Translations under genes and position numbers: made by a program | Origin: Pseudalkalibacillus salsuginis | GTDB taxonomy: Bacteria > Bacillota > Bacilli > Bacillales > Fictibacillaceae | NCBI RefSeq assembly: GCF_021646685.1 | Contig: NZ_JAKJHW010000006.1 | Span: 186,001-250,000 of the forward strand | Reading direction: 5' to 3' | Length of the DNA stretch: 64,000 nucleotides | In this document: one piece after another, positions 1-64,000 of the stretch | How positions within the stretch are numbered: the stretch's first letter is position 1 | Layout: each line of letters starts with the position of its first letter | The notes under the pieces: model-generated | Told to the model about the DNA's origin: nothing | The model's input: the letters and a program-made list of their open reading frames with translations, nothing else | The model's database searches: none

Positions 1-1045
1 TGATCCGCAGGTTCTTATCCCTGTCATAAATATATGGTTCCTCCAAGGATGTTTGCGCCAATCGCGACAAAATTTTACCTAGCCTCTGAATACAGGTGAT
101 TGCTGTGTAAGGGTCATTTACGGCTGGCGATATGGCCCGTAACGCAATCTCTGTCAATTTCTGAATCCCATATTCGATATCCTGTTCTGTCGTTCTTTGA
201 GTTCCGACACGGATATTTTGCAAATAATCGTCTATTTCAAAAGCATGATCATCCAAAGACCAATAAGAAAAGAGGACTGTTCCTTCATCAACATAATTAC
301 CAATGTTCTTTTCAAATTGTATGATCAAATCATCGCGTGTTGCAAGCTGCAGGATCCTGTCTAAATCAATGTATTGAAGATAGCCCGACATTTTGGATGC
401 AACTTTTCGGCATTCTTTTAACTGATATTCTTCATTTTCCCAACTAGCCCAGGGAGACGCAGCAGAAGTATCCAAATTCGAGCGATCCACTCTATGGGAG
501 GTGAGAATGGAAAGGCAATTATCCGCGATATCCTGGATAAGGTTGTTGACCTGGATCCATGTTCCGACATGGTGGATGAAATAGACAAAAAATCCGATAC
601 ATATTGCAGAAAGGGAAACAGTTAAACTGGGAATCACTAAAAAACTGCGTTGACCCGAAATATTCATCCAAACCAGGACGAGTACAAAATAGAGAAAGGA
701 ACCGATAAATATACCTAAAACCCTTCTAGTTACTATGTCACTTAAAAAATTATCGAGTGTACGTGGGGAGTATTGAGATAAATAGGTTGATAACAGCACC
801 ATGATGGATGAAAACGTGATTGCTGTCATGGTCAGGATTGATGTTGCCAATGCACCTAGAACTAACTGAGTCGTGTTGCGATCGGTGATCATGAAATAAG
901 GGAAGTGCATATGCAAATCCTCAAGATCCATCCAAAAGTCAATTTCAACTGAAACATAAGCAAGGATCGTCGCAATAAAACTATAGAAAGCAGGAAGATA
1001 CCAGAAGCTCTGATGGATCCTATGGAGTGAATTCTTCAAATACAT
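1..1045 (-). CDS. DUF2254 family membrane protein, cut by the window edge
   Basis: Reading leftward from an ATG at 1045 with a GAGGTG ribosome site just upstream, the frame stays open to base 1, so about 348 N-terminal residues are present and the C-terminus lies outside. The protein begins MYLKNSLHRIHQSFWYLPAF, has about four hydrophobic segments in its first 170 residues, then a soluble part. It shares many blocks with the next gene, for example QYSPRTLDNFLSDIVTRRVL and ALRAISPAVNDPYTAI, so the two are tandem paralogues of the DUF2254 family. Function is unknown; a role as membrane channel or sensor would be a guess. Confidence 0.85.
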   Translation of the reverse strand, partial: MYLKNSLHRIHQSFWYLPAFYSFIATILAYVSVEIDFWMDLEDLHMHFPYFMITDRNTTQLVLGALATSILTMTAITFSSIMVLLSTYLSQYSPRTLDNFLSDIVTRRVLGIFIGSFLYFVLVLVWMNISGQRSFLVIPSLTVSLSAICIGFFVYFIHHVGTWIQVNNLIQDIADNCLSILTSHRVDRSNLDTSAASPWASWENEEYQLKECRKVASKMSGYLQYIDLDRILQLATRDDLIIQFEKNIGNYVDEGTVLFSYWSLDDHAFEIDDYLQNIRVGTQRTTEQDIEYGIQKLTEIALRAISPAVNDPYTAITCIQRLGKILSRLAQTSLEEPYIYDRDKNLRI

Positions 1046-1100
1046 TTAAAACACCTCGCTGTTCACTGGTCCTATTTTCCCTCCTGTACGGAATTTTATG

Positions 1101-1118
1101 AAAAAAGGCCCATGCCTT
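1101..1118 (-). terminator. Intrinsic terminator between the two DUF2254 genes
   Basis: On the minus strand a short stem AAGGC-ATGG-GCCTT runs into a T run, 14 bases after the stop codon of the gene at 1132-2475. It suggests that the two paralogues are at least partly separate transcripts. Confidence 0.5.
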
Positions 1119-1131
1119 CGGCTCAGTTTCC

Positions 1132-2475
1132 TTACAGTTTCAACTGCTTATATTCTTTTTCTCGTCCGATCATCTTGGCAAGGCGCATGATTTTTTCATT
1201 GATGAATTGTTTATCCCATTCCAATAATGCATCGGTCTCGATCCCCTCGATGAAATAAACGGCAAAATCCCATACAATTTTATGGATGGATCGGTCAAGA
1301 TCATTCCGTTCAACAATTCCATGCAAAACGGAAATCGTGGCTGCACATACCGAAACATCTTCTTTCGCGTAATGACGTAATTGATAGAAAGCTTTATAAA
1401 GCAATTCTCGATACGACTGTATATCGAGGATTATCCTCAGATTATTATCCGCATCATAATAGTAGGGGCGAGGAAACATGATTCCACCTAGTTCGGCCAA
1501 AATCGTGCCAATCCGATTGATGCAATTGATCGCTGTGTGCGGATCATTGATGCCAGGAGAAATAGCACGCAAAGCTATTTCCACGAGTTTTTGAATGCCG
1601 AATTCGACATCCTGTACCGTATTTCTTTCTGGACCGATCGCAAAGCATTCCTCGTACATGTTTTTGTCTTCTTTCGTTAAAGAACGGGTGTCAAGATAGG
1701 TATATAGAGGTGTATCTTTCAGGACATAATCACCGATTCTTCTTTCTACTTTGATGACATGATCGTTGTCCGTCGCTTTTTTCAAAATTGGTCCGAGCTT
1801 GATCATCTGTAAATAGCCCGAAGTCGGTGCATTGATCGTAATTTTTTCTTTTTTCTCGAGCTCGTTGATATTTTCTTTTACTGAAAGCTGCTTTGACTTC
1901 GTCTGGTCGATTCCTAAATGGAAGCTGTTCCGAATCGTCTCTTGTGTTCTGGTGGTAATTTTATCAATCAAACTATTTACCTGTGTCCATGTGGCTACAT
2001 GATGGATGAAGAAGACGAAGAAACCAAGACAAACGATCGCCCAGATAACTGCAATGCCTGGTCCGAGAAATAACTTCTTATCACTTAGATCCTTTAAGAA
2101 AAGCAATAGGAGCAATGAGTAGACGAATCCACCAGTAAATACACCTAAAACGCGCTGGGTGACGACATCACTGATGAAGTCCTGTAAAGTCCGCGGCGAA
2201 AACTGGGACGAATATGTAGTCAGGACAACCATGATCGAGGAAAACGTGATAGTGGTCATCGTCAATACAGAAACCGCAATCGCATTCAAAATGGTTTGCC
2301 CGATTTTCACGTCAGTCATCAGGGCGTTTGGCACAAAATTTGCGATTTTCCTAGTAGGGATGGCTTCTTCCAGATACATGCTCACAATAGCCATGACGAG
2401 GGCCAAAGTTCCATAAAAAATGGGCAAAAACCAAAAGCTATGTCTGAATTTAAGCCAATAATCGTTCAATTTCAT
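1132..2475 (-). CDS. DUF2254 family membrane protein
   Basis: A complete 447-residue paralogue of the gene to its left. The frame extends upstream to a TTG at 2514, but no ribosome site precedes that codon; the ATG at 2475 gives MKLNDYWLKFRHSFWFLPIF, which lines up with the start of the neighbouring paralogue, and was chosen. Four predicted membrane segments lie in residues 15-180. The soluble part holds the conserved blocks YSSQFSPRTLQDFISD and ALRAISPGINDPHTAINC. Family function is not established. Tandem duplication of the gene is clear; specialised roles are only inferred. Confidence 0.88.
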   Translation of the reverse strand: MKLNDYWLKFRHSFWFLPIFYGTLALVMAIVSMYLEEAIPTRKIANFVPNALMTDVKIGQTILNAIAVSVLTMTTITFSSIMVVLTTYSSQFSPRTLQDFISDVVTQRVLGVFTGGFVYSLLLLLFLKDLSDKKLFLGPGIAVIWAIVCLGFFVFFIHHVATWTQVNSLIDKITTRTQETIRNSFHLGIDQTKSKQLSVKENINELEKKEKITINAPTSGYLQMIKLGPILKKATDNDHVIKVERRIGDYVLKDTPLYTYLDTRSLTKEDKNMYEECFAIGPERNTVQDVEFGIQKLVEIALRAISPGINDPHTAINCINRIGTILAELGGIMFPRPYYYDADNNLRIILDIQSYRELLYKAFYQLRHYAKEDVSVCAATISVLHGIVERNDLDRSIHKIVWDFAVYFIEGIETDALLEWDKQFINEKIMRLAKMIGREKEYKQLKL

Positions 2476-2520
2476 CTGCTTCACCGTTCTTTCATTATTC
2501 CTATTTATACCCAAAAAGAA

Positions 2521-2549
2521 GAAGCACCAACCCGATTGGGCGATGCTTC
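2521..2549 (-). terminator. Intrinsic terminator of the CAP-domain gene
   Basis: Minus-strand inverted repeat GAAGCATCGCCCAA...TTGGTGCTTC followed by TTCTTTTT, downstream of the CAP gene stop at 2572. Confidence 0.7.
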
Positions 2550-2571
2550 CAGGGCGTTTTCGCTTTTCTTA
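2550..2571 (+). repeat. Fragment of the structured intergenic repeat (right end only)
   Basis: CCAGGGCGTTTTCGCTTTTC followed by TT matches the right end of the larger repeat seen at 21.4, 25.8, 35.8, 43.6 and 47.8 kb. It sits directly against the stop codon of the CAP gene, as another copy does at the stop of the gene at 35925. Confidence 0.5.
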
Positions 2572-3396
2572 TTAACCAGTAAATTCTTGAGAGAACATTT
2601 TACCGTATTGTCCACCGTCTACGATTCCGATCCCAACCTTAGTGTATTGGCTGCCAAGGATGTTTTTGCGGTGGCCATCAGAGTTCATCAGAGAAGTATG
2701 TGCACCTTCGACAGAACTGTTTCCAGCAATATTTTCACCTGCAGTGTTATAAGTTATACCGAATTGTTTCATCATATCAAATGGAGACCCGTATGTTGGT
2801 GAATTATGGCTGAAATAGTTGTTGTCGATCATATCTTTTGATTTTGCACGAGCCATCTTCGTCAATGCAGGATCAACTTCCAATGGAGCTAGTCCAGCTT
2901 TTTGACGTTCTTGGTTCACAAGGTCAACCATCTTCTGCTCATCAGCAGTAAGTTGGAATTCACCTTCTGAAGCGGGTTGTTCAGATTTTTGTTGTTCTGT
3001 ATTAGGCTGCTCTTGTGGAGTTGCCTTTTGTTCAGGTGCTGGCGCTGCTTCCTTTTCTGGAGCTGGCTGTTCAGCTGGAGCTGCTTCCTTTTCTGGAGCT
3101 GGTTGTTCAGCTTTTGGCTGTTCAGCTGGAGCTGCTTCTTTTTTCTCACCTTGCTCGTTTTGAGCTTTCTTAAGAGCTTCAAGGATTTTTTCTTTGATTG
3201 CAGGGTCGAGTTCTTTACCCTTCAAGCAGTTTTGGACATAATTTTGAAGTTGGTTTTGGTCGACTTGGACCTGAGCTACTTGCGTATATACTTGTACATG
3301 AGGCTGCTCTTGGCCGGTAGAAGCGTGACCGATCCCAGCGTTTACCCCGAAAATGGACGCGGATAGTAAAGAAGTAATAAGGATTTTTTTGAACAA
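2572..3396 (-). CDS. Secreted CAP/SCP-domain protein (YkwD-like)
   Basis: 274 residues from a TTG start at 3396 with AGGAGGT about 8 bases upstream. A signal peptide (MFKKILITSLLSASIFGVNA, cleavage near GHAS) leads into a spacer rich in Ala, Glu, Gln and Pro made of repeats of the type KEAAPAEQPAPE (residues about 70-140), then a CAP domain (about 148-274). The domain shows DLVNQERQKAGLAPL, YFSHNSPTYGSPFDM, TAGENIAGN and a HRKNILG block typical of bacterial CAP proteins. Related to YkwD of B. subtilis; sporulation or cell-wall roles are known for some relatives, but the exact job here is unknown. Confidence 0.88.
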   Translation of the reverse strand: MFKKILITSLLSASIFGVNAGIGHASTGQEQPHVQVYTQVAQVQVDQNQLQNYVQNCLKGKELDPAIKEKILEALKKAQNEQGEKKEAAPAEQPKAEQPAPEKEAAPAEQPAPEKEAAPAPEQKATPQEQPNTEQQKSEQPASEGEFQLTADEQKMVDLVNQERQKAGLAPLEVDPALTKMARAKSKDMIDNNYFSHNSPTYGSPFDMMKQFGITYNTAGENIAGNSSVEGAHTSLMNSDGHRKNILGSQYTKVGIGIVDGGQYGKMFSQEFTG

Positions 3397-3608
3397 TTTT
3401 TCCTACCTCCTAGGTTTTTATAGTTACATAGACACATTTCGGCTATAAAACTATTTGATGGGGGTTAGGAATTAATTGGAAATAGATAAGGAGGCTTAAG
3501 CTGTTTGTATACTGTCTAAAGTCCTTTTTTATTAAACTTTTAATATGCGAAAATCACAATTTGCTTTCGAATAATATGAAGGATAAGGAATTAAAGGAGG
3601 AATCTGTT

Positions 3609-4226
3609 TTGTATCCAGAATTAGAGAAGTATAAACAAATAAAGAAGCAGTATGAAGAACAATTACAACGCTTAAAAATAGAACAAGAAGATTTAGAGGA
3701 AGAAAAAGAAAAGATCCTTCAACGCTATAAAGAGTTTGAAAAAAAGAATACAGTCGGACAATCCAAACAGGACAACCTTGCTTCGGTTCGTTCAGAACTG
3801 CACGGGCTGACAGAAGAGCTGGATGATTTGTTAGAGGAAAGTTCACACCTCACAATAGAACAGAAGGAGCGTTTGAACGAATGGATGCAACCCTTGAAAA
3901 AAGGATTTGATCGTGAAGTATTGGCAGCGAAGCAGCATCTGAAAATCCAAAAGGATGAATTTCGCCGTTATCGTATCGAGATGTTGTTACTGGTTCAACA
4001 GGTGTACGAAATTGAAGAGTATATCCACGAGGTACACCTTTCCTATACAGAAGCTTGCAGGGAGTATTTGACCAAACAAGATCGTCAAACCTTGCAGCTA
4101 CAAGCGATTGATGTACGCCAAGATGTGAAATTAATGCTTAAGGAATTACAAGAAGACCTTGAGTATGTAAATAGCCATGGAAAAATGCCGAAGTGGTTCC
4201 AGGATGAAGTGAAGGCGAAGGTTTGA
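3609..4226 (+). CDS. Coiled-coil protein of unknown function
   Basis: 205 residues, highly charged, almost wholly predicted coiled coil in residues 3-75 and again around 85-130, with no signal peptide or membrane segment. The frame opens at 3561, but the TTG at 3609 is preceded by AAAGGAGG at 3593-3600 with ideal spacing, so it was taken as the start (YPELEKYKQIKKQYEEQ). No enzymatic motif is visible and I do not recognise the family. It stands alone between the divergent CAP gene and a convergent YjcZ micro-gene. Confidence 0.75.
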   Translation: MYPELEKYKQIKKQYEEQLQRLKIEQEDLEEEKEKILQRYKEFEKKNTVGQSKQDNLASVRSELHGLTEELDDLLEESSHLTIEQKERLNEWMQPLKKGFDREVLAAKQHLKIQKDEFRRYRIEMLLLVQQVYEIEEYIHEVHLSYTEACREYLTKQDRQTLQLQAIDVRQDVKLMLKELQEDLEYVNSHGKMPKWFQDEVKAKV

Positions 4227-4238
4227 TGGAGCTTATGC

Positions 4239-4275
4239 TTCAAAAAAAAGCCACAACAGGGGGGGATGTTGTGAC
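4239..4275 (-). terminator. Intrinsic terminator (minus strand)
   Basis: GTCACAACATCCCCCCCTGTTGTGGC followed by eight T on the minus strand: a strong hairpin closing the YjcZ-type gene at 4366-4452. The plus strand lacks a good T run. Confidence 0.7.
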
Positions 4276-4365
4276 TTTCACTCCGTACAAGATTGGAAGG
4301 GTAATAGTAATTACAGTGAAGCGTTTATAATTAACTATTTAGGATTAGGGGAAGTACAAAAAGGT

Positions 4366-4452
4366 TTAATATACAAACGCTGTACCTACAATTATTAGCA
4401 AGATAAACAATACTACGATCAAGGAAAACCCAGCACCGTAAGAGTAACTCAT
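4366..4452 (-). CDS. YjcZ family sporulation micro-protein
   Basis: A 28-residue protein, MSYSYGAGFSLIVVLFILLI followed by IVGTAFVY, from an ATG with AAGGGGGTG upstream. A glycine-bearing N-terminus followed by one membrane segment of the form LIVVLFILLIIVG is the signature of the YjcZ family, small hydrophobic proteins made during sporulation in Bacillus. A dedicated terminator lies downstream. A second member with the same core is at 61924-62097. Confidence 0.85.
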   Translation of the reverse strand: MSYSYGAGFSLIVVLFILLIIVGTAFVY

Positions 4453-4994
4453 GCTAACACCCCCTTCGAACACTGCCTCCAGTGAGAGATACCTCACACT
4501 ATACATTATGCTCGTTGATACACTTTGTATGGACAAGTGCATTAGGACAAATATGGAATTTTACGATTTCACTAAGCTTTTTTTGAATAAAATGCTATTT
4601 TCAGTATGTGTTGTTAGTGGTTATAATTTCTTCAGTGCGTAAGCTTTGTTACTTCGGTAACAAACTGCGGGATAAGCGAGACCCGGCAGTGACCTACAAT
4701 AAAAGGATCTTCGACTATCGTACTGACGGTCGGTTTCAATTGGTGGGACATGTGCTTCTAAGACGCAATCCTTACTCAATGCTATACATTCTTTCATTCA
4801 TACTCGGGCTGATCGGTGTAGATTAGATTACATAATGGTATCTAAAATAAGGCTGTTTTTATTTTTCGCAAAAACAAGCAAAATATTCACACGGAAAATT
4901 TTCCAACTTATGATTGGTCGTTTTACCAATAAATCATAAGTTTTTCGTTTTAATAAGCTGGTGAACCTAATCATACATCCCAAAAAAATGGGGT
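4453..4994. other. Intergenic region with hairpins, no convincing gene
   Basis: Short open frames here lack ribosome sites and family resemblance. Visible structure: a small hairpin GTTACTTCGGTAAC near 4648; GGATCTTCGACTA near 4707, whose reverse complement shares TAGTCGAAGATCC with the hairpin element at 54957-54997; and the inverted repeat at 4907-4942. Confidence 0.5.
4907..4942 (+). promoter_or_regulatory. Inverted repeat upstream of the C39-like lipoprotein gene
   Basis: CTTATGATTGGT and ACCAATAAATCATAAG form a 12-bp stem with a 4-base bulge and small loop, followed by TTTTTCGTTTT. It could be an intrinsic terminator or an operator; it lies about 50 bases before the start at 4995. Confidence 0.45.
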
Positions 4995-5735
4995 ATGATA
5001 ATGAGGAACATTTCTACTGCGATCGTCTGTGTCATGCTCGTTGCAGGCTGCAGTAATTCCGTTGTCATTTCCGAGCAGCCGGAAAAGAGGTCTTCCTCAT
5101 TCAAGGAAATTCAAACTGTTCAAACCGGAAAAGAACAAAAGGTCCTGTTGCAGGTTCCTTTAATCAAACAGTTACCTGAATTACCAAGAGGATGTGAAGT
5201 CACCAGCCTTGCAATGCTGTTACGGCATGCCGGATTGAATGTCGATAAAATGACTTTAGCCAAAGCGGTCCGAAAAGATCCGACGCCGTATCAGAGAAAA
5301 AATGGCGTGACCTATTTCGGTGATCCGAATCATGGATTTGTCGGAAATATGTATGATATCAACAAGCCGGGCTTAGGGGTTTATTCGAAACCGATCGCTC
5401 AATTAGGCGAGCAATACCTTCCTGGTCGAATTGTCAATCTCACTGGGGCAGATTTTGAAGATGTCATGCAGCAGGTTGAAAATGAAAAACCAGTGTGGGT
5501 CATCAATAACACCCTCTTCTCCCATGTTCCAGAAAAGTATTGGGTTGAATGGCAAACACCTCAAGGGAAGATGAAGATCACTTATAAGGAACATTCCGTT
5601 TTGATCACTGGCTACGATGACCAAAGCGTTTACTTCAATGATCCACTTGCTGGCATGAAGAACCGTAAAGTTCCAAAAGCCCAATTCCAAAAAGGTTGGG
5701 AGCAGATGGGACGCCATGCCATCAGTTATAAATGA
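4995..5735 (+). CDS. C39-like cysteine peptidase lipoprotein
   Basis: 246 residues. The N-terminus carries a lipoprotein signal with lipobox LVAGC (Cys19). From about residue 55 the sequence matches the papain-like Peptidase_C39_2 fold: catalytic Cys in LPRGCEVTSLAML, His in YKEHSVLITGYDD, and Asp in VYFNDPLAG. It is predicted to sit on the outer face of the membrane and to cleave peptides, but these stand-alone C39-like proteins are not bacteriocin-linked and their substrates are unknown. ATG at 4995 was used; a second ATG two codons later is equally possible. Confidence 0.85.
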   Translation: MIMRNISTAIVCVMLVAGCSNSVVISEQPEKRSSSFKEIQTVQTGKEQKVLLQVPLIKQLPELPRGCEVTSLAMLLRHAGLNVDKMTLAKAVRKDPTPYQRKNGVTYFGDPNHGFVGNMYDINKPGLGVYSKPIAQLGEQYLPGRIVNLTGADFEDVMQQVENEKPVWVINNTLFSHVPEKYWVEWQTPQGKMKITYKEHSVLITGYDDQSVYFNDPLAGMKNRKVPKAQFQKGWEQMGRHAISYK

Positions 5736-5767
5736 AATGAGGGTGGCCATTTTGAGGTCACTCTCAC

Positions 5768-5845
5768 CATTTTTAAGATAATTTTTGAGTTGTTGAGATA
5801 ATTCTCAAGTTGTTGGGATAAAGTCAAAGTTGTCGAGATAAATCT
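5768..5845 (+). repeat. Array of a GAGATAA motif at exact 20-bp steps
   Basis: The heptamers AAGATAA, GAGATAA, GGGATAA and GAGATAA begin at 5775, 5795, 5815 and 5835; the last three are preceded by GTTGTTGAGATAA-like flanks. The step is exactly 20 bp. The array lies between the convergent genes at 4995 and 5909. Confidence 0.7.
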
Positions 5846-5874
5846 ATTTTATACTTGCGTAATAACCAAAAAAA

Positions 5875-5896
5875 GGTACAAACGTCGGTTTGTACC
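5875..5896. terminator. Bidirectional terminator
   Basis: GGTACAAAC-GTCG-GTTTGTACC is a perfect 9-bp stem with A-rich sequence on its left and CTTTCTTT on its right, so it can end both the C39 gene (plus) and the gene at 5909-6382 (minus). Confidence 0.85.
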
Positions 5897-5908
5897 CTTT
5901 CTTTAATT

Positions 5909-6382
5909 TCATCTGGTGGCTTGTCCACTATAACGGCTTAATTTTTCCCGGATTGACTGTTTAAGTTCTTCTGATTCTGCAGTTGCATATGAATCAAGCA
6001 ATTCATTGATTTGATCCTGCCTCATCCCGTTGCTCCACATTACATAAGAGCGGTATTCCGTACTCTTCAAATATTTCTTCAACATGTTATATTCAGGCCC
6101 GAAGTAGTAGGTGAGATCACAATGGAATTCAATCATGTCATTCACATCCACTGCCAAAATCGTATCATCGAGTAAATACAAGGATGCTTCTTTCTTTCTC
6201 ATCAATACCGGGACAGCGTAGAGTTCATGATTTTCGAGTACGCCGTGTGAAGTAGGTAAGAATAAGTACGGTGTATTTTCAAGATCAAAGCCTACAAAAA
6301 AATCGGCTGCAGATTCATGTAAAGTCGGTTGACGTAACATTGAACATTGGACGATCAAGCGTTGAGTTTCGATCATTCCCAT
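5909..6382 (-). CDS. Conserved hypothetical protein
   Basis: 157 residues, soluble, with no signal peptide and no recognised motif. It begins MGMIETQRLIVQCSMLRQPT and has an acidic central part followed by a helical C-terminus (SEELKQSIREKLSRYSG). An AT-rich gap with a GGGGAAATGGG-type ribosome site precedes the start; the ATG two codons in is an alternative. Monocistronic, closed by the terminator at 5875-5896. Confidence 0.7.
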   Translation of the reverse strand: MGMIETQRLIVQCSMLRQPTLHESAADFFVGFDLENTPYLFLPTSHGVLENHELYAVPVLMRKKEASLYLLDDTILAVDVNDMIEFHCDLTYYFGPEYNMLKKYLKSTEYRSYVMWSNGMRQDQINELLDSYATAESEELKQSIREKLSRYSGQATR

Positions 6383-6500
6383 TTCCCCCTCGATTTTTTT
6401 CGATTAAGTACTAACAGAATGTCCACACTGCATGCTTTTTATACACACGATTGGAAGATTGATAGAATTGAAAAACAACTTGTCCAGTGCTGAGCTGTCA

Positions 6501-6530
6501 TTGACAAATGAATAAAAAAACGGTTACACT
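6501..6530 (+). promoter_or_regulatory. Putative sigma-A promoter of the hut operon
   Basis: TTGACA at 6501-6506, an 18-base spacer, and TACACT at 6525-6530. The segment AAAAAACGGTTACA overlapping the -10 matches the right half of the CcpA cre consensus (CGNTNWCA) but lacks the 5' TG, so catabolite repression is possible rather than shown. Confidence 0.5.
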
Positions 6531-6636
6531 AAAAATGTTATTATAGAATTACGAAAATTATGAAAGAAGTTGACCAATATGCGAGATTTATTTTTACGGG
6601 GGCTTCATTTTCCAATAAACTCAATAGAAATCCAAC

Positions 6637-6677
6637 AGCCGTTGACCGATTGAAATATCGGGTCAGCGGCTTTTTTA
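6637..6677 (+). terminator. Intrinsic terminator in the hut leader
   Basis: AGCCGTTGACCGAT and ATCGGGTCAGCGGCT form a long stem with a 6-base loop followed by six T. It lies between the putative promoter and hutH, where it would act as an attenuator. In B. subtilis, HutP with histidine prevents formation of the equivalent hut terminator; no hutP gene is visible in this window. Confidence 0.75.
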
Positions 6678-6729
6678 ATGTGGATTTTATCTCGCTAAAT
6701 TGGTAGTGCAATAGGAAGGGGGATTTAAT

Positions 6730-8235
6730 GTGATTACACTGACCGGGAACACATTGACGTTAAAAGAAATCTATCACGTTTTATTTGAAAAGGAATCGGT
6801 TCAAGCCTCGGTTGAAAGCCTTGAAAAAGTAAAGGTTAGCCGTAAGTCCGTTGAAAAGATCGTTTCAAACCATGAAGTTGTCTACGGCATTACGACTGGA
6901 TTTGGGAAAATGAGTGATGTGTGGATCGAACCATCACAAGTAGAAGAACTGCAGCTCAATCTGATAAGGAGCCATGCGTGCGGGGTGGGGGAACCATTCC
7001 CTGAAGTTGTAAGCAGGGCGATGCTGTTATTAAGGACCAACGCATTATTGAAGGGGTTTTCCGGGGTTCGGGAAGAAGTCATTGCTCTATTGATCGAGTG
7101 TATCAATAGGGGGATCCATCCCATCGTTCCGCAGCAAGGTTCCTTAGGGGCAAGCGGTGATCTAGCTCCTCTTTCGCATCTCGCCCTTGTACTCATTGGC
7201 GAAGGTGAAGCTTACTATAAAGGAAATCGGGTGGCTGGGGAGGAAGCATTAAAAAGTGAAAATTTGTCGCCGCTCATATTAAGTGCAAAGGAAGGGCTTG
7301 CCCTGATCAACGGCACCCAAGCGATGACAGCGATGGGAGTAGTAGCTTATCTCGAGGCAGAAAAGCTCGCCTATCAAAGTGAACTGATCGCTGCGATGAC
7401 AGTAGAAGGATTGAGGGGAATAACGGATGCGTTTGATGAGGAGATCCACCAGGCAAGAGGGTATCCCGAGCAAGTCGGTGTTGCCCAGCGGACCAGAATG
7501 TATCTTAAGCAAAGCAAGCTTTCGACCCACCAAGGGGAGGTGAGGGTCCAGGATGCTTATTCCTTGAGATGTATTCCGCAAGTCCATGGCGCGACCTGGC
7601 AGGCGTTGAATTACGTGAAAGAAAAGCTCGAGATTGAAATCAACGCTGCGACGGATAATCCACTTATTTTCGATTTTGGCAACAAGGTGATTTCCGGCGG
7701 TAATTTCCATGGGCAGCCGATTGCGTTCGCGATGGATTTCTTGAGTATTGCGATCGCCGAACTGGCGAACATTTCAGAACGCCGGGTCGAAAGGATGGTC
7801 AATCCGCAATTGAGTGACCTTCCAGCGTTTTTATCTGCCAACCCTGGAGTGGAATCTGGTGCTATGATTCTGCAATATTCAGCCGCCTCGCTCGTTTCTG
7901 AAAACAAAACATTGGCACATCCATCTAGCGTCGATTCGATTCCATCTTCAGCTAACCAGGAAGACCATGTGAGCATGGGAACGATCGGGTCCCGGCATGC
8001 TTATCAAGTGATCCAGAACACCCGGAATGTGCTTGCCATCGAGTGGTTCTGTGCTATGCAGGCCGTGGAATACAGAGGAGTCGATCTGATGGCACATCGG
8101 ACCCGGAAAGCACTGGATCGTGGAAGAAGGATCGCTTCAAGCATTACGGGGGACCGTGTCTTCGCAAAGGATATTGAAAAGCTGTCCCAGGTTTTGAAAG
8201 AAGCCGATTGGTCGGACATTTTGATCGAACAATAA
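6730..8235 (+). CDS. hutH: Histidine ammonia-lyase
   Basis: 501 residues, the normal family length. It removes ammonia from histidine to give urocanate, the first step of histidine breakdown. The Ala-Ser-Gly triad that forms the MIO cofactor is at residues 141-143 in [15 protein letters not shown]. The GTG start is set by GGAAGGGGG just upstream; an ATG directly followed by TGA overlaps this GTG (ATGTGATT). First gene of hutH-hutU-hutI-hutG. Confidence 0.97.
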
Positions 8236-8253
8236 ATCCATTATGGAGGGATT

Positions 8254-12143
<3,890 letters not shown>

Positions 12144-12148
12144 GAAAA

Positions 12149-12175
12149 GGGAGTGATCGTTTATTGATCACTCCC
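12149..12175. terminator. Bidirectional terminator after hutG
   Basis: GGGAGTGATC-GTTTATT-GATCACTCCC, a perfect 10-bp stem, with T-rich sequence to the right and an A-rich side to the left; it separates the convergent hut operon and glutamate dehydrogenase gene. Confidence 0.85.
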
Positions 12176-12237
12176 TTCGTGTTTTCAGAATCCCTTTCAA
12201 TGATAAGCTTGAATTTAATAGTCCCCCGTTTGGATTA

Positions 12238-13617
12238 TCAATATAACTTCCCTTGTCGGAACAGTACAGTAGAAAGCTTCATGACAGCATGGATATAGCA
12301 ATTTTGTCTCAATGGGAAAGGATCTCCGAAAAACTGCGGCAGGATCGTATCCATTGTATTCTGCATCTTGTCAAATAACAGCTTGAATACCTGTTCTTCC
12401 CTGTAAAATTGCGTTTCCCGACCTTGTACCCATTCAAAATAGGAGACGATGACCCCCCCGGCATTTGCAAGGATATCCGGTATGATGATGACGCCTTTAT
12501 CAGCTAAATAATCATCGGCCTCTGTAGTCACCGGGGCATTGGCTCCTTCGACGATGATTTTCGCTTTTATCTGGGTCATATTGTCTTTATGGACCTGATC
12601 CTCAAGAGCTGCAAGGACAAGTACATCGACATCAAGGTATAGGACCTTCTCACGGTCGAGAAGCTCTGCCTTTATTTCTAATCCATCAAGTTCTTCTTCA
12701 GTCATAGGGAGTTCCCCATTATTATTAGCAGTATAATCCACAAGGGCTGGAATATTCAATCCGTCTTCGTTATATAATGTCACATTGCGGTCACTGACAG
12801 CAACAACCCGATTTTTCAAGTGTGCACATTGGAAAGCTTCAAGCGCTGCAATCGAACCTACATTACCAAACCCTTGAACAGCCATCTTCAATGGACGATT
12901 ACTATGATCCAATGCGGTTTGCGCAAAAGGATTCTCCTGTGCACCGAGCCATTCCTTATGGTCCTCAAGGAAGTCCGACATCATGTAACGGTAGGTGAAA
13001 TATACCCCTTTACCTGTCGCTTCTTTCCTTCCTAATGAGCCTCCATTGATGATGCTTTTTCCTGTGAAGCTTCCACGGTATGGAGTTCCAGGGCGGATGC
13101 TTTTATACTCGGCCATCATCCAATCCATTTCCTTGTCCCCAGTCCCCATATCAGGTGCCGGAATATCTTTATCCGGTCCTAAAATGTCACTGAAATAGTG
13201 GACATATTTTTTACATATCTGGTGAAGTTCTTTGACGGTAAAGTCTCTCGGATCGATGATGACCCCGCCTTTGCCACCCCCGAATGGGACTTCATGTAGA
13301 GCATTCTTCAATGTCATGAGTGAAGCAAGATTCGTGACTTCATCTTCATTTACAGATTCATGGAATCGGATCCCACCTTTATAGGGACCAAGTGTATTGT
13401 TGTGTTGTACTCTGAATGCAGGGATCCGAATAACTTTTCCATTCTCTAAAGCAATCCGCAAAAACGATTTATGTATATGATTCGGTGTTGATAGAATCGC
13501 GGTAAGAGAAGTAAAAGCTAGCTTTCGATCCTGTTCTCTCAAATCTGGTAAAAAGGACTCGTCTTCTAATAGTGCATCAAGTGAATGTTGGACAATCGAA
13601 CCGTTTTGACCTGCCAT
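12238..13617 (-). CDS. Glu/Leu/Phe/Val family glutamate dehydrogenase
   Basis: 459 residues. It oxidatively deaminates glutamate to 2-oxoglutarate (or the reverse). Substrate-site blocks GPYKGGIRFHESV and PFGGGKGGVIIDP and the Rossmann motif VQGFGNVGS are present. Upstream codons are open to 13731, but the ATG at 13617 with GGGAGG 8 bases before it (MAGQNGSIVQHS) is the likely start. It is somewhat longer than RocG/GudB (about 424). Its position opposite hut suggests it feeds histidine-derived glutamate into the TCA cycle; cofactor preference cannot be told. Confidence 0.92.
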   Translation of the reverse strand: MAGQNGSIVQHSLDALLEDESFLPDLREQDRKLAFTSLTAILSTPNHIHKSFLRIALENGKVIRIPAFRVQHNNTLGPYKGGIRFHESVNEDEVTNLASLMTLKNALHEVPFGGGKGGVIIDPRDFTVKELHQICKKYVHYFSDILGPDKDIPAPDMGTGDKEMDWMMAEYKSIRPGTPYRGSFTGKSIINGGSLGRKEATGKGVYFTYRYMMSDFLEDHKEWLGAQENPFAQTALDHSNRPLKMAVQGFGNVGSIAALEAFQCAHLKNRVVAVSDRNVTLYNEDGLNIPALVDYTANNNGELPMTEEELDGLEIKAELLDREKVLYLDVDVLVLAALEDQVHKDNMTQIKAKIIVEGANAPVTTEADDYLADKGVIIIPDILANAGGVIVSYFEWVQGRETQFYREEQVFKLLFDKMQNTMDTILPQFFGDPFPLRQNCYIHAVMKLSTVLFRQGKLY

Positions 13618-13882
13618 ACCTAAAAACCTCCCAATTGAACATGTGTATTTAAAGTATAACAATTTTTTCCCGTAAACTGAAAAGATAAAACACTTCATAT
13701 ATAGGATGGTCGAACTGGGCTCCAAAAACACCTTTGAAATAAATCCTCCATTTTACATAGTTTTTAAATTTTGTTATTACATCCTTTTTCCTCATTATAT
13801 CCTAGGTCAAATGTAATACGATTTACTTACAGAAAAATCAAAATAATTCTAAAAAGCAACAAAATTTGAGGGAGGAAAAGGA

Positions 13883-15607
13883 ATGAAAAAGAAACATGTT
13901 GTCGCATCTGCCGTATTAGCAACCAGTATGTTGTTGACATCCATAGGGGGAGCCAGCGGTGCTGAGCCAGGAAAGAAGCTCCAACAAGCGAAAAACCCTG
14001 ATTTTGCACCTGCTATGGTCAACAAAGACGATAATAAACTGTTCGATAATCTTGAATCGATGCTCAGTGAAAAGCAAGCTTCAGATAAGATAGGAGTGAT
14101 TGTCCGGTTCGATGACTCGATGGCGAATCAAAAAGCACATGAAGCAATCATGAATAAAGTCGGAAAGTTCAACACGAAATTTACATTCGACAAGGCGATC
14201 AATGGTGTAGCGGCAACGATGACGAAAAAGCAAATCCAACAATTGGAGAATCTTCCTTTCGTCAAATCAGTTGAATATGATGCGCCAGTCAAAGCGTTTA
14301 ATGGAACGGCAAATACATGGTTCGGTACAGAAAAAGCTAGAGCGGATTACGGATTTACTGGGGATGGCGATGGAAATACCGCTTCTTATTCAAAGGATGA
14401 CCAGGTCGTAGCTGTGATTGATACCGGAATCGATGCGAGCCACGTTGATCTTGATGAAGGAAAAGTTATCGGGTGGAAAGACTTTGTGAATAATCGTACG
14501 ACTCCTTACGACGATCAAGGACACGGAACCCACGTAGCGAGTACAGTGGCCGGTGATGGCGATGGAAATCCGACACATAAAGGTGTTGCTCCAGGCGCCG
14601 CCTTGGTCGGTGTCAAAGTGTTGGATAGCCTTGGAAGCGGCAGTATGAGTAACGTTACTGCAGGTATTGAATGGGCTGTGGAAAATAAGGATGTGTACGG
14701 TATTGAAGTATTAAGCTTGAGTTTAGGAACTTCAGCCAGCTCTGATGGAACGGATTCAACCTCCCAGGCAGTCAATCAGGCAGTTGACGCTGGATTGGTC
14801 GTAACAGTGGCAGCAGGGAATTCTGGTCCGAGCAAGAAAACGGTCGGATCCCCAGGTGCAGCTGAAAAGGCGATTACTGTAGGGGCTGGGGCAGATGTCG
14901 GTGAAGGAGGCTTTTTCCTGGCAGATTTCTCAAGCAGGGGAGAAACGGCTGATGGACGTATAAAGCCTGATATTATCGCACCAGGATATAACCTGACTGC
15001 GGCTGAAGCAAACAGCGGCAATGGCTATGTAACGTATTCAGGCACCAGTATGGCAACACCATTCACTGCTGGTACGATTGCATTGATGCTTGAAGCGAAT
15101 TCCGCTCTGACCCCGAGCCAGGTTAGAAATGTTCTAGCAGATACAGCTGAAGATTGGGGTCCAGCAGGTAAGGATGTCGATTATGGACATGGCCGTTTGG
15201 ACGGTTTTGCAGCAATCAGTGATGCTGGTAACCTATCAGGTACAAACATCGCTACTCCTAACCATTTTGCAGAGCAAAACTCTTTAGGTGGAAGCGGAGC
15301 AGCTGATACGTACCAATTCACTGTCGACAACACGAACTATCCTTCGGCAGTGACTTTGATCATCCCAGATTGGCAGCCTGGATTCTTATGGTGGGGAAGC
15401 ACTCCTGACTTTGATGTCTATCTCTACAATCCATCAGGTCAACAGGTTGCAAAGTCAGAAGGCACGGAACGTCAGGAAACGATCACGTTCAAACCGACAA
15501 CAACAGGAACTTACACCCTTAAAGTTTCTTCTTATTCCGGAAACGGTTCCTACTATCTAGACTTGAGTGCAGGCACGAATGGATTGAACCTTACTTCAAA
15601 TCAATAA
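13883..15607 (+). CDS. Secreted subtilisin-like serine protease (S8) with PPC domain
   Basis: 574 residues: signal peptide (1-27, ending near GGASGAEP), an inhibitor-like propeptide (about 55-135), the S8 catalytic domain with Asp180 (AVIDTGID), His214 (GHGTHVAS) and Ser389 (SGTSMATPF), and a C-terminal beta-sandwich pre-peptidase domain (about 465-565, YQFTVDNTNY to TYTLKVSSYSGNG). The PPC module is normally trimmed after export. GAGGGAGGAAAAGG precedes the ATG. Monocistronic, with its own terminator. Confidence 0.95.
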   Translation: MKKKHVVASAVLATSMLLTSIGGASGAEPGKKLQQAKNPDFAPAMVNKDDNKLFDNLESMLSEKQASDKIGVIVRFDDSMANQKAHEAIMNKVGKFNTKFTFDKAINGVAATMTKKQIQQLENLPFVKSVEYDAPVKAFNGTANTWFGTEKARADYGFTGDGDGNTASYSKDDQVVAVIDTGIDASHVDLDEGKVIGWKDFVNNRTTPYDDQGHGTHVASTVAGDGDGNPTHKGVAPGAALVGVKVLDSLGSGSMSNVTAGIEWAVENKDVYGIEVLSLSLGTSASSDGTDSTSQAVNQAVDAGLVVTVAAGNSGPSKKTVGSPGAAEKAITVGAGADVGEGGFFLADFSSRGETADGRIKPDIIAPGYNLTAAEANSGNGYVTYSGTSMATPFTAGTIALMLEANSALTPSQVRNVLADTAEDWGPAGKDVDYGHGRLDGFAAISDAGNLSGTNIATPNHFAEQNSLGGSGAADTYQFTVDNTNYPSAVTLIIPDWQPGFLWWGSTPDFDVYLYNPSGQQVAKSEGTERQETITFKPTTTGTYTLKVSSYSGNGSYYLDLSAGTNGLNLTSNQ

Positions 15608-15647
15608 TCCAAAAAATGCTTGTAGTTGAATAAACAAAATAGGAAGA

Positions 15648-15677
15648 GGCTGCCACTAATAAATGGCAGCCCTTTTT
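15648..15677 (+). terminator. Terminator of the subtilase gene
   Basis: GGCTGCCA-CTAATAAA-TGGCAGCC followed by CTTTTT. Confidence 0.9.
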
Positions 15678-15734
15678 AAGTCGAAACACACATTATTTCC
15701 CAGGTAATTCTCGGATCGTGTCGAAACTTCGATT

Positions 15735-16754
15735 CTATGACACATCTGCTGTTTTTCTGTTCCTATATCGTTGTAGCAAATGAGTTTTAAGTTCGATCAT
15801 CGGTTGGGCAAGTGTGATGATCGGCTTGGATGCCAGAATCAATGTGACGATCGCTGCCAGAATTAATAGGACAAAATAGTTTCCTGACTCACCTATTAGG
15901 TCATAAAACGGTGAGAGTTCGAACAACTTCACGATGAACCCATGTAACAAGTATACATAAAGCGTTCTTGTTCCAAGATGTGTAAAAAACATTTTCCTTC
16001 TAGGAACTAAAGTCATGAAACTGAATGTAGCAAGAGCCATCAATCCATACATCAATAGACGGATAAACCACGCTTGCCCTAATTCAACCCCTAATTCCTC
16101 ATAAGAAGATGAAGCAAGCAGCCAATCTTTCGCTTCCTGCGGGAAAAAGAAGTAATAGCTTACAAACATGCCGATTAATATCGTGCCTGCTGCAATTCGT
16201 ATTTCAGGACGCAGGATTTTAGTGAAGTGTTCTTTTTTCAACAGGTAACCGCCAAGGAATACCGGGAAGAATACAAAGGTTCTCGATAAACTGAAGTATG
16301 TTCCGATATCTTGGATATAACCTGCAAAAATACCGATAGTCAATGCCACAGCCATCATTATTGCTGGATGCTTCAGCTTGATGAATAGAAGGAGTAATAT
16401 ATTCCAAAGTACCATACTCAATAAGAACCAGAGAGTCCAGTATGGGTCGAATAGAGTTAATGTTTCCTTTCCATTCCAGATTCTATGAAGAACGAAATAA
16501 ATAAACTGGAAAATGAAATATGGAATCAAAATGTTTCTGAAAATCTTTTTCAAATAGCCTTTCTTCATAATGCTCTTCGAAAAGAATCCACCGATAAGGA
16601 TGAATGCAGGCATATGGAAGGTGTAGATAAAGTTATATACTGTGTATAGGGCTTCACTATCACCTTTGTGTGGACTGATGAAGTGTCCAAATACAACAAG
16701 AAAAATTAGTATGAATTTAGCATTATCAAAATAGGATTCACGTTTCTTACTCAT
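15735..16754 (-). CDS. Acyltransferase 3 family membrane protein
   Basis: 339 residues with about ten membrane segments. The N-terminal signature RESYFDNAKFILIFLVVFGH is that of the acyltransferase_3 family (OafA/OatA/fucose 4-O-acetylase type), which O-acetylates sugars of cell-surface polymers. There is no extracellular SGNH domain. The frame continues up to a TTG at 16769; the ATG at 16754, with GGGGG 8 bases ahead, is preferred. The acceptor is unknown. Confidence 0.88.
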   Translation of the reverse strand: MSKKRESYFDNAKFILIFLVVFGHFISPHKGDSEALYTVYNFIYTFHMPAFILIGGFFSKSIMKKGYLKKIFRNILIPYFIFQFIYFVLHRIWNGKETLTLFDPYWTLWFLLSMVLWNILLLLFIKLKHPAIMMAVALTIGIFAGYIQDIGTYFSLSRTFVFFPVFLGGYLLKKEHFTKILRPEIRIAAGTILIGMFVSYYFFFPQEAKDWLLASSSYEELGVELGQAWFIRLLMYGLMALATFSFMTLVPRRKMFFTHLGTRTLYVYLLHGFIVKLFELSPFYDLIGESGNYFVLLILAAIVTLILASKPIITLAQPMIELKTHLLQRYRNRKTADVS

Positions 16755-16959
16755 AGCAAGGGCCCCCAAGATGCAAAATTATTTTTCTAGAATACATACT
16801 AAAAAGAAGTATGTGATAAATTATCATACCCCTTCAATTTTCGAATGAATCGGATGTCATATAATTAATTCGGATTTGTCATATGTTTCTGTAGGTGTGT
16901 AAAACGATTTTAATAGACGTGAAATCAATGTAACAAACGTAATGGAGGTGAGGGATACT

Positions 16960-17892
16960 ATGAAAGAAACTTATTTTGAAATACTATTAGAAGGACCGTT
17001 TTCTTTTGATCACACATTTCGAAGGCATCATCGCACGACAGATACATTAAAACCAATGGTCATTCTTCCAGAGACCAGCAGGTTCATAAAGTGGATCTAC
17101 CTGGGAGACATGCCATTCTTATTGGATGCAGAAATCAAGAAAAAGGGCGACAAGGTTTATATTGTTCATAATACTGAAGACAATCATGAAAATCACTCCT
17201 TGAAAAAATATTTAACAAGGATGTTCGGTATTGAGAATTCTTTGCTTGAATTCTATGAGACCTTCAAAGACAATGAAAAAATAGCCATGTTGATTCATGA
17301 ATTCCATGGCATGAGAGTTCTGTCAAACCCTGACCTGTTTGAGGTAATGGTCGATACGATCATAGGTCAGCAAATCAATCTAACTTTCGCGGCTACCTTG
17401 AAAGAACGGCTCATTCGTCTTGCTGGGCAGATCAAAAACTTTGAGGGATTCGACCTTTACCTATTCCCGCGACCGGTAACTATTGCACAATTGGAATATG
17501 ATCAGCTTCGCGAGCTTTCATTCAGTCAAAGGAAAGCAGAATACATCATTGACTTTGCAAGAAAAATCGTAAACGGGAACATAGATTTAGAGCGGTTGTG
17601 GACGGATTCGAACGATGAAATCATCAATGAATTGCTTCCATACAGAGGAATTGGGAAGTGGACGATCGAATGTTTAATGTTATTCGGATTGAATCGTCCA
17701 GACGTATTACCTGCTGCAGACATCGGGTTGCGTAATGCGGTAAGGCGGATTTACCAATTGGACTTGCAGCCAAGACCAGAAGAAATACGATTTTTGGCAG
17801 AAAATGATGATTGGAGGCCATGGGAAGGCTATATTACTTTCTACATGTGGCAATATCTGAACAAGGATACAAATAAAAAAGAGTTGACCTGA
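16960..17892 (+). CDS. DNA-3-methyladenine glycosylase, AlkA/YfjP type
   Basis: 310 residues of the HhH-GPD superfamily. The N-terminal AlkA-like beta domain (1-110) is followed by the helical glycosylase fold: FEVMVDTIIGQQINLTFAA, the helix-hairpin-helix LPYRGIGKWTIECLM and the catalytic Asp in LPAADIGLR. It excises alkylated purines from DNA. The start was set at 16960 because GGAGGTGAGGG lies directly before it. The stop codon is inside the hairpin of the next gene's terminator. Confidence 0.92.
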   Translation: MKETYFEILLEGPFSFDHTFRRHHRTTDTLKPMVILPETSRFIKWIYLGDMPFLLDAEIKKKGDKVYIVHNTEDNHENHSLKKYLTRMFGIENSLLEFYETFKDNEKIAMLIHEFHGMRVLSNPDLFEVMVDTIIGQQINLTFAATLKERLIRLAGQIKNFEGFDLYLFPRPVTIAQLEYDQLRELSFSQRKAEYIIDFARKIVNGNIDLERLWTDSNDEIINELLPYRGIGKWTIECLMLFGLNRPDVLPAADIGLRNAVRRIYQLDLQPRPEEIRFLAENDDWRPWEGYITFYMWQYLNKDTNKKELT

Positions 17893-17905
17893 TCCAGGCC
17901 AACTC
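17881..17905 (-). terminator. Terminator of the 3D-domain gene
   Basis: Minus-strand GAGTTGGCCTG-GAT-CAGGTCAACTC followed by a seven-T run. It overlaps the last codons of the convergent glycosylase gene. Confidence 0.8.
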
Positions 17906-17914
17906 TTACCTATA

Positions 17915-18790
17915 TTAGTTTAGGATGGTTACTTCTACTGATTGTTTTCCGAAGTTTACAGCATCTTGTTCAGATTGCACGTACAAATCAATCTTATTAC
18001 CGTCGATCGCTCCACCAGTATCACCTGCTACTGCACGTCCATATCCTTCAACGTATACCTCAGTTCCCAAAGGGATGACATCAGGATCTACCGCCACTAC
18101 TTTCTGATCCGGATTTGCATTCAAATCAATGCCTGTAGCTGTTATACCTGAGCAACCATCACAGTTTGATGTATATGCTGTCGCTTCCATCGTGAGTGTT
18201 TGTTGTTCTTCATCCGCTGTAGCTTGTTTGGTTTCTGTCGGTTCAGATGCTTCTTTATTAGGTGCCTCTGCTTCAGCATCTTTTTGTACTGATTTTTTCA
18301 GATCAAACAATGCGGCTTTTGTTTCAGGACCTGCAATACCATCAACTTGCAAGCCATTGCTTTCTTGATACTTGGTGACAGCTTTTTCAGTCAACGGACC
18401 GAAAACACCATCAACTTCATAAGTATAAAGCTTCAATTCAGCCAAATGTTTTTGTAAGTGTTCAACCGCTTTACCACGGTCTCCTCGTTCAATAAGTTCT
18501 GTCGCCTTATCCAATACTTTTGCAGTTTCTTTATCTAAAGTTCCGGTCGGATTAAGGCTATAAGCTTTTTGGAAGTCTTCCACACCTTTTTGGGTGATGT
18601 CACCGAAGTAACCGGTTGTTTTATCGTAGTCGAAAAATCCTAGTTCTTTCAGGTCCTCTTGAAGTATATGAACATCCTCATGCCACATTTGCTTTTTTAA
18701 CGGCGTTTCAAGATCCGCCGCTTGGGTTGCTGTTGGTGCAAGCATGGCTGAACCTGCTATCGCAACAGTCAATGCTGCCTTTTTGAACAT
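17915..18790 (-). CDS. Secreted peptidoglycan-binding protein with 3D domain (YocH-like)
   Basis: 291 residues: signal peptide (1-24), two PG_binding_1 repeats (about 38-90 and 95-160, each ending in a GTLDKETAK- or GIAGPETKA-like block), a charged linker rich in Glu and Ala, and a C-terminal 3D domain (about 200-290) with the three Asp landmarks in AVDPDVIPLG, AGDTGG and KIDLYV. 3D domains are lytic transglycosylase-related. B. subtilis YocH combines LysM with 3D and depends on WalRK; here the wall-binding part is PG_binding_1. AAGGAGGG precedes the ATG. Confidence 0.92.
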   Translation of the reverse strand: MFKKAALTVAIAGSAMLAPTATQAADLETPLKKQMWHEDVHILQEDLKELGFFDYDKTTGYFGDITQKGVEDFQKAYSLNPTGTLDKETAKVLDKATELIERGDRGKAVEHLQKHLAELKLYTYEVDGVFGPLTEKAVTKYQESNGLQVDGIAGPETKAALFDLKKSVQKDAEAEAPNKEASEPTETKQATADEEQQTLTMEATAYTSNCDGCSGITATGIDLNANPDQKVVAVDPDVIPLGTEVYVEGYGRAVAGDTGGAIDGNKIDLYVQSEQDAVNFGKQSVEVTILN

Positions 18791-18891
18791 ATAGAAGTTC
18801 CCTCCTTTGGAAATAGGACGGTTTTTTGACGTCCTAATTGGACATTCTACTAGGCCATTATGACATGAAGATAAAAATGGATTTACAATGT

Positions 18892-18908
18892 GATTACGAT
18901 TAAAATAC
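18892..18908 (-). promoter_or_regulatory. Candidate WalR box
   Basis: Minus strand CGTAAT-CACAT-TGTAAA matches the WalR consensus TGTWAH-N5-TGTWAH with one mismatch, about 100 bases upstream of the YocH-like gene, a family known to be WalR-controlled in B. subtilis. Regulation here is inferred. Confidence 0.4.
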
Positions 18909-19069
18909 AGCGGAAGGGCTTGATTGTCATAATCACGGAAATAAAGTAAAATCCTTTATATTTAAAAGTGGATACATCAGACAGACAACTGTGGATTCTT
19001 GGTTGATTTCTTTACCGTTTTAATCACTGTGAAAAAATAATGTTAAATCAGAACTAGGGGGTTGTCCTG

Positions 19070-19594
19070 ATGAGTTTTAGACGACCATCAAAGTTGGTTA
19101 TGATCCTTTCTCTGCTAGTTATCGTCATCGTTGGAATCGGTGGATGGACAAGCATGTATCTGCTAAATAAGGCAAATGAAAGCTCTGAAACGCTTGCAGA
19201 TGCGAAAAGCAATGGCGAAATCCGTGTCGTCGACCATGATGCAATATTCGTAGATGGAAACAAAGAAGAGGAGTTTTCTAGAGAAGTAGCAAAAATGCAT
19301 GCTTATTTCAATAAGCTGTTGGGTTGGGGGGCTTGGAGGACATTTGAGCCGAAAAGCAAGGATGAAGAACTGGAATCACAACTCGAGTATATCAATGATA
19401 TTCTTTTGCCTGAGACTTCTGGTTCTTTAGCTGTCGACATGGAACGTGCTGCAAAAGGAATTGAAAAAGCCCTGGAAACAAATACCACAGAAGAAATGTT
19501 CATTACACATCGTATTTTTCATGATCTTGATGTGGTTATGAACGATAATGTAGCAGAGGATTATTGGGGTGCGACTGCCACGTATGGGAAATAG
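19070..19594 (+). CDS. Membrane-anchored protein of unknown function
   Basis: 174 residues, with one N-terminal membrane anchor (residues 9-29, LVMILSLLVIVIVGIGGW) and an acidic extracytoplasmic part that looks all-helical. AGGGGG precedes the ATG by 8 bases. No known motif. The C-terminal block FITHRIFHDLDVVMNDNVA is reminiscent of small helical sensor-like proteins, but this is only an impression. Confidence 0.75.
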   Translation: MSFRRPSKLVMILSLLVIVIVGIGGWTSMYLLNKANESSETLADAKSNGEIRVVDHDAIFVDGNKEEEFSREVAKMHAYFNKLLGWGAWRTFEPKSKDEELESQLEYINDILLPETSGSLAVDMERAAKGIEKALETNTTEEMFITHRIFHDLDVVMNDNVAEDYWGATATYGK

Positions 19595-19668
19595 TGATAC
19601 ATTGGGGGTGTGATTTTCCTCTGCTGTCATCCTGCTTTCTGTGTTAAAGTAGTAAGTGGAAGGACGGG

Positions 19669-19842
19669 ATGTACAAGATGTTTAAAGTGTTACTTGTTTC
19701 GATTCTCATCATCATATTCGTTTTGGTTATTTTCGTCATAGCGATTACAAAGGGTTATTCCTATAAACATACAATCGATCCATTAGAAAACAACCCAAAC
19801 CTTGATGGAAAAGAAAAAAACGATCACCAATCAAACCAATAA
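19669..19842 (+). CDS. YtzI-like small membrane protein
   Basis: 57 residues (or 54 from the second ATG at 19678). One membrane segment, VSILIIIFVLVIFVIAIT, is followed by KGYSYKHTIDPLENNP, a juxtamembrane pattern shared with YtzI of Bacillus, and a short polar tail. GGAAGGA lies just before the first ATG. Function unknown. A terminator follows. Confidence 0.75.
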   Translation: MYKMFKVLLVSILIIIFVLVIFVIAITKGYSYKHTIDPLENNPNLDGKEKNDHQSNQ

Positions 19843-19871
19843 ATGAACAATTCCATAATTATCCTTACTGA

Positions 19872-19895
19872 GAGGTTGGCTGTATAATGCAGTCA
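19872..19895 (+). terminator. Terminator after the YtzI-like gene
   Basis: GGTTGGCTG-TATAATG-CAGTCAACC followed by TTTTGTTT. Confidence 0.8.
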
Positions 19896-19979
19896 ACCTT
19901 TTGTTTATTCGTACAAGCAATATCTGCGTATCAGAATATATTGCTTATAGGGGATGATATTCTATTGAAAGTGGTGAAA

Positions 19980-21356
19980 ATGATTATGAGAATTGTTATT
20001 GATCCTGGGCATGGAGGATCCGATCCAGGTGCTATCTATAAACAGTACAGAGAAAAGGATTTTAATTTGAAAGTATCACTTCTTGTCCGAGATTATTTGC
20101 AAGTGTCATATGATGCCGAAATCCTGATGACAAGATCGTCTGATAAAACAATGGCTTTAAAAGAAAGAACAGATTTTGCAAATGCAAGGAACGCTGACTT
20201 TTTCTGTTCCATCCATTATAATGCAGCTGGTGGCAGAGGATTCGAAAGTTACATTTATAATGGCACTGTGCCAGAAAGTACAAAACAAATCCAAAATGTC
20301 GTTCATAAAGAATATATGTTTACAGCAAGAAAGTATGGTGTCATTGATCGCGGGCAAAAGAGGGCGAACTTCTATGTATTGCGAAATACTAAAATGAATG
20401 CATTGTTGCTTGAGGTTTTATTCGTAGACAATGAACAGGATCTTAAATTGATATTGAACGATCAATTTGTCCGTGATGTGTCAAAAGCGATCGCTACTGG
20501 TATCGCAAAAGCGTTGAATTTGAAAGCTAAACCGGCACCCATTCCTGGCGTCTTATATAAAGTGATCGCTGGATCCTTTAAAGAGGAAGAGAACGCAAAA
20601 GAACGAGTACTCTTTCTTGAGCGTAATAAAGTGGATTCTTTCATCTACCCGATTACCATTGACGGCACAAAATACTACAGGGTACAAGCAGGTGCTTTTT
20701 CAGAAAAAGAAAATGCTGATGAGAGAGTGACAGCATTAAAACGTATCGGCATAGCGGATGCATTCATCGTCACAGAAGGGACAAGTGTACCAGCCCCGCC
20801 ACCTGAACCAGTCAAAGGTTTTACTATTCTTGGATCAAGCGTAGTAACAGCAGGAAACCTGCAAGCATTCGTTAAGCGGGTCAATCCGAATGCACCAAAT
20901 TTAGCATCTCTTTATCTTGAAATTGGGAAGAAATATGGAATACGCGGAGATGCAGCTTACGCTCAGGCGGTCCATGAAACGAATTATTTCAGGTATACGG
21001 GTGTGGTGAAACCGGAGCAAAACAACTACGCTGGTATCGGAGCGACCGGTCCGGATGAGCCTGGGGCTTCCTTCGAGACACCACATGAGGGGGTTACTGC
21101 CCATATCCAACACTTGTATGCTTACGCTTCAAAAGCGGGCCTCCCTGAAGGTGAAAAGCTTGTCGATCCCCGTTTTCATCTCGTCACACGAGGATCTGCA
21201 CCGACATGGGTTGCCTTAAATGGAAAATGGGCTGTACCAGGTACAAATTATGGACAACTGATCCTCAATATTTATGAGAGAATGATCGATCTTGAAATGG
21301 AACTGATCAATATACAACTTGATCGGTTGGAAAAAACAAAGCAACAGCTTGACTAG
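19980..21356 (+). CDS. CwlC-like amidase with SPOR repeats fused to a glucosaminidase
   Basis: 458 residues from the ATG at 19980 (start uncertain: TTG 19965 and ATG 19986 are alternatives; the frame is open to 19887). Order: Amidase_3 domain (about 3-180) with Zn and catalytic landmarks IDPGHGGSDPGA, YREKDFNLKV, CSIHYNA and LLLEVLFVDN; two SPOR-like repeats (YKVIAGSFKEEENAKERV and YRVQAGAFSEKENADERV, about 190-265); and a glucosaminidase domain (about 285-430) with the likely catalytic Glu in AVHETNYFRYTG. The first half matches mother-cell lysis amidase CwlC, which also lacks a signal peptide. Predicted to cut both stem-peptide amide and glycan bonds. Confidence 0.88.
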   Translation: MIMRIVIDPGHGGSDPGAIYKQYREKDFNLKVSLLVRDYLQVSYDAEILMTRSSDKTMALKERTDFANARNADFFCSIHYNAAGGRGFESYIYNGTVPESTKQIQNVVHKEYMFTARKYGVIDRGQKRANFYVLRNTKMNALLLEVLFVDNEQDLKLILNDQFVRDVSKAIATGIAKALNLKAKPAPIPGVLYKVIAGSFKEEENAKERVLFLERNKVDSFIYPITIDGTKYYRVQAGAFSEKENADERVTALKRIGIADAFIVTEGTSVPAPPPEPVKGFTILGSSVVTAGNLQAFVKRVNPNAPNLASLYLEIGKKYGIRGDAAYAQAVHETNYFRYTGVVKPEQNNYAGIGATGPDEPGASFETPHEGVTAHIQHLYAYASKAGLPEGEKLVDPRFHLVTRGSAPTWVALNGKWAVPGTNYGQLILNIYERMIDLEMELINIQLDRLEKTKQQLD

Positions 21357-21383
21357 AAAGCTCCTGATATGGAGCTTTTTTAA
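21357..21383 (+). terminator. Terminator of the amidase gene
   Basis: AAGCTCC-TGATAT-GGAGCTTTTTT directly after the stop codon. Confidence 0.85.
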
Positions 21384-21648
21384 AAGGATAAGAAAGTATA
21401 AATTCGATGAAGTGATGTCCAGCTCCAACGCCCAACCACTTGGATCACTTCAGACCTCCTGCGGCGGCGACAGCCTCCTCGTCGGGCTTCCAGTGCCCTT
21501 CGCGGTTGATCAGGGCGTCTGCGCTTTTCTTGATGTCCAGCTCCAACGCCCAACCACTTGGATCACTTCAGACCTCCTGCGGCGGCTACAGCCTCCTCGT
21601 CGGACTTCCAGTGACCTTCATGGTTAACCAGGGCGTTTAGCTTTTCTT
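21383..21648 (+). repeat. Structured intergenic repeat, two tandem copies
   Basis: A leader GGATAAGAAAGTATAAA is followed by two copies starting at 21414 and 21532 (118-bp period), each running from GATGTCCAGCTCCAACGCCC to GCTTTTCTT. Each can fold into a long stem built from AACGCCC/GGGCGTT, CCAC/GTGG and TCACT/AGTGA pairs. The unbroken reading frame across the copies is a by-product of the repeat. Copies also occur at 25.8, 35.8, 43.6 and 47.8 kb. Confidence 0.85.
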
Positions 21649-21798
21649 GATGGTGTTGGAAAGCGGTATACGGAAGAAGATAATGAACATGAGCTGGAAA
21701 CTAATTTGTGGAGCAAAATAGTGGTACAATGAAAAAAGATTTATTTCTGATTCCGAAATAAATTCTATGAAGTTCCAAACAGATTAGGATGAACAACC

Positions 21799-22971
21799 AT
21801 GAAGAATTGGCGTAAGAGCGCCCGGTTTCTGTGGCTTTGTAATTTCATTGTCGTTGCTGCCATGACAATGATTTTGCCATTCCTCCCATTGTTTTTAGAG
21901 GAATTAGGTGTGACAGGCAGCCAAGCCCTCAGTAATTGGACTGGAGCTGTATTTTCTGCTGCATTTTTATCAGGAGCAATCATGGCGCCGGTATGGGGGA
22001 TTTTTGCTGACAAATATGGTCAGAAAGCAAACTTGATCCGTGCCGGAATCGGCATGGGTGTCATAACCTTTTCGATGTCTTTCGCAAACGGGCCATGGAT
22101 GTTATTGGCTCTTCGGTTTTTTATGGGCTTCTTTTCAGGATTCATAACCGTATCCTTTTCTTATTTATCGAGAATCACTCCGAAAGAACATACTGGCAGT
22201 GCATTAGGATTCTTACAGACAGGGGGCATCTCTGGGGGGATCATCGGACCCTTGATAGGCGGGGCACTCTCAGATTTTTTCGGGTTTCGTCCAGTATTTG
22301 CTATTACAGGGATCAGTATCTTGATGACATTGACGCTCGTCATTTTCTTTATACCTAAAGATGAACCGATGCAGGTTGAGAAAGGGGAACAAGGAACGTT
22401 CTTGGATGTCCTTCGTAATAAACAACTGCTGATTCTGTTCATTGCAACCTTCCTATTACAAGCAGCGATGTTAAGTACAAATTCAATGATGACGATCTTT
22501 GTGAAGACCTTCGTCCATGACCCGGAAAATTTAGCGCTTCTTGCTGGATTTGCAGCCTCCATCCTTGGGATTGCCACGATCATCGGCTCACCATACCTCG
22601 GTAAGCTTGGTGACCGGATCGGTCATATCAAGATGCTTCCCGCTGTCATGCTGTTCAGCGGTTTATTGTTCTTTCCCCAATTATGGACAGACAATATCTA
22701 TGAATTGTATATATGGCGTTTTCTGCAAGGATTGATATTAGGAGGTGTCTGGCCTACGATCCAGACATTGATCTATAAAAAGACACCACCCGATATACAG
22801 GGAAGAGCTTTCGGTGTAACCGCCAGCTGCCGTTTTCTTGGTAATTTGATAGGTCCGATCGTCGGTGGTTGGATTTCAGGAAGCTTTATGACTGCTTATG
22901 TATTTGGATTTGCGGGTGCTCTTTTGGTGGTCGGAAGCGGACTGGTGAAATGGGGCGTACAAAAAAACTGA
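21799..22971 (+). CDS. MFS transporter, DHA1 multidrug-efflux type
   Basis: 390 residues with twelve predicted membrane helices. The loop-2/3 motif is seen as GIFADKYGQKANL and the symmetric copy in the second half as GKLGDRIGHIKML; the antiporter motif region GFLQTGGISGGIIGPLIGG is in helix 5. These mark a proton-driven exporter of the DHA1 group. Substrate unknown. GGATGA lies before the ATG. Monocistronic, convergent with the next gene. Confidence 0.9.
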   Translation: MKNWRKSARFLWLCNFIVVAAMTMILPFLPLFLEELGVTGSQALSNWTGAVFSAAFLSGAIMAPVWGIFADKYGQKANLIRAGIGMGVITFSMSFANGPWMLLALRFFMGFFSGFITVSFSYLSRITPKEHTGSALGFLQTGGISGGIIGPLIGGALSDFFGFRPVFAITGISILMTLTLVIFFIPKDEPMQVEKGEQGTFLDVLRNKQLLILFIATFLLQAAMLSTNSMMTIFVKTFVHDPENLALLAGFAASILGIATIIGSPYLGKLGDRIGHIKMLPAVMLFSGLLFFPQLWTDNIYELYIWRFLQGLILGGVWPTIQTLIYKKTPPDIQGRAFGVTASCRFLGNLIGPIVGGWISGSFMTAYVFGFAGALLVVGSGLVKWGVQKN

Positions 22972-22985
22972 CCCGAGGAATTTAA

Positions 22986-23064
22986 GAGGACATCCATTCC
23001 GTTATTCAGGTAAAAGCCTAATGATTTCCAATGGGTTTTACCAAATAAGGTCTCTGGTGTCCTC
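22986..23064. repeat. Long imperfect palindrome between convergent genes
   Basis: Outer arms GAGGACA/TGTCCTC and inner arms GGTAAAA/TTTTACC enclose TTATT and AATAAGG blocks, giving a hairpin of about 79 bases. A further half-copy, AATAAGGTCTCCTGTGTCC, begins at 23097, 53 bp after AATAAGGTCTCTGGTGTCC at 23044. There is no T run, so it is not an obvious terminator. Confidence 0.65.
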
Positions 23065-23142
23065 TATCATTGTAAAGAGTGGGGTGGAATGAATCGAATA
23101 AGGTCTCCTGTGTCCGCAGGAAATTACGATTCATCCTCCAAT

Positions 23143-23619
23143 TTATTCAATAGTTTGTGTGAATGTCGTTTCGATTGGCGGCTTGGAAGTCACTTTGAAT
23201 TTCACTTTATATGTTCCCGGCTCGAGTTCAGGAAGATCAACTTCGAAGGTTTTCGTCTGGCCAGGTTCCATCGTGATCGTTTTCAAGGCTTGTGTGAACA
23301 TCTTATCCTCTCCCCAATGGAAGACTTGTTTTCCATCCTGATCGGTAATCCACATATCATATTGTTGACCGCTTGAAAACTGAAGTTCTTGTGTGCTTCC
23401 TGTTTCGTTCTTAAGCTCGACTACAGCTTTATTTTTTGTGAATGAAACGACATTGAGCTTGAATTCATCTGCCACACTATCATTCCCTTCAGAATTTCTA
23501 TCTTCTTTATCTTCATTTGCTTGGCCATTTGTCGGTTGGGAGTCTGGTTCTTCAGGTTGATTACTTGTCCCGCATGCAGTTAGGAGAAGGATTAAAAAGA
23601 CTGCAGCAAGTCGATACAT
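23143..23619 (-). CDS. BsuPI-domain lipoprotein
   Basis: 158 residues from the ATG at 23619 (AAGGAGG ahead). A lipoprotein signal with lipobox LLTAC (Cys16) is followed by a low-complexity Glu/Asn/Asp linker (20-50) and a beta-rich domain (55-158) with KNKAVVELKNETGSTQELQF, MWITDQDGKQVFHWG and FEVDLPELEPGTYKVKF, the pattern of the BsuPI intracellular proteinase-inhibitor family. It would sit on the outer face of the membrane. Whether it inhibits proteases is not shown. Confidence 0.85.
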   Translation of the reverse strand: MYRLAAVFLILLLTACGTSNQPEEPDSQPTNGQANEDKEDRNSEGNDSVADEFKLNVVSFTKNKAVVELKNETGSTQELQFSSGQQYDMWITDQDGKQVFHWGEDKMFTQALKTITMEPGQTKTFEVDLPELEPGTYKVKFKVTSKPPIETTFTQTIE

Positions 23620-23643
23620 GGTGATTCCTCCTTTTCCGGACAT

Positions 23644-23944
23644 TTCATAGGTGTCCTGAAATCGTATTTGTAGTATAGACGTAATGGCAGCAGTCTATGT
23701 TTCATCCGTTTCAGGCTATTGGTCAGATTGAAAATGCATTTTTGTTTTTCGATTGTTCATGATCGTTCTTTCAACTGTGCAGCAGGAGTTCAATCTGCAG
23801 CTGATAATGGTTTTGTTTCACCATTCATCCAAGAGTGTGATTCTTTATCTCTATAGTATCCTAGACTAGCCATTATGGCAATTTCAGGTCCATAAAAAGG
23901 AGGCTGACACGACAAAGGTCAGCCTCCACTCTGCTATCAATTTA
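23644..23944. other. Intergenic region, only a terminator seen
   Basis: About 300 bases upstream of the BsuPI gene and downstream of htpX. Apart from the htpX terminator at 23894-23928 I see no gene or repeat. Confidence 0.5.
23894..23928 (-). terminator. Terminator of htpX
   Basis: Minus strand GGAGGCTGAC-N10-GTCAGCCTCC followed by five T. Confidence 0.88.
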
Positions 23945-24823
23945 TTACTTTGCATGTAAACGGCGGATTCGTTCATCAAGATCCGGGTGAGTAGAAAAGA
24001 GCATTCTTTTCTTTTTGCCGCCACTGATTTTCATTGTTGCGAGTGCTTCTTGACGAGTATCGACTCGGTTGACATGTGCCCGTAATGATTCAAGGGCATG
24101 GATCATCTTATCTTTACCAGCTAAGTCAGCACCGCCTCTGTCTGCGTGGAATTCACGGTAACGGGAGTACGCCATGACAACGATACTTCCTAAGATTGAA
24201 AACGCAATTTGGAACACGATGATGGCAAGGAAGTGTACTAAAGCAGCTTTATTTTCATCAACAAGCTGTGACACTGCCCATGCTGCGATTCTGGATAAGA
24301 ATACGACGAATGTATTGATGACGCCTTGCAACAAAGTCATCGTTACCATATCACCATTGGCGATGTGCGCGACTTCGTGTGCCAATACGCCTTCAACTGC
24401 ATCATTATCCATGTTTTGTAATAAACCGCTTGAAACGGCTACGAGTGAACGACGCTTAGATGGACCAGTCGCAAATGCGTTCACTTCCGGAGAGTTATAA
24501 ATACCGACTTCTGGCATTTTCGCCAATCCTGCTGCTCGTGAAAGACGGTGTACTCGATCGACAAGGTCTTGCTCATATGAAGAAAGGGGACCGTCAGGGT
24601 TGATCACCTTGACACCCATCATTTTTTTAGCCATCCAACGGGAAATTGCAAGCGATATGAATGAACCACTGAAACCGACGACAGCACTGAACACCAGCAA
24701 TTGCCCCAACATGATGTTGTTGCCCTCGATGTAATTGTTTACACCTAACAACGACAAGACGATCATGATGGTAGTAAGGACTAGAATGTTTGTCAGGATA
24801 AACAGAAAAATTCTCTTTGCCAT
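23945..24823 (-). CDS. htpX: Membrane zinc metalloprotease HtpX
   Basis: 292 residues, family M48B. Two N-terminal membrane helices (6-26, 37-60), the zinc motif [13 protein letters not shown] with the catalytic Glu, two further helices (about 155-215), and the third zinc-ligand region [17 protein letters not shown]. It degrades misfolded membrane proteins. GAGGT precedes the ATG. Divergent from a YkrK-like regulator, with a matching operator in each promoter. Confidence 0.95.
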
Positions 24824-24840
24824 TTTCCATACCTCATTTC

Positions 24841-24856
24841 AAGTTCATTTGAACTT
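24841..24856. promoter_or_regulatory. Operator-like palindrome in the htpX promoter
   Basis: AAGTTCA-TT-TGAACTT, a perfect 7-bp dyad. Read on the minus strand it lies about 13 bases downstream of the htpX -10 (TATACT at 24869-24874; -35 TTGAAA at 24892-24897; spacer 17), a good place for repression. A near copy lies in the divergent promoter. Confidence 0.75.
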
Positions 24857-24868
24857 AATTATGAGAAT

Positions 24869-24897
24869 AGTATAAATGACCCTTCAGGATTTTTCAA
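24869..24897 (-). promoter_or_regulatory. Sigma-A promoter of htpX
   Basis: Minus strand TTGAAA, 17-base spacer, TATACT. Confidence 0.7.
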
Positions 24898-24951
24898 GAT
24901 AATAGTCCTGAAATTTTATGAGAATTTTTTGAAAATCCTTACATAAAGAAA

Positions 24952-24997
24952 TTGACGTACCTATCGTTTATCTCGTATGATAAGTTCAAATGACCAT
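24952..24997 (+). promoter_or_regulatory. Promoter and operator of the ykrK-like gene
   Basis: TTGACG (24952-24957), 18-base spacer, TATGAT (24976-24981). Directly after it, AAGTTCAAATGACCAT (24982-24997) matches the htpX palindrome at 13 of 16 positions, suggesting self-repression by the encoded regulator. Confidence 0.65.
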
Positions 24998-25015
24998 GTT
25001 CAATGAGGTGAAAAA

Positions 25016-25750
25016 ATGCCTTCTTTTAAACTTACCCGTCATCAAATGGCAGAACTGCTCATATCCATAAACTCTGATCAAGGGAAAACCCCTTTGGATG
25101 TATTGAAAAAGGTTTGGCTTGATACAAAAAGTTCTAATGAAAAGGGCGTACTGGAATCTTCGCTTCCGGCAATCTTTGAGAAGATCATCAAAGGACCTAA
25201 CCACAATAAAGGATTTTCCATTAATGAAATTGTTTCTCTCGGTAATCAGATCGAACATAGCAGCTTTTCGACAAGCGCTGTACAGAATTGGGTAAAGAGG
25301 GATGTACGTAATTTGATCGGTTCACCTCAGAAGGGTAAGAAATACTCTATCGAACAAGCCGCGATTCTTTTTATCGTCGAGGATCTTAAAAGCACGCTTG
25401 ACTTCCTCTCCATACGGAATATGCTTACTCTCATTTTTAATGATATAGAGGACCGACATGACGATTTGATCGGCCCCATTGATTTTTACTATACTTACTC
25501 GGCAATTTTTGAAGAGCTTGACTTGAATAATGACCATGTAGTAGATGTGGATTTCCGAGTGAAACAGGGGACGAAAGCGGAAATGCTGGTTTTTCAAAAG
25601 GCGGAGAATAAGATTAAGTGCTTGGATAGGTTGGACAATAAAGAACTTTCTATAGTAAAAAATGCATTGGTCATCGCAACCTTGTCCATCCAGACATCCT
25701 ATTTCCAATCAGTATCACGTCAATTTCTGAATACGACTTTATTTTTATGA
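25016..25750 (+). CDS. DUF1836-type transcriptional regulator, YkrK-like
   Basis: 244 residues, soluble. The N-terminal half includes a helix-turn-helix-like segment (FSTSAVQNWVKRDVRNLIG, about 82-100) preceded by FSINEIVSLGNQIEHSS; the pattern fits the DUF1836 family to which YkrK, the regulator of htpX in B. subtilis, belongs. The divergent location next to htpX and the shared operator sequence support the assignment. GAGGTG precedes the ATG. Ligand or signal unknown. Confidence 0.8.
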   Translation: MPSFKLTRHQMAELLISINSDQGKTPLDVLKKVWLDTKSSNEKGVLESSLPAIFEKIIKGPNHNKGFSINEIVSLGNQIEHSSFSTSAVQNWVKRDVRNLIGSPQKGKKYSIEQAAILFIVEDLKSTLDFLSIRNMLTLIFNDIEDRHDDLIGPIDFYYTYSAIFEELDLNNDHVVDVDFRVKQGTKAEMLVFQKAENKIKCLDRLDNKELSIVKNALVIATLSIQTSYFQSVSRQFLNTTLFL

Positions 25751-25766
25751 AAATAAATCAATCAAG

Positions 25767-25810
25767 AAGTGTCCGCTCCAACATGTGGGGGTATCGGGCA
25801 CTTTTTTCTT
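25767..25810 (+). terminator. Terminator of the ykrK-like gene
   Basis: AAGTGTCCG and CGGGCACTT (one G-U pair) around a 19-base loop, followed by TTTTCTT. Confidence 0.75.
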
Positions 25811-25812
25811 AA

Positions 25813-26023
25813 AAGATAAGAAAGAATAAAAATTTTGTTTCGATGAAGGGATGTCCAGCTCCACCGCCCAACCACTTGGATCACTTCAGTCCTCCTGCGG
25901 CGGCCGACACATTGATTTAGTTCGAAGTGTTTGCCCACGCAGAACCGAACTATGTTTGGTTCGAGCCTCCTGGTTGGACTTCCAGTGACCTTCGTGGCTG
26001 ACCAGGGCGTTTACGCTTTTCTT
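25813..26023 (+). repeat. Structured intergenic repeat, long-loop form
   Basis: Same leader (GATAAGAAAGAATAAA) and ends as the other copies, but the apical part is replaced by a longer segment containing CGACACATTGATTTAGTTCG and a hairpin GAACCGAAC...GGTTCGAG. The copy at 35.8 kb carries the same variant. Confidence 0.85.
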
Positions 26024-26147
26024 ATGAGTCAAGTCTTCTTATATGCAAAATCGCAATAATGGTGTAAAATTTCACTAAATAAACCGAATGTTTCCATATT
26101 TGTTTTTTAAATGAATATCATAACTTAGAAATGAGAGGGGGAGCGAG

Positions 26148-27362
26148 ATGAACGAACGAAAATGGCTGGAAAAGGAAGGTTCAAAATGGATGGAGAAAGG
26201 GATGATCGAAAGGGAACAACTCGAGGGAATCTTGTCATTATATGAAAAAAAGAACAAAAACCTATTACCGATCTTGGGAAGTATATTAATAGGACTTGGT
26301 GTTCTGACTTTTGTTGCTTCCAATTGGTCGAATATGAGTGATGTCTTCAGGCTAACCATCATTTGTGGAGCACTTATAGGATTTCAACTGATTGGATTTC
26401 ATCTCGTCGAAAAGGGATCGAGGACACTTGGGACAGCATTGATAGGAATAGGTATCATCATCTTCGGGGCTGGGATCTTTTTGACAGCACAAATGTTTCA
26501 CATCGTTTCTTACAATGCTGCAGCTTTTATTTTTTGGATGTTGGTTGCTTTGTTATTTTACATGATGCTCCCGAACAAGTATTTTTATCTTTTGTCATTG
26601 GTGATCGGAACGGCTGGTCTGCTTTATAGTGCCTTGTCTTTTCAAGTGTTCAGCTTTTCATTAGCATTTCTTGTTGTTGTTGCTGCTGGATATGTGACAT
26701 TTAAAGAGGATCATCCACTTTTCTATTATTTTTATTCAATTACTTATACGATTACAGGTATTACATTCTTAGTCGCTTATGATCTGACGTATATATGGAT
26801 GACGGTCATATTTCTTCTCCTTTATGGAATCAGTGAGTGGACCAGAAGTGAGAAGGGGCAGCTTGCCTTTAAGAACATAAGCATCCTCGGGAGTTTAGCT
26901 GTCATTTTCGTTCATGTTTTCTTTTTAGGAGAGCTGATCCATTATGAAGAAGATATCCTCTCGAATGACTTGTTATACTTTATCATTCTGATAGGAATTG
27001 GAGCTCTAATCGGATGGAATAAAATTCGAAGGAACATTCAGTCCAATTGGGTTGATTTTGCTTTATTCTTACCTCTGTTCTTGTTCGGTGATATCGGTGA
27101 TGTTCTCTATTTGTTGTTGGCATTCGGTTATTCATTATTCATTTTGATTCAAGGCTATCAATTGGAGGAATCGGATCGAATCAATCGCGGGACATTTTTG
27201 TTCCTGATCAGTACTCTTGTTGCCTATATCCAATTAGCATGGAATTTCTTGCCGAAGTCGATGTTCTTCTTAGCCGGGGGGATATTGCTCTTCATACTAA
27301 GCTGGCTACTTGAACGAAGACGGAGAAAATGGGTACACAAAACAAAAGGAGGTCAATCATAA
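26148..27362 (+). CDS. DUF2157 multi-pass membrane protein
   Basis: 404 residues: a soluble helical N-terminus (MNERKWLEKEGSKWMEKGMI, about 1-40), then about eleven hydrophobic segments; the first, GSILIGLGVLTFVASNW, is typical of DUF2157. The C-terminus is basic (ERRRRKWVHK). AGAGGGGGAG precedes the ATG. Its stop codon shares one base with the start of the GDYXXLXY gene (TAATG), so the two are made together. Function unknown. Confidence 0.88.
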   Translation: MNERKWLEKEGSKWMEKGMIEREQLEGILSLYEKKNKNLLPILGSILIGLGVLTFVASNWSNMSDVFRLTIICGALIGFQLIGFHLVEKGSRTLGTALIGIGIIIFGAGIFLTAQMFHIVSYNAAAFIFWMLVALLFYMMLPNKYFYLLSLVIGTAGLLYSALSFQVFSFSLAFLVVVAAGYVTFKEDHPLFYYFYSITYTITGITFLVAYDLTYIWMTVIFLLLYGISEWTRSEKGQLAFKNISILGSLAVIFVHVFFLGELIHYEEDILSNDLLYFIILIGIGALIGWNKIRRNIQSNWVDFALFLPLFLFGDIGDVLYLLLAFGYSLFILIQGYQLEESDRINRGTFLFLISTLVAYIQLAWNFLPKSMFFLAGGILLFILSWLLERRRRKWVHKTKGGQS

Positions 27363-27868
27363 TGCGGAAAAAATGGCTGTATATTTTGATTGCCCTTCAG
27401 GTATTGTTTTTGATTGGGATCGCTGCAACACATTATATGACTTTGAAATTTGGTGAACAGGTCGTCTTGAAAACTGAACCGATTGATCCCCGGGACATTT
27501 TTTATGGAGATTATGTTACCTTGAATTATGATATATCCACTTTATCACTCGATTTATTGCAAGATGACGGGATTGACGAGAGGGAGAGGGTATATGTGAT
27601 CCTCCATAAATCAGGTGATGTTCATGAGGCAAAAAGTGTACACAGTCAAAAGCCCAAAACTGAACATGGAGAAATCGTACTTAAAGGAAAAGTACGGTGG
27701 GTAGATGATTACTCTGGCATAGTGATGATCGATTATGGAATTGAACGGTTTTATGTTGAAGAAGGAACCGGAAAAGCACTTGAAGATGAGCGCCCTGATA
27801 AAATAAGCGTACGGGTTTCCCCATGGGGAAATGTCGTAATTAAGGAACTTTTGTCAAATGAAAGGTAA
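27362..27868 (+). CDS. GDYXXLXY domain membrane-anchored protein
   Basis: 168 residues: an N-terminal membrane anchor (5-25) and an exported beta-rich domain with the signature FYGDYVTLNYDIS that names the family, preceded by IDPRDI. AAAGGAGG directly precedes the ATG, which overlaps the DUF2157 stop. This gene pair is a recurrent arrangement in bacteria; function unknown. Confidence 0.88.
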   Translation: MRKKWLYILIALQVLFLIGIAATHYMTLKFGEQVVLKTEPIDPRDIFYGDYVTLNYDISTLSLDLLQDDGIDERERVYVILHKSGDVHEAKSVHSQKPKTEHGEIVLKGKVRWVDDYSGIVMIDYGIERFYVEEGTGKALEDERPDKISVRVSPWGNVVIKELLSNER

Positions 27869-27941
27869 TTGAAAAATAGTTTTTGGGTTACGGTACTGTG
27901 TGTGATATACTTGTCATAATCCAGCGGGAAGGAGACATATA

Positions 27942-28286
27942 TTGTCAAAAATTAACGTTTTTTTAGACGATGTCCGTCCATGTCCCGACAATTATATTTT
28001 AGCTACAGACATTGAACAATGTATCAAATTGTTGAAAGAAAAAAATATTCAGCATCTTTCCTTGGACCATGATTTAGAAAACAAGTATCGGAATGGGTAT
28101 ATGCTTGTTGAATACATGGTAAAACATAAATTATTCGCAGAGACCATTACGGTCCATTCCGCTAACGCTGGTGCTGGCAAGCGAATGTTTTTGTTTCTGA
28201 AAGATGCACAAGACCGGTTTCTCATCCCGGAAGATGTAAAAATTTTTTATCAACCATTACCGATTAGACTAAATAAAGCGAACTAG
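27942..28286 (+). CDS. Cyclic-phosphate processing receiver (cpREC) domain protein
   Basis: 114 residues from a TTG start with GGAAGGAGA ahead. One compact domain: FLDDVRPCPDNYI, LSLDHDLE and TVHSANAGAGKRM. This pattern (DDxRxCP, SLDHDL, HSxN) is that of the cpREC proteins, receiver-like domains predicted from genome context to process cyclic phosphates in RNA repair or NAD-linked systems. No partner gene lies beside it here. Confidence 0.75.
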   Translation: MSKINVFLDDVRPCPDNYILATDIEQCIKLLKEKNIQHLSLDHDLENKYRNGYMLVEYMVKHKLFAETITVHSANAGAGKRMFLFLKDAQDRFLIPEDVKIFYQPLPIRLNKAN

Positions 28287-28338
28287 TATCCCTCATTGGG
28301 ATACTCAAGGCTGTCGAGGGAATACTCGACAGCCTTTT
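28285..28338 (+). terminator. Double hairpin terminator
   Basis: AGTATCCC-TCATT-GGGATACT (28285-28305) followed by GGCTGTCGAG-GGAATA-CTCGACAGCC and TTTTG (28309-28338). Confidence 0.8.
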
Positions 28339-28410
28339 GTCATGCTTTACAATCGGAGAGAATTCCGATAATATGGTAGTAATAACCAATGAGAGGGTGT
28401 TCACTTCGAG

Positions 28411-28452
28411 ATGATGACGAGATCTGTTGTGCTTTTAATTGTAGTGGCTTGA
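28411..28452 (+). CDS. Putative leader peptide of the ABC-F gene
   Basis: A 13-codon ORF, MMTRSVVLLIVVA, with GAGAGGGTG about 11 bases ahead, 360 bases before an ABC-F gene. Bases 28422-28430 (ATCTGTTGT, inside the ORF) are complementary to 28497-28505 (ACAACAGAT), so a ribosome on the ORF would free the downstream strand. Leader peptides controlling ABC-F antibiotic-resistance genes by stalling are known; this one is inferred. Confidence 0.45.
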   Translation: MMTRSVVLLIVVA

Positions 28453-28669
28453 TAACGGGAGAAGTATGCCCATTTTTAGAACAAAGCCATCACAAGACAA
28501 CAGATTGACATCCTCGAAACCCCTTATCGGCATAGTGTATACCGAAAGGATCTTGGGCTGTTACCATACATAGTGTTAGTCACAACCAACACAACATTCT
28601 GGTCAAAACCACGCTTTTTCTCCAAATGTTGTCAGGGTTGATGAGACACTTAGTGGTCAGTCGCAGAAG

Positions 28670-28699
28670 AAGCAGGGTGTTCAAGCACCTTGCTTTTTT
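28670..28699 (+). terminator. Intrinsic terminator in the ABC-F leader
   Basis: AAGCAGGGTG-TTCAAG-CACCTTGCTT, a 10-bp stem with one G-U pair, followed by TTTT. It lies 118 bases before the coding start, with no coding gene between it and the previous terminator except the leader ORF. Confidence 0.8.
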
Positions 28700-28817
28700 G
28701 TATTTAATCGGATTTAGTGAAACAGGTTTGCCCGAATTTTCATGATTCGAAAAAGAGGAGAGTTATCGTCCAAGTCTTGTGTGGTGGTCCATATCAATAA
28801 AGAAAGAGGGAACGATA

Positions 28818-30365
28818 GTGAGTATTTTACATGTAAAAGGACTGACACACGGTTATGGTGATCGAACATTATTCAATCAAATCGAGTTCAGATTACTGGA
28901 TAGAGAACATGTTGGGCTAGTCGGCGCTAATGGCAGCGGGAAGTCTACCTTATTGAAGCTGCTCATAGGAGAGATTGTACCCGATGGAGGCGTAATTGAT
29001 CGCCATCCGGGCATTGAAATCGGTTACTTGGAGCAATATCCCGATTTTAATGAAGGCGAAACAATCCGGACATACTTGCAAGGCGCCTTTTCAAAGCTTT
29101 ATGAATATGAGCGGGAAATGATCGACATCACCCGACGATTATCCAGCCAGGAAAATCCACATCTAGAAAAGGATCTGGAAAGACTCGGGAACATTCAGGG
29201 TACGTTAGATACTCATCAATTTTATACTATAGATGCGATAATTGATGAGGTAGCAGGAGGACTCGGAATATCAGCATTAGGTATGACAACGGAAACCGGT
29301 CAATTAAGCGGGGGACAACGGACAAAGCTCATGCTTGCAAAACTGTTGTTAAGCAAGCCGGATATCTTATTGATGGATGAACCGACGAATTACCTGGATG
29401 ATGTCCATATTGCCTGGCTGCAAAAGTACCTGCTGAATTATCCCAATGCCTTCGTTCTGATCTCACATGATACATCCTTCATGAATGAGGTCGTGAATGT
29501 GGTCTATCATTTGGAGCATCAGAAACTAACACGATATGTCGGTAATTACGATGCTTTTACTGAAGCGTATGAGTTGCGGAAAAGGCAAACCTATCAAGCC
29601 TATGTCAGGCAGCAGAAGGAGATTGATAAGCTGGAGGATTACATCCGCCGTAACAAAGCGAGAGCTTCGACAGCCAAACAGGCGAAGAGCCGTGAAAAGA
29701 AGCTCGAAAAAATCGAGCGTATTGAAAAGCCGATTAACCAGCCAGTACCAAGGTTCAAGTTTGAGGTATGCAGAGAACCGAATCCAGAAGTTCTGGTCGC
29801 GAGAGGACTACAGGTCGGATATGATAGGCCTTTGTTCAATGGAATCGATTTGACGGTCAAAAAGGAAAGGAAAATCGCGATTACCGGGTACAATGGTATC
29901 GGAAAATCGACGACGATCCAATCGCTGCTCGGGTTCATTGAACCACTAGGCGGAGAAGTGGAAATCGGAAGCTTTGTAAGACCTGTTTATCTTGAGCAAG
30001 AAATCACGTTTTCACGTACTGAGTCGGCTCTGCAACATGTTTGGTCCCAGTTTCCATCCATGGAGGAGAAAGAAGTTCGGAAACGGTTGGCAAGGAGCGG
30101 GTTAAGAAACGAGCATATTTATCAGCCGCTCAACACATTGAGCGGAGGCGAACAGACGAAGGTCAGGCTTTGTGTGTTGATGATGAAAGAAAGCAATTTT
30201 CTGGTGTTGGATGAACCGACGAATCATCTGGATGTACGAGCGAAGGAAGCATTGAAGGAAGCCCTTGGGAAATATAAAGGGACAGTCCTCATTGTGTCGC
30301 ATGAACCCGAATTTTACGAAGATTGGATTACAGATATTTGGAACGTAGAAGAGTGGATGAAATAG
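28818..30365 (+). CDS. ABC-F family ATPase (ribosome-associated), YfmM-like
   Basis: 515 residues, soluble, two ABC cassettes and no membrane domain. First cassette: GANGSGKST, LSGGQRTK, LLMDEPTNYLDD. The linker between cassettes is rich in Lys, Arg and Glu (RRNKARASTAKQAKSREKKL), the P-site tRNA interaction motif region. Second: GYNGIGKST, LSGGEQTK, LVLDEPTNHLDV. Members bind the ribosomal E site and either protect against antibiotics or rescue stalled ribosomes. GTG at 28818 with GAGGG ahead is the likely start (frame open to 28779). The attenuator-like leader favours a resistance-type role, but the sequence also resembles housekeeping YfmM. Confidence 0.9.
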   Translation: MSILHVKGLTHGYGDRTLFNQIEFRLLDREHVGLVGANGSGKSTLLKLLIGEIVPDGGVIDRHPGIEIGYLEQYPDFNEGETIRTYLQGAFSKLYEYEREMIDITRRLSSQENPHLEKDLERLGNIQGTLDTHQFYTIDAIIDEVAGGLGISALGMTTETGQLSGGQRTKLMLAKLLLSKPDILLMDEPTNYLDDVHIAWLQKYLLNYPNAFVLISHDTSFMNEVVNVVYHLEHQKLTRYVGNYDAFTEAYELRKRQTYQAYVRQQKEIDKLEDYIRRNKARASTAKQAKSREKKLEKIERIEKPINQPVPRFKFEVCREPNPEVLVARGLQVGYDRPLFNGIDLTVKKERKIAITGYNGIGKSTTIQSLLGFIEPLGGEVEIGSFVRPVYLEQEITFSRTESALQHVWSQFPSMEEKEVRKRLARSGLRNEHIYQPLNTLSGGEQTKVRLCVLMMKESNFLVLDEPTNHLDVRAKEALKEALGKYKGTVLIVSHEPEFYEDWITDIWNVEEWMK

Positions 30366-30372
30366 GGGAAGG

Positions 30373-30404
30373 GAAGACTTCGGTTTTTGGCCGAAGTCTT
30401 TTTT
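30373..30404 (+). terminator. Terminator of the ABC-F gene
   Basis: AAGACTTCGG-TTTTTGG-CCGAAGTCTT followed by TTTT. Confidence 0.9.
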
Positions 30405-30424
30405 ATAAGTGTAAATTTATACAA

Positions 30425-30516
30425 TTTATTGGTTGAATTCCAGAAAATATTGGTAAACAAGTAGATTTTATTGGTAAAGTGCCAAGAAATATCGGTAAAA
30501 TGCAGCACTCCGATAT
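30425..30516 (+). repeat. Array of TATTGGTAA motif at exact 21-bp steps
   Basis: TATTGGT or TATCGGT begins at 30427, 30448, 30469 and 30490, always followed by T or A-rich sequence. Located between convergent ABC-F and RNase Z genes. The motif is the reverse complement of the TTACCAATA array at 48 kb. Confidence 0.8.
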
Positions 30517-30520
30517 TAAA

Positions 30521-31450
30521 TCAATTTTTCCGTTTTATCAGGTGAAAGACGTCAAGGTCATGCGCAAGTTCTGTGTTGTTGAATACACGCACCGCACTTT
30601 CTAGCAATTCTTCTGAGCGCTCATAGTATCTTGAACTGATGTGATTGAGAATCAGGCGTTTTGCATTTGCTTGTTTTGCAATTTCGGCAGCCTGTATCGT
30701 AGTCGAGTGAAAATAGTCGATTGCTTGTTCTTCCATCCCTTCCGCAAAGGTTGCCTCATGTATCAGAAGATCTGAATTTTGCGCAAGCTGTACTGTCTTT
30801 TTGGAGGGGCGGGTATCTCCGCAAATCGTTACCACTCTGCCAGGCTGTGCCTCATCGATAAAGTCCGCCCCATGTAAGGTCCGTCCATCATCCATTGTGA
30901 CTGTTTCGCCTTCCTTCAGTTTTTGATAGACAGGTCCAGGTGGAACCTTTATTTCTTTCAGCTTTTCAACAAGTAATCGGCCAGGTTGTAAAGGTTCTGT
31001 TATCCGGATGCCGAATGAAGGGATCACATGTTCAAGTAGAGCAGCCTCTATTTTATAGCCCTCATCATTTTCAGTGTACCCATCATCATACTCTACGATC
31101 TCGAGAGGATACTTCAGATAGGTCCGGCTCGTTTCCAATGCCACTGTCACAAATTCGTGGATTCCTTTTGGACCATACACTGTCAATGGGTTTTCTCCAC
31201 CCTGGAAAGAACGGCTGCCTAAAACACCAGGAAGGCCATAGAGATGATCGCCATGCATATGAGAAATGAATATTTTCGATATTTGCCATAACTTCAGGTT
31301 TGTATGCAAGATTTGGTGCTGGGTAGACTCCCCACAATCGAACAGCCATACATCACCTTCACGATTTGTCATGAATCGCAGCGCAAGGGATGAGACATTC
31401 CGACCTTTAGAAGGGATACCTGCCCCTGTTCCCAGAAAATGTATTTCCAT
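30521..31450 (-). CDS. rnz: Ribonuclease Z
   Basis: 309 residues of the metallo-beta-lactamase fold. It makes the 3'-end cut in tRNA precursors. The N-terminus MEIHFLGTGAGIPSKGRNVS, the zinc motif SHMHGDHLYGLPG (His64-His69), the exosite-bearing region and the late LILNHISSRY motif are all intact. The start at 31450 was chosen because it fits the family N-terminus; the frame extends to 31483. Confidence 0.95.
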   Translation of the reverse strand: MEIHFLGTGAGIPSKGRNVSSLALRFMTNREGDVWLFDCGESTQHQILHTNLKLWQISKIFISHMHGDHLYGLPGVLGSRSFQGGENPLTVYGPKGIHEFVTVALETSRTYLKYPLEIVEYDDGYTENDEGYKIEAALLEHVIPSFGIRITEPLQPGRLLVEKLKEIKVPPGPVYQKLKEGETVTMDDGRTLHGADFIDEAQPGRVVTICGDTRPSKKTVQLAQNSDLLIHEATFAEGMEEQAIDYFHSTTIQAAEIAKQANAKRLILNHISSRYYERSEELLESAVRVFNNTELAHDLDVFHLIKRKN

Positions 31451-31553
31451 ACCTTTCATCCTTTCAATGATAGTATATACCATCTGTTCACCATCCTAAA
31501 GCGTTGATTCCATTCAGGCCCTAGATGGAGAGGAAACCAACCTCTTGTTCTGT

Positions 31554-31679
31554 ATGACGAGAATTTACTTCCGAGTTGTAGAAGATTGTTATCAAAATCA
31601 ATCATATGAGGGTTCTGATGTAAAAGTTGAGGTCGATTTAAATGTCGGAGTCGGAGAGGTGATCATTGAACATGCTTGA
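31554..31679 (+). pseudogene. C-terminal remnant resembling LiaF-type beta-helix domain
   Basis: A 41-codon frame whose end, VKVEVDLNVGVGEVIIEHA, resembles the C-terminal repeats of LiaF-like (cell-wall antibiotic response) proteins. No ribosome site and no membrane part precede it, so I read it as the tail of a lost gene. A chance ORF cannot be excluded. Confidence 0.4.
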
Positions 31680-31911
31680 TGATCAGAAAAGCCCTTTACA
31701 ATAAATGGGTCTTTTTACCGTTGTTATTTTCCTGATTTTGAATCCAACACTTGATTACTAGTTTTTATTTGAAGATTCTTCAAAATAAGAAGGAATTTAC
31801 TACTACTAAATATGTGCTTTTCATTCAAAAAATAACAATAACAAGTCTATTTTCCCTTTTTTATTTATTATTAAACATAATATTTACAATTTTTCGTCAA
31901 ATTGATACTAT

Positions 31912-31927
31912 TACTACTAAAGTAGTA
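31912..31927. promoter_or_regulatory. Dyad in the inhA promoter region
   Basis: TACTAC-TAAA-GTAGTA, a perfect 6-bp dyad 42 bases before the inhA start, within sequence also rich in TACTACTA. Possible operator; the protein that binds is unknown. Confidence 0.4.
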
Positions 31928-31969
31928 AAATTTACTATTTTTTCATAGTTTAGGGGAGGGTGTTATGAA

Positions 31970-34378
31970 TTGAACAAGAAAAAAATTGCATCCACGGCAC
32001 TTGCGGTCATGATGGGGATAAGTACGCTTACATATGGTGCATTTACATCGCCTCAGCATGCAGAAGCTGAGCACATCAAAGAAAGCATTTCCAAGTCCTA
32101 TGCAGGAGCACCGATTGATCTCGGTATTGCAAACGATGAGAGATTGATTGAAATGCTGAAAGAGAGTGGTAAGATTTCACAAAATGCGAATCCTGCTGCA
32201 GCAGAAAAAGCCTTGAATAAATACTTGAAGGAAAGAGCTGCAAACGGAAAGCATTCGCATGAGGGAGACCTGCATGAAGAAGCGAAGGAATCAAAAGAAA
32301 TACTCCAAGAACAAATGAAAAGTAATGGCTTGATGTCTGGGAAAGGAAAGAAGAATGGCCAGACGAAAGGGAATACTGTTGATGGAGTTACAGAAGAGGA
32401 ATGGAACGGTGCAACACGTACAGATAAAGTTCTTGCTTTGCTGATCGAATATCCAGATTACCCAGCGTCTAAAATCGAGGCTGGCGATACTGATATGTAC
32501 TATGAAGGATATGTAAAAGAGCATTATACAGATATGCTTTTCAGTGAGGATGGCTATGAAGGGCCGAATGGAGAAAACCTCGTATCTGTTAAGCAATTCT
32601 ATGAAGAGCAATCTGGCGGAAGCTACTCTATCGAAGGTGAAGTAGCAGGGTGGTATCAAGCTAAGCATCCAGCAGCATACTACGGTGGAAACAATGCTAG
32701 TGACAATGATTCCGATCCACGTGCTTTAGTAAGAGAAGCACTTCTGGCAGCGGCTGCGGATCCAAACCTTGATTTAAGCAAGTATGATCAGGAAGACCGG
32801 TATGACCTTGATGGTGACGGGGACTATCGTGAGCCGGATGGATTGATCGACCACTTGATGATCGTCCATTCGTCTGTCGGTGAGGAAGCAGGCGGTGGTG
32901 GATTAGGAGAAGATGCAATCTGGTCACATCGTTGGTCTCTAGGAGGCGTTTTCCCGATCACTGGATCCCCAGAGCCCGAAGTGGATTATTGGGGACAAGG
33001 GACAATGTATGCTTACGATTATACGATTGAACCTGCTGATGGTGCAGCCGGTGTGTTCGCCCACGAATATGGTCATGACCTAGGTTTACCTGATGAATAC
33101 GATACGATCTATTCAGGTGCTGGTGAAGCGGTAGCTTATTGGTCGATCATGTCTAGTGGAAGCTGGGCAGGTGATATTCCAGGAACTGAACCAACTGGAT
33201 TCAGTGCATGGTCGAAGGAATTCTTACATTCATCTATGCCAGGAAGCAACTGGCTGACTGGAACTACGATCCATGCGGATGATGTCACTAGTAAAGGAAC
33301 TGAAGTGTTGCTTGATGAAGCAGTTACAAAAGGCACGAATAATGATGCAGTACGTATCGATCTACCGGATAAAGAGAAAACAATCAACATCCCGGCAAGC
33401 GGTGAATACGAGTACTTTGGCGGTACGGGTGATGAAGTCGACCACACTATGGTGACGGAGGTTGATCTTACTGGAGCAACGAATGCTACATTAGACTTTG
33501 ATGTATGGTATGACATCGAGTCAAACTGGGACTTCGGCATGGTCCAGGTATCAACTGATGGAGGAGAAACATGGAATTCACTTTCAACACCAAATACCAC
33601 CTCTGACATTGTCACAGATGGATACCCGGCAATTAAAGAAAACTTACCGGGTTACACTGGTTCCAGTAACGGATGGGTACATGAAACAATCGATTTAAGT
33701 GAATATACCGGACACACAATCAAATTACAATACCGTTACATGACAGACTGGGGGACAACCCTTGATGGAATGTATGTAGATAATGTTTCTGTCACTGCAG
33801 ATGGTAATGAAGTTGTATCTGACGGAGCAGAATCTGAAGCGGATGCGGCATTCGACCTACACGGGTTCAAGCGAGATACAGGTAAATTCACTTCAGAACA
33901 CTACTATCTTCTTGAATGGAGATCCCACAACGGTGTGGACGAAGGACTTTCACATATCCGTCGTGGTAACAGTCTGATGAACTACGATGCAGGGTTACTT
34001 GTTTGGTATGTGGATAATTCTTATGACAACAACTGGACTGGTATCCATCCTGGTGAAGGATTCCTTGGAGTTGTGGATGCAGACCAAGTTGTAAACCGAT
34101 GGAGCGACGGAGCTCTAGGATCCACTCGATATCAAATGCATGATGCTGCATTTGGCTTAGGTAAAACTGAAAAGATGTTCCTGGATTACAGTGATACACA
34201 AGGTATTACAATGAGGGACAATGCAACGGAAAGAACACCACTATTTGATGATTCAAAGAAATACATGACTCCAGTAATTCCAGACGCTGGACGTAACGTT
34301 ACAACTTACGGATTGAAATTCCGTGTCGTTGCCCAAAGTGATGATGGAACGGTTGGTAAAGTAAAAATCTATAAATAA
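31970..34378 (+). CDS. Immune inhibitor A-type secreted metalloprotease (M6)
   Basis: 802 residues: signal peptide (1-34), propeptide, M6 catalytic domain with HEYGHDLGLPDEYD (zinc ligands His365 and His369, catalytic Glu366), and a C-terminal beta-rich half with a MAM/jelly-roll-like segment (FGMVQVSTDGGETWNSLS). The TTG start follows GGGGAGGG; a two-codon ATG-AAT-TGA frame sits between them and overlaps the TTG. InhA enzymes of B. cereus cleave host antimicrobial proteins; in a non-pathogen a nutritional role is as likely. Confidence 0.93.
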   Translation: MNKKKIASTALAVMMGISTLTYGAFTSPQHAEAEHIKESISKSYAGAPIDLGIANDERLIEMLKESGKISQNANPAAAEKALNKYLKERAANGKHSHEGDLHEEAKESKEILQEQMKSNGLMSGKGKKNGQTKGNTVDGVTEEEWNGATRTDKVLALLIEYPDYPASKIEAGDTDMYYEGYVKEHYTDMLFSEDGYEGPNGENLVSVKQFYEEQSGGSYSIEGEVAGWYQAKHPAAYYGGNNASDNDSDPRALVREALLAAAADPNLDLSKYDQEDRYDLDGDGDYREPDGLIDHLMIVHSSVGEEAGGGGLGEDAIWSHRWSLGGVFPITGSPEPEVDYWGQGTMYAYDYTIEPADGAAGVFAHEYGHDLGLPDEYDTIYSGAGEAVAYWSIMSSGSWAGDIPGTEPTGFSAWSKEFLHSSMPGSNWLTGTTIHADDVTSKGTEVLLDEAVTKGTNNDAVRIDLPDKEKTINIPASGEYEYFGGTGDEVDHTMVTEVDLTGATNATLDFDVWYDIESNWDFGMVQVSTDGGETWNSLSTPNTTSDIVTDGYPAIKENLPGYTGSSNGWVHETIDLSEYTGHTIKLQYRYMTDWGTTLDGMYVDNVSVTADGNEVVSDGAESEADAAFDLHGFKRDTGKFTSEHYYLLEWRSHNGVDEGLSHIRRGNSLMNYDAGLLVWYVDNSYDNNWTGIHPGEGFLGVVDADQVVNRWSDGALGSTRYQMHDAAFGLGKTEKMFLDYSDTQGITMRDNATERTPLFDDSKKYMTPVIPDAGRNVTTYGLKFRVVAQSDDGTVGKVKIYK

Positions 34379-34387
34379 ACTTGAAAG

Positions 34388-34425
34388 AAAACCAGCCTTG
34401 AGGACAACTCGAGGCTGGTTTTGTG
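34388..34425 (+). terminator. Terminator of inhA
   Basis: AAAACCAGCCTTGAG-GACAA-CTCGAGGCTGGTTTT. Confidence 0.88.
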
Positions 34426-34466
34426 TTGAGAATGATAGAGTACTGCTGTGACATCTCCCCGGTTAA

Positions 34467-34610
34467 AAGGATTAAGACCCTAAGATTGAAAAACCCTAAA
34501 CAAAGGTACTCATAAAGAGGCTATGAGGCCTTTAAAATGAAAAAAAGCAGGATTTAAGGGACCCATAAAGAGGCTATGAGTCCCTCAAAACGAAAAAAAA
34601 ACAGACTTCA
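34467..34610 (+). repeat. 53-bp repeat array, three units
   Basis: CATAAAGAGGCTATGAG begins at 34511 and again at 34564 (53-bp step), each followed by a CCYTnAAAAnGAAAAAAA tract. A degenerate unit precedes them from 34467. Each unit contains a small hairpin CTCAT...ATGAG. The same family forms the 52-bp array at 60.1 kb. Confidence 0.7.
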
Positions 34611-34694
34611 AGACATGCGATATACGCATTAAAGGTTATAATGAAAAACCCCTTCCTTTTTTCTACTAATCTGGTATTATAGGAAAATAATCCC

Positions 34695-35285
34695 AATCCG
34701 ACCTTGTCACCTATTCCGATCCGCATTTTTCAACGTTCGGAATGGTAAAAGGTCTGGAATATACAATTGGCCAATTCAAGAAATGTCTGATGGCGGCCAG
34801 CAGATTATTGGAGTGATGATCCCTGGTATAGTGATCAGGAAAATCGGAACTTCATGGAACAAGGGCCATTTGATGTACTCCAGGGAGGAGAGACTTAAGG
34901 GACGATCATCGGTGGGAATCTATGTACGTTGAATCTTCTACAGGGGACAGAGTATATGCCTTCTTTAAAAAATAAGATCCTTTTTCTCGAGGATGATTAT
35001 TTGACGCAGGATTTGATATTCGATCGGGATCTCCAGTCGTTGCTCCATTTGCCTGATGCTGATAAAATCAAATGCCTTGTCATCGGCCGCTTTCAACCAC
35101 AATCGGAAGTATCGGATGAGGCACTTCGTATGATTATAGAAAGGAAAGCAGAACTGAATGGCATCCCGGTCATTTCGAATGTGAACTTTGGTCATACACA
35201 ACCGGTATCCATTGTTCCAATCGGAGGTAAAGCTAGGATCAAAGCTATAGGGCAAGAAGCCAAAATTGAAATCATTAAACACTAA
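34695..35285 (+). pseudogene. S66 peptidase (LD-carboxypeptidase/MccF type) pseudogene
   Basis: Three frames must be joined: VTYSDPHFSTFGMVKGLEYT (from about 34706), then after a frameshift WSDDPWYSDQENRNFMEQGP, an in-frame TAA after GGET at about 34898, and then GTIIGGNLCTLNLLQGTEYM leading into an intact C-terminal part (34929-35285) with ILFLEDDYLTQDLIFDRDLQ. The order matches MccF-like S66 peptidases. The N-terminal third including the nucleophile Ser region is missing. Clearly inactive. Confidence 0.8.
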
Positions 35286-35294
35286 GGAGGCGCA

Positions 35295-35729
35295 ATGGAA
35301 TATAAAAAATTTACAAGTCTGCCTGATGAAACAGCCCTTGAGCATTTGAATGCATTGCACAATCGTGTTTTCGGTTCAACAAATGGTTTTGTAGAAGACC
35401 TCCAAACCAAACATCGGCCATTTATTTTAGCGGCTATCGAGAATGAAAGGGTAATCGGTTATAAAATCGGCTACGAGCGGAAGGTGAATCACTTTTACAG
35501 CTGGTTAGGAGGCGTCCATCCTGATTACAGGGGAAAAGGCATCGGAGAAGAATTGCTCGTTCGTCAACATAAATGGTGTCGAGAGAACGGGTATAAGACG
35601 ATTCGTACGCATACTAAAAATCAATGGCGGAGCATGTTGATTTTGAACATTAAAAATGGTTTCGATGTAATCGGCACTTTTACAGATGCAAAAGGTGAAA
35701 CGAAAATCATTCTTGAAAAGCGTTTGTAA
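35295..35729 (+). CDS. GNAT family N-acetyltransferase
   Basis: 144 residues. The acetyl-CoA-binding motif A is LGGVHPDYRGKGIGEELL, with the usual R/Q-x-x-G-x-G/A element as RGKGIG; the C-terminal NGFDVIG helix-strand is present. AAGGAGG precedes the ATG. Substrate unknown. It follows the S66 pseudogene by ten bases and may once have been co-transcribed with it. Confidence 0.88.
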   Translation: MEYKKFTSLPDETALEHLNALHNRVFGSTNGFVEDLQTKHRPFILAAIENERVIGYKIGYERKVNHFYSWLGGVHPDYRGKGIGEELLVRQHKWCRENGYKTIRTHTKNQWRSMLILNIKNGFDVIGTFTDAKGETKIILEKRL

Positions 35730-35788
35730 AAATATCTGGGACCGACGTATTGGGCAGTCCCAGTTTTCTCTATAAATTGCTTTTTTAG

Positions 35789-35925
35789 ACTTCCTGCGGT
35801 GACGACACATTGATTTATATCATAAGTGTGAGAGCCCACGCAGAACCAAGTCTTTGTTTGGTTCGAGCCTCCTCGTCGGACTTCCAGTGACCTTCGTGGC
35901 TGACCAGGGCGTTTGCGCTTTTCTT
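35789..35925 (+). repeat. Structured intergenic repeat, long-loop form, 5' truncated
   Basis: Starts within the left arm (ACTTCCTGCGGTGACGAC), contains the long apical variant CGACACATTGATTTATATCA and GAACCAAG...TTTGGTTC hairpin, and ends at GCGCTTTTCTT against the stop codon of yfkAB. The left basal arm (AACGCCC) is missing. Confidence 0.75.
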
Positions 35926-37043
35926 TAAATATTAGACTTTTTCATTGTGAAATCTTCTTTTGTATAATAGGCATCTTTTACAAGGATGTTCGGACCGAGG
36001 CATTTAACGGAAGGGCAGTGGCAATTAACACTACGGGCAAGCTGACTATCCAGCCATTTGTCATAGACTTCCTGCAACCGGTCCGTCTGGATATTTCCAA
36101 GTGGAGGGGCATCACCGAAATCAGTCACGATGACATTCCCGTTAAAGATATTGACATTCAAACGGGAGCGTCCATCAGGATCATTCCTGACAGTCACATT
36201 GTTCTCCTTATATAACCGTTTCAAAAGCTTCAGATCATCTTCATGATCACTGCATGCGTAAAACGGTAATGTACCAAACAGCATCCATGTATTTTTGTCC
36301 CGTACGTCCAAAAGGTGATGGATCCCCTTACGGATTTCAGGAAGAATCGCCGCTTCCAATCCGCTTGCAAAATCGCTGGGGTACATCGGGTGAACTTCGT
36401 GGCGCTGGCAGCCCATTTCAACAATTTGCTTATGAATGGATTCGATATGTGGTAATGTCCGTCTGTTCAACATCGTTTCCGCAGATACGATCACTCCTCC
36501 AGTAGTCAGAGCCCTGGCGTTTTCAACCATTCTTTGAAAGTACTGTTCCCGCTGACGAAGATTCGGCTTTTTCTCCATCATCGCAAACCCAATTTCATTA
36601 AAGTCCTCGATCGAACCGTAGTTATGGGAAATATGTAACACATCAAGATACGGTGTGATCAGTTCATATCGTTTCAAATCTAAAGTCAAATTTGAGTTGA
36701 TTTGTGTGCGTACTCCTCTTTCGTGTGCATAGCGAAGCAGCGGAACGACGTATTCTTTGACAGATTTCATGGATAACATCGGTTCCCCGCCAGTTATACT
36801 AATTGAACGGAGGAGTGGAATCTCGTCAAGCCGGTTCAGCATCAGTTCAACCGGAAGTGCTTCAGGGTCTTTCGGTTGCAACGTGTACCCGACAGCACAA
36901 TGTTCACACCGCATGTTACAGATCGTCGTAGTTGTAAACTCAATATTGCTCAATACCAATTTTCCATATTCCGTTACATCGAGATAAGCTTCCCACGGAT
37001 CATTTTCCGGTATGATCTTTCGAGAATAGGTTTCTTGTATCAT
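35925..37043 (-). CDS. yfkAB: Radical SAM/CxCxxxxC-type protein YfkAB
   Basis: 372 residues. The radical SAM cluster motif is CNMRCEHCAVGYT, with the following GGEPML block (SAM binding). A C-terminal cysteine group, SVNCHCPSVKCLGPN, suggests a second iron-sulfur cluster. Closely resembles YfkAB of Bacillus; the reaction is not known. The stop codon lies exactly at the end of the structured repeat. Confidence 0.9.
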   Translation of the reverse strand: MIQETYSRKIIPENDPWEAYLDVTEYGKLVLSNIEFTTTTICNMRCEHCAVGYTLQPKDPEALPVELMLNRLDEIPLLRSISITGGEPMLSMKSVKEYVVPLLRYAHERGVRTQINSNLTLDLKRYELITPYLDVLHISHNYGSIEDFNEIGFAMMEKKPNLRQREQYFQRMVENARALTTGGVIVSAETMLNRRTLPHIESIHKQIVEMGCQRHEVHPMYPSDFASGLEAAILPEIRKGIHHLLDVRDKNTWMLFGTLPFYACSDHEDDLKLLKRLYKENNVTVRNDPDGRSRLNVNIFNGNVIVTDFGDAPPLGNIQTDRLQEVYDKWLDSQLARSVNCHCPSVKCLGPNILVKDAYYTKEDFTMKKSNI

Positions 37044-37122
37044 AAAAAGAACTCCTTTGATGACTTGATCTCTCCATACTATATCACGAACACTTTTAGG
37101 AAATGGCGGTTACGCAATATTC

Positions 37123-37584
37123 TTATAATTTTCTGGTCATGACGATGCTGTTTTCTTCATAACCGAGACGCCTGTAGAGTGCTATCGCACCGGTGTTCTG
37201 TCCAAAGACATGGAGACCGATTTCTGCACCGAGATCCTTTGCCTTATGATGCAGCTCCTCTAATGTTTTGGTCCCGTAGCCTTTGCCCCGTTCTTCAGGG
37301 ACAATCCAAATTTCATAGATGAATACCTGGCGATCCTTTTCTTGATGGTTAAACCAGAGTGCCCCGACATGATCGTTGTTCTTCACATCCACCACATCAT
37401 AAAAATAGTGCTTTTCAGTATGTAAGCCATCATTCAATATTTGGTTATATTGTTTTGTTGCTTTCTCTGTGGCAGCTTCAATCGAAATGTCGTAATTCTT
37501 ACTCATGTTGTAGATGTATTCCTAAATCGAACGACTGTGGAATTTCTCGTAATCTTCTTCAGTCATCGGCTTCAAACGGATCAT
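37123..37584 (-). pseudogene. GNAT acetyltransferase interrupted by an in-frame amber codon
   Basis: A proper start exists at 37584, with AAAGGAGG ahead: MIRLKPMTEEDYEKFHSRSI, then TAG at 37524-37522, then the same frame continues EYIYNMSKNYDISIEAATEK to a normal GNAT domain (IYEIWIVPEERGKGYGTKTL, NTGAIALYRRLGYEE) ending at 37123. Codon 21 is the only defect. Translation restart at ATG 37506 would give a 127-residue protein lacking the first strand and helix. A nonsense mutation, a sequencing error or recoding are the options. Confidence 0.75.
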
Positions 37585-37706
37585 TGAAAAACCTCCTTTC
37601 CATCAGATTACCATATTTCGAGAATAGCAAGAAGATTCTGAAGCATCCTGCTCGTGTATTACTAGAGATGTATGTAATAATAAGGAGAAAAGGAGGAGGA
37701 TATCCA

Positions 37707-38696
37707 ATGAAAGCGATCGTACATACGAATCCAAAAGGAATGGAAGGTTTGAAAGTACAGGCATTCGAATCTCCTGTTATAAAAGAGGGAGAGGTTAAGG
37801 TTCAGCTGAAAGCTGCTGGCTTGAATCATAGGGACCTGTTCGTTATACATCGTCATGGGGAAAACGAAGCACCATTTGTTGTCGGGTCAGATGGGGCAGG
37901 GATCGTGACAGAAATCGGTTCAGGTGTGACTGGCGTTTCAGTAGGTGACGAAGTGGTGATCAACCCAGGGCTTGGATGGCAAAAGAATTCACCAGCGCCG
38001 CCTGAGGGATTTGAGATCCTTGGGTATCCATCCAACGGTACGTTTGCTGAGGAAGTTGCTGTTCCAGCAGAACACGTGGAAGCAAAACCGGAGCACTTAA
38101 GCTGGGAAGAGGCTGGTGTATTGCCCCTTGCTGCCTTGACCGCTTATCGTGCCCTCTTTACAAGAGGTAAAATCGAAGAGGGACAGCATGTGTTGCTTCC
38201 AGGAGTCGGAAGCGGAGTCATCACTTTCATCCTCCAGTATGCTAAGGCGGTCGGTGCAAAAGTGACAGTTACCTCAAGAAGCGAAGAGAAACGTAATCAG
38301 GCGTTAGAACTCGGAGCGGACCATGCAATCGACAGTGAATCAGACTGGGATGAAGTGATGGACGGTGAAAAAGTGGATCTGGTCATTGAGAGTGTAGGAG
38401 CGGCTACTTTCCAAAAATCGCTCGAACAGGTGAAACCGGGGGGGACAGTGGTGACGTTCGGCGCCTCAGCCGGTGATGAAATCTCGATCAACATCCGTCA
38501 TTTCTTTTATGGCCAGTACAATCTATTAGGCTCCACGATGGGAAGTCATGAAGAATTCAAAGAAATGTTGGAGTTCATCAAAAAATACAATATCAAGCCT
38601 GTGATGGATCGGACATTTTCATTGGAAGAGGCACATGAGGCATTCAAACGCATGGAAGAAGCGAAGCAGTTCGGGAAAATAGCCTTCATTTTATGA
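37707..38696 (+). CDS. Zinc-type alcohol dehydrogenase-like / quinone oxidoreductase (MDR)
   Basis: 329 residues, start set by GGAGGAGGA before ATG 37707. GroES-like N-domain (GLNHRDLFVIHRHGENEAPF, VVGSDGAGIVTEIGSGV) and a Rossmann domain with VLLPGVGSGVITFILQYAKA and the NADP-type VTSRSEEKR loop. The catalytic zinc ligands of true alcohol dehydrogenases are absent (no Cys in the NHRD region), so an NADPH-dependent quinone or enone reductase is likely. Similar to YogA/YhfP-type proteins. Confidence 0.88.
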   Translation: MKAIVHTNPKGMEGLKVQAFESPVIKEGEVKVQLKAAGLNHRDLFVIHRHGENEAPFVVGSDGAGIVTEIGSGVTGVSVGDEVVINPGLGWQKNSPAPPEGFEILGYPSNGTFAEEVAVPAEHVEAKPEHLSWEEAGVLPLAALTAYRALFTRGKIEEGQHVLLPGVGSGVITFILQYAKAVGAKVTVTSRSEEKRNQALELGADHAIDSESDWDEVMDGEKVDLVIESVGAATFQKSLEQVKPGGTVVTFGASAGDEISINIRHFFYGQYNLLGSTMGSHEEFKEMLEFIKKYNIKPVMDRTFSLEEAHEAFKRMEEAKQFGKIAFIL

Positions 38697-38782
38697 AGTG
38701 AAATCTATTTCAAGGAATGGCTTTGTTACAAGTGATGCTGATTTTTTGCTTAATCAAGCCTAAGATAACTATAACGAAAAAA

Positions 38783-38822
38783 GGATTGAACGCTAGGACC
38801 GGTGGAAGCGTTCAATCCTTTT
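38783..38822. terminator. Bidirectional terminator
   Basis: GGATTGAACGC-N14-GCGTTCAATCC with T run on the right and A run on the left; ends the oxidoreductase gene (plus) and the micro-gene at 38828 (minus). Confidence 0.88.
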
Positions 38823-38827
38823 GTCAT

Positions 38828-38932
38828 TCAGTTGGATAACATGTTCCAAAACGTAAGCGCTACAAAGATAAAAGCCATGATTGCGATTGTTCCAGCTATT
38901 AACGGACGAAAAAGATTCATGAATGTGTTCAT
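38828..38932 (-). CDS. Small single-pass membrane protein
   Basis: 34 residues, MNTFMNLFRPLIAGTIAIMA followed by FIFVALTFWNMLSN, from an ATG with AAAGGGG ahead and with its own terminator downstream. One long hydrophobic helix. Not a family I can name; the clean signals at both ends argue that it is expressed. Confidence 0.6.
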   Translation of the reverse strand: MNTFMNLFRPLIAGTIAIMAFIFVALTFWNMLSN

Positions 38933-39163
38933 ATGTAATCTACCCCTTTGGAAAGTTTCTTTGTCTATATAGACGAAGAAAAGGAGTGGAAGTTTCGTTT
39001 TTATTACGAATATTACATAAATGTTACGAAAGGACTAGAAATCCTATAAAACACTAGTTAAAAAAAACTAGAAATTTTTTTGTTTTTCAAGTTTAAAAAG
39101 TGATGAAGGGGGTATCATTATACTAACAACCTTTTATCCCCCTAACCCCTAAACCCTAAGAGA

Positions 39164-39194
39164 AAACCTCTTCCGAATTCGGAAGGGGTTTTTT
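39164..39194. terminator. Bidirectional terminator
   Basis: AACCTCTTCC-GAATTC-GGAAGGGGTT with TTTT on the right and TTTTCTCTT on the minus side; closes the gene at 39220-39399. Confidence 0.8.
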
Positions 39195-39219
39195 CGTGTT
39201 TTGCACAAGATTGATCCAA

Positions 39220-39399
39220 CTATTTTGAACGGATTTCTTCAATAAGTACCGTAAGTTTATCATTCAATTCACGGTCACTTTTTTGTTTCCGCTTCATAAA
39301 GGATATAAAACTGATTAGTGTATAGATTACTAAGATAAATAAACCGAGTATGAAAAAAAGATACAATCCTGCGAAAATCGAATATTGCATATCCATCAT
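39220..39399 (-). CDS. Small membrane protein, DUF4083-like
   Basis: 59 residues: MMDMQYSIFAGLYLFFILGL, one membrane helix to about residue 34, then a basic stretch (MKRKQK) and an amphipathic tail DRELNDKLTVLIEEIRSK. This helix-plus-short-coiled tail layout recalls DUF4083. AAAGGAG lies ahead of the ATG. Confidence 0.65.
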   Translation of the reverse strand: MMDMQYSIFAGLYLFFILGLFILVIYTLISFISFMKRKQKSDRELNDKLTVLIEEIRSK

Positions 39400-39475
39400 T
39401 CATTAACCACTCCTTTATTCAATTGTAATAGATGTTAAAAAACGATGAACACCTGGTTTTTCATCGTTTCGATTC

Positions 39476-39772
39476 TTAAACGTATTTTGTCATTATCTTC
39501 AGCATTAAGACTGATGATAATGAAACCATGACACCAAAGACAATCCAAGCATATATTCCGACCAATTGGGATAGGAAAGCCGCGAGGAATATCATTACAC
39601 CGATTGCCATTATATACAAACCTGCTGACTTTGAAAGCCCTTCTTTATCAGTGATCGAACTTTCACCATATTGTTTAATAAGGAAAATGGATTTCTTCCA
39701 CCAGAAGCCTGCTCCTAAAAGGATCAAGCTGCTTCCAATCAAAAATATCGCAACAAATTGTTTTGTAACCAT
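39476..39772 (-). CDS. DUF3784-type small membrane protein
   Basis: 98 residues from ATG 39772 (AAGGTGGG ahead; the frame is open to 39796). Three membrane segments: FVAIFLIGSSLILLGAGF, AGLYIMAIGVMIFLAAFL and YAWIVFGVMVSLSSVLML. The spacing and the YGESSITDKEGLSKSAG loop match the DUF3784 family. Function unknown. Confidence 0.75.
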   Translation of the reverse strand: MVTKQFVAIFLIGSSLILLGAGFWWKKSIFLIKQYGESSITDKEGLSKSAGLYIMAIGVMIFLAAFLSQLVGIYAWIVFGVMVSLSSVLMLKIMTKYV

Positions 39773-39854
39773 TCTTTGCCCACCTTCATAAGTCATCTGA
39801 TTACTACTTTACAAAAGGATGGGCAAGGTGTAAACGTTTTTCATGAAGGGCCGT

Positions 39855-39960
39855 GATCTACGCAACTAAGTGGGTTGCTTCTGCTTTTCTATCGCCCGCG
39901 GAAAGAGAGTAAATTTCCAAAATGTAAAACAACAATCTATACGAACGCAACAAGCAAGTG
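39855..39960 (+). repeat. Possible dispersed repeat element
   Basis: CTGCTTTTCTATCGCCCGCG followed by GAAAGAGAG and an AAAACAACAA tract. I recall very similar stretches between genes of other Bacillus genomes, but there is only one copy in this window. Confidence 0.3.
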
Positions 39961-40013
39961 GGTTATCAACTTGCAGGAGAGGGTATGAAGGGTTGAAAAG
40001 GAGGTGTAGGGGA

Positions 40014-40187
40014 ATGTGGATGATAGTTCTGATCCTGATTTTGATTGTACTGATTATCTCAATCTACTATGAGTATAGGAATCGGAAGAAAGCTGGTATC
40101 CACTTGAATTCCCATGAACACCAGGAACGGTCACAGGCTGAAATGTCAGAAGACCGTCATTCAGGTAGTGAACCACCACCAACCTGA
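40014..40187 (+). CDS. Small membrane protein of unknown function
   Basis: 57 residues: a single N-terminal membrane helix, MWMIVLILILIVLIISIYY, then a charged, Ser/His/Glu-rich tail ending in EPPPT. AAAAGGAGG lies directly before the ATG. The frame runs upstream to 39870, but no ribosome site exists there. Confidence 0.65.
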   Translation: MWMIVLILILIVLIISIYYEYRNRKKAGIHLNSHEHQERSQAEMSEDRHSGSEPPPT

Positions 40188-40204
40188 TACTTGTAGGAAA
40201 TTTT

Positions 40205-40268
40205 AGAGCCGAACCCTCAAAATCATTCACACACTTTGGTTGATGGTTTTGAGGTGTTTGGCTTTTCG
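40205..40268 (+). terminator. Terminator with long stem
   Basis: AGCCGAACCCTCAAAATCAT paired with ATGGTTTTGAGGTGTTTGGC T, followed by TTTCG. Confidence 0.75.
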
Positions 40269-40362
40269 TTTGTAATTATTTGCTTTATACTTAAATACAT
40301 CTTTCAAATACATATTTTCCCGATTATGCTAAAAAGGATGTTGCACAAGGGGTGATACTTGG

Positions 40363-41241
40363 ATGGAACAGACAGGCCTTGTACTGGAAGGCGGCGGTAT
40401 GCGAGGAGTCTATACAGCCGGAGTCTTGGAATATTTTATGGAACAGGATTTCTATCTGCCTTATGTGATCGGTGTTTCAGCAGGTGCTTGCAATGCGGCG
40501 TCTTATTTATCCAGACAATTCGGACGGAATAAAAAGGTGACAATCGACTTTGCGAAACATCCGGATTATATATCATGGAAGAACTTATTGTGGAAACGAC
40601 AGCTTTTTGGGATGGACTTGATTTTTGATGAAATACCGAATAGACTGGTCCCGTTCGACTATCAAAAGTTCCATGAAGCGGAGGAAAGATTCGTGATCGG
40701 AACGACAGATTGCATGACTGGTGAATCGGTCTATTTTGAAAAATCGGAATACAAAGATCAGATTCTGCCTATCCTGCGGGCTTCCAGCTCTTTACCGTTC
40801 ATGGCTCCGGTCATCAAGATGGAGAATCGTTGTTTGATGGACGGAGGGATATCCGACCCGATTCCAATTCGAAAATCTGAGCGAGACGGTAATAAGAAGA
40901 ACATATTGATTTTGACAAGAAACGATGGATATATAAAGCAACGGTCTAGAATGAACTGGCTGACAAGGAGGTTTTATCCTGCATACGAAGGGCTTGTCCA
41001 CAAAATGGATATAAGGTTCCAGGTTTATAATGAAACGATGTCCTATATAAAAGAAAAGGAAACAGCCGGGGATGTATATGTCATTCGCCCATCGGAGGCT
41101 CTTGAGGTAAATCGGATTGAGCGGAACCCTGTCAAGCTGACTGCGCTTTATGATCAGGGGTATCAGGATGCCGCACAACACTTCAGTAGTATCAAAGAAT
41201 GGCTTTATGCCACAGAAAATACAATGGAAGTTACAAGCTGA
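40363..41241 (+). CDS. Patatin-like phospholipase family protein
   Basis: 292 residues, cytoplasmic. The oxyanion-hole motif GLVLEGGGMRGVYTAGVLE, the nucleophile elbow GVSAG (in VIGVSAGACNAASY) and the catalytic Asp motif MDGGISDPIP are all present, forming the Ser-Asp dyad. Bacterial members of this subgroup (RssA/YjjU-like) are predicted lipid acyl hydrolases. AAGGGGTG precedes the ATG. Confidence 0.9.
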   Translation: MEQTGLVLEGGGMRGVYTAGVLEYFMEQDFYLPYVIGVSAGACNAASYLSRQFGRNKKVTIDFAKHPDYISWKNLLWKRQLFGMDLIFDEIPNRLVPFDYQKFHEAEERFVIGTTDCMTGESVYFEKSEYKDQILPILRASSSLPFMAPVIKMENRCLMDGGISDPIPIRKSERDGNKKNILILTRNDGYIKQRSRMNWLTRRFYPAYEGLVHKMDIRFQVYNETMSYIKEKETAGDVYVIRPSEALEVNRIERNPVKLTALYDQGYQDAAQHFSSIKEWLYATENTMEVTS

Positions 41242-41351
41242 CGATCAAAAAAGTATGCCAACGATAAAGGATTTTTGCACAAAAAACACGTTTTTGTTTA
41301 TAAAAATAAGGGTATAGGATTATGTTAAACATTTTCTCAGGGGGTTTGGTA

Positions 41352-42296
41352 ATGAGTATTACTGCAATAGCCGAAACGATTTTAGCCGAAAAAGAGGATA
41401 TCGCTAGGGATACCGAAGCCATTTTCACTGAAAAGACGGGACAGACGATGAATGAACAAGCCCATAAGGATTACATTTTGCTGGCTGAGTTTGTCGCTCA
41501 AGGTTTAGCAGCAGAAGATACAACAAAGATAAATGAGTTCATTGAAGAATGGGCTGAAAAAGCCAAAGAGAATTCTCTACAGGAAAATAGTCCATTCGAT
41601 TATTCCATCCAACGTTTTCAAATTTTTAAAGATTTAATCGGAGGAGTTTTTGAAAACAAAATCGATGACGTGTTCTTGACGGGTAAGGAACTCCTGACAG
41701 CTATGCGTAAGGCGGAATCTATAATTGATAAAGCAGCCTATGGATTTATCAAAACATTAATCGGTAATTTCGAAAAGCAAGTGATCGAATTTGAGAAGTC
41801 GATGAAGAAAGATAAACAGTTGATTGCGGACTTATCCGTACCGATCATCCCATCGATCGTGCCTAACACGATTCTGGTACCGATTGTCGGCCTGCTCACA
41901 AATGAACGGTTTGAAATTTTAAGGGAAAAGTTGCTTTATAACGTGTCTGATCATGGAGCAGAATCGATCGTCTGTGACTTTACCGGAGCAGTCATACCTG
42001 ATGATGGGAATTTCCAAATGGATGATCTGGCACACCAGATTGAACAGATTACAAAAGCCCTCTCTTTAATGGGCGTCGAAATCATATATGTCGGCTTTTC
42101 CTCCAGACTTGTACAAGAAATTGTCCGATCCGGTGTCACTATTGATGCTGAAACATTTTCGACTTTCCGGACAGGCTTGAAATATCTTGCTAACCAAAAG
42201 AAATGGAATTTTAACGTAGATTATTTAGAAGAAAAGGAAGAGCAAAGTACTGATCAAGCTAATAAAGAAGAGGACATGGCTTCAACCACGAACTGA
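41352..42296 (+). CDS. RsbR-like STAS domain protein
   Basis: 314 residues from ATG 41352 (AGGGGG ahead; frame open to 41322). A helical N-terminal part with YSIQRFQIFKDLIGG and a coiled linker leads to a C-terminal STAS domain starting at VPIIPSIVPNTILVPIVGLL and containing CDFTGAVIPDD, where a phosphorylatable Thr is expected. These are features of RsbR paralogues, part of stressosomes that hold the kinase RsbT and control sigma-B. No rsb genes lie nearby. The C-terminus is a long acidic tail. Confidence 0.82.
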   Translation: MSITAIAETILAEKEDIARDTEAIFTEKTGQTMNEQAHKDYILLAEFVAQGLAAEDTTKINEFIEEWAEKAKENSLQENSPFDYSIQRFQIFKDLIGGVFENKIDDVFLTGKELLTAMRKAESIIDKAAYGFIKTLIGNFEKQVIEFEKSMKKDKQLIADLSVPIIPSIVPNTILVPIVGLLTNERFEILREKLLYNVSDHGAESIVCDFTGAVIPDDGNFQMDDLAHQIEQITKALSLMGVEIIYVGFSSRLVQEIVRSGVTIDAETFSTFRTGLKYLANQKKWNFNVDYLEEKEEQSTDQANKEEDMASTTN

Positions 42297-42314
42297 ATAA
42301 AGTATTGAAGGCCT

Positions 42315-42354
42315 AAAGGGGCTGTCCCAAACTTATATAGGACAGCCCCTTTGC
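42315..42354 (+). terminator. Terminator of the STAS gene
   Basis: AAAGGGGCTGTCC-N12-GGACAGCCCCTTT. Confidence 0.85.
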
Positions 42355-42414
42355 ATTTGACATCATAGATGGAATTGATAAAAATAGAGTTAGTACATAT
42401 TAGGAGGAAAGGGA

Positions 42415-43131
42415 ATGGCTAAGAAGAAAAAGAAAACAGTATATAAGCCGCCTAAAAAGAGTAATAAAGGATTCATAATTGTGATCGCCAGCATTTTTGT
42501 ATTGGCAGCTGCCTTATTGTTCATCATCAGTAATAATCAGGAGGGAAAGCAACCGGACACAGGAGCTGATCAGGCGAATCAAGAAATTGATGTGGCCTAT
42601 GAAGGACAACCGACTATTGGGGAAGAGGATGCTCCGGTCAAGATCGTAGAGTTCTTCGACTTCAAGTGTCCACACTGTGCCGATTTTGCTGAACAGATCT
42701 ATCCCCAGATCAAAGCTGATTACATTGATACAGGAAAAGCACAAATGACATTCATAAATAAACCGTTCATGGGGGCTGATTCATTCACTGCTGCTTTAGT
42801 AGGTGAAGCGGTTTATGCTCAAAAGCCGGATGCGTTCATGGAGTATTATGACCTCGTCCTCGAGAATCAGGGGGATCCTAATGAAGCCTGGGCAAGTGAA
42901 GAATTTCTGCTCGGTCTTGTAGAGGATAACATGAAGGATATCGATATCGAACAGCTGAAAACAGATATCGATGACCCGGCCATCAAAGAAAAAGTTGAAC
43001 AGGACCGTAAAGAGAGCGGTGTAGTTGAGAGTACGCCGACGATCCTTGTAAATGGCAAAACGGTTACTCTTGATTATGAAAATGGAATAAAGCCGGCGAT
43101 CGAATCGGCTTTGGAAGAAGCTAATGAGTAA
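42415..43131 (+). CDS. bdbD: Thiol-disulfide oxidoreductase BdbD (DsbA-like)
   Basis: 238 residues: a basic N-terminus (AKKKKKTVYKPPKKSNK), a membrane anchor (19-41), and an exported DsbA-like thioredoxin fold with the active-site CPHC in FFDFKCPHCADF and the cis-Pro loop ESTPTILVNG. It puts disulfide bonds into exported proteins. AGGAGGAAAGGG precedes the ATG. Its end overlaps bdbC by 8 bases. Confidence 0.93.
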   Translation: MAKKKKKTVYKPPKKSNKGFIIVIASIFVLAAALLFIISNNQEGKQPDTGADQANQEIDVAYEGQPTIGEEDAPVKIVEFFDFKCPHCADFAEQIYPQIKADYIDTGKAQMTFINKPFMGADSFTAALVGEAVYAQKPDAFMEYYDLVLENQGDPNEAWASEEFLLGLVEDNMKDIDIEQLKTDIDDPAIKEKVEQDRKESGVVESTPTILVNGKTVTLDYENGIKPAIESALEEANE

Positions 43132-43528
43132 CAAACGGGTTGGCATTTCATGGGTTATTTCTTTAACCGCCTTTTTGGGCAGCCTTTATTTCAGTGAAAT
43201 AGCTGGCTTCGTACCCTGTGAATTTTGTTGGTATCAAAGAATTTTGATGTATCCATTGGCAATCGTGCTCGGTATCGGGTGGTATATGGAGGACCGCAGA
43301 CTGCCGTATTATGTATTGCCATTCAGCATCATTGGCATATGCATTTCGACCTTCCACTACCTGCATCAAAAGACAGATTGGTTTTCAGAAGCTGTTGCCT
43401 GTACAGAAGGGGTACCCTGCTCAGGAGAGTATATCAACTGGCTTGGGTTCGTCACTATCCCCTTCCTAGCGTTGACCGCGTTTTTATCGATTACCGTATT
43501 GATGATCACAATGCTGAAAAAGAATTAA
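43124..43528 (+). CDS. bdbC: Disulfide bond formation protein BdbC (DsbB-like)
   Basis: 134 residues, four membrane helices. The quinone-reducing pair is in PCEFCWYQRI and the second pair in ACTEGVPCSGEY. It re-oxidises BdbD and passes electrons to the quinone pool. Start inside the end of bdbD, so the two are translationally coupled, as in B. subtilis. Confidence 0.93.
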   Translation: MSNKRVGISWVISLTAFLGSLYFSEIAGFVPCEFCWYQRILMYPLAIVLGIGWYMEDRRLPYYVLPFSIIGICISTFHYLHQKTDWFSEAVACTEGVPCSGEYINWLGFVTIPFLALTAFLSITVLMITMLKKN

Positions 43529-43566
43529 GTGAGGAGAGCCCTTGGCGGCTCTCTATTATTTAAGGG

Positions 43567-43839
43567 TCAGAAAGTATAAAAATTTTGGTTGCGCTTTTCC
43601 TTGATGTCTAGCTCCAGCGCCCAACCACTAGGATCACTTCAGTCCTCCTGCGGCGGCAACAGCCTCCTCGTCGGACTTCCAGTGACCTTCGTGGCTGAAC
43701 AGGGCGCTTGCGCTTTTCCTTGATGTCTAGCTCCAGCGCCCAACCACTAGGATCACTTCAGTCCTCCTGCGGCGGCAACAGCCTCCTCGTCGGACTTCCA
43801 GTGACCTTCGTGGCTGATCAGGACGCTTGCGCTTTTCTT
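43567..43839 (+). repeat. Structured intergenic repeat, two tandem copies
   Basis: Leader GAAAGTATAAAAATTTTGG (about 43569), the tail GCGCTTTTCC of a lost copy (43591-43600), then copies at 43603-43721 and 43722-43839 (119-bp period). The basal stem is AGCGCCC/GGGCGCT (43616-43622 with 43702-43708), versus AACGCCC/GGGCGTT in other copies: a compensatory A-U to G-C change. AGTCC/GGACT pairs closer to the loop. Confidence 0.88.
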
Positions 43840-44013
43840 GCATTTGCACGCCTCCTCACCTTTTCCCCGCGCCAATAAAGCCTATTTCCAATAAGGAAAC
43901 TTATTAACATTTTGGTGGATTTGATCTTATCAAGTCACATTGTTTGTTCAAGATTTGTTGTTTGGATACCATAAAGAGGTAGTGATGGACACCTGAAGTA
44001 CCTAGGGGGGAAT

Positions 44014-44775
44014 ATGATGAATAAAACGATCGACACGATATTGAGCCATCGAAGTATCCGTAAGTTTAAAGATGAACCACTGACAGATGAACAAATCTCT
44101 CTAATCGTCCAAAGTGCTCAAGCGGCCGCAACCTCAAGTTATCTTCAAGTCTATTCGATAATAGGCGTAAAGGATCCAGCTAAGAAAAAGAAACTGGCAG
44201 AGTTAGCCGGCAATCAAGAATATGTCGAAAAGAACGGTCATTTCTTCGTTTTTTGTATAGATCTGCATCGGCATAAACTGGCTGTGGAGATGGAAGGACT
44301 GTCGGAAAAGGACATCGAGGAAACTGTAGAATCAACAGAAAAGTTCATGGTTGGCACGATTGATGCAGCTCTTGCCGCACAAAATGCCGTGCTTGCTGCG
44401 GAATCGATGGGCCTCGGCATATGTTATATCGGCGGTCTTCGTAACCGACTGGATGAAGTCATAAAAGTTTTAAATACACCGGACAGGGTGGTTCCTTTGT
44501 TCGGCCTTTGCGTAGGTGTTCCAGACCAGAATCCCGGAAAAAAGCAACGGCTACCGATGGAAAACATTTACCACGTAGATGAATATCAGCAGAATGACCG
44601 GTTGTTCAAGGAGCAACTTGCTTCTTATAATGATGATATTTCTGCCTATTATCGTGAACGGACTCAGGGGAAACGGTCCCATTCATGGACAGAAATCATC
44701 GCTGGTAAAATGACAAAGCCGATGAGAATGTACATGAAGGACTTTTTGAAGAGCATAAAAGTGCCGTTGAAATAA
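44014..44775 (+). CDS. Oxygen-insensitive NADPH nitroreductase, NfsA/NfrA type
   Basis: 253 residues, FMN-dependent flavoprotein. The FMN site is seen in SHRSIRKFKDEPLTDEQI and AAAESMGLGICYIGGLRN-like stretches; the C-terminal extension after KNIYHVDEYQ is typical of NfsA/NfrA. It reduces flavins, nitroaromatics and quinones. AGGGGGG lies before two adjacent ATG codons (44014, 44017). Preceded by about 480 bases holding the tandem repeat. Confidence 0.9.
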   Translation: MMNKTIDTILSHRSIRKFKDEPLTDEQISLIVQSAQAAATSSYLQVYSIIGVKDPAKKKKLAELAGNQEYVEKNGHFFVFCIDLHRHKLAVEMEGLSEKDIEETVESTEKFMVGTIDAALAAQNAVLAAESMGLGICYIGGLRNRLDEVIKVLNTPDRVVPLFGLCVGVPDQNPGKKQRLPMENIYHVDEYQQNDRLFKEQLASYNDDISAYYRERTQGKRSHSWTEIIAGKMTKPMRMYMKDFLKSIKVPLK

Positions 44776-44845
44776 GAGCCGCGAATACGGGTTAATGTGT
44801 TTGCGAAAACTACCTCTATATCATAAAAGAGGGAGGTCGTTCCAG

Positions 44846-45001
44846 ATGACGAAACGAAAGCAGCGGCAAGATAAAACGACGCATCATAACCAGACGCCGA
44901 AGGAAAGTCTTCCGGACTTGGAAATTGCAGAAGACCTAGCAAAAGGTCCGAATAAACTTCGGGAAGAGGATCTACCAAAACGAAAAGAACAAGAATTTTA
45001 A
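44846..45001 (+). CDS. Small hydrophilic protein, possibly sporulation-related
   Basis: 51 residues, very polar: MTKRKQRQDKTTHHNQTPKE, then DLEIAEDLAKGP and a basic end. GGGAGG lies ahead of the ATG and a terminator follows. The EIAEDLA stretch recalls the EFAEELAD motif of YfhD-type small proteins, but the match is short. Confidence 0.6.
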   Translation: MTKRKQRQDKTTHHNQTPKESLPDLEIAEDLAKGPNKLREEDLPKRKEQEF

Positions 45002-45008
45002 TCTTATC

Positions 45009-45059
45009 GAAAAAGCTCCGCTCGGATACATCAGATCGATGATCCAGCGGGCTTTTTTT
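45009..45059 (+). terminator. Terminator
   Basis: AAAGCTCCGCT-N22-AGCGGGCTTTTTTT. Confidence 0.75.
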
Positions 45060-45079
45060 GCTAGGTCGTTTTGCTTTTG

Positions 45080-45262
45080 TGATGCAATTCCTAAGTTATC
45101 CGCGTAAACATCTACGGAATCGTGCAATTACTCGAATTCCAGCGCACAAATTTTCAATCCATAAGTCGCTCGTGCATTTATTTCTATTTTGATGCAATTG
45201 ATTTACGGAATCGCGCAATTGTCTCACAAAACGGTGCAATTATCATAAAAAGTCATGCATAA
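45080..45262 (+). repeat. Array of TGCAATT motif at 20-21 bp steps
   Basis: TGCAATT or close variants begin at 45083, 45103 (degenerate), 45123, 45143 (degenerate), 45173, 45193, 45214, 45235 and 45256. Steps are 20, 20, 20, 30, 20, 21, 21, 21. ACGGAATCG precedes two of them. No coding potential. Confidence 0.65.
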
Positions 45263-45570
45263 TCTATCCTCAGCATGTTTTTAACGAGCCGGACGATGTT
45301 AAACCCTTGTACGCCTCCCAATTAGAGTTTAAAAATAGGGTGATTTATTTTTCCTTTACCTTGATTTTTTATTCGGTATGCGCACTTGCTGTAGTGCATG
45401 CTGATCACCAGCCACTTCTTCAGGATTGTTACGAGGAAACAAAAAATGTAGTTATACACGTGAATGGCGAGCAATCAAACGCTTGTTAATCATTTTCTTT
45501 GAAACATATAGATGCATCTGTTATCCTCTAAAATCAAATGAATAGATGGGAAAATTTAAAAACAAAATAC
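45262..45570. other. Intergenic region upstream of clpE
   Basis: A 60-codon frame at 45307-45489 has no ribosome site and I do not trust it. Nothing else is recognisable before the clpE promoter. Confidence 0.45.
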
Positions 45571-45625
45571 TTGAAAGTCAATTAAGGTCAAATTATACTA
45601 TAGTTAAAGGTCAAAGATAGTCAAA
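45571..45625 (+). promoter_or_regulatory. clpE promoter with two CtsR boxes
   Basis: TTGAAA (45571-45576), 17-base spacer, TATACT (45594-45599). CtsR heptad repeats AGTCAATTAAGGTCAAA (45576-45592, filling the spacer) and GGTCAAAGATAGTCAAA (45609-45625) match the consensus RGTCAAANANRGTCAAA; the second is nearly perfect. A further dyad TCAAAGTCAACTTTGA follows at 45621. CtsR repression and heat induction are expected. Confidence 0.88.
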
Positions 45626-45674
45626 GTCAACTTTGATCAAAATAGATTCTTACTATTAAAAGGAGGTCATTGAA

Positions 45675-47795
45675 ATGCGTTGTCAAAAATGTCAAGTAAA
45701 CGAAGCCAATGTAAGAATGACTCTTCACATAAATGGGATTACAAAACAACTACGCCTCTGCCCTTCATGTTATAAAGAAATCCAAAATGAAATGAAGCAA
45801 CCAAGCGGTTTGGATGGTTTCTCCCACAATCCAATGGGCTTCAATATGGAGGATTTCATGATGCAGAATGAACAGCAAGCGGGCCAAAGCACTGCAGGAA
45901 AACGCGGTCAAGGCGGCCTACTTGATGATCTGGGACGTAACCTTACCGATGCGGCTAAAGCTGGATTGATCGATCCGGTCATCGGTCGGGATAAGGAAGT
46001 GAATCGAGTCATCGAAATTCTGAACCGTCGAAATAAAAACAACCCTGTACTGATCGGTGAGCCAGGTGTTGGTAAAACAGCGATTGCTGAAGGACTTGCT
46101 TTGAAAATCGCTGATCAAGATGCACCTAAGAAGCTTCTCAATAAACAGGTATACTTGTTGGATGTTTCTTCCCTTGTTGCCAATACAGGTATCCGTGGCC
46201 AATTTGAAGAGCGTATGAAACAATTGATTTCTGAAGTGCAACAACGTAAGAACGTCATCCTTTTCGTCGATGAGATCCATCTATTGGTAGGAGCAGGTTC
46301 AGCTGAAGGTTCCATGGATGCAGGGAACATCTTGAAACCAGCTCTTGCCCGCGGGGAACTTCAACTTGTCGGTGCGACGACATTGAAAGAGTACCGTCAA
46401 ATCGAAAAGGATGCGGCACTCGAACGCCGTTTCCAACCAGTCATGGTAAAAGAACCGACAATCGATGAAGCCGTGGAGATTTTAAAAGGATTAAAAGAAA
46501 AATATGAACAATATCATGATATCCGATACACAGACGAAGCCCTTCAAGCATGTGTCACATTATCCCAACGTTACATCCAGGATCGGTTCCTTCCAGATAA
46601 AGCGATCGACCTTATGGATGAAACCGGTTCTAAAATGAACTTGAAGCATGCAGGAATGACAACTTCAGAAGACATTGAAGAACGGCTTGCAGCTATTGCA
46701 AAGGAGAAAGAGGAAGCAACTCGACAAGAGGATTATGAGCGTGCGGCTAAACTTCGTGATGAAGAGTTGAAACTGCAAGAAAAGACAGCAACAGCTACTG
46801 AAGAAAAACCTTGGGTCGAACTTGAAGATATCCAATGGATCGTTGAAGAGAAAACTGGAATTCCAGTGCGTAAACTTCAAAATGAAGAGCAAAACAAGCT
46901 GAAGAATTTTGCGGAACGCCTCGGCTCAAGGGTCATTGGACAGGAAGAAGCCGTTCAAAAAGTGGCTAAAGCAATCCGCCGTAGCCGTGCAGGACTGAAA
47001 TCAAAGGTACGTCCGATCGGTTCATTCCTTTTCGTCGGGCCTACCGGTGTAGGTAAAACCGAACTGACGAAGACACTTGCAGAAGAGCTGTTTGGCTCCA
47101 GGGATGCTATGCTCCGTTTGGATATGAGTGAGTATATGGAAAAACATTCTGTATCCAAACTGATCGGTTCGCCACCAGGTTATGTCGGACATGATGAAGC
47201 CGGACAGTTGACAGAACGTGTGCGTAGAAATCCTTACAGCATCATTCTATTGGATGAGATCGAGAAAGCGCACCCGGATGTTCAGCACATGTTCCTTCAA
47301 ATCATGGAAGATGGCCGACTGACTGACAGTCAAGGGCGTACAGTCAGCTTCAAAGACACCGTCATCATCATGACAAGTAACGCTGGTACAGGAGTCAAGA
47401 AAATTAAGGTCGGGTTCGAAAATCGAGAAACTGAAGCGATCTCCATCCTTGAAAATCTTGGTGACTACTTCAAGCCAGAATTCTTGAACCGTTTTGATAC
47501 GATCATCCAATTCAACGAGTTGAATGAAGAACATCTTGTTCAAATTGTTGATTTGATGCTGGATGATATCCGTGGAATGGTGAAGGAAGATGGTCGTGTA
47601 ATCGAAGTGACAGAAGAAGCGAAAAAACAAATCGTCCATCTTGGTTACGATCCTCGTTTCGGAGCACGTCCAATCCGCCGTGTCCTTCAAGAAAAAGTGG
47701 AAGACGGCATTGCTGATCTACTACTGGATGAGGAAGATATAACTAAGATCAGAGTTGATTATATCGATGACGAAATCGTTGTCCAAAAAGGATGA
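45675..47795 (+). CDS. clpE: ATP-dependent Clp protease ATP-binding subunit ClpE
   Basis: 706 residues: N-terminal zinc finger (CQKC ... CPSC, residues 3-29), first AAA+ module with GEPGVGKTA and Walker [10 protein letters not shown], a short UVR-containing middle domain ([20 protein letters not shown]), second AAA+ with GPTGVGKTE and [10 protein letters not shown], and a C-terminal D2-small domain. It unfolds damaged proteins for ClpP. The zinc finger and short middle domain separate it from ClpC. AAAAGGAGG precedes the ATG. Confidence 0.96.
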
Positions 47796-47838
47796 CGAAC
47801 AGAAGGGAAGAGCTGACAGGCTCTTCCCATTTTTAGAT

Positions 47839-47994
47839 GGATAAGAAAATATAAAAATTTTGGTTGCGGTGAAGTGATGTCTATCTTCAACGCCCAACCA
47901 CTTTGGATCACTTCAGACCTCCTGCGGCGGCAACAGCCTCCTCGTCGGACTTCCAGTGACCTTCGTGGTTAACCAGGGCGTTTGCGCTTTTCTT
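47839..47994 (+). repeat. Structured intergenic repeat, single copy
   Basis: Leader GATAAGAAAATATAAAAATT and a single copy with basal stem AACGCCC (47889-47895) / GGGCGTT (47976-47982). The 21-bp array begins four bases after its end. Confidence 0.85.
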
Positions 47995-47998
47995 AGAT

Positions 47999-48095
47999 TT
48001 ACCAATACGATTTTGGGTGTTACCAATAATATTAATGCTTTTACCAATATTTTCGAACCGTTTACCAATATATTTGCAGTGAATACCGATATATA
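47999..48095 (+). repeat. Array of TTACCAATA motif at exact 21-bp steps
   Basis: TTACCAATA starts at 47999, 48020, 48041 and 48062, and ATACCGATA at 48083: five units with a constant 21-bp step and unrelated sequence between. Lies between clpE and the permease remnant. Confidence 0.85.
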
Positions 48096-48123
48096 GTGTA
48101 ACTTTACACCACCAGGGAAATTT

Positions 48124-48495
48124 TTATTGACCGCTCCAACGGAAAAAACGTGAAGCAAGAAACAGGGATACAACTGAAATCCCTAGCAGGACTCCGACTT
48201 CGAGTCCGTAGTCAGTGATCGGCCCGGAAGTCCATGTTCCTCTCAACAACTGTATCGTATAATAAAGCGGGAGCGCTTTACCTACATATTGTAAAATATC
48301 TGGCATTATATCTAACGGGAAGGTTGCCCCTGAGAGGAACAGCATTAGATTAAGAAAAAGAGAACTGATCGCTGCAGCACTTTGTGTATTTTTAGCAAAC
48401 GAGCAATGCCAGCAATGTACTGCCGATATACTGTGGCAAGGTAAGATCATACATCAACATGCCGAAAACCATCAATAAGATCGCTGAACCTTTCT
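48124..48495 (-). pseudogene. ABC-2 type permease remnant
   Basis: The frame at 48124-48450 encodes FAKNTQSAAAISSLFLNLML and LPLYYTIQLLRGTWTSGP, the C-terminal membrane part of an ABC-2 permease (YhaP/LinM-like). Upstream, SAILLMVFGMLMYDLTLPQY lies in another frame, so there is a frameshift near 48415. The N-terminal two thirds and any ATPase partner are gone. Repeat arrays flank both sides. Confidence 0.75.
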
Positions 48496-48502
48496 TTAAA
48501 AT

Positions 48503-48604
48503 CACCGATATATTTTTGATTTGCACCGATAAAAATTGAATGAGCACCGATATAAATTAAATGTTCATCGATAAAAATTGAATGAGCACCGATATATTTT
48601 AAAT
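48503..48604 (+). repeat. Array of CACCGATA motif at exact 21-bp steps
   Basis: CACCGATA, CACCGATA, CACCGATA, CATCGATA and CACCGATA begin at 48503, 48524, 48545, 48566 and 48587: five units, 21-bp step, spacers AAAAATTGAATGAG-like. Confidence 0.85.
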
Positions 48605-48677
48605 GAACTCTAAAAAGGAATTCATAGGGCTCTATCGAAATGATGAGGATGCATAGATTTATAAAGGAGAGTCATCA

Positions 48678-49577
48678 ATGAAAAACTGGGCATTTGTATT
48701 GATCGCACTCGGCGCGGCATTATGGGGCCTTATCGCGATTTTTGTGGAAGGTCTGTATGCTTATGGTTTTACAGCGCTCCAAGTCGTCGCGATCCGAGTC
48801 ATTGTAGCAGCACTGATCTTAATTGGCTTTGCACTCTTGAAAGACCCCAAGCTCTTCAAGGTTCATTGGCGGGACAGCATTTATTTCATCGGAACCGGCA
48901 TATTCAGCATTGTCTTCTTTAACTGGTGCCTGTTCACTGCGATCCGGGAAACTTCAATTGCGGTAGCAGCCATTTTACTTTATACAGCTCCTGCGATCGT
49001 GACGATCATTTCAAGATTTTTGTTTAAAGAATGGTTCACGAAGAGAAAACTTGCCGCACTATTCATGACATTGTTCGGGTGTGCGTTTGTGATCGGTCTG
49101 ATTCCCGGAGGTTCGAGCTCTGTTTCGTTATACGGCGTCATTGTGGGACTTGGCTCAGGCTTGGGTTACGCACTTTATAGTATTTTTGGGAAGTATGCCC
49201 TGTCGAAATATTCATCCTTGACCGTCATTACGTACACGTTCATTTTTGCCTCAGTGGCCATGATTCCGACCACAGGTTTATGGAGGATGACAAGCGAGCT
49301 GAAAGAACCAGGTGTTATTTTGAATGCAGTCGGGATCGGTTTTGTATCCACTGTTCTCGCCTACATGCTGTATACAGCCGGCCTGCAATTCGTGGAATCG
49401 AGCCGGGCTTCGATTACAGCTACGGTCGAGCCTGTGGTCGCGACCTTGGTAAGCGTTGTGCTGTTCCAGGAACAACTGACAGTTTGGCAATTGGCCGGGA
49501 TCTTCCTGGTGCTCAGTGCTGTCATGATCGTGCAAGAATCGAAAAAAGCGAGGCTGAAACAATCATTAGCAAAATAG
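48678..49577 (+). CDS. EamA/DMT family transporter
   Basis: 299 residues, ten membrane helices in two EamA repeats (about 5-138 and 152-288; the second ends GIFLVLSAVMIVQES). Likely exporter of small metabolites; substrate unknown. AAAGGAGAG precedes the ATG. The SDR gene starts 12 bases after its stop, so the two are probably co-transcribed. Confidence 0.88.
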   Translation: MKNWAFVLIALGAALWGLIAIFVEGLYAYGFTALQVVAIRVIVAALILIGFALLKDPKLFKVHWRDSIYFIGTGIFSIVFFNWCLFTAIRETSIAVAAILLYTAPAIVTIISRFLFKEWFTKRKLAALFMTLFGCAFVIGLIPGGSSSVSLYGVIVGLGSGLGYALYSIFGKYALSKYSSLTVITYTFIFASVAMIPTTGLWRMTSELKEPGVILNAVGIGFVSTVLAYMLYTAGLQFVESSRASITATVEPVVATLVSVVLFQEQLTVWQLAGIFLVLSAVMIVQESKKARLKQSLAK

Positions 49578-49588
49578 GGGGAGTAAAA

Positions 49589-50353
49589 ATGAATCGAATA
49601 GCCCTGGTAACCGGAGCCAGCCGCTTGAAAGGAATCGGAGCAGCAACATGTCGCTCTCTGGCTGATTCCGGTATAGATGTCTTTTTTACGTATTGGACAG
49701 CTTATGATCGGCAAATGGAATGGGGGATCCATAACGATGAACCTGCACTTTTGCAGGCTGAACTAATGGACAAAGGTGTAAGGTGTGAACGGATGGAAAT
49801 GGATTTGTCAGATACATCAAATCTCAACTTGTTATTGAGACAAGTCGAAGATTCGCTAGGTTACCCTGATATCCTTATCAACAATGCCTGCTATTCGACG
49901 AATGACTCATATGCCACGATTGAGGAAGAAAGCCTTGACTTGCATTACGCAATCAATGTAAGGGCTGTCACCTTGTTGACCTCCTATTTTGCGAGGGGTT
50001 TTAAGAAGGGGAAGGGTGGCCGTGTCATTTCATTGACTTCAGGTCAATCACTCGAGTCGATGCGCAACGAGCTTTCCTATGCGATTACCAAGGGTACGGT
50101 AGAACATCTGACGAAAACGCTTGTGCCTGATCTTGCGGAAAAAGGGATAACGATCAACGCAGTAAATCCTGGTCCGAATGACACCGGGTGGATGGATGCT
50201 GATTTAAAAGAAGCACTATTACCGAAGTTTCCGATGGGAAGGCTGGGTACGCCTGAAGACGTAGGGCGATTGATCCGGTTTTTGGCAGGTGAAGAAGCCG
50301 AGTGGATAACTGGTCAAATCATCCATTCTGAAGGTGGATTTCAGCGAGCATAA
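49589..50353 (+). CDS. SDR family oxidoreductase
   Basis: 254 residues. Rossmann motif TGASRLKGIGAATC, NNA motif ILINNACYS, catalytic Ser/Tyr/Lys in SLTSGQSLESMRNELSYAIT K, and a C-terminal ITGQIIHSEGGFQ block. A longer frame starts at 49280 within the upstream gene, but ATG 49589 with GGGGGAG ahead is the real start. Resembles FabG-like reductases related to aminoglycoside-neighbour SDRs; substrate unknown. Confidence 0.9.
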   Translation: MNRIALVTGASRLKGIGAATCRSLADSGIDVFFTYWTAYDRQMEWGIHNDEPALLQAELMDKGVRCERMEMDLSDTSNLNLLLRQVEDSLGYPDILINNACYSTNDSYATIEEESLDLHYAINVRAVTLLTSYFARGFKKGKGGRVISLTSGQSLESMRNELSYAITKGTVEHLTKTLVPDLAEKGITINAVNPGPNDTGWMDADLKEALLPKFPMGRLGTPEDVGRLIRFLAGEEAEWITGQIIHSEGGFQRA

Positions 50354-50381
50354 TTTTATAAATGGCGGTGGATCAGTTGAA

Positions 50382-50552
50382 AAAATTATCTGGATTCGGG
50401 AATTTGGAATCATTCTCTTCTTGATGGGTGTCTATTTATTCGTTTAAGAATTGGCTGCGGAAACGTTTATTATTACTAAATCTATGGCTACTGCTTATTT
50501 GACGATCGGGATTGCGATCACATTATTATCATTTTTCTATAAGCGCTCTTAG
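50382..50552 (+). pseudogene. Remnant of a small two-helix membrane protein
   Basis: In one frame: KIIWIREFGIILFLMGVYLF V, a TAA, then ETFIITKSMATAYLTIGIAI and TLLSFFYKRS. Two hydrophobic helices broken by a stop, with no clean start. Likely decayed; weak evidence. Confidence 0.35.
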
Positions 50553-50683
50553 ATCCTTCTGTTGATCTCAATAGGGAAATGTCTTCAGGAGAAATTTGCG
50601 GTACTCCCTCGGAAAAGGAGTGATTCGCAGAAATCATCAAGGAAGAATAGCAGTGCTTTCTATTAAAGGAAAGAGGATCGAAA

Positions 50684-51331
50684 ATGGAAACGGTTATTAC
50701 AAAAGGGGATATTCCCTTGACCTCGATTTATTTTGTCCGCCATGCCCATTCTGTGTACTCGACTGATGAATATGGACGTGGATTGTCTGAACGCGGAAAA
50801 GAAGATGCTGGACAAGTGGCAGACCGATTTAAAGGAGAGCATATAGATGTTGTATTCTCTAGTCCTTATAAAAGGGCGATTGAAACGGTACAAGGAATTG
50901 CGGATTTTAAAGGGCTTGAGGTACAGACGATCGAAAACTTGAAGGAACGTAAATTAGCGGCGCATTCTGTTGATTACTTCGACTATGCAATCCAAAAAGT
51001 ATGGGCTCAGCCTGATTATTCCTTTCAGGGTGGCGAGTCTAACATCCAGGCGCAAAAAAGGGCAATTCCTAGTATCTCTAATTTGTTACGAAAATACGAG
51101 GGGAAAGGGATCGTCATCGGGACACATGGAAATATCATGGTTTTGGTCATGAATCATTTTGACAGAAAATATAATTTTGACTTTTGGAAACGGCTTACGA
51201 TACCGGATATTTACAAGCTGACTTTTGAACATGAAAGGTTGGTTGACGTAAAAAGGATTAGGAAAGGATTAGATGAGGGTAAAGGAGAGGGGAAAATAAA
51301 TGATTTTTCGGAAAAAGACCTACCATATTAA
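50684..51331 (+). CDS. Histidine phosphatase family protein
   Basis: 215 residues of the phosphoglycerate mutase-like superfamily. The phosphohistidine motif is FVRHAHSVYS (RHA instead of the common RHG), with the second core SSPYKRAIETVQG and the later IGTHGNIMV. Acts on small phosphorylated molecules. GGAAAGAGG precedes the ATG. The end overlaps the next gene by 32 bases. Confidence 0.88.
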   Translation: METVITKGDIPLTSIYFVRHAHSVYSTDEYGRGLSERGKEDAGQVADRFKGEHIDVVFSSPYKRAIETVQGIADFKGLEVQTIENLKERKLAAHSVDYFDYAIQKVWAQPDYSFQGGESNIQAQKRAIPSISNLLRKYEGKGIVIGTHGNIMVLVMNHFDRKYNFDFWKRLTIPDIYKLTFEHERLVDVKRIRKGLDEGKGEGKINDFSEKDLPY

Positions 51332-52064
51332 ACCAGAAGGTCTTGAGGCTGTCACTGATTTTTTTCATACATATCTGCTCCCCAACCAATGGAAACATGG
51401 GGCAAAGCTGGTCGGAAGATGGGTGAGTGAAGATAAATGTAACATTACAGCGGTTTGGCAATATGAAAGCTATGAAGCCTATGAACAGATTGAAAAGCGG
51501 GTACGCACGGATGAATTACATACGCAAGCACAAGCGAAGAAACCATTGATCTTACCATTCATCCTATCCAGCAGTCAGGAATTCATGGAATCGACAGGTG
51601 ATTACCATGTTCCCCGCCATATTGTCGCTGTATCTGGGCTTATTCAGAATGAGGCAGGGGAAACGCTGCTTGTCAAAACGAATTGGCGTAACGATACGTG
51701 GGAGCTTCCCGGCGGTCAAGTGGAAGAGGGAGAACCGCTTGAAACTGCATTGGTCCGTGAGATACTAGAAGAAACAGCGATCAACGTGAAACTGACGAAG
51801 ACGACTGGAGTCTATCAAAACATAACGAGTAGGATTGTCAGCGTCGTGTTCAAAGGGATGGCACTTAATACCGAGATTGTAAAACAAGATTCCGAAATCC
51901 AAGAGGCGAAATTTGTCATGCTTACTGAGGAGAATGCTTCCGAGTACATTACACGCTTTCATATCGCTACAAGAGCAATTGATGCGTTAAAATCTGAAGG
52001 ATCAGTACCAGTTGAATCTGTCAAAGTGAAACCGTATGAACGGCTGCACCGGATTGGAAATTAG
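51300..52064 (+). CDS. NIPSNAP-like domain fused to Nudix hydrolase
   Basis: 254 residues. The N-terminal 95 residues (MIFRKKTYHIKPEGLEAVTD, WQYESYEAYEQIEKRVR) resemble NIPSNAP/dimeric alpha-beta barrel domains. From about 105 a Nudix domain follows with the box GGQVEEGEPLETALVREILE ETA. Predicted to hydrolyse nucleoside-diphosphate derivatives. Translationally coupled to the phosphatase gene: GGAGAGGGG lies within the upstream gene. A joint role of the pair is inferred. Confidence 0.82.
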   Translation: MIFRKKTYHIKPEGLEAVTDFFHTYLLPNQWKHGAKLVGRWVSEDKCNITAVWQYESYEAYEQIEKRVRTDELHTQAQAKKPLILPFILSSSQEFMESTGDYHVPRHIVAVSGLIQNEAGETLLVKTNWRNDTWELPGGQVEEGEPLETALVREILEETAINVKLTKTTGVYQNITSRIVSVVFKGMALNTEIVKQDSEIQEAKFVMLTEENASEYITRFHIATRAIDALKSEGSVPVESVKVKPYERLHRIGN

Positions 52065-52175
52065 ACGGAGAAGAAAATCAAACCAGAGACCGAGTGAATT
52101 CCATTCTGCTGGCCGGTTAAAGAACGTGTGGAAACCCGTAAACTAAGAGTAACAATTCGAAAGGGAGCGGGTACC

Positions 52176-52241
52176 ATGTTCAACATTTACGAAATCGAGA
52201 AAATCATCATAGAAATAACAAACAAAAATAAAAAGAGATAG
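52176..52241 (+). CDS. Possible 21-residue peptide
   Basis: MFNIYEIEKIIIEITNKNKK R after AAAGGGAGCGGG. The ribosome site is good, but nothing else supports it; no family is recognised. Confidence 0.3.
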   Translation: MFNIYEIEKIIIEITNKNKKR

Positions 52242-52321
52242 GAAGATAGAAGCTCACCTTTAGTAGCATGTGGGCTTTATTGTCGAGATCAGTGGACCTG
52301 ATCCCGAGACGACGCGATGCT

Positions 52322-52495
52322 TTACTTCTCTTCCAATCTCGTTTCCAGCTCTTCAACTTTCTTTCGAAGCTGTGCCAGCTCTTCCTTTCGGACATCACCT
52401 TTAGAGGAAAGCCGATTTCCAATCATAAAAAAAATCGAAACTGTGAAGATCACAAACGCGATTATCCCTATTCCAAGCAATAGATATAGCCCCAT
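52322..52495 (-). CDS. Small membrane protein with coiled-coil tail
   Basis: 57 residues: MGLYLLLGIGIIAFVIFTVS, one membrane helix to about residue 26, then KGDVRKEELAQLRKKVEELE, a heptad-like coil. AAAGGAGGG stands before the ATG. No family name can be given. Confidence 0.65.
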   Translation of the reverse strand: MGLYLLLGIGIIAFVIFTVSIFFMIGNRLSSKGDVRKEELAQLRKKVEELETRLEEK

Positions 52496-52555
52496 CCAAT
52501 CCCTCCTTTTCTAACAATTGTAACATGACGTGAGAACTTCCCTTTGAAACAGACA

Positions 52556-52583
52556 AAAAGCAGCTGAATGATCAGCTGCTTTA
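52556..52583 (-). terminator. Terminator of the HpaB-type gene
   Basis: AGCAGCTGA-ATGA-TCAGCTGCT with TTTTTGTC on the minus strand; overlaps the stop codon. Confidence 0.85.
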
Positions 52584-54020
52584 ATCTTTGCTCGAGAGAA
52601 AATCCTTGACCCACTCAATTTGGGGATCACGGAAGTATCCTGAATACAACCGTTTAGAAAGGCTGAGCGGGCCGCCGAAGAAAAATTGTTCATACAGGGA
52701 TTGCCGTGTTCCGAATGCACTCATCGATAGGTCCCATGCTAAACGGAATATTTTGACGCGGTCTTCAGCATTCGCATTTGCAGCTTGAAGATAACCATTC
52801 AGGTCCTCTCGGATCGGGGAATTGAAATCTTTCTCGCTCGGTATAGTCACGAGTCCGCTTGCTCCAAGACTTTGGATGACTTCACTGAAAGTCGGATAAA
52901 TTTTTGCATAATAACACAATGCAGCATGAAGAGGCTCTGAAGCCGGCGTCATCGTTCCCCAGCGATCGACTTTTGCTTGTATTTCTGAAGACAGGAGGAA
53001 CGCCTTCATGGCTTCCAATGCGATAATCACATCAGCAACCTTATCCTGGACAAGATCATATCCGCCAATATTGATCGTATGGATCATCAATTGGATCGTT
53101 CCGAGAATGAATTCGGTTTTTACGATGCAACGGCTGACCACTTGGTGGACAGTTTGCGGGAAAAAGCTTGTTTGTGAATACACCTGTCCCGACAGTTCCG
53201 TACTTTCGTGAAAAAACACGTTTTCCCAAGGGACAAGCACATCGTCGAAAACAATTACCGAATCAAGCTCGTCGAATCGTGATCCCAAAGGATGATCGAA
53301 ACGGGATTTTCCATAATCGAACGATTCACGTGCAATGAAACGCAAACCAGGTGTATTGGCTGGGAGGGAGAACCCATTCGCCATAGAAGATTCCTTGATT
53401 CCGCCTTGTGGAAATACGATCAATTCATCCGTCAAACCACCCTGGGTGGCCAACAGGCGGGCTCCTTTTATTATAAGGCCATCTTTCGTCTTTTCCTTGA
53501 TACGCGCCGCGACCTGGTCGTCTGCAAGATCATAATGATACTTGCCTCGATTCACTTGAGGATGGACGAAAGTATGGGTGAAGGAAAGGTCCTCCCTCGT
53601 TGCTTTTTCATATAGGTTCCTCATGTTTTCACAAAACTTAGGGTCCTGTGTTTTGAACAGCTCTGCTGATTGTGTAAATGTCATCAAAATCGTATTCAAG
53701 TAGTCTGGTGAGCGACCAAGCAAGCCCCCAGTAGCTTTTGCCCACTCCTGGAATGCAAGCCGTCTTTTCTCCAGATCCTCTTTCGTCTTAGGAGGATAGA
53801 AGGCGATTCCTGCACGCTCGCCGTTTCCCAAATGAAAGGACATCTTATTGATTTTCTCTTCTTCCAATTGAAGGTCGTATAAGCTTGCTTTCGTTTTCAT
53901 AATCCCTTTCAGAGCTGGATGTTCTGAAAGTTTTTCTTTTACTTGATCACCATCGATCCATATCTCTGGATGTAAGTTGTTGATACGGTCGATATATTGT
54001 TGACCAGATATTAGTCCCAT
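52581..54020 (-). CDS. 4-hydroxyphenylacetate 3-monooxygenase family oxygenase (HpaB-like)
   Basis: 479 residues, full length. Acyl-CoA-dehydrogenase-like fold of the two-component FADH2-using monooxygenases: FTHTFVHPQVNRGKY, FARESFDYGKSRFDHPLGSR-like central region, and VFDDVLVPWENVFFHE. It hydroxylates aromatic rings with FADH2 from a separate reductase; no hpaC lies nearby. Similar to YoaI of B. subtilis. Start at 54020 (AAAGGGGTTAGG ahead); frame open to 54044. Confidence 0.9.
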   Translation of the reverse strand: MGLISGQQYIDRINNLHPEIWIDGDQVKEKLSEHPALKGIMKTKASLYDLQLEEEKINKMSFHLGNGERAGIAFYPPKTKEDLEKRRLAFQEWAKATGGLLGRSPDYLNTILMTFTQSAELFKTQDPKFCENMRNLYEKATREDLSFTHTFVHPQVNRGKYHYDLADDQVAARIKEKTKDGLIIKGARLLATQGGLTDELIVFPQGGIKESSMANGFSLPANTPGLRFIARESFDYGKSRFDHPLGSRFDELDSVIVFDDVLVPWENVFFHESTELSGQVYSQTSFFPQTVHQVVSRCIVKTEFILGTIQLMIHTINIGGYDLVQDKVADVIIALEAMKAFLLSSEIQAKVDRWGTMTPASEPLHAALCYYAKIYPTFSEVIQSLGASGLVTIPSEKDFNSPIREDLNGYLQAANANAEDRVKIFRLAWDLSMSAFGTRQSLYEQFFFGGPLSLSKRLYSGYFRDPQIEWVKDFLSSKD

Positions 54021-54214
54021 AAACCTAACCCCTTTGCCATCCAATCATACATATACAATATGCAAAAGAGGGCGCAACGGTACGAAAGAATGCGGATGTC
54101 CTTTAACATCATTGTATTGATGGGGATTTCTGGATTACAAGTACTTGATAAAAATCGTGAAACAGAATGGGGGCTTATTGAAAACCGCAATCGACATTGA
54201 TTGATGGGATCGTG

Positions 54215-54796
54215 TTAAGCGAGCTTCCTTTCAAGCTTCTTTTTTACGCCAGGCCACTCTGATTCCAGAACGCTGAAATAGACGGTGTCCCTTACATAGC
54301 CTGTATAGGTGAGGCGGCTCTTACGAAGAACACCTTCTCTTACCCCGCCGATCCGCTCAATAGCAACCTGTGATCGCTTATTGCGACCGTCCGTTTTTAG
54401 TTGGACCCTGATGGTTTCCAACTCTTCAAAACAATGCTGGAAAAGCAGGTATTTGCATTCTGTATTCACAGGTGAACGCCAAACGGATGGAGTCAGCCAC
54501 GTCCAACCGATCTCAAGATGCCGATCCTTTTCTGAAATATCAAGAAAACGGGTACTTCCGACAAGCTGCTTCTGCTTATGATCATATATGACAAAAGGAA
54601 ATTCAGCCCCCTTTTCTCTTGATGTCAAAGCCTGATGTACGAGGGTCTTCATATCCTCTAACGAATCAATGCGCATAGGCATGTAATCCCATATGCCTTC
54701 ATACTGAGCCGCTGCATACAATTCTTCTATATCTTCCACTTCCATTGGACGGATGGTTACATGGTTTCCTGTCAATGTTACTGGCTTGATCCACAT
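54215..54796 (-). CDS. GNAT acetyltransferase, RimJ/RimL type
   Basis: 193 residues. N-terminal TGNHVTIRPMEVEDIEELY, the strand LEIGWTWLTPSVWRSPVNTE, and KTDGRNKRSQVAIERIGGVR EG follow the RimL-like pattern. The motif A here has WRSPVNTE instead of a clear Q/RxxGxG/A, as in the YdaF-like branch. AAGGAG lies 10 bases before the ATG. Substrate may be an amino acid or ribosomal protein N-terminus; unknown. Confidence 0.85.
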   Translation of the reverse strand: MWIKPVTLTGNHVTIRPMEVEDIEELYAAAQYEGIWDYMPMRIDSLEDMKTLVHQALTSREKGAEFPFVIYDHKQKQLVGSTRFLDISEKDRHLEIGWTWLTPSVWRSPVNTECKYLLFQHCFEELETIRVQLKTDGRNKRSQVAIERIGGVREGVLRKSRLTYTGYVRDTVYFSVLESEWPGVKKKLERKLA

Positions 54797-55076
54797 TATT
54801 CATCTGCTCCTTCTTTTCTGACTGCTGACTATATTCCATTTCAGAAAAGAAAAATCCTTTAATAAAATGACTTGTTAAAGTTCTGTTATATATGCAAAAC
54901 TCACTCTCTTTCCGGTGTAATAAGCATATTTCGTTCACTTGCAAAGGATGTGCTAGCTTCGACGTTCACCACAGGACATGGTGGTTGTTAGTCGAAGATC
55001 CTTAAAATTGCTGTGTTCCTCGTTTGGCTTGCTTTTCTCACTGGGGTATCGCGATGTTTATAACAAAGCCAAATAA
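54797..55076. other. Intergenic region with nested hairpin element
   Basis: No gene. CTTCGAC-N3-CACCA-N7-TGGTG-N7-GTCGAAG (54957-54997) is a nested dyad; TAGTCGAAGATCC at its right edge recurs inverted near 4707. Confidence 0.5.
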
Positions 55077-55107
55077 AAAAGATGGGCTCTGATTCGAGCC
55101 CATCTTT
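55077..55107. terminator. Bidirectional terminator
   Basis: AAAGATGGGCTC-TGATTC-GAGCCCATCTTT, preceded by A run; closes the gene at 55107. Confidence 0.88.
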
Positions 55108-55784
55108 CACTCCATGATAGATTTGATTTCTGACCAGACCTTTTTCATTTCAGCGTCCATTTCGTCATGGTTCACATTGAAATGATTCATCATTTCTTCA
55201 CGTGAATGACCTTGTTTCTTGTATTGGATGACTGCTTTCAAATCCTTATCGCTCAATTTCGCCACGACTGCCGCTTTGACTAGATGGTGCAATCGTACAT
55301 CCTCCTTCAAGTAGCCCTTTAATTCCGAAACATCTTTATTGGTATATTTTTCAAGAAAACCGAGGATTTCCTCTTTGTGCTGTTCGAATTGCTTTTTGTG
55401 GGCTTTCCACTTTGCTCTATGTTCAGCCACTTTTTCTGGACTGACACCGAAATGTTCAGCCGTCTGTTCCCATGACTTTGATTTTTTATAGTAAGTCAGC
55501 ACTTCCTCGATTCGTTTTTTTGAAAGCCGGGCAATATGTGCTGCTTGGAAAACATCCTCTTTCGAATGACCTTTTTCCAATAAGGAGTGAATTTCCCTCA
55601 TATCAGATTTATGATGTATGGCTGGTTTTTGACTGATATGTCCATTGTGTCCTTCTGCTTCCTGGGCTTCATTAACCATGTTCGACTCGTTCATGTTTGT
55701 TGCAGCCGCGTCTACAGATTGTGGTAAAAGCATTCCTATGATGGCTAGTCCTATAGCAGGGGCCCAAAACCTCTTATTCTTCAT
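55107..55784 (-). CDS. Secreted helical protein with an internal duplication
   Basis: 225 residues, signal peptide (1-27, LLPQSVDA-A), then a His- and Glu-rich linker and two related helical blocks: SKEDVFQAAHIARLSKKRIE then EVLTYYKKSKSWEQTAEHFG (about 74-125), and VRLHHLVKAAVVAKLSDKDL then KAVIQYKKQGHSREEMMNHF (about 165-215). Each block reads as helix-turn-helices ending in a (Y)KK-H/S-W/R-E-(E/Q)-x-x-x-H-F-(G/N)-V element. No known family. AGGGAGTG precedes the ATG. Confidence 0.75.
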   Translation of the reverse strand: MKNKRFWAPAIGLAIIGMLLPQSVDAAATNMNESNMVNEAQEAEGHNGHISQKPAIHHKSDMREIHSLLEKGHSKEDVFQAAHIARLSKKRIEEVLTYYKKSKSWEQTAEHFGVSPEKVAEHRAKWKAHKKQFEQHKEEILGFLEKYTNKDVSELKGYLKEDVRLHHLVKAAVVAKLSDKDLKAVIQYKKQGHSREEMMNHFNVNHDEMDAEMKKVWSEIKSIME

Positions 55785-55892
55785 TGTTATACACTCCCTG
55801 AATGTGATGATGATCTGTTTTTTTAAAAGTATTTACCACAATTAAAAAAGCATTCACATTTTGGGATTATTTACAAAATTTTAAAGATGTTA

Positions 55893-55920
55893 AAAAGCTG
55901 ACACCCTTAGTCAGCCTTTA
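55893..55920 (-). terminator. Terminator of the 64-residue protein gene
   Basis: GGCTGAC-TAAGGGT-GTCAGC with TTTTT on the minus strand. Confidence 0.8.
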
Positions 55921-55927
55921 AGATTCC

Positions 55928-56122
55928 TCATCGAAAGGGAACAAAAGGGTAACCGATATACTGGATTTTCAAGGTTCCATCCTCGTAGGTTATCGGCCCT
56001 ATGTTGCCGACTATCGTAATCGGGTTCGAATTCGAACGAAAGTCGTTGAAAAGCGGGTTTTGTAAAATAATGATCAACAGCAGGTACAGCAGCAACAAGA
56101 TAAGCAGAATACGGTCCATCAC
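55928..56122 (-). CDS. Small membrane-anchored protein
   Basis: 64 residues from GTG 56122 (or 63 from ATG 56119), with GGAGG well placed. An extremely hydrophobic N-terminal helix (RILLILLLLYLLLIIIL) is followed by an exported 40-residue part (VGNIGPITYEDGTLKIQYIG YP). No family recognised. Confidence 0.65.
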   Translation of the reverse strand: MMDRILLILLLLYLLLIIILQNPLFNDFRSNSNPITIVGNIGPITYEDGTLKIQYIGYPFVPFR

Positions 56123-56311
56123 AACAATTCCTCCAGGTAATTTCTAGTACAGTATATATATGTCGGGATGGCATTACAGTTTCATGTCAAAAAGCGGTCA
56201 TACCAATAAGCAAGATTGAATAGAAAGCAGGTTCTTCGTCCGAATCCTCTTATAATGATTCAAAAGTTTATGGTACAGTTAATAAAGAGAGAGGGAGAGG
56301 GCGGAGAACAA

Positions 56312-57682
56312 ATGCTGCAAGCAGATTTCAAATTCAAAGATAAACGTATATTGGAAGCCATTATCGATAATGCCTTCGAATGGGTTGTGGTGGTTGATAC
56401 AGAGGGTATCGTACGTTTCATGAATAAGAATTATTGTGATTTCCTTGAGGTCAATTCTGAAAGAGTCATCGGGAAACACGTGACAGAAGTCATTGAAAAC
56501 ACCAGAATGCATATTGTAGCCAAAACCGGGAAGGCGGAAATTGCTGACCTCCAATACATCAAAGGGAGTTATATGATCGCCAACAGAATCCCGATTTTTC
56601 ATGAAAAAGAAGTGGTCGCGGCCCTTGGAACGGTCATATTCCGTGATACTGAACAATGGAAGAAAATGAACAGTCATGTGAAAAGCCTGTTTTCCGAACT
56701 GGAATTTTACCGTAAAGAGTGGACCGCGAATAACGGAGCAAAATATACTTTAAACGATCTAGTAGGCGTTTCGGACCCAATCAAGGATTTGAAGAACCAG
56801 GTGAAGAAAATTTCCAGTGGTGATATTTCCATTCTGATCCGAGGAGAAAGCGGTACAGGAAAGGAGCTTTTGGCCCATAGTATCCACCAGCTGAGTGAAC
56901 GTAGTATGGCCCCGTTCGTAAAAGTGAATTGCGCTGCCATACCCGACAACCTCCTGGAATCTGAGTTATTCGGATATGTAGAAGGAGCTTTTACTGGAGC
57001 CAAAAAAGGTGGTAAAGTCGGGAAGTTCATTTTGGCTAATGATGGTACGCTTTTTTTGGATGAAATCGGCGATATGCCTATGAAAATGCAGGCAAAACTC
57101 TTACGGGTGTTACAGGAAAAAGAAATCGAGCCGATCGGGGCGAATGAAACGGAGAAAGTCAATGTACGTGTCATCGCAGCCACGAATCGCCCCCTTGAAA
57201 AGATGGTCCAGGAAAAGTTGTTCCGGGAAGATCTATTTTATCGGATCAATGGCTTCCAGCTTCAAATACCCTCATTACGTGAAAGGAAGGAAGATATCAA
57301 GCCTTTGGTAGAACATTTCCTGGAAAAGGTGACCAGACGGACAGGCAAGCGGATCAAAAATATGGATGAAGAGGTCAGCCGAGTATTGTTCTATCATAAA
57401 TGGCCGGGAAACATACGAGAGCTGGAGAATGTTATAGAAGCAGCCGTGCACTTGGCTTATGGCGAGACGATCACGAAAGATTCCCTTCCAGAATACTTAA
57501 AGGAAAACGACAGGCTGAACATTGGGAGTAAATCGTTGAAAGAGTTGGTTGAACAGACTGAAATCAATGCCATCAAAGAAGCTCTTCAACAAAATGACGG
57601 TGATAAGCTTGCAGCAGCAAAAACGCTTGGCATCGGAAAATCAAGTTTCTATGAAAAAATGAAAAAATATAAGCTTATTTAA
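56312..57682 (+). CDS. Sigma-54-dependent transcriptional activator with PAS domain
   Basis: 456 residues: PAS sensor domain (about 10-115), AAA+ sigma-54 interaction domain with Walker A GESGTGKELLA, the sigma-54 loop EGAFTGAKKGG, Walker B TLFLDEIGDMP and R-fingers in ERKEDIKPL, and a C-terminal Fis-type helix-turn-helix (LAAAKTLGIGKSSFYEKMKK). The start was set at 56312 with GGCGGAG ahead; frame open to 56216. Located just before a -24/-12 promoter and catabolic genes, it most likely activates them in response to a small ligand. Confidence 0.93.
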   Translation: MLQADFKFKDKRILEAIIDNAFEWVVVVDTEGIVRFMNKNYCDFLEVNSERVIGKHVTEVIENTRMHIVAKTGKAEIADLQYIKGSYMIANRIPIFHEKEVVAALGTVIFRDTEQWKKMNSHVKSLFSELEFYRKEWTANNGAKYTLNDLVGVSDPIKDLKNQVKKISSGDISILIRGESGTGKELLAHSIHQLSERSMAPFVKVNCAAIPDNLLESELFGYVEGAFTGAKKGGKVGKFILANDGTLFLDEIGDMPMKMQAKLLRVLQEKEIEPIGANETEKVNVRVIAATNRPLEKMVQEKLFREDLFYRINGFQLQIPSLRERKEDIKPLVEHFLEKVTRRTGKRIKNMDEEVSRVLFYHKWPGNIRELENVIEAAVHLAYGETITKDSLPEYLKENDRLNIGSKSLKELVEQTEINAIKEALQQNDGDKLAAAKTLGIGKSSFYEKMKKYKLI

Positions 57683-57688
57683 AATGTT

Positions 57689-57782
57689 TTCCAGGATTCC
57701 GGAATCTTTCCGGTTTTCTGGAATTTTTACTATCAATGGGGTCAGGCTTGATTTAGGTTCTGTATTTTCCGACTTTTCGGAA
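57689..57782. promoter_or_regulatory. Candidate enhancer sites for the sigma-54 activator
   Basis: Three TTCC-N8-GGAA elements of exactly 16 bp start at 57689, 57708 and 57767; TTTTCCGACTTTTCGGAAAA around the last is the best dyad. They lie 50-160 bases upstream of the -24/-12 promoter. Caveat: CCGGAA-TCT-TTCCGG-TTTT at 57698-57716 could instead be the terminator of the activator gene. Confidence 0.55.
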
Positions 57783-57833
57783 AAGAACATCAAGGAATTG
57801 TATGGAAATCCATCTATACCAGTGTTTTGAAAC

Positions 57834-57850
57834 TTGGCATGGAACTTGCA
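57834..57850 (+). promoter_or_regulatory. Sigma-54 (-24/-12) promoter
   Basis: TTGGCATGGAACTTGCA matches the consensus YTGGCACG-N4-TTGCW with one change, 93 bases before the GntP permease gene. Confidence 0.85.
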
Positions 57851-57942
57851 ATTATTTGATAGCGGGTTGGAAAACGCTTTCAAATATAAACGAAAAAATG
57901 AAAGCGATACCAATAAATTGAAGAGTTAAGGGAGGATATGGG

Positions 57943-59262
57943 ATGTTAAGCATGATCGGTTTGATCGGTGGTCTTATTTTATTGATTATACTGACGATGA
58001 GGGGAATGAACCTTCTTGTGGTAGCCCCGCTTTGTGCATTGTTTGTTGCTGTTTTGAGCGGTCTGCCGCTTTTTCCGCAATTGGTAGAGGAAGGTGGAGC
58101 GAATCTGGTCGGTAACTATATGGCCGGATTTTCAGGGTTTGTCGCGTCATGGTTTTTGATGTTCCTACTTGGAGCAATTTTCGGGAAAGTGATGGAGGAT
58201 AGCGGTGCTGCTGACAGTGTTTCGAAATGGATTGTTGAAAAGCTCGGCATGAAACAGGCTGTCCTAGCGATTGTTATTGCGTGTGCTGTTTTGACATATG
58301 GAGGGGTAAGCTTGTTCGTCGTTGCCTTCTCAGTCTATCCGATGGCACTCAGTCTGTTCAAGCAAGCGGATCTCCCGCGGCGATTTATCCCGGCTGCACT
58401 CGCATTCGGGTCAGTAACGTTCACGATGACGTCTGCCGGTTCACCGGAAATCCAAAACTGGATTCCAATCGAATACCTGGGTACTTCACCATATGCTGGT
58501 TGGGAAGTCAGCCTGATCGTTGCGATTTTCATGGCTGTATTCGGGTATTGGTGGCTAAGGAGGATGATTGGAAAAGCAGTTTCGAAAGGAGAGCGGTTCG
58601 AAGCACGTGAAGACGATCCGAAGGTGGCGGAAAAGGAACTTCCTCATCCAATCACAGGACTTATTCCTTTAGTGGTCGTTTTAATCATTTCATTCATTTT
58701 TCATGATTCCTTACAGCAATCCGCATTGATTGTCGCTTTGTTAGGCGGTGTCATTTCAGCTTATTTCTTGAACAGGAAATATTTCACCGATTTTTGGGAG
58801 GCTTTATCCGCCGGTACGCTGGGAGCCTTGATTGCTATTGGCAACACCGCTGCTGTTGTTGGATTCGGTGGCGTTGCAAAAGCAGTTCCTGCATTTGAAA
58901 TGGCGGTCAGCGCTATGACAAGCATTCCGGGAAGTCCATTGATCGGCGGGGCAATCGCGGTCAGTGTGATTGCAGGTATGACCGGATCTGCGTCAGGTGG
59001 TCAAGCCATCGCTTTGCCGATCCTGGCACCTCATTACATGGACATGGGGGTCAACGCTGAAGCCCTGCACCGTACAGTAGCCATCTCTTCCGGTGCTTTG
59101 GATTCACTCCCGCATAACGGGTATGTCGTTACCACTATACGGGCGATTTGTGGAGAATCCCATAGTGCAGCATATGGAGCTGTCGGTGCTTTGACAGTCA
59201 TCGTTCCGTTGATTGGACTGGCGCTTGCAGTGATTCTATTCTCACTCGGAGTTGGCATTTAG
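57943..59262 (+). CDS. GntP family permease
   Basis: 439 residues, about twelve membrane helices. The family signatures FGKVMEDSGAADSVSKWI and GMTGSASGGQAIALPILAPH are present. The GntP family carries organic acids such as gluconate or 3-hydroxybutyrate with protons. Given the dehydrogenase that follows, 3-hydroxybutyrate is the likely substrate. AAGGGAGG precedes the ATG. First gene of the sigma-54 operon. Confidence 0.9.
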   Translation: MLSMIGLIGGLILLIILTMRGMNLLVVAPLCALFVAVLSGLPLFPQLVEEGGANLVGNYMAGFSGFVASWFLMFLLGAIFGKVMEDSGAADSVSKWIVEKLGMKQAVLAIVIACAVLTYGGVSLFVVAFSVYPMALSLFKQADLPRRFIPAALAFGSVTFTMTSAGSPEIQNWIPIEYLGTSPYAGWEVSLIVAIFMAVFGYWWLRRMIGKAVSKGERFEAREDDPKVAEKELPHPITGLIPLVVVLIISFIFHDSLQQSALIVALLGGVISAYFLNRKYFTDFWEALSAGTLGALIAIGNTAAVVGFGGVAKAVPAFEMAVSAMTSIPGSPLIGGAIAVSVIAGMTGSASGGQAIALPILAPHYMDMGVNAEALHRTVAISSGALDSLPHNGYVVTTIRAICGESHSAAYGAVGALTVIVPLIGLALAVILFSLGVGI

Positions 59263-59282
59263 GATAAAAAGGAGGAGCATTT

Positions 59283-60059
59283 GTGGTTAGGGATAAAGTT
59301 GTCTATATCACAGGAGCAGCGAGCGGAATCGGTTATGAACTTGCCTTATTATTTGCTGAACAAGGTGCAAAGGTCGCTCTCGTTGATTTGAATGAAGATG
59401 GGGTTAAGGAAGCGGCTCAAAAATTGAATGGAGAAGGGTATCAAGCAATCGGTTTACGCTGTGATGTAACAGTTGAAGAAGAGGTAAAACAGTCGATCGA
59501 TCAGACTGTCGAGCAGTTTGGAAGTCTGGATATCCTGATCAATAATGCAGGCTTGCAGCATATTGCATCAGTAGAGGAATTTCCGACAGAAAAGTTCGAG
59601 TTGTTGACACGAGTCATGCTCGTTGCACCATTTATTGCAATCAAGCATGCGATGCCCATCATGAAACGGCAAAAATTCGGACGGATCCTCAATATGTCCT
59701 CAATAAACGGATTAGTAGGGTTTGCTGGCAAAGCAGCTTACAACAGTGCGAAACACGGTGTGATCGGTCTGACTAAAGTGACGGCTATAGAGTCGGCAGA
59801 ACATGGCGTGACCGTGAATGCTATCTGTCCAGGTTACATTGATACGCCACTCGTTCAGAATCAATTGGAGGATCTTGCGAAAAATCGCGGGGTGACGAAA
59901 GAAAAAGTGATGGAGGATGTCATTTATCCACTTGTCCCCCAAAAACGATTGTTATCCGTAAAAGAAGTCGCAGACTACACATTGTTCCTGGCTAGTGAAA
60001 AAGCAAAAGGAATTACAGGTCAGGCAGCCGTCATTGACGGTGGATACACAGCACAATAG
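59283..60059 (+). CDS. 3-hydroxybutyrate dehydrogenase-like SDR
   Basis: 258 residues from GTG with AAGGAGGAG ahead. NAD motif TGAASGIGYELA, NNAGLQHIASVEEFP, catalytic Ser (MSSINGL), Tyr and Lys (YNSAKHG), and C-terminal substrate lid TPLVQNQLEDLAKNRG. The NAGLQH and lid blocks are hallmarks of 3-hydroxybutyrate dehydrogenases, which oxidise the product of PHB breakdown to acetoacetate. 20 bases after the permease. Confidence 0.9.
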   Translation: MVRDKVVYITGAASGIGYELALLFAEQGAKVALVDLNEDGVKEAAQKLNGEGYQAIGLRCDVTVEEEVKQSIDQTVEQFGSLDILINNAGLQHIASVEEFPTEKFELLTRVMLVAPFIAIKHAMPIMKRQKFGRILNMSSINGLVGFAGKAAYNSAKHGVIGLTKVTAIESAEHGVTVNAICPGYIDTPLVQNQLEDLAKNRGVTKEKVMEDVIYPLVPQKRLLSVKEVADYTLFLASEKAKGITGQAAVIDGGYTAQ

Positions 60060-60066
60060 CCTTTTG

Positions 60067-60099
60067 TTAAGGACACTTCAATTATGAAGTGTTCTTTTC
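60067..60099 (+). terminator. Terminator of the sigma-54 operon
   Basis: GGACACTTCA-ATTA-TGAAGTGTTC followed by TTTTCG. Confidence 0.85.
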
Positions 60100-60325
60100 G
60101 TTATGAGACCCTGTAACCACGAAAACAAGATTTTGAGGCACGCATAGGAGCGTTATGAGACCTTGAAAACACGGAAAGGCGATTTTAAGGGACTCATAAA
60201 AGCGTCATGGGACCCTATAATCACGAAAGAACGATTTTGAGGGACTCATAGGAGCGTCATGTGACCCTGAAACCACGAAAGAACAATTTTGAGGGACTCA
60301 TAAGAGCGTCATGAGACCCTGAATA
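60099..60325 (+). repeat. 52-bp repeat array, five units
   Basis: The element CGTYATGRGACC begins at 60099, 60151, 60203, 60255 and 60307, an exact 52-bp step. A unit reads ACTCATAAGAGCGTCATGAG, then CCCTGAAACCACGAAAGAAC and ATTTTGAGGG. Within each, CTCAT/ATGAG can pair. Same family as the 34.5-kb array. Confidence 0.85.
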
Positions 60326-60452
60326 CAAGGAAGAATACGAGAAAAGGAAGAATACGAGAAAAGGAAGAGCCGAATTATTCAAAGTTCATAGCAAAACTGG
60401 ATCCAGCTCGGGAGAAATATCTTTTATTTTACCTAAAGGGTTTCCATGCTGG

Positions 60453-60647
60453 GTGAAGATTGAAAAGGAACCTGATGGACAGATAACAGACCGCACATAT
60501 ATAGTGGATCAAGAGGGGATTGTTTTTCACCAACATGACATTTCCTCTCTCGAACCGACCTATGAACAGTTTTATTACGGAATAGGGAAGATCTCACGTA
60601 AATTGATGAAGAAAATGTTTCTGAACTATACCTATTTCCGGATTTAA
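60453..60647 (+). CDS. Hypothetical protein, probably 5'-truncated
   Basis: 64 residues from a GTG (KIEKEPDGQITDRTYIVDQE, then FHQHDISSLEPTYEQFYYGI). The same frame is open far upstream (FILPKGFPCW directly before) and runs back into the 52-bp array without a start codon with a ribosome site, so the gene looks cut by array sequence. Codon use looks genuine. Function unknown. Confidence 0.5.
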   Translation: MKIEKEPDGQITDRTYIVDQEGIVFHQHDISSLEPTYEQFYYGIGKISRKLMKKMFLNYTYFRI

Positions 60648-60734
60648 AGGTTTTTTTATGTAGGACCCAGAAGGATTTAGCCGTTCAAATATGAGGAATA
60701 TATTAATAAAAATCAACTGTAATAAGGAGCAGTC

Positions 60735-61448
60735 ATGAAAAAACTTATAGTGACTATCATTGCTTGTTTCGTCATCGTAGTGTCATTGCTTTACGGTACA
60801 TGGGAATTGTCAAATGCACGGAGTTTCCAATTGTTCGGGGATCTTGTGGACAAAGTTGAAACAGATCAAAAAGTTGTAGCGCTGACATTCGACGATGGAC
60901 CAACTGAAAAGACCAATGAAATCTTACGGATCCTTGATAAAAAAGATGTGTTGGTAACCTTCTTTTTGAATGGCGACAGTATCGAACAATATCCTGATGA
61001 AACGAAAGCAATCATCGATGCAGGACATGAAATCGGGAACCATACCTATTCGCATCAGAGGATGGTGTTCAAATCCTATTCAACAGTGAAAGCCGAAGTC
61101 GATCGGACGGAAGAATTGATCGAAGCCGCCGGATATGAAGAGAAGACCCATTTCAGACCTCCATACGGGAAGAAGCTGCTGTTACTGCCGTATTATTTGA
61201 ACAAGAAAGATATGAAAACCATCATGTGGAATATCGAGCCTGACTCCTATGCCGAAATTGCGGGGGATGCGACTAAAATCGTCGATCACGTGGACGAAAG
61301 GATCGAACCTGGGTCGATCATCCTCCTTCACGTCATGTATAACAACGAAAAAAGGGAATCCCTCGAGGCAGTCGAAGGTATAATCGATTCATTACATGAG
61401 CAAGGATACACATTCAAAACTGTGACTGAGCTTTTGGAGTATGAATAG
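60735..61448 (+). CDS. Polysaccharide deacetylase family protein
   Basis: 237 residues with an N-terminal membrane anchor or signal (5-24) and a NodB domain: TFDDGPTEKT (catalytic base Asp and metal Asp), NHTYSH (metal His pair), FRPPYG, and IILLHVMYN (usual LLHD, with Val replacing the Asp-neighbour). It probably deacetylates N-acetyl sugars of the wall. AAGGAG precedes the ATG. Confidence 0.9.
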   Translation: MKKLIVTIIACFVIVVSLLYGTWELSNARSFQLFGDLVDKVETDQKVVALTFDDGPTEKTNEILRILDKKDVLVTFFLNGDSIEQYPDETKAIIDAGHEIGNHTYSHQRMVFKSYSTVKAEVDRTEELIEAAGYEEKTHFRPPYGKKLLLLPYYLNKKDMKTIMWNIEPDSYAEIAGDATKIVDHVDERIEPGSIILLHVMYNNEKRESLEAVEGIIDSLHEQGYTFKTVTELLEYE

Positions 61449-61456
61449 AAGAAACG

Positions 61457-61490
61457 AGAGGACAGGTCACGGCGGACCAGTCCTTTCCCT
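61457..61490 (+). terminator. Terminator of the deacetylase gene
   Basis: AGGACAGGT-CACGGCGG-ACCAGTCCT followed by TTCCCTTT. Confidence 0.7.
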
Positions 61491-61491
61491 T

Positions 61492-61752
61492 TCAGTCGAT
61501 GATCATATCATTCTGAAGATCTAAAATACGGGCCATTACACGCTGGATCACTTCGCGTTGTTGTGGAGTTGAACTATGCGAAACCTTTTGCAGCTCCAGA
61601 TATACTTCTTCAAGCTGCTGCTGGGCACTAGAATAAGCAGCTGCTTCAATCTGAGGCTCTTGCCGATTGTATAATTCATTTTGTTCAGATGCATGTTCGA
61701 TCACTTGCTCTGCGCGATTTAGGAAAGTCCGTAAAGATTCATGTTCTGTCAT
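61492..61752 (-). CDS. YtzC/DUF2524 family protein
   Basis: 86 residues from ATG 61752 (AAGGAGGAAG ahead; frame open to 61782). All-helical, beginning MTEHESLRTFLNRAEQVIEH and ending ARILDLQNDMIID; the STPQQREVIQRVMARI LDLQNDMI stretch matches YtzC of B. subtilis. Function unknown. Confidence 0.82.
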   Translation of the reverse strand: MTEHESLRTFLNRAEQVIEHASEQNELYNRQEPQIEAAAYSSAQQQLEEVYLELQKVSHSSTPQQREVIQRVMARILDLQNDMIID

Positions 61753-61923
61753 TTGGGCTTCCTCCTTCAAAAAGTTGTACATATAGTGTGTTATAGCAAG
61801 TCGAATAATATGTGTAGGGTTCTGGACATTCGCATAATTTTTCAGACTTCCATATTTGTCCCTATCATCAAGGTTTTTCAGAACATAATGTATTAGTGAC
61901 TAGATAATAAGGAGGCTGAAAAC

Positions 61924-62097
61924 ATGAGCGATGGAAAAATCAGAAGAGGCGGTAAAGGTTTCACTTTAATCGTGGTTTTATTTATCCTACTGATTATTGT
62001 AGGAGCTTCTTATGGCGGCGGCTATGGATATGGCGGTGGCTATGGCGGTGGCTGTGGCTGTGACGGATATGGATATGGCGGCGGCTTTGGCTGGTAA
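61924..62097 (+). CDS. YjcZ family protein with long glycine-tyrosine tail
   Basis: 57 residues: MSDGKIRRGGKGFTLIVVLF then ILLIIVGASY, the YjcZ core shared with the 28-residue protein at 4366, followed by an unusual tail of Gly-Gly-Tyr repeats with two Cys (GGGCGCDGYGYGGGFGW). AAGGAGG precedes the ATG. The glycine/tyrosine tail recalls coat-associated proteins; sporulation expression is likely. Confidence 0.85.
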   Translation: MSDGKIRRGGKGFTLIVVLFILLIIVGASYGGGYGYGGGYGGGCGCDGYGYGGGFGW

Positions 62098-62110
62098 TTT
62101 GTAATACAAA

Positions 62111-62144
62111 AAAACAGATGGATGGCTATTTGCCGCCATCTGTT
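62111..62144 (-). terminator. Hairpin with T run on the minus strand
   Basis: ACAGATGG-N17-CCATCTGT with seven T on the minus strand. Downstream of the YjcZ gene; on the plus strand the T run is poor, so its orientation relative to a gene is unclear. Confidence 0.5.
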
Positions 62145-62261
62145 CAGCTGTATTTTCATATTTACCAGAAGTCAAGGGTTGACCACAGCGGTCGCCCTTT
62201 TCATCTTAACTATTGAAAAGTATAATAAAACTATTTCCAATGAAGATGGGAGGACCTGTTC

Positions 62262-62996
62262 ATGGAATTACATAAGATTGAACTTGTTGCTGATTGGCTG
62301 AAAAATGCTCATCATACAGTCATCCTTACTGGAGCCGGGATGTCGACGGAAAGTGGTATACCGGATTTCCGATCCAGAGAAGGCTGGTGGAAGAAAATCG
62401 ACCCGATGACAGTTTCTACAATAGAGGCACTTGAAAACGAATATGAGATGTTCCATGGCTTTTACAGCTTAAGGTTGGAAGATTTGACAACCTGTCAACC
62501 ACATAAAGGTCATAAGCTTTTATCTGAATGGGAGGAGCAAGGGTTTGTTAGCGGGATCATTACACAAAATGTAGATGGATTTCACCAGGAAGCGGGAAAC
62601 CAAACGGTTCATGAACTTCACGGTTCCCTACGATCGATCTTTTGCTCAACCTGTGGACATCCTGCTGATGAAGAAGCTTTTTTGAATCAGAAAGCTTGTT
62701 CAGAGTGTCAAGGGCATTTACGGCCTGATATTGTCCTGTTCGGTGAAATGCTGCCGCAAGAGGTATGGGGACAAGCCATCCGATTGATCGAGGAATCAGA
62801 TCTATTGATCGTCATCGGCTCGAGCCTTCAAGTTTCCCCCGCGAACGAACTGCCTTTTTTAACAGATGGAAAAAAGGTGATCATAAATAATGAGGCAACA
62901 CTTTTACATGATCAATTCGATTTACAGCTTGTAGGAAGAGCTGGGGACGTTCTCGAAGTGATCAATAAGCAAATGAAAGGAGGGGAGCTTACATGA
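62262..62996 (+). CDS. NAD-dependent protein deacylase, Sir2 family
   Basis: 244 residues. NAD-binding GAGMSTESGIPDFRS, TQNVDGFH, catalytic His in ELHGSL, a four-Cys zinc site (FCSTCG ... ACSECQ), and GSSLQVSPANEL. Removes acyl groups from lysines, like SrtN of B. subtilis. GGGAGG precedes the ATG. Overlaps the next gene by four bases. Confidence 0.94.
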   Translation: MELHKIELVADWLKNAHHTVILTGAGMSTESGIPDFRSREGWWKKIDPMTVSTIEALENEYEMFHGFYSLRLEDLTTCQPHKGHKLLSEWEEQGFVSGIITQNVDGFHQEAGNQTVHELHGSLRSIFCSTCGHPADEEAFLNQKACSECQGHLRPDIVLFGEMLPQEVWGQAIRLIEESDLLIVIGSSLQVSPANELPFLTDGKKVIINNEATLLHDQFDLQLVGRAGDVLEVINKQMKGGELT

Positions 62997-63253
62997 TGGG
63001 TCTTAAAATACCGAAGGAAGAGCGCGATCAATTGGTCAAGAACATTCAGGGATATTTCATCGATGAACGTGGAGAAGAAATTGGAGACCTTGCTGCTGGG
63101 CTCATGCTGGACTTTATTCTGAAAGATGTCGGGCCTTATTTGTATAACCAGGGTGTACGCGATGCGAAAAAACTCGTTCAAGAGAAAATGTTCAATGTTG
63201 AAGAAGATATGGACGCCCTCCAGCGACCGATCGAATTACATAAACGTTATTAA
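62993..63253 (+). CDS. DUF2164 family protein
   Basis: 86 residues: PKEERDQLVKNIQGYFIDER, GEEIGDLAAGLMLDFILKDV, GPYLYNQGVRDAKK. This is the DUF2164 pattern. Starts inside the sirtuin stop (ATGA), with AAAGGAGGGG ahead, so the two are translationally coupled. Function unknown. Confidence 0.85.
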   Translation: MMGLKIPKEERDQLVKNIQGYFIDERGEEIGDLAAGLMLDFILKDVGPYLYNQGVRDAKKLVQEKMFNVEEDMDALQRPIELHKRY

Positions 63254-63809
63254 TTCAAAAACTGAATAGGATTAAATCTTCCATTTTCCAACTTATTTTT
63301 ATATGGAATAATGAAGTTCAAGAGGCCGGCCACTTTGATGGGACGGTCTTTTTCATGTGTAGAGGTCTCTCATGAAGAACAACCATCCTGTATGTATCGA
63401 GGGCTTCCACTACTTGATCCATGTTTGTCGGGACAAATCCTGCTGAATTTGTTTTTACAACGTAGTGCATTTCTCCGAATCACAGGTCAGGATATTGTTG
63501 TCAGATAACCATTGTGAATAATCCTTGGCTGTCAGGCATGTAATAAATAAAATAACGAAAAAATACTGCAATTGCAATGAAGATTGCCCTTTCAGTCCTA
63601 AATTATCTAAAATGATTTTCAGAATTGTTGACATCCTTTCCATACCCATCTATAATTGCAGCAAATTTCATAAAGCTTAGGGAAGCTGGATGAGTTTCCA
63701 GCCTTGAAATGACAGTCAATCCACCTGAAAAAGGGATAAGGTAACGGAACTGAAGAGGGTCATCGCAACATTCCATTAAAAGGGAATCCATCTTTAAGGA
63801 GGAATTTTA
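63254..63809. other. Intergenic region with terminator and doubtful ORF
   Basis: A hairpin with GGCCG...CGGTC and TTTTT lies at 63314-63353. On the minus strand a 50-codon frame (63318-63470, MHYVVKTNSAGFVPTNMDQV) has only a close, poor ribosome site and is doubtful. No other structure is seen. Confidence 0.4.
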
Positions 63810-63962
63810 GTGAGAAAGAAGAATTCTGAAACACCAAGACCGGACCATGACCAAGAAGTGATTCGTGCCATGACTGATAAAGAAATTGAAGCTTTTCACA
63901 GAAAAACATATGAAAAATATTTTCGGGAAGCGAAACAAAGAAAAAGCACCCGTAGAAAATAG
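63810..63962 (+). CDS. Small basic protein of unknown function
   Basis: 50 residues from GTG 63810 with AAGGAGG ahead: MRKKNSETPRPDHDQEVIRA then MTDKEIEAFHRKTYEKYFRE and a Lys/Arg-rich end. No family recognised; the codon pattern and ribosome site support it. Confidence 0.6.
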   Translation: MRKKNSETPRPDHDQEVIRAMTDKEIEAFHRKTYEKYFREAKQRKSTRRK

Positions 63963-64000
63963 AGGTAAAAGTAGTGAAGAATGAGATGCTGCATTTGGTG

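Follow-up and report, generated by a model that had tools for sequence, protein, structure and literature searches.

A 21-bp-step TATYGGT array behind clpE of Pseudalkalibacillus salsuginis and its dispersed relatives in Bacillales

Array 1 and the repeats around it

What keeps a short motif at an exactly constant step when the bases between its copies vary? The question is raised by a non-coding array in the 64,000-nucleotide stretch of Pseudalkalibacillus salsuginis DNA analyzed here (the window), in which exact matches to WTACCRATA start at positions 47999, 48020, 48041 and 48062 (all TTACCAATA) and at 48083 (ATACCGATA). The core ACCRATA reads TATYGGT on the other strand, and motif matches together with a pattern scan define array 1 as five units of TATYGGT plus 14 nt, at a 21-bp step, on the minus strand (47987–48091). 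Pairs of ACCRATA across the window, counted at lags of 8–70 bp, occur only at 21 (n = 9), 42 (n = 7) and 63 bp (n = 4), with none at 10 bp; in 200 dinucleotide shuffles of the window, no pair appeared at lag 21 and no single lag had more than one. The five motifs at an exact 21-bp step described in the initial annotation are therefore real. Its accompanying points also stand: the motif is kept while the spacers vary and the step stays constant, 21 bp amounts to two turns of the helix, and the array is non-coding. No called ORF runs over any of the three TATYGGT arrays in the window. Its defining motif, TTACCRATA, proved too narrow, as TTACCAATA represents a single subtype (type II) of the wider TATYGGT core.

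The gene preceding array 1 (45675–47795, plus strand) is one we take to be clpE, encoding an AAA+ protease ATPase, from the name in the initial annotation; a Pfam scan of 38 flanking genes gave one AAA_2 and one AAA_lid_9 match, presumably from this gene. Its stop codon lies 204 bp from the first motif. The interval contains a terminator-like hairpin (read by eye) and a dispersed repeat of ~120 bp (GATGTCTAGCTCCAACGCCCAACCACT…; 47875–47996, ends approximate, no strand assigned), which adjoins the array and recurs as tandem pairs at 21413–21652 and 43589–43837. At the clpE site of a relative (G005) the ~120-bp repeat is missing and the array adjoins the hairpin. The same repeat has a 78% match near the end of one Anoxybacillus plasmid record. 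Array 1 is headed by a 14-bp palindrome, GTGTAAAGTTACAC (48096–48109, minus strand), which precedes the first unit by 4 bp.

Two further TATYGGT arrays, overlooked in the initial annotation, are present. Array 2 (48490–48594, minus strand) is of type I and has five units, four with TATCGGT and one with TATCGAT cores, seen on the plus strand as four ACCGATA and one ATCGATA at an exact 21-bp step within 48504–48594; its final unit is distinct (TATCGGTGATTT, 48490–48510). It is situated between divergent genes, upstream of an EamA-like one at 48678; beside this array our simple, crude ORF caller chose a wrong ORF. Array 3 (30427–30510, plus strand) is of type II, with four units at a 21-bp step and four TATYGGT cores within 30427–30496, and is headed by an imperfect palindrome, GTGTAAATTTATAC (30409–30422, plus strand). 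Like array 1 it lies in a convergent gap, between genes that we take to be ABC-F-like and RNase Z-like. An array with another core, GTTGTYGRGATAA, has three copies at an exactly 20-bp step (5789–5841, plus strand) and a degenerate fourth copy at 5769. An Rfam scan of the window returned nothing except a Bacillaceae-1 RNA (RF01690; 54940–55007, minus strand), away from the arrays.

A described repeat class with a recurrent core

The initial annotation knew of no described element of this kind, which was wrong. Subirana and Messeguer (2021; PMC8161180) reported 781 repeats of 20–21 nt and 1886 of 51–53 nt in 176 Bacillus genomes. According to the text of that paper, the 20–21-nt repeats are constant in size and variable in sequence, mostly non-coding, and grouped in several families per genome, with short conserved signals such as TCGCGG in B. 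weihaiensis; some species are rich in them and others poor. Their sequences are described as species-specific, related species excepted, and without sequence conservation, and the 52-nt class as partly conserved, with length changes between strains. The authors pointed out that this size equals two turns of the helix and proposed that a polymerising protein or small RNAs might be involved, without assigning a function. Transcription has been reported for the 52-nt repeats of B. coagulans (PMC8161180; PMC8625621).

Array 1 almost certainly belongs to this 20–21-nt constant-size tandem repeat class (PMC8161180). The published criterion asks for four or more repeats, of which 60% or more have equal length within 1 nt; array 1 has five units and four steps of 21 bp, counted by pattern matching in place of the published program SATFIND. 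The non-coding property extends to all three TATYGGT arrays of the window, several families of the same size coexist in the genome (types I and II and the GTTGTYGRGATAA array), and TATYGGT provides the short conserved signal. Species-specific sequence, which PMC8161180 gives as a property and not as a search criterion, does not apply: the three-unit TATYGGT pattern occurs in 16 of 397 genomes, two of them doubtful. New relative to the text of that paper are a TATCGGT core common to several families, polarity and placement at gene ends, as well as the turnover of units at orthologous sites with its core and spacer rates, and a second core in a sister species. A literature search, which covered main texts and sampled in part those containing these letters, found no TATCGGT as a tandem-repeat core. 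The published 51–53-nt repeats likewise span a whole number of helical turns, and the window has such repeats too (60099–60332 and 34503–34599), but with a period of 52–53 bp and inverted, hairpin-like cores (ATGAGNCCC … GGGNCTCAT, read by eye).

To examine spacing beyond the window, we used a loose pattern in which two TATYGGT copies were separated by 4–30 bases, allowing steps of 11–37 bp, with the reversed pattern as control. In the own genome (G000, 4.29 Mb), 44 of 50 pairs fell at exactly 21 bp and none at 31 bp, against six matches in all for the control, confirming the genome-wide excess that had been proposed as a check. Within the genus, pairs fixed at 21 bp numbered 44 in G000, 39 in G005 and 19 in G006, and 0–2 in the other five of eight genomes; the reversed control matched in none of the eight. 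In G031, a member of another family, the loose pattern matched 67 pairs, 60 of which had a step of 20 or 21 bp (control, 9). In arrays fetched from other genomes, where seeds were required to lie 20 or 21 bp apart and part of the arrays were read by eye, chained steps were 21 (n = 347), 20 (n = 262), 19 (n = 17) and 22 bp (n = 1). One genome, G094 (L285–L294), has 388 three-unit TATYGGT matches, and among the places listed for it are arrays of ~26 units in which 20- and 21-bp steps often alternate.

Across the order, the three-unit pattern was found in 16 of 397 genomes, from 12 of 135 genera and 10 families counted by handles, with two matches for its reversed control. G154 and G342 look like plain repeats or chance, and without them 14 genomes and eight families remain. 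The strict pattern, which variant cores and two-unit arrays would escape, is absent from 381 of the 397 genomes; with so patchy a distribution, the arrays hardly serve a general need. A phylum sample gave three of 398 genomes and one control match: the own genome plus G701 and G718, the latter two resembling plain repeats. Many of the rows listed by a contig-wide scan were cyanobacterial heptamer repeats, and we used the Bacillales rows alone; array-like matches among those listed include Sporosarcina luteola, Cytobacillus citreus, Bacillus sp. NTK034, Bacillus litorisediminis, Sporolactobacillus laevolacticus and S. nakayamae.

Other known repeat systems share individual features with these arrays. 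The iterons of plasmid origins and the repeats of plasmid centromeres are direct repeats of ~20–22 bp that a protein recognises, and in some cases a palindromic operator adjoins them; here, however, there are many chromosomal copies, some at orthologous sites, and no recurrent family among the flanking genes scanned. Enterobacterial REP/BIME elements are palindromic, intergenic and dispersed, often at gene 3′ ends; the present arrays are also dispersed and intergenic, but they are direct repeats without a clear folding signal. We rejected a plasmid origin, as plasmids gave only two 21-nt matches (E = 0.6), neither array-like, and also a phage origin, as most of the 13 matching viral stretches have near-identical units.

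Unit anatomy, polarity and turnover

Among 48 arrays from G000, G005 and G006 (orthologous pairs kept, four contig-end loci left out), 35 are of type I, with the unit TATCGGTGCAAATnnnAAATA, and 13 of type II, with the unit TATTGGTAAACnnnnnAAAAA, so the subtype of array 1 is the minority in this genus group; TTACCAATA reads TATTGGTAAAC on the other strand. The arrays are polar: either their last unit is distinct or a palindrome heads them. Specifically, positions 8–10 read GAT or AAT in 23 of 35 last units of type I versus 1 of 128 internal units, and type II arrays usually start ~4 bp after a GTGTANNNNTACAC-like palindrome, with 10 of 13 passing a simple GTGTA/GTGTG test (orthologous pairs included in both counts). 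Five arrays of G100 share a distinct last unit of their own. Elsewhere, in most of the genomes that supplied enough units, TATCGGTC is the core, the letters following it differ from genome to genome, and the bases just before it are often kept; information per column is high in the core and, in most sets, lowest at columns ~13–17. Two arrays (L008 and L184) contain ABAB-type spacers. At contig ends of the own genome, L001, L003, L007 and L022 are nearly identical type I arrays; the stretch beside L022 reads like 5S rRNA, and because of it these copies may be linked to rRNA operons.

The comparison of G000 with G005 provided 14 orthologous array pairs with flank identities of 89.5–97.9%, one of them the array behind clpE (L169), whose presence in a close relative had been the other proposed check. 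Whole 21-bp units differ in nine of the 14 pairs. Substitutions amounted to 11 of 410 core positions, 60 of 812 spacer positions and 189 of 2546 flank positions. Pairs were discovered only where both members had two intact neighbouring cores, and a simulation of this condition predicted 19.3 core changes against the 11 seen (P = 0.019); with the neutral rate set at 6%, 11 or fewer core changes had P = 0.10. Since the signal weakens after this ascertainment correction, core constraint is supportive but not decisive.

More distant comparisons extended these observations. G006 has arrays at four sites orthologous to those of G000, with flanks ~75–84% identical and spacers largely different. The clpE site is a short, array-free gap in G004 and G007; in G003 it holds an array built on another core, TTTGGTNAGAATT, at a 21-bp step and in the opposite orientation. 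With steps of 13–41 bp allowed, all six TTTGGTNAGAATT matches in G003, at three loci, lie at 21 bp; this core was found in none of the other seven genus genomes, and its control gave no match. At a yfhP-like site, where G000, G005 and G006 have TATCGGT arrays, G003 shows an inverted array with three copies of CTATTCATTACCATC…GATAGGGATGAATAG at a ~62-bp step (L308).

Genomic context and candidate functions

We then considered where the arrays lie, using 107 array places that remained after 13 G005 loci orthologous to G000 and four contig-end loci were dropped. The simple ORF caller classified 103 of them, the other four having no flanking gene: 41 lie between codirectional genes transcribed with the array direction and 27 between codirectional genes transcribed against it, 27 in convergent gaps and 8 in divergent gaps. 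The excess of convergent over divergent gaps is significant against a 1:1 expectation (P = 0.002) but not when set against the mix of gaps at these loci (P = 0.065). Among flanking genes, ends are more numerous than starts (123 versus 87, P = 0.016). No Pfam family occurred in more than two of the 117 flanking genes scanned out of 210 (79 of 87 gene starts and 38 of 123 gene ends). The neighbours thus share no function, and the position behind clpE, mentioned in the initial annotation, is not special. Called ORFs overlap seven of 52 arrays of the genus group, and several arrays have one reading frame with stops (read by eye) and another that is open. Coding heptads (21 bp as seven codons) were rejected mainly for the 20-bp steps common in other genomes, where mixed 20- and 21-bp steps break the frames.

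We see an even chance that the arrays, a dispersed family of the 20–21-nt class, are same-face docking sites for a DNA-binding protein that we infer. Of the initial annotation's proposal, cooperative binding on one face is the best fit to the data, and the protein itself stays putative. Each unit is an asymmetric site of ~11–12 conserved bp (TATYGGT, 2–3 bp before it and a few after) followed by ~9 freer bp, so that sites recur every two helical turns on one DNA face. A sequence-specific protein would occupy each site, adjacent copies being in head-to-tail contact and having a rigid footprint of ~21 bp, and the row would start or end where the polar head or last unit lies. Locally, such a row would probably serve as a nucleoid, insulator or supercoil-pinning element, with gene 3′ ends as its more frequent location. 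Array length changes as whole units are duplicated or deleted, and selection would keep the core. Rigid 20–21-bp steps, the lack of 31- and 10-bp steps in the own genome and window, a short asymmetric core and polarity correspond to the needs of a presumed head-to-tail protein row.

The main rival to protein docking is a neutral minisatellite, a 21-bp tandem duplication spread by slippage and recombination, whose step would be constant because whole units are copied and whose core would be what recombination keeps alike. Whole-unit gain or loss in nine of 14 orthologous pairs, the ABAB-type spacers and a core-conservation excess that is only modest after correction all suit this view, which we regard as possible but doubtful: the core columns conserved in one genus are conserved in others too, the last unit is polar, and the exact 21-bp step returns with another core in all six G003 matches. 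Moreover, steps of 20 or 21 bp dominate even with 11–37 bp allowed, whereas neutral duplications would have many periods. That the arrays are 3′-UTR segments or small RNAs appears unlikely. Codirectional arrays of the own genus group do run with transcription (15 with versus 4 against, P = 0.019), and the B. coagulans 52-nt repeats are transcribed (PMC8161180; PMC8625621), but the bias over all genomes is 41 versus 27 (P = 0.11), arrays 1 and 3 lie beyond a hairpin that follows the plus-strand gene (read by eye), and each step spans whole turns of the DNA helix. RNA folding of 12 array strands against shuffles was unremarkable (z from −1.86 to +1.45), although two strands folded somewhat better than most shuffles, with 10 and 8 of 200 as good.

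An origin as ends or remains of mobile elements, with a transposase binding several sites as at Tn7-type or Mu ends, is quite improbable. The polar arrays with a palindromic head or distinct last unit, and the dispersed G100 arrays with their common last unit, recall such ends; against this stand the lack of any Pfam family matching more than two of the 117 scanned neighbours, the arrays at four sites orthologous between G000 and G006 with ~75–84% flank identity, the lack of array-like matches in plasmids and the near-identical units of most viral matches. Least probable, to the point of being remote, is that the arrays are operators of an ordinary transcription regulator. CtsR is an example, as clpE is a CtsR target elsewhere, and CtsR boxes, with the heptamer GGTCAAA, lie ~10 bp apart in promoters. 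Array 1 adjoins clpE, the G031 arrays read GGTCAAA, and array 2 lies upstream of a gene. Yet the step is 20–21 bp instead of ~10 bp, so the arrays do not have the layout of CtsR operators; what follows the core is not the same in every genome, and the flanking genes share no function and present more ends than starts.

Building on the docking reading, we suggest with considerable reservation that Bacillales carry a dedicated, fast-evolving DNA-binding protein that would line up in head-to-tail order along TATCGGTC sites, its footprint fixed at 20–21 bp and the core, direction and last unit forming its recognition code, and that lineages with changed specificity would rebuild their arrays around a different core, in some cases without a change of intergenic site. 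The TTTGGTNAGAATT arrays of G003 may be an example of such rebuilding. Apart from size, sequences of the published class were believed to have little in common. A core found in several families provides a concrete bait for the binder, in the form of TATCGGTC sites at 21-bp spacing, for which spacings of 16 and 26 bp would be the controls. A genus with array-rich and array-poor sister species likewise offers a natural comparison for finding the binder gene.

Polarity along the replication strand was rejected on the basis of G326, whose origin is at 357 kb and whose five arrays lie on strands +, −, −, + and + (an isolated 18-bp-step match at 239 kb left out). These five TATCGGT arrays on contig 1 fall within 0.66 Mb (898–1554 kb) of 5.43 Mb, on one replication arm, a clustering with P of about 0.001 by a simple formula.

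What the first reader, a model, noticed from the sequence alone, without database searches (positions are those of the whole stretch)
47999..48095. Five TTACCRATA motifs spaced by exactly 21 bp
TTACCAATA or ATACCGATA begin at 47999, 48020, 48041, 48062 and 48083 with unrelated bases between. The motif is conserved, the spacers are not, yet the step is constant. 21 bp is two turns of B-DNA, so all motifs face the same side of the helix, as expected for cooperative binding of a protein. The array is non-coding and lies behind clpE. I know of no described element of this kind.
Basis: partly seen in the sequence, partly recalled or inferred. Interest (0 to 1): 0.75.

Follow-up and report, generated by a model that had tools for sequence, protein, structure and literature searches.

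The report
Nuclease genes paired with helix-phased arrays
These five repeats belong to a large family of short DNA arrays, spaced two turns of the helix apart, many of which lie beside genes for a predicted DNA-cutting protein; each such protein likely recognises its own array, which would be a new kind of self-spreading protein-DNA pair in Bacillus relatives.

Summary
The five motifs sit at the stated positions, step exactly 21. The genome holds 21 such arrays in two sister flavours (TTACCAATA, GCACCGATA); 44 of 50 close motif pairs are 21 apart. Between sister species the core changes less (2.1%) than the spacer (12%), and arrays gain or lose whole 21-bp units. GACCGATA arrays with step 20/21 occur in other families.

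The arrays lead to a protein family: about 330-residue NERD proteins (predicted PD-(D/E)XK nuclease, zinc ribbon, winged helix). Of 77 such genes, 64 are flanked by arrays of four or more units at step 20/21; unrelated steps give none or one; other NERD subfamilies 0 of 19; of 26 loci chosen without any motif, 20. Paralogs have different motifs. A motif read from one gene's flank predicted arrays elsewhere in the window's genome; another occurs in its own genome and in none of 19 others. In 14 of 20 ACCGATA-array genomes exactly one examined paralog carries ACCGATA arrays.

Shown: pairing, phasing, dispersal. Inferred: binding, nicking, spread. Nearest analogue: REP/RAYT, but neither palindromes nor a tyrosine transposase were found.

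The parts
47999..48091 (+). the finding: array of 5 units, TTACCAATA x4 + ATACCGATA, step 21
   Evidence: same array in the same gap of G005 (L213/L451), with unit and spacer changes
30427..30498 (-). second array of the same flavour, 4 units (one degenerate), step 21, between a + strand ORF and a convergent - strand ORF
48502..48594 (+). array of the sister flavour GCACCGATA, 5 units, step 21 (one unit CATCGATA)
   Evidence: the same flavour flanks the frame-broken NERD gene at G000:C15 (L194)
45194..45243 (+). short array of a third flavour, GCAATT, 3 units, step 21; same word as upstream of the NERD gene at G000:C17 (L324/L415)
5787..5834 (+). short array of a fourth flavour, AGTTGTTGAGATAA-like, 3 units, step 20; same words as upstream of a NERD gene of the relative G005 (L343)
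47805..47828 (+). terminator-like stem behind clpE; the array lies beyond it
   Evidence: consensus match
45675..47795 (+). clpE-like gene; left neighbour of the array

Best explanation
The five motifs are one array of a dispersed intergenic family whose close relatives directly flank genes of about 330-residue NERD proteins, and each such protein, predicted to be a PD-(D/E)XK nuclease with a zinc ribbon and a winged helix, likely binds its own motif unit by unit along one face of the DNA and would nick there so that units are duplicated and copied into other intergenic gaps. Shown: the step of 20/21, the conserved core with freer spacers, whole-unit gain and loss, the gene-array adjacency, different motifs beside different paralogs, and dispersal of a gene's motif through its own genome (two motifs tested). 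Predicted: fold, active site, DNA-binding domain. Inferred and untested: binding, cooperativity, nicking, and the copying of arrays as a REP/RAYT-like gene-repeat pair. For the finding's own flavour (TTACCAATA) the link to a gene rests on a single case: in the relative G005 such an array stands directly upstream of a NERD gene that has lost its nuclease part.
Against: No binding, cutting or copying was measured. No defined element ends or target-site duplications of arrays were noticed (not searched for systematically). At least 13 array loci are shared by G000 and G005, so spread is slow. The nuclease would face tens of its own sites in the host chromosome. In the window's genome the GCACCGATA gene is itself frame-broken, yet the core is still conserved. 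ACCGATA-labelled NERDs are not one clade (11 changes on the tree, shuffled mean 14.8; 2 of the 16 labels, L361 and L386, were not borne out). Three of them share only 33% of the recognition helix, and one different-motif pair (L327/L378) is no more different there than elsewhere in the winged helix, so the winged helix as sole reader of the motif is not proven. 6 of 20 array genomes showed no ACCGATA NERD among the genes examined, and 6 of 77 array-type genes have no chain of even 3 units. PDB matches of the model are weak (one at E below 0.001).
Confidence: 0.6

Rival explanations
1. Host-useful chromosome sites: the NERD protein coats its arrays cooperatively and works as an architectural or insulating protein between transcription units; the nuclease fold acts in repair or is kept for structure. 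Arrays persist because they help the host.
For: Core conservation against faster spacers; arrays intergenic, the two in the window of this flavour past stem-loop, T-run sequences; strict helical phase; protein family in 316 of 397 genomes of the order at E 1e-10.
Against: Several different motifs per genome and many broken genes; patchy presence of any one motif (18 of 397 genomes for ACCRATA); the gap behind clpE is empty of arrays, or holds another flavour, in sister species.
Confidence: 0.25
2. Array-type NERD is an anti-invader nuclease: the chromosomal arrays act as docking or sequestering sites that hold the enzyme harmless or ready, and foreign DNA is the real target.
For: Nuclease-like fold nearest to Can2, Cdn1 and McrC, which are defence nucleases (their role is recalled); many diverging paralogs; weak match of 2 of 4 proteins to a defence protein model, far below its cut-off.
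Against: I noticed no recurring defence genes around arrays, but no PADLOC scan was run.
Confidence: 0.1
3. The arrays are ordinary operators of transcription factors, with NERD proteins as self-regulating regulators; dispersed arrays form a regulon.
For: Upstream arrays begin some 130-530 bp before many NERD start codons; winged helix in the model.
Against: Arrays lie as often after the stop codon as before the start (39 down, 41 up of 77), between genes of varied kinds, and few sit in divergent gaps (read by eye).
Confidence: 0.1
4. Chance or neutral minisatellites with no protein partner.
For: Units are gained and lost as in minisatellites.
Against: Same core in many families with different spacers, steps of 20/21, tied to one gene family.
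Confidence: 0.02

Closest known systems
REP / REPIN repeats with RAYT (TnpA-REP) transposase genes
   Same: A gene flanked by its own repeats, the same repeats dispersed in intergenic gaps, several independent gene-repeat pairs, repeat identity tied to the gene (PMC2817692, passages read).
   Different: Protein is a NERD nuclease-like/zinc ribbon/winged-helix protein, not a tyrosine (Y1) transposase; repeats are direct, in phased arrays, not palindromes; RAYT genes have two inverted REPs, here flanks are often in one orientation or on one side only.
Cooperative direct-repeat binders (BldC; LytTR regulators with sites two turns apart, the latter recalled)
   Same: Direct repeats read by a protein multimer (BldC: PMC5859096, title and start of abstract in the listing).
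   Different: Those are known as regulators' promoter sites; here tens of arrays and many protein-motif pairs, with a nuclease-like domain.
TAACTGA intergenic direct repeats of Beggiatoaceae, Cyanobacteria and Bacteroidetes
   Same: A heptamer in sets of direct repeats across intergenic regions and distant taxa (PMC4679880, abstract read).
   Different: One heptamer, mostly just before start codons, with only candidate binders named; here step 20/21, many motifs, genes beside them.
NERD-domain proteins
   Same: PF08378 N-terminal domain.
   Different: I found no paper that gives them repeats or DNA targets; a 2022 paper (PMC9040797, passages read) says that to its authors' knowledge NERD had not been studied before in any bacterial protein.
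Homing endonuclease genes (recalled)
   Same: A nuclease gene sitting within its recognition sequence (arrays of 4 or more units on both sides in 16 of 77).
   Different: Many sites without the gene remain in the same chromosome; no insertion of the gene into an empty array was seen (not searched for).

Membership tests
REP/RAYT (REPtron) | gene flanked by its own repeats, repeats also dispersed in intergenic gaps | tested here: met
   flanks; dispersal, two motifs
REP/RAYT (REPtron) | tyrosine (Y1/HUH) transposase | tested here: not met
   the 5 proteins scanned match NERD (PF08378) and nothing else in Pfam at 1e-3; PD-(D/E)XK-like fold
REP/RAYT (REPtron) | palindromic repeat unit | tested here: not met
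   units are direct repeats of an asymmetric 8-9 bp core
NERD-domain proteins | PF08378 over its cut-off | tested here: met
   3 intact proteins of 5 scanned clearly over the cut-off; the 2 broken copies at 21.1 (below) and 24.3 bits (above); hits over the cut-off in 20 of 20 genomes
PD-(D/E)XK nucleases | D...ExK active-site residues in a restriction-endonuclease-like fold | tested here: met
   D, E and K 99-100% in 75 full-length array-type proteins; fold matches, middling scores; activity itself not testable here
CRISPR arrays | long near-identical repeats, unique spacers of similar length, cas genes | tested here: not met
   only 8-9 bp conserved with 11-13 bp between; cas genes were not searched for
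LytTR response-regulator sites | LytTR-domain protein bound to direct repeats two turns apart in promoters | tested here: inconclusive
   the array-flanking family is NERD, not LytTR; genomes were not searched for LytTR proteins
Known structured RNA | match to an Rfam family | tested here: not met
   0 matches at gathering scores in 47700-48700
Homing endonuclease genes | site-specific cutting of the gene-free allele and copying into it | not testable with these tools
   needs biochemistry and crosses

The most novel reading that the evidence does not exclude
Bacillales carry a previously unseen class of gene-repeat systems: fast-diversifying NERD nuclease/winged-helix proteins, several orthogonal ones per genome, each of which recognises, seeds and spreads its own helically phased DNA arrays between genes, leaving the arrays behind when the gene decays: a non-transposase counterpart of REP/RAYT and a natural library of protein-DNA address codes.
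Probability: 0.5. Interest if true: 0.93.

Novelty: categorically new. Interest (0 to 1): 0.86.

Why it matters
It ties a domain family of unknown bacterial function (NERD) to a DNA target, explains a class of unexplained intergenic repeats in many Bacillales genomes, and offers dozens of protein-motif pairs in which recognition, cooperativity along one helix face and possible selfish spread can be tested directly.

Tried and rejected
Coding repeats: 21 is seven codons, but steps of 20 and 21 mix within arrays, and arrays lie between genes; the hit of G013 (as in Fictibacillus locus L089) looks coding (Ala-rich units) and was set aside, as were G140 (step 22, identical units) and G179 (coding-like). 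Single sites: TACCRATA is not in excess genome-wide (370 against 395 for the reversed pattern in G000), so uptake-type single sites were dropped. Orientation: in G000/G005 co-directional neighbours mostly run against the motif, but other families show no such bias (read by eye). A shared neighbour other than NERD: two other clusters also span four groups; I took them for common families (ABC ATPases, response regulators) without a scan, and they are mostly not next to the array. One clade for ACCGATA proteins: not found (11 changes, shuffled mean 14.8, 1 of 500 shuffles as low). Recognition helix as reader of the motif: 40% identity against 61% for the rest of the helix-turn-helix in one set of four different-motif paralogs; lower than the rest in five of the six other different-motif sets, higher in L327/L378 (77% against 71%); 85-92% in five same-motif pairs; but 33% in three ACCGATA-labelled proteins (one of them, L386, not borne out): mixed. 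Viral contigs: 13 stretches, not followed. Paper search by motif letters gave 1,524 papers, the 40 listed are noise. No paper linking NERD or Bacillales to such arrays in the listings.

Limits of the counts: the cut at 290 bits between array-type and other NERD genes was set after seeing the scores; in the motif-free sample two proteins of 280-289 bits also have arrays, so the cut is rough. 106 different NERD loci were examined out of 143 hit rows (some rows are pieces of one gene). The 20 genomes were picked for ACCGATA arrays, in some of which the NERD flank array is itself among the arrays found. The profile used for the motif-free sample (A1) came from relatives of a NERD protein found beside an array. 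One search scored at most 5 candidates per genome. Core conservation is partly favoured by picking arrays on the G000 motif; even half the spacer rate (6%) exceeds 2.1%. In one search three clpE loci were read on the wrong side; repeat them in the right orientation.

Full report
Observation. The window holds 13 WTACCRATA against 1.5 expected; none of 100 shuffles reached 13. It also holds a second array of the flavour (30427-30498, - strand) and a sister flavour GCACCGATA (48502-48594). A scan of the window for chains of 4 or more 8-mers finds 3 chains at step 20/21 and, over seven other step pairs, 1 in all.

Genome and relatives. The window is part of G000 (4.29 Mb). ACCRATA pairs with any step from 9 to 39: 50 places, 44 at step 21 by my count of the rows; 43 of them form 21 arrays (four of these, at contig ends, share one unit), one is a lone pair. 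The reversed pattern gives 7 places. G005, a same-genus genome that by its contig lengths is Alkalihalobacillus sp. YIM B00296, has 39 of 50 at 21. Single TACCRATA sites are not in excess. Three-unit arrays: 4 of 34 genomes of the family (one of them coding-like), 18 of 397 of the order (two set aside), 3 of 398 of the class, one of which is the window's own and one set aside. Outside the window's family the flavour is mostly GACCGATA, with steps of 20 and 21, sometimes mixed in one array; distances up to 70 bp fall almost only on multiples of 20-21 in 17 genomes, with a few at 18, 19, 38, 39, 58, 59 and 69.

Evolution. Thirteen locus pairs (14 arrays) were aligned between G000 and G005. Core ACCRATA: 7 changes in 336; spacer: 68 in 568; flanks, partly coding: 161 in 3109. 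Six of the arrays differ by exactly one or two 21-bp units. Behind clpE, G005 has the same array; G003 has in the same gap an array of another motif (5 units of TTGGNNAGAATTA, step 21); G004, G006 and G007 have no such chain there; in G001 and G002, also without one, other sequence follows clpE. So arrays come and go, and the same gap can hold another flavour.

The protein. Around arrays of 11 taxonomic groups, one gene family lay directly next to arrays in four of them (cluster c4): NERD proteins. All 20 array genomes searched carry 3 to 13 NERD hits (in the control set of 14 well-known genomes 3 have any). I examined 115 loci with such hits (and five earlier ones), 114 with a NERD frame, 106 after dropping 8 duplicates. 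In the 600 bp on either side, chains of 4 or more units at step 20/21 occur in 74 of 114 loci; unrelated step pairs between 12 and 39 give 0 or 1, while 19/20, 21/22, 39/40 and 40/41, which share or double the true step, give 15, 57, 7 and 18. Without duplicates: 64 of 77 array-type genes (71 with 3 or more units), 4 of 10 fragments, 0 of 19 NERD genes of other subfamilies; 41 upstream, 39 downstream, 16 both. Paralogs of one genome have different motifs; examples from several genomes are GTTGATAAA, CCACCGAAC, TTTACCGGCC, CGCTTAAAT, GAGTCGCG, GGCACATAA, GTGAACA, TTCTAGGA.

Tests of the pairing. (i) A sample of NERD loci taken by protein score alone: 20 of 26 non-duplicate loci (4 duplicates dropped of 30) have such arrays, 0 at unrelated steps. 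(ii) GTGAACA, read off the flank of the NERD gene at G000:C15:452909, was sought in the genome: 27 triple matches at 7 sites in G000, 6 of them elsewhere than the gene; 10 at 4 sites in G005, 3 elsewhere; control 0. (iii) CGCTTAAAT, from a NERD gene of G104: 27 triple matches at 14 sites in G104, none in the other 19 genomes. (iv) AC(C/T)RATA arrays flank exactly one of the examined NERD genes in each of 14 of 20 genomes, none in 6, never two; all 16 such arrays have the sense of the gene. The 14 are not all independent: those of the window's genus, and G031 with G086, group as orthologs. (v) For TTACCAATA itself: G005 has three TTACCAATA units about 100 bp upstream of a NERD gene of which only the first and the last parts are left, in more than one frame (L204). 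(vi) The window's two short further arrays have the words found beside two more NERD genes (read by eye). The family as a profile is in 316 of 397 genomes of the order at E 1e-10, so ACCGATA arrays are one flavour among many.

How it likely works. Inference: the winged helix (with ribbon and wing) reads the 8-9 bp core; neighbours two turns apart meet on one face, which explains the strict step and why single sites are not kept; the nuclease-like domain nicks within the array, and repair adds, removes or copies units. New arrays would arise in intergenic gaps, where they do least harm. The gene, flanked by its own array, is inherited for a while, diversifies and decays; arrays outlive it (in G000 and G005 the GCACCGATA gene is frame-broken). 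This is the logic of REP/RAYT with other parts. A host role as an architectural site is the main rival and is not excluded; core conservation while the cognate gene is broken speaks for it or for recent decay.

Known kinds. REP/RAYT shares the anatomy but fails on transposase and palindrome. NERD membership is met. Paper searches (open-access library) gave nothing on NERD with repeats; PMC9040797 (passages) says NERD had not to its authors' knowledge been studied in any bacterial protein before. That RAYTs carry a Y1 domain, that Can2 and McrC are defence nucleases, and LytTR and homing endonuclease properties are recalled.

Noticed in passing
window about 47840-47996; also 21413-21652 and 43589-43837: A repeat of about 118 bp (CAACGCCCAACCACT...CTTCCAGTGACC) occurs in several copies (for the two tandem ones); behind clpE it sits between terminator and array in G000 but not in G005, with TTAGAT on both sides, as if inserted there (read by eye).
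   Followed up: partly
L454 (G003), behind clpE: A sister species has in the same gap an array of a different motif, TTGGNNAGAATTA, step 21; its NERD gene was not sought.
   Followed up: partly
G104 (L261, L405): GACCGATA arrays reach very high numbers (388 and 367 triple matches), with units of 20 and 21 bp often alternating.
   Followed up: partly
L194, L207, L324, L342-L347 (G000, G005): Many array-type NERD genes of the window's genus are frame-broken or short while arrays remain beside several of them.
   Followed up: partly
window 60099-60332: A tandem repeat of a 52-bp unit (4.5 copies, 80% matches).
   Followed up: no
L327, L367, L372, L429 (downstream flanks): Some NERD genes are followed by very long arrays, chains of 20 to 29 units within 600 bp.
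   Followed up: no
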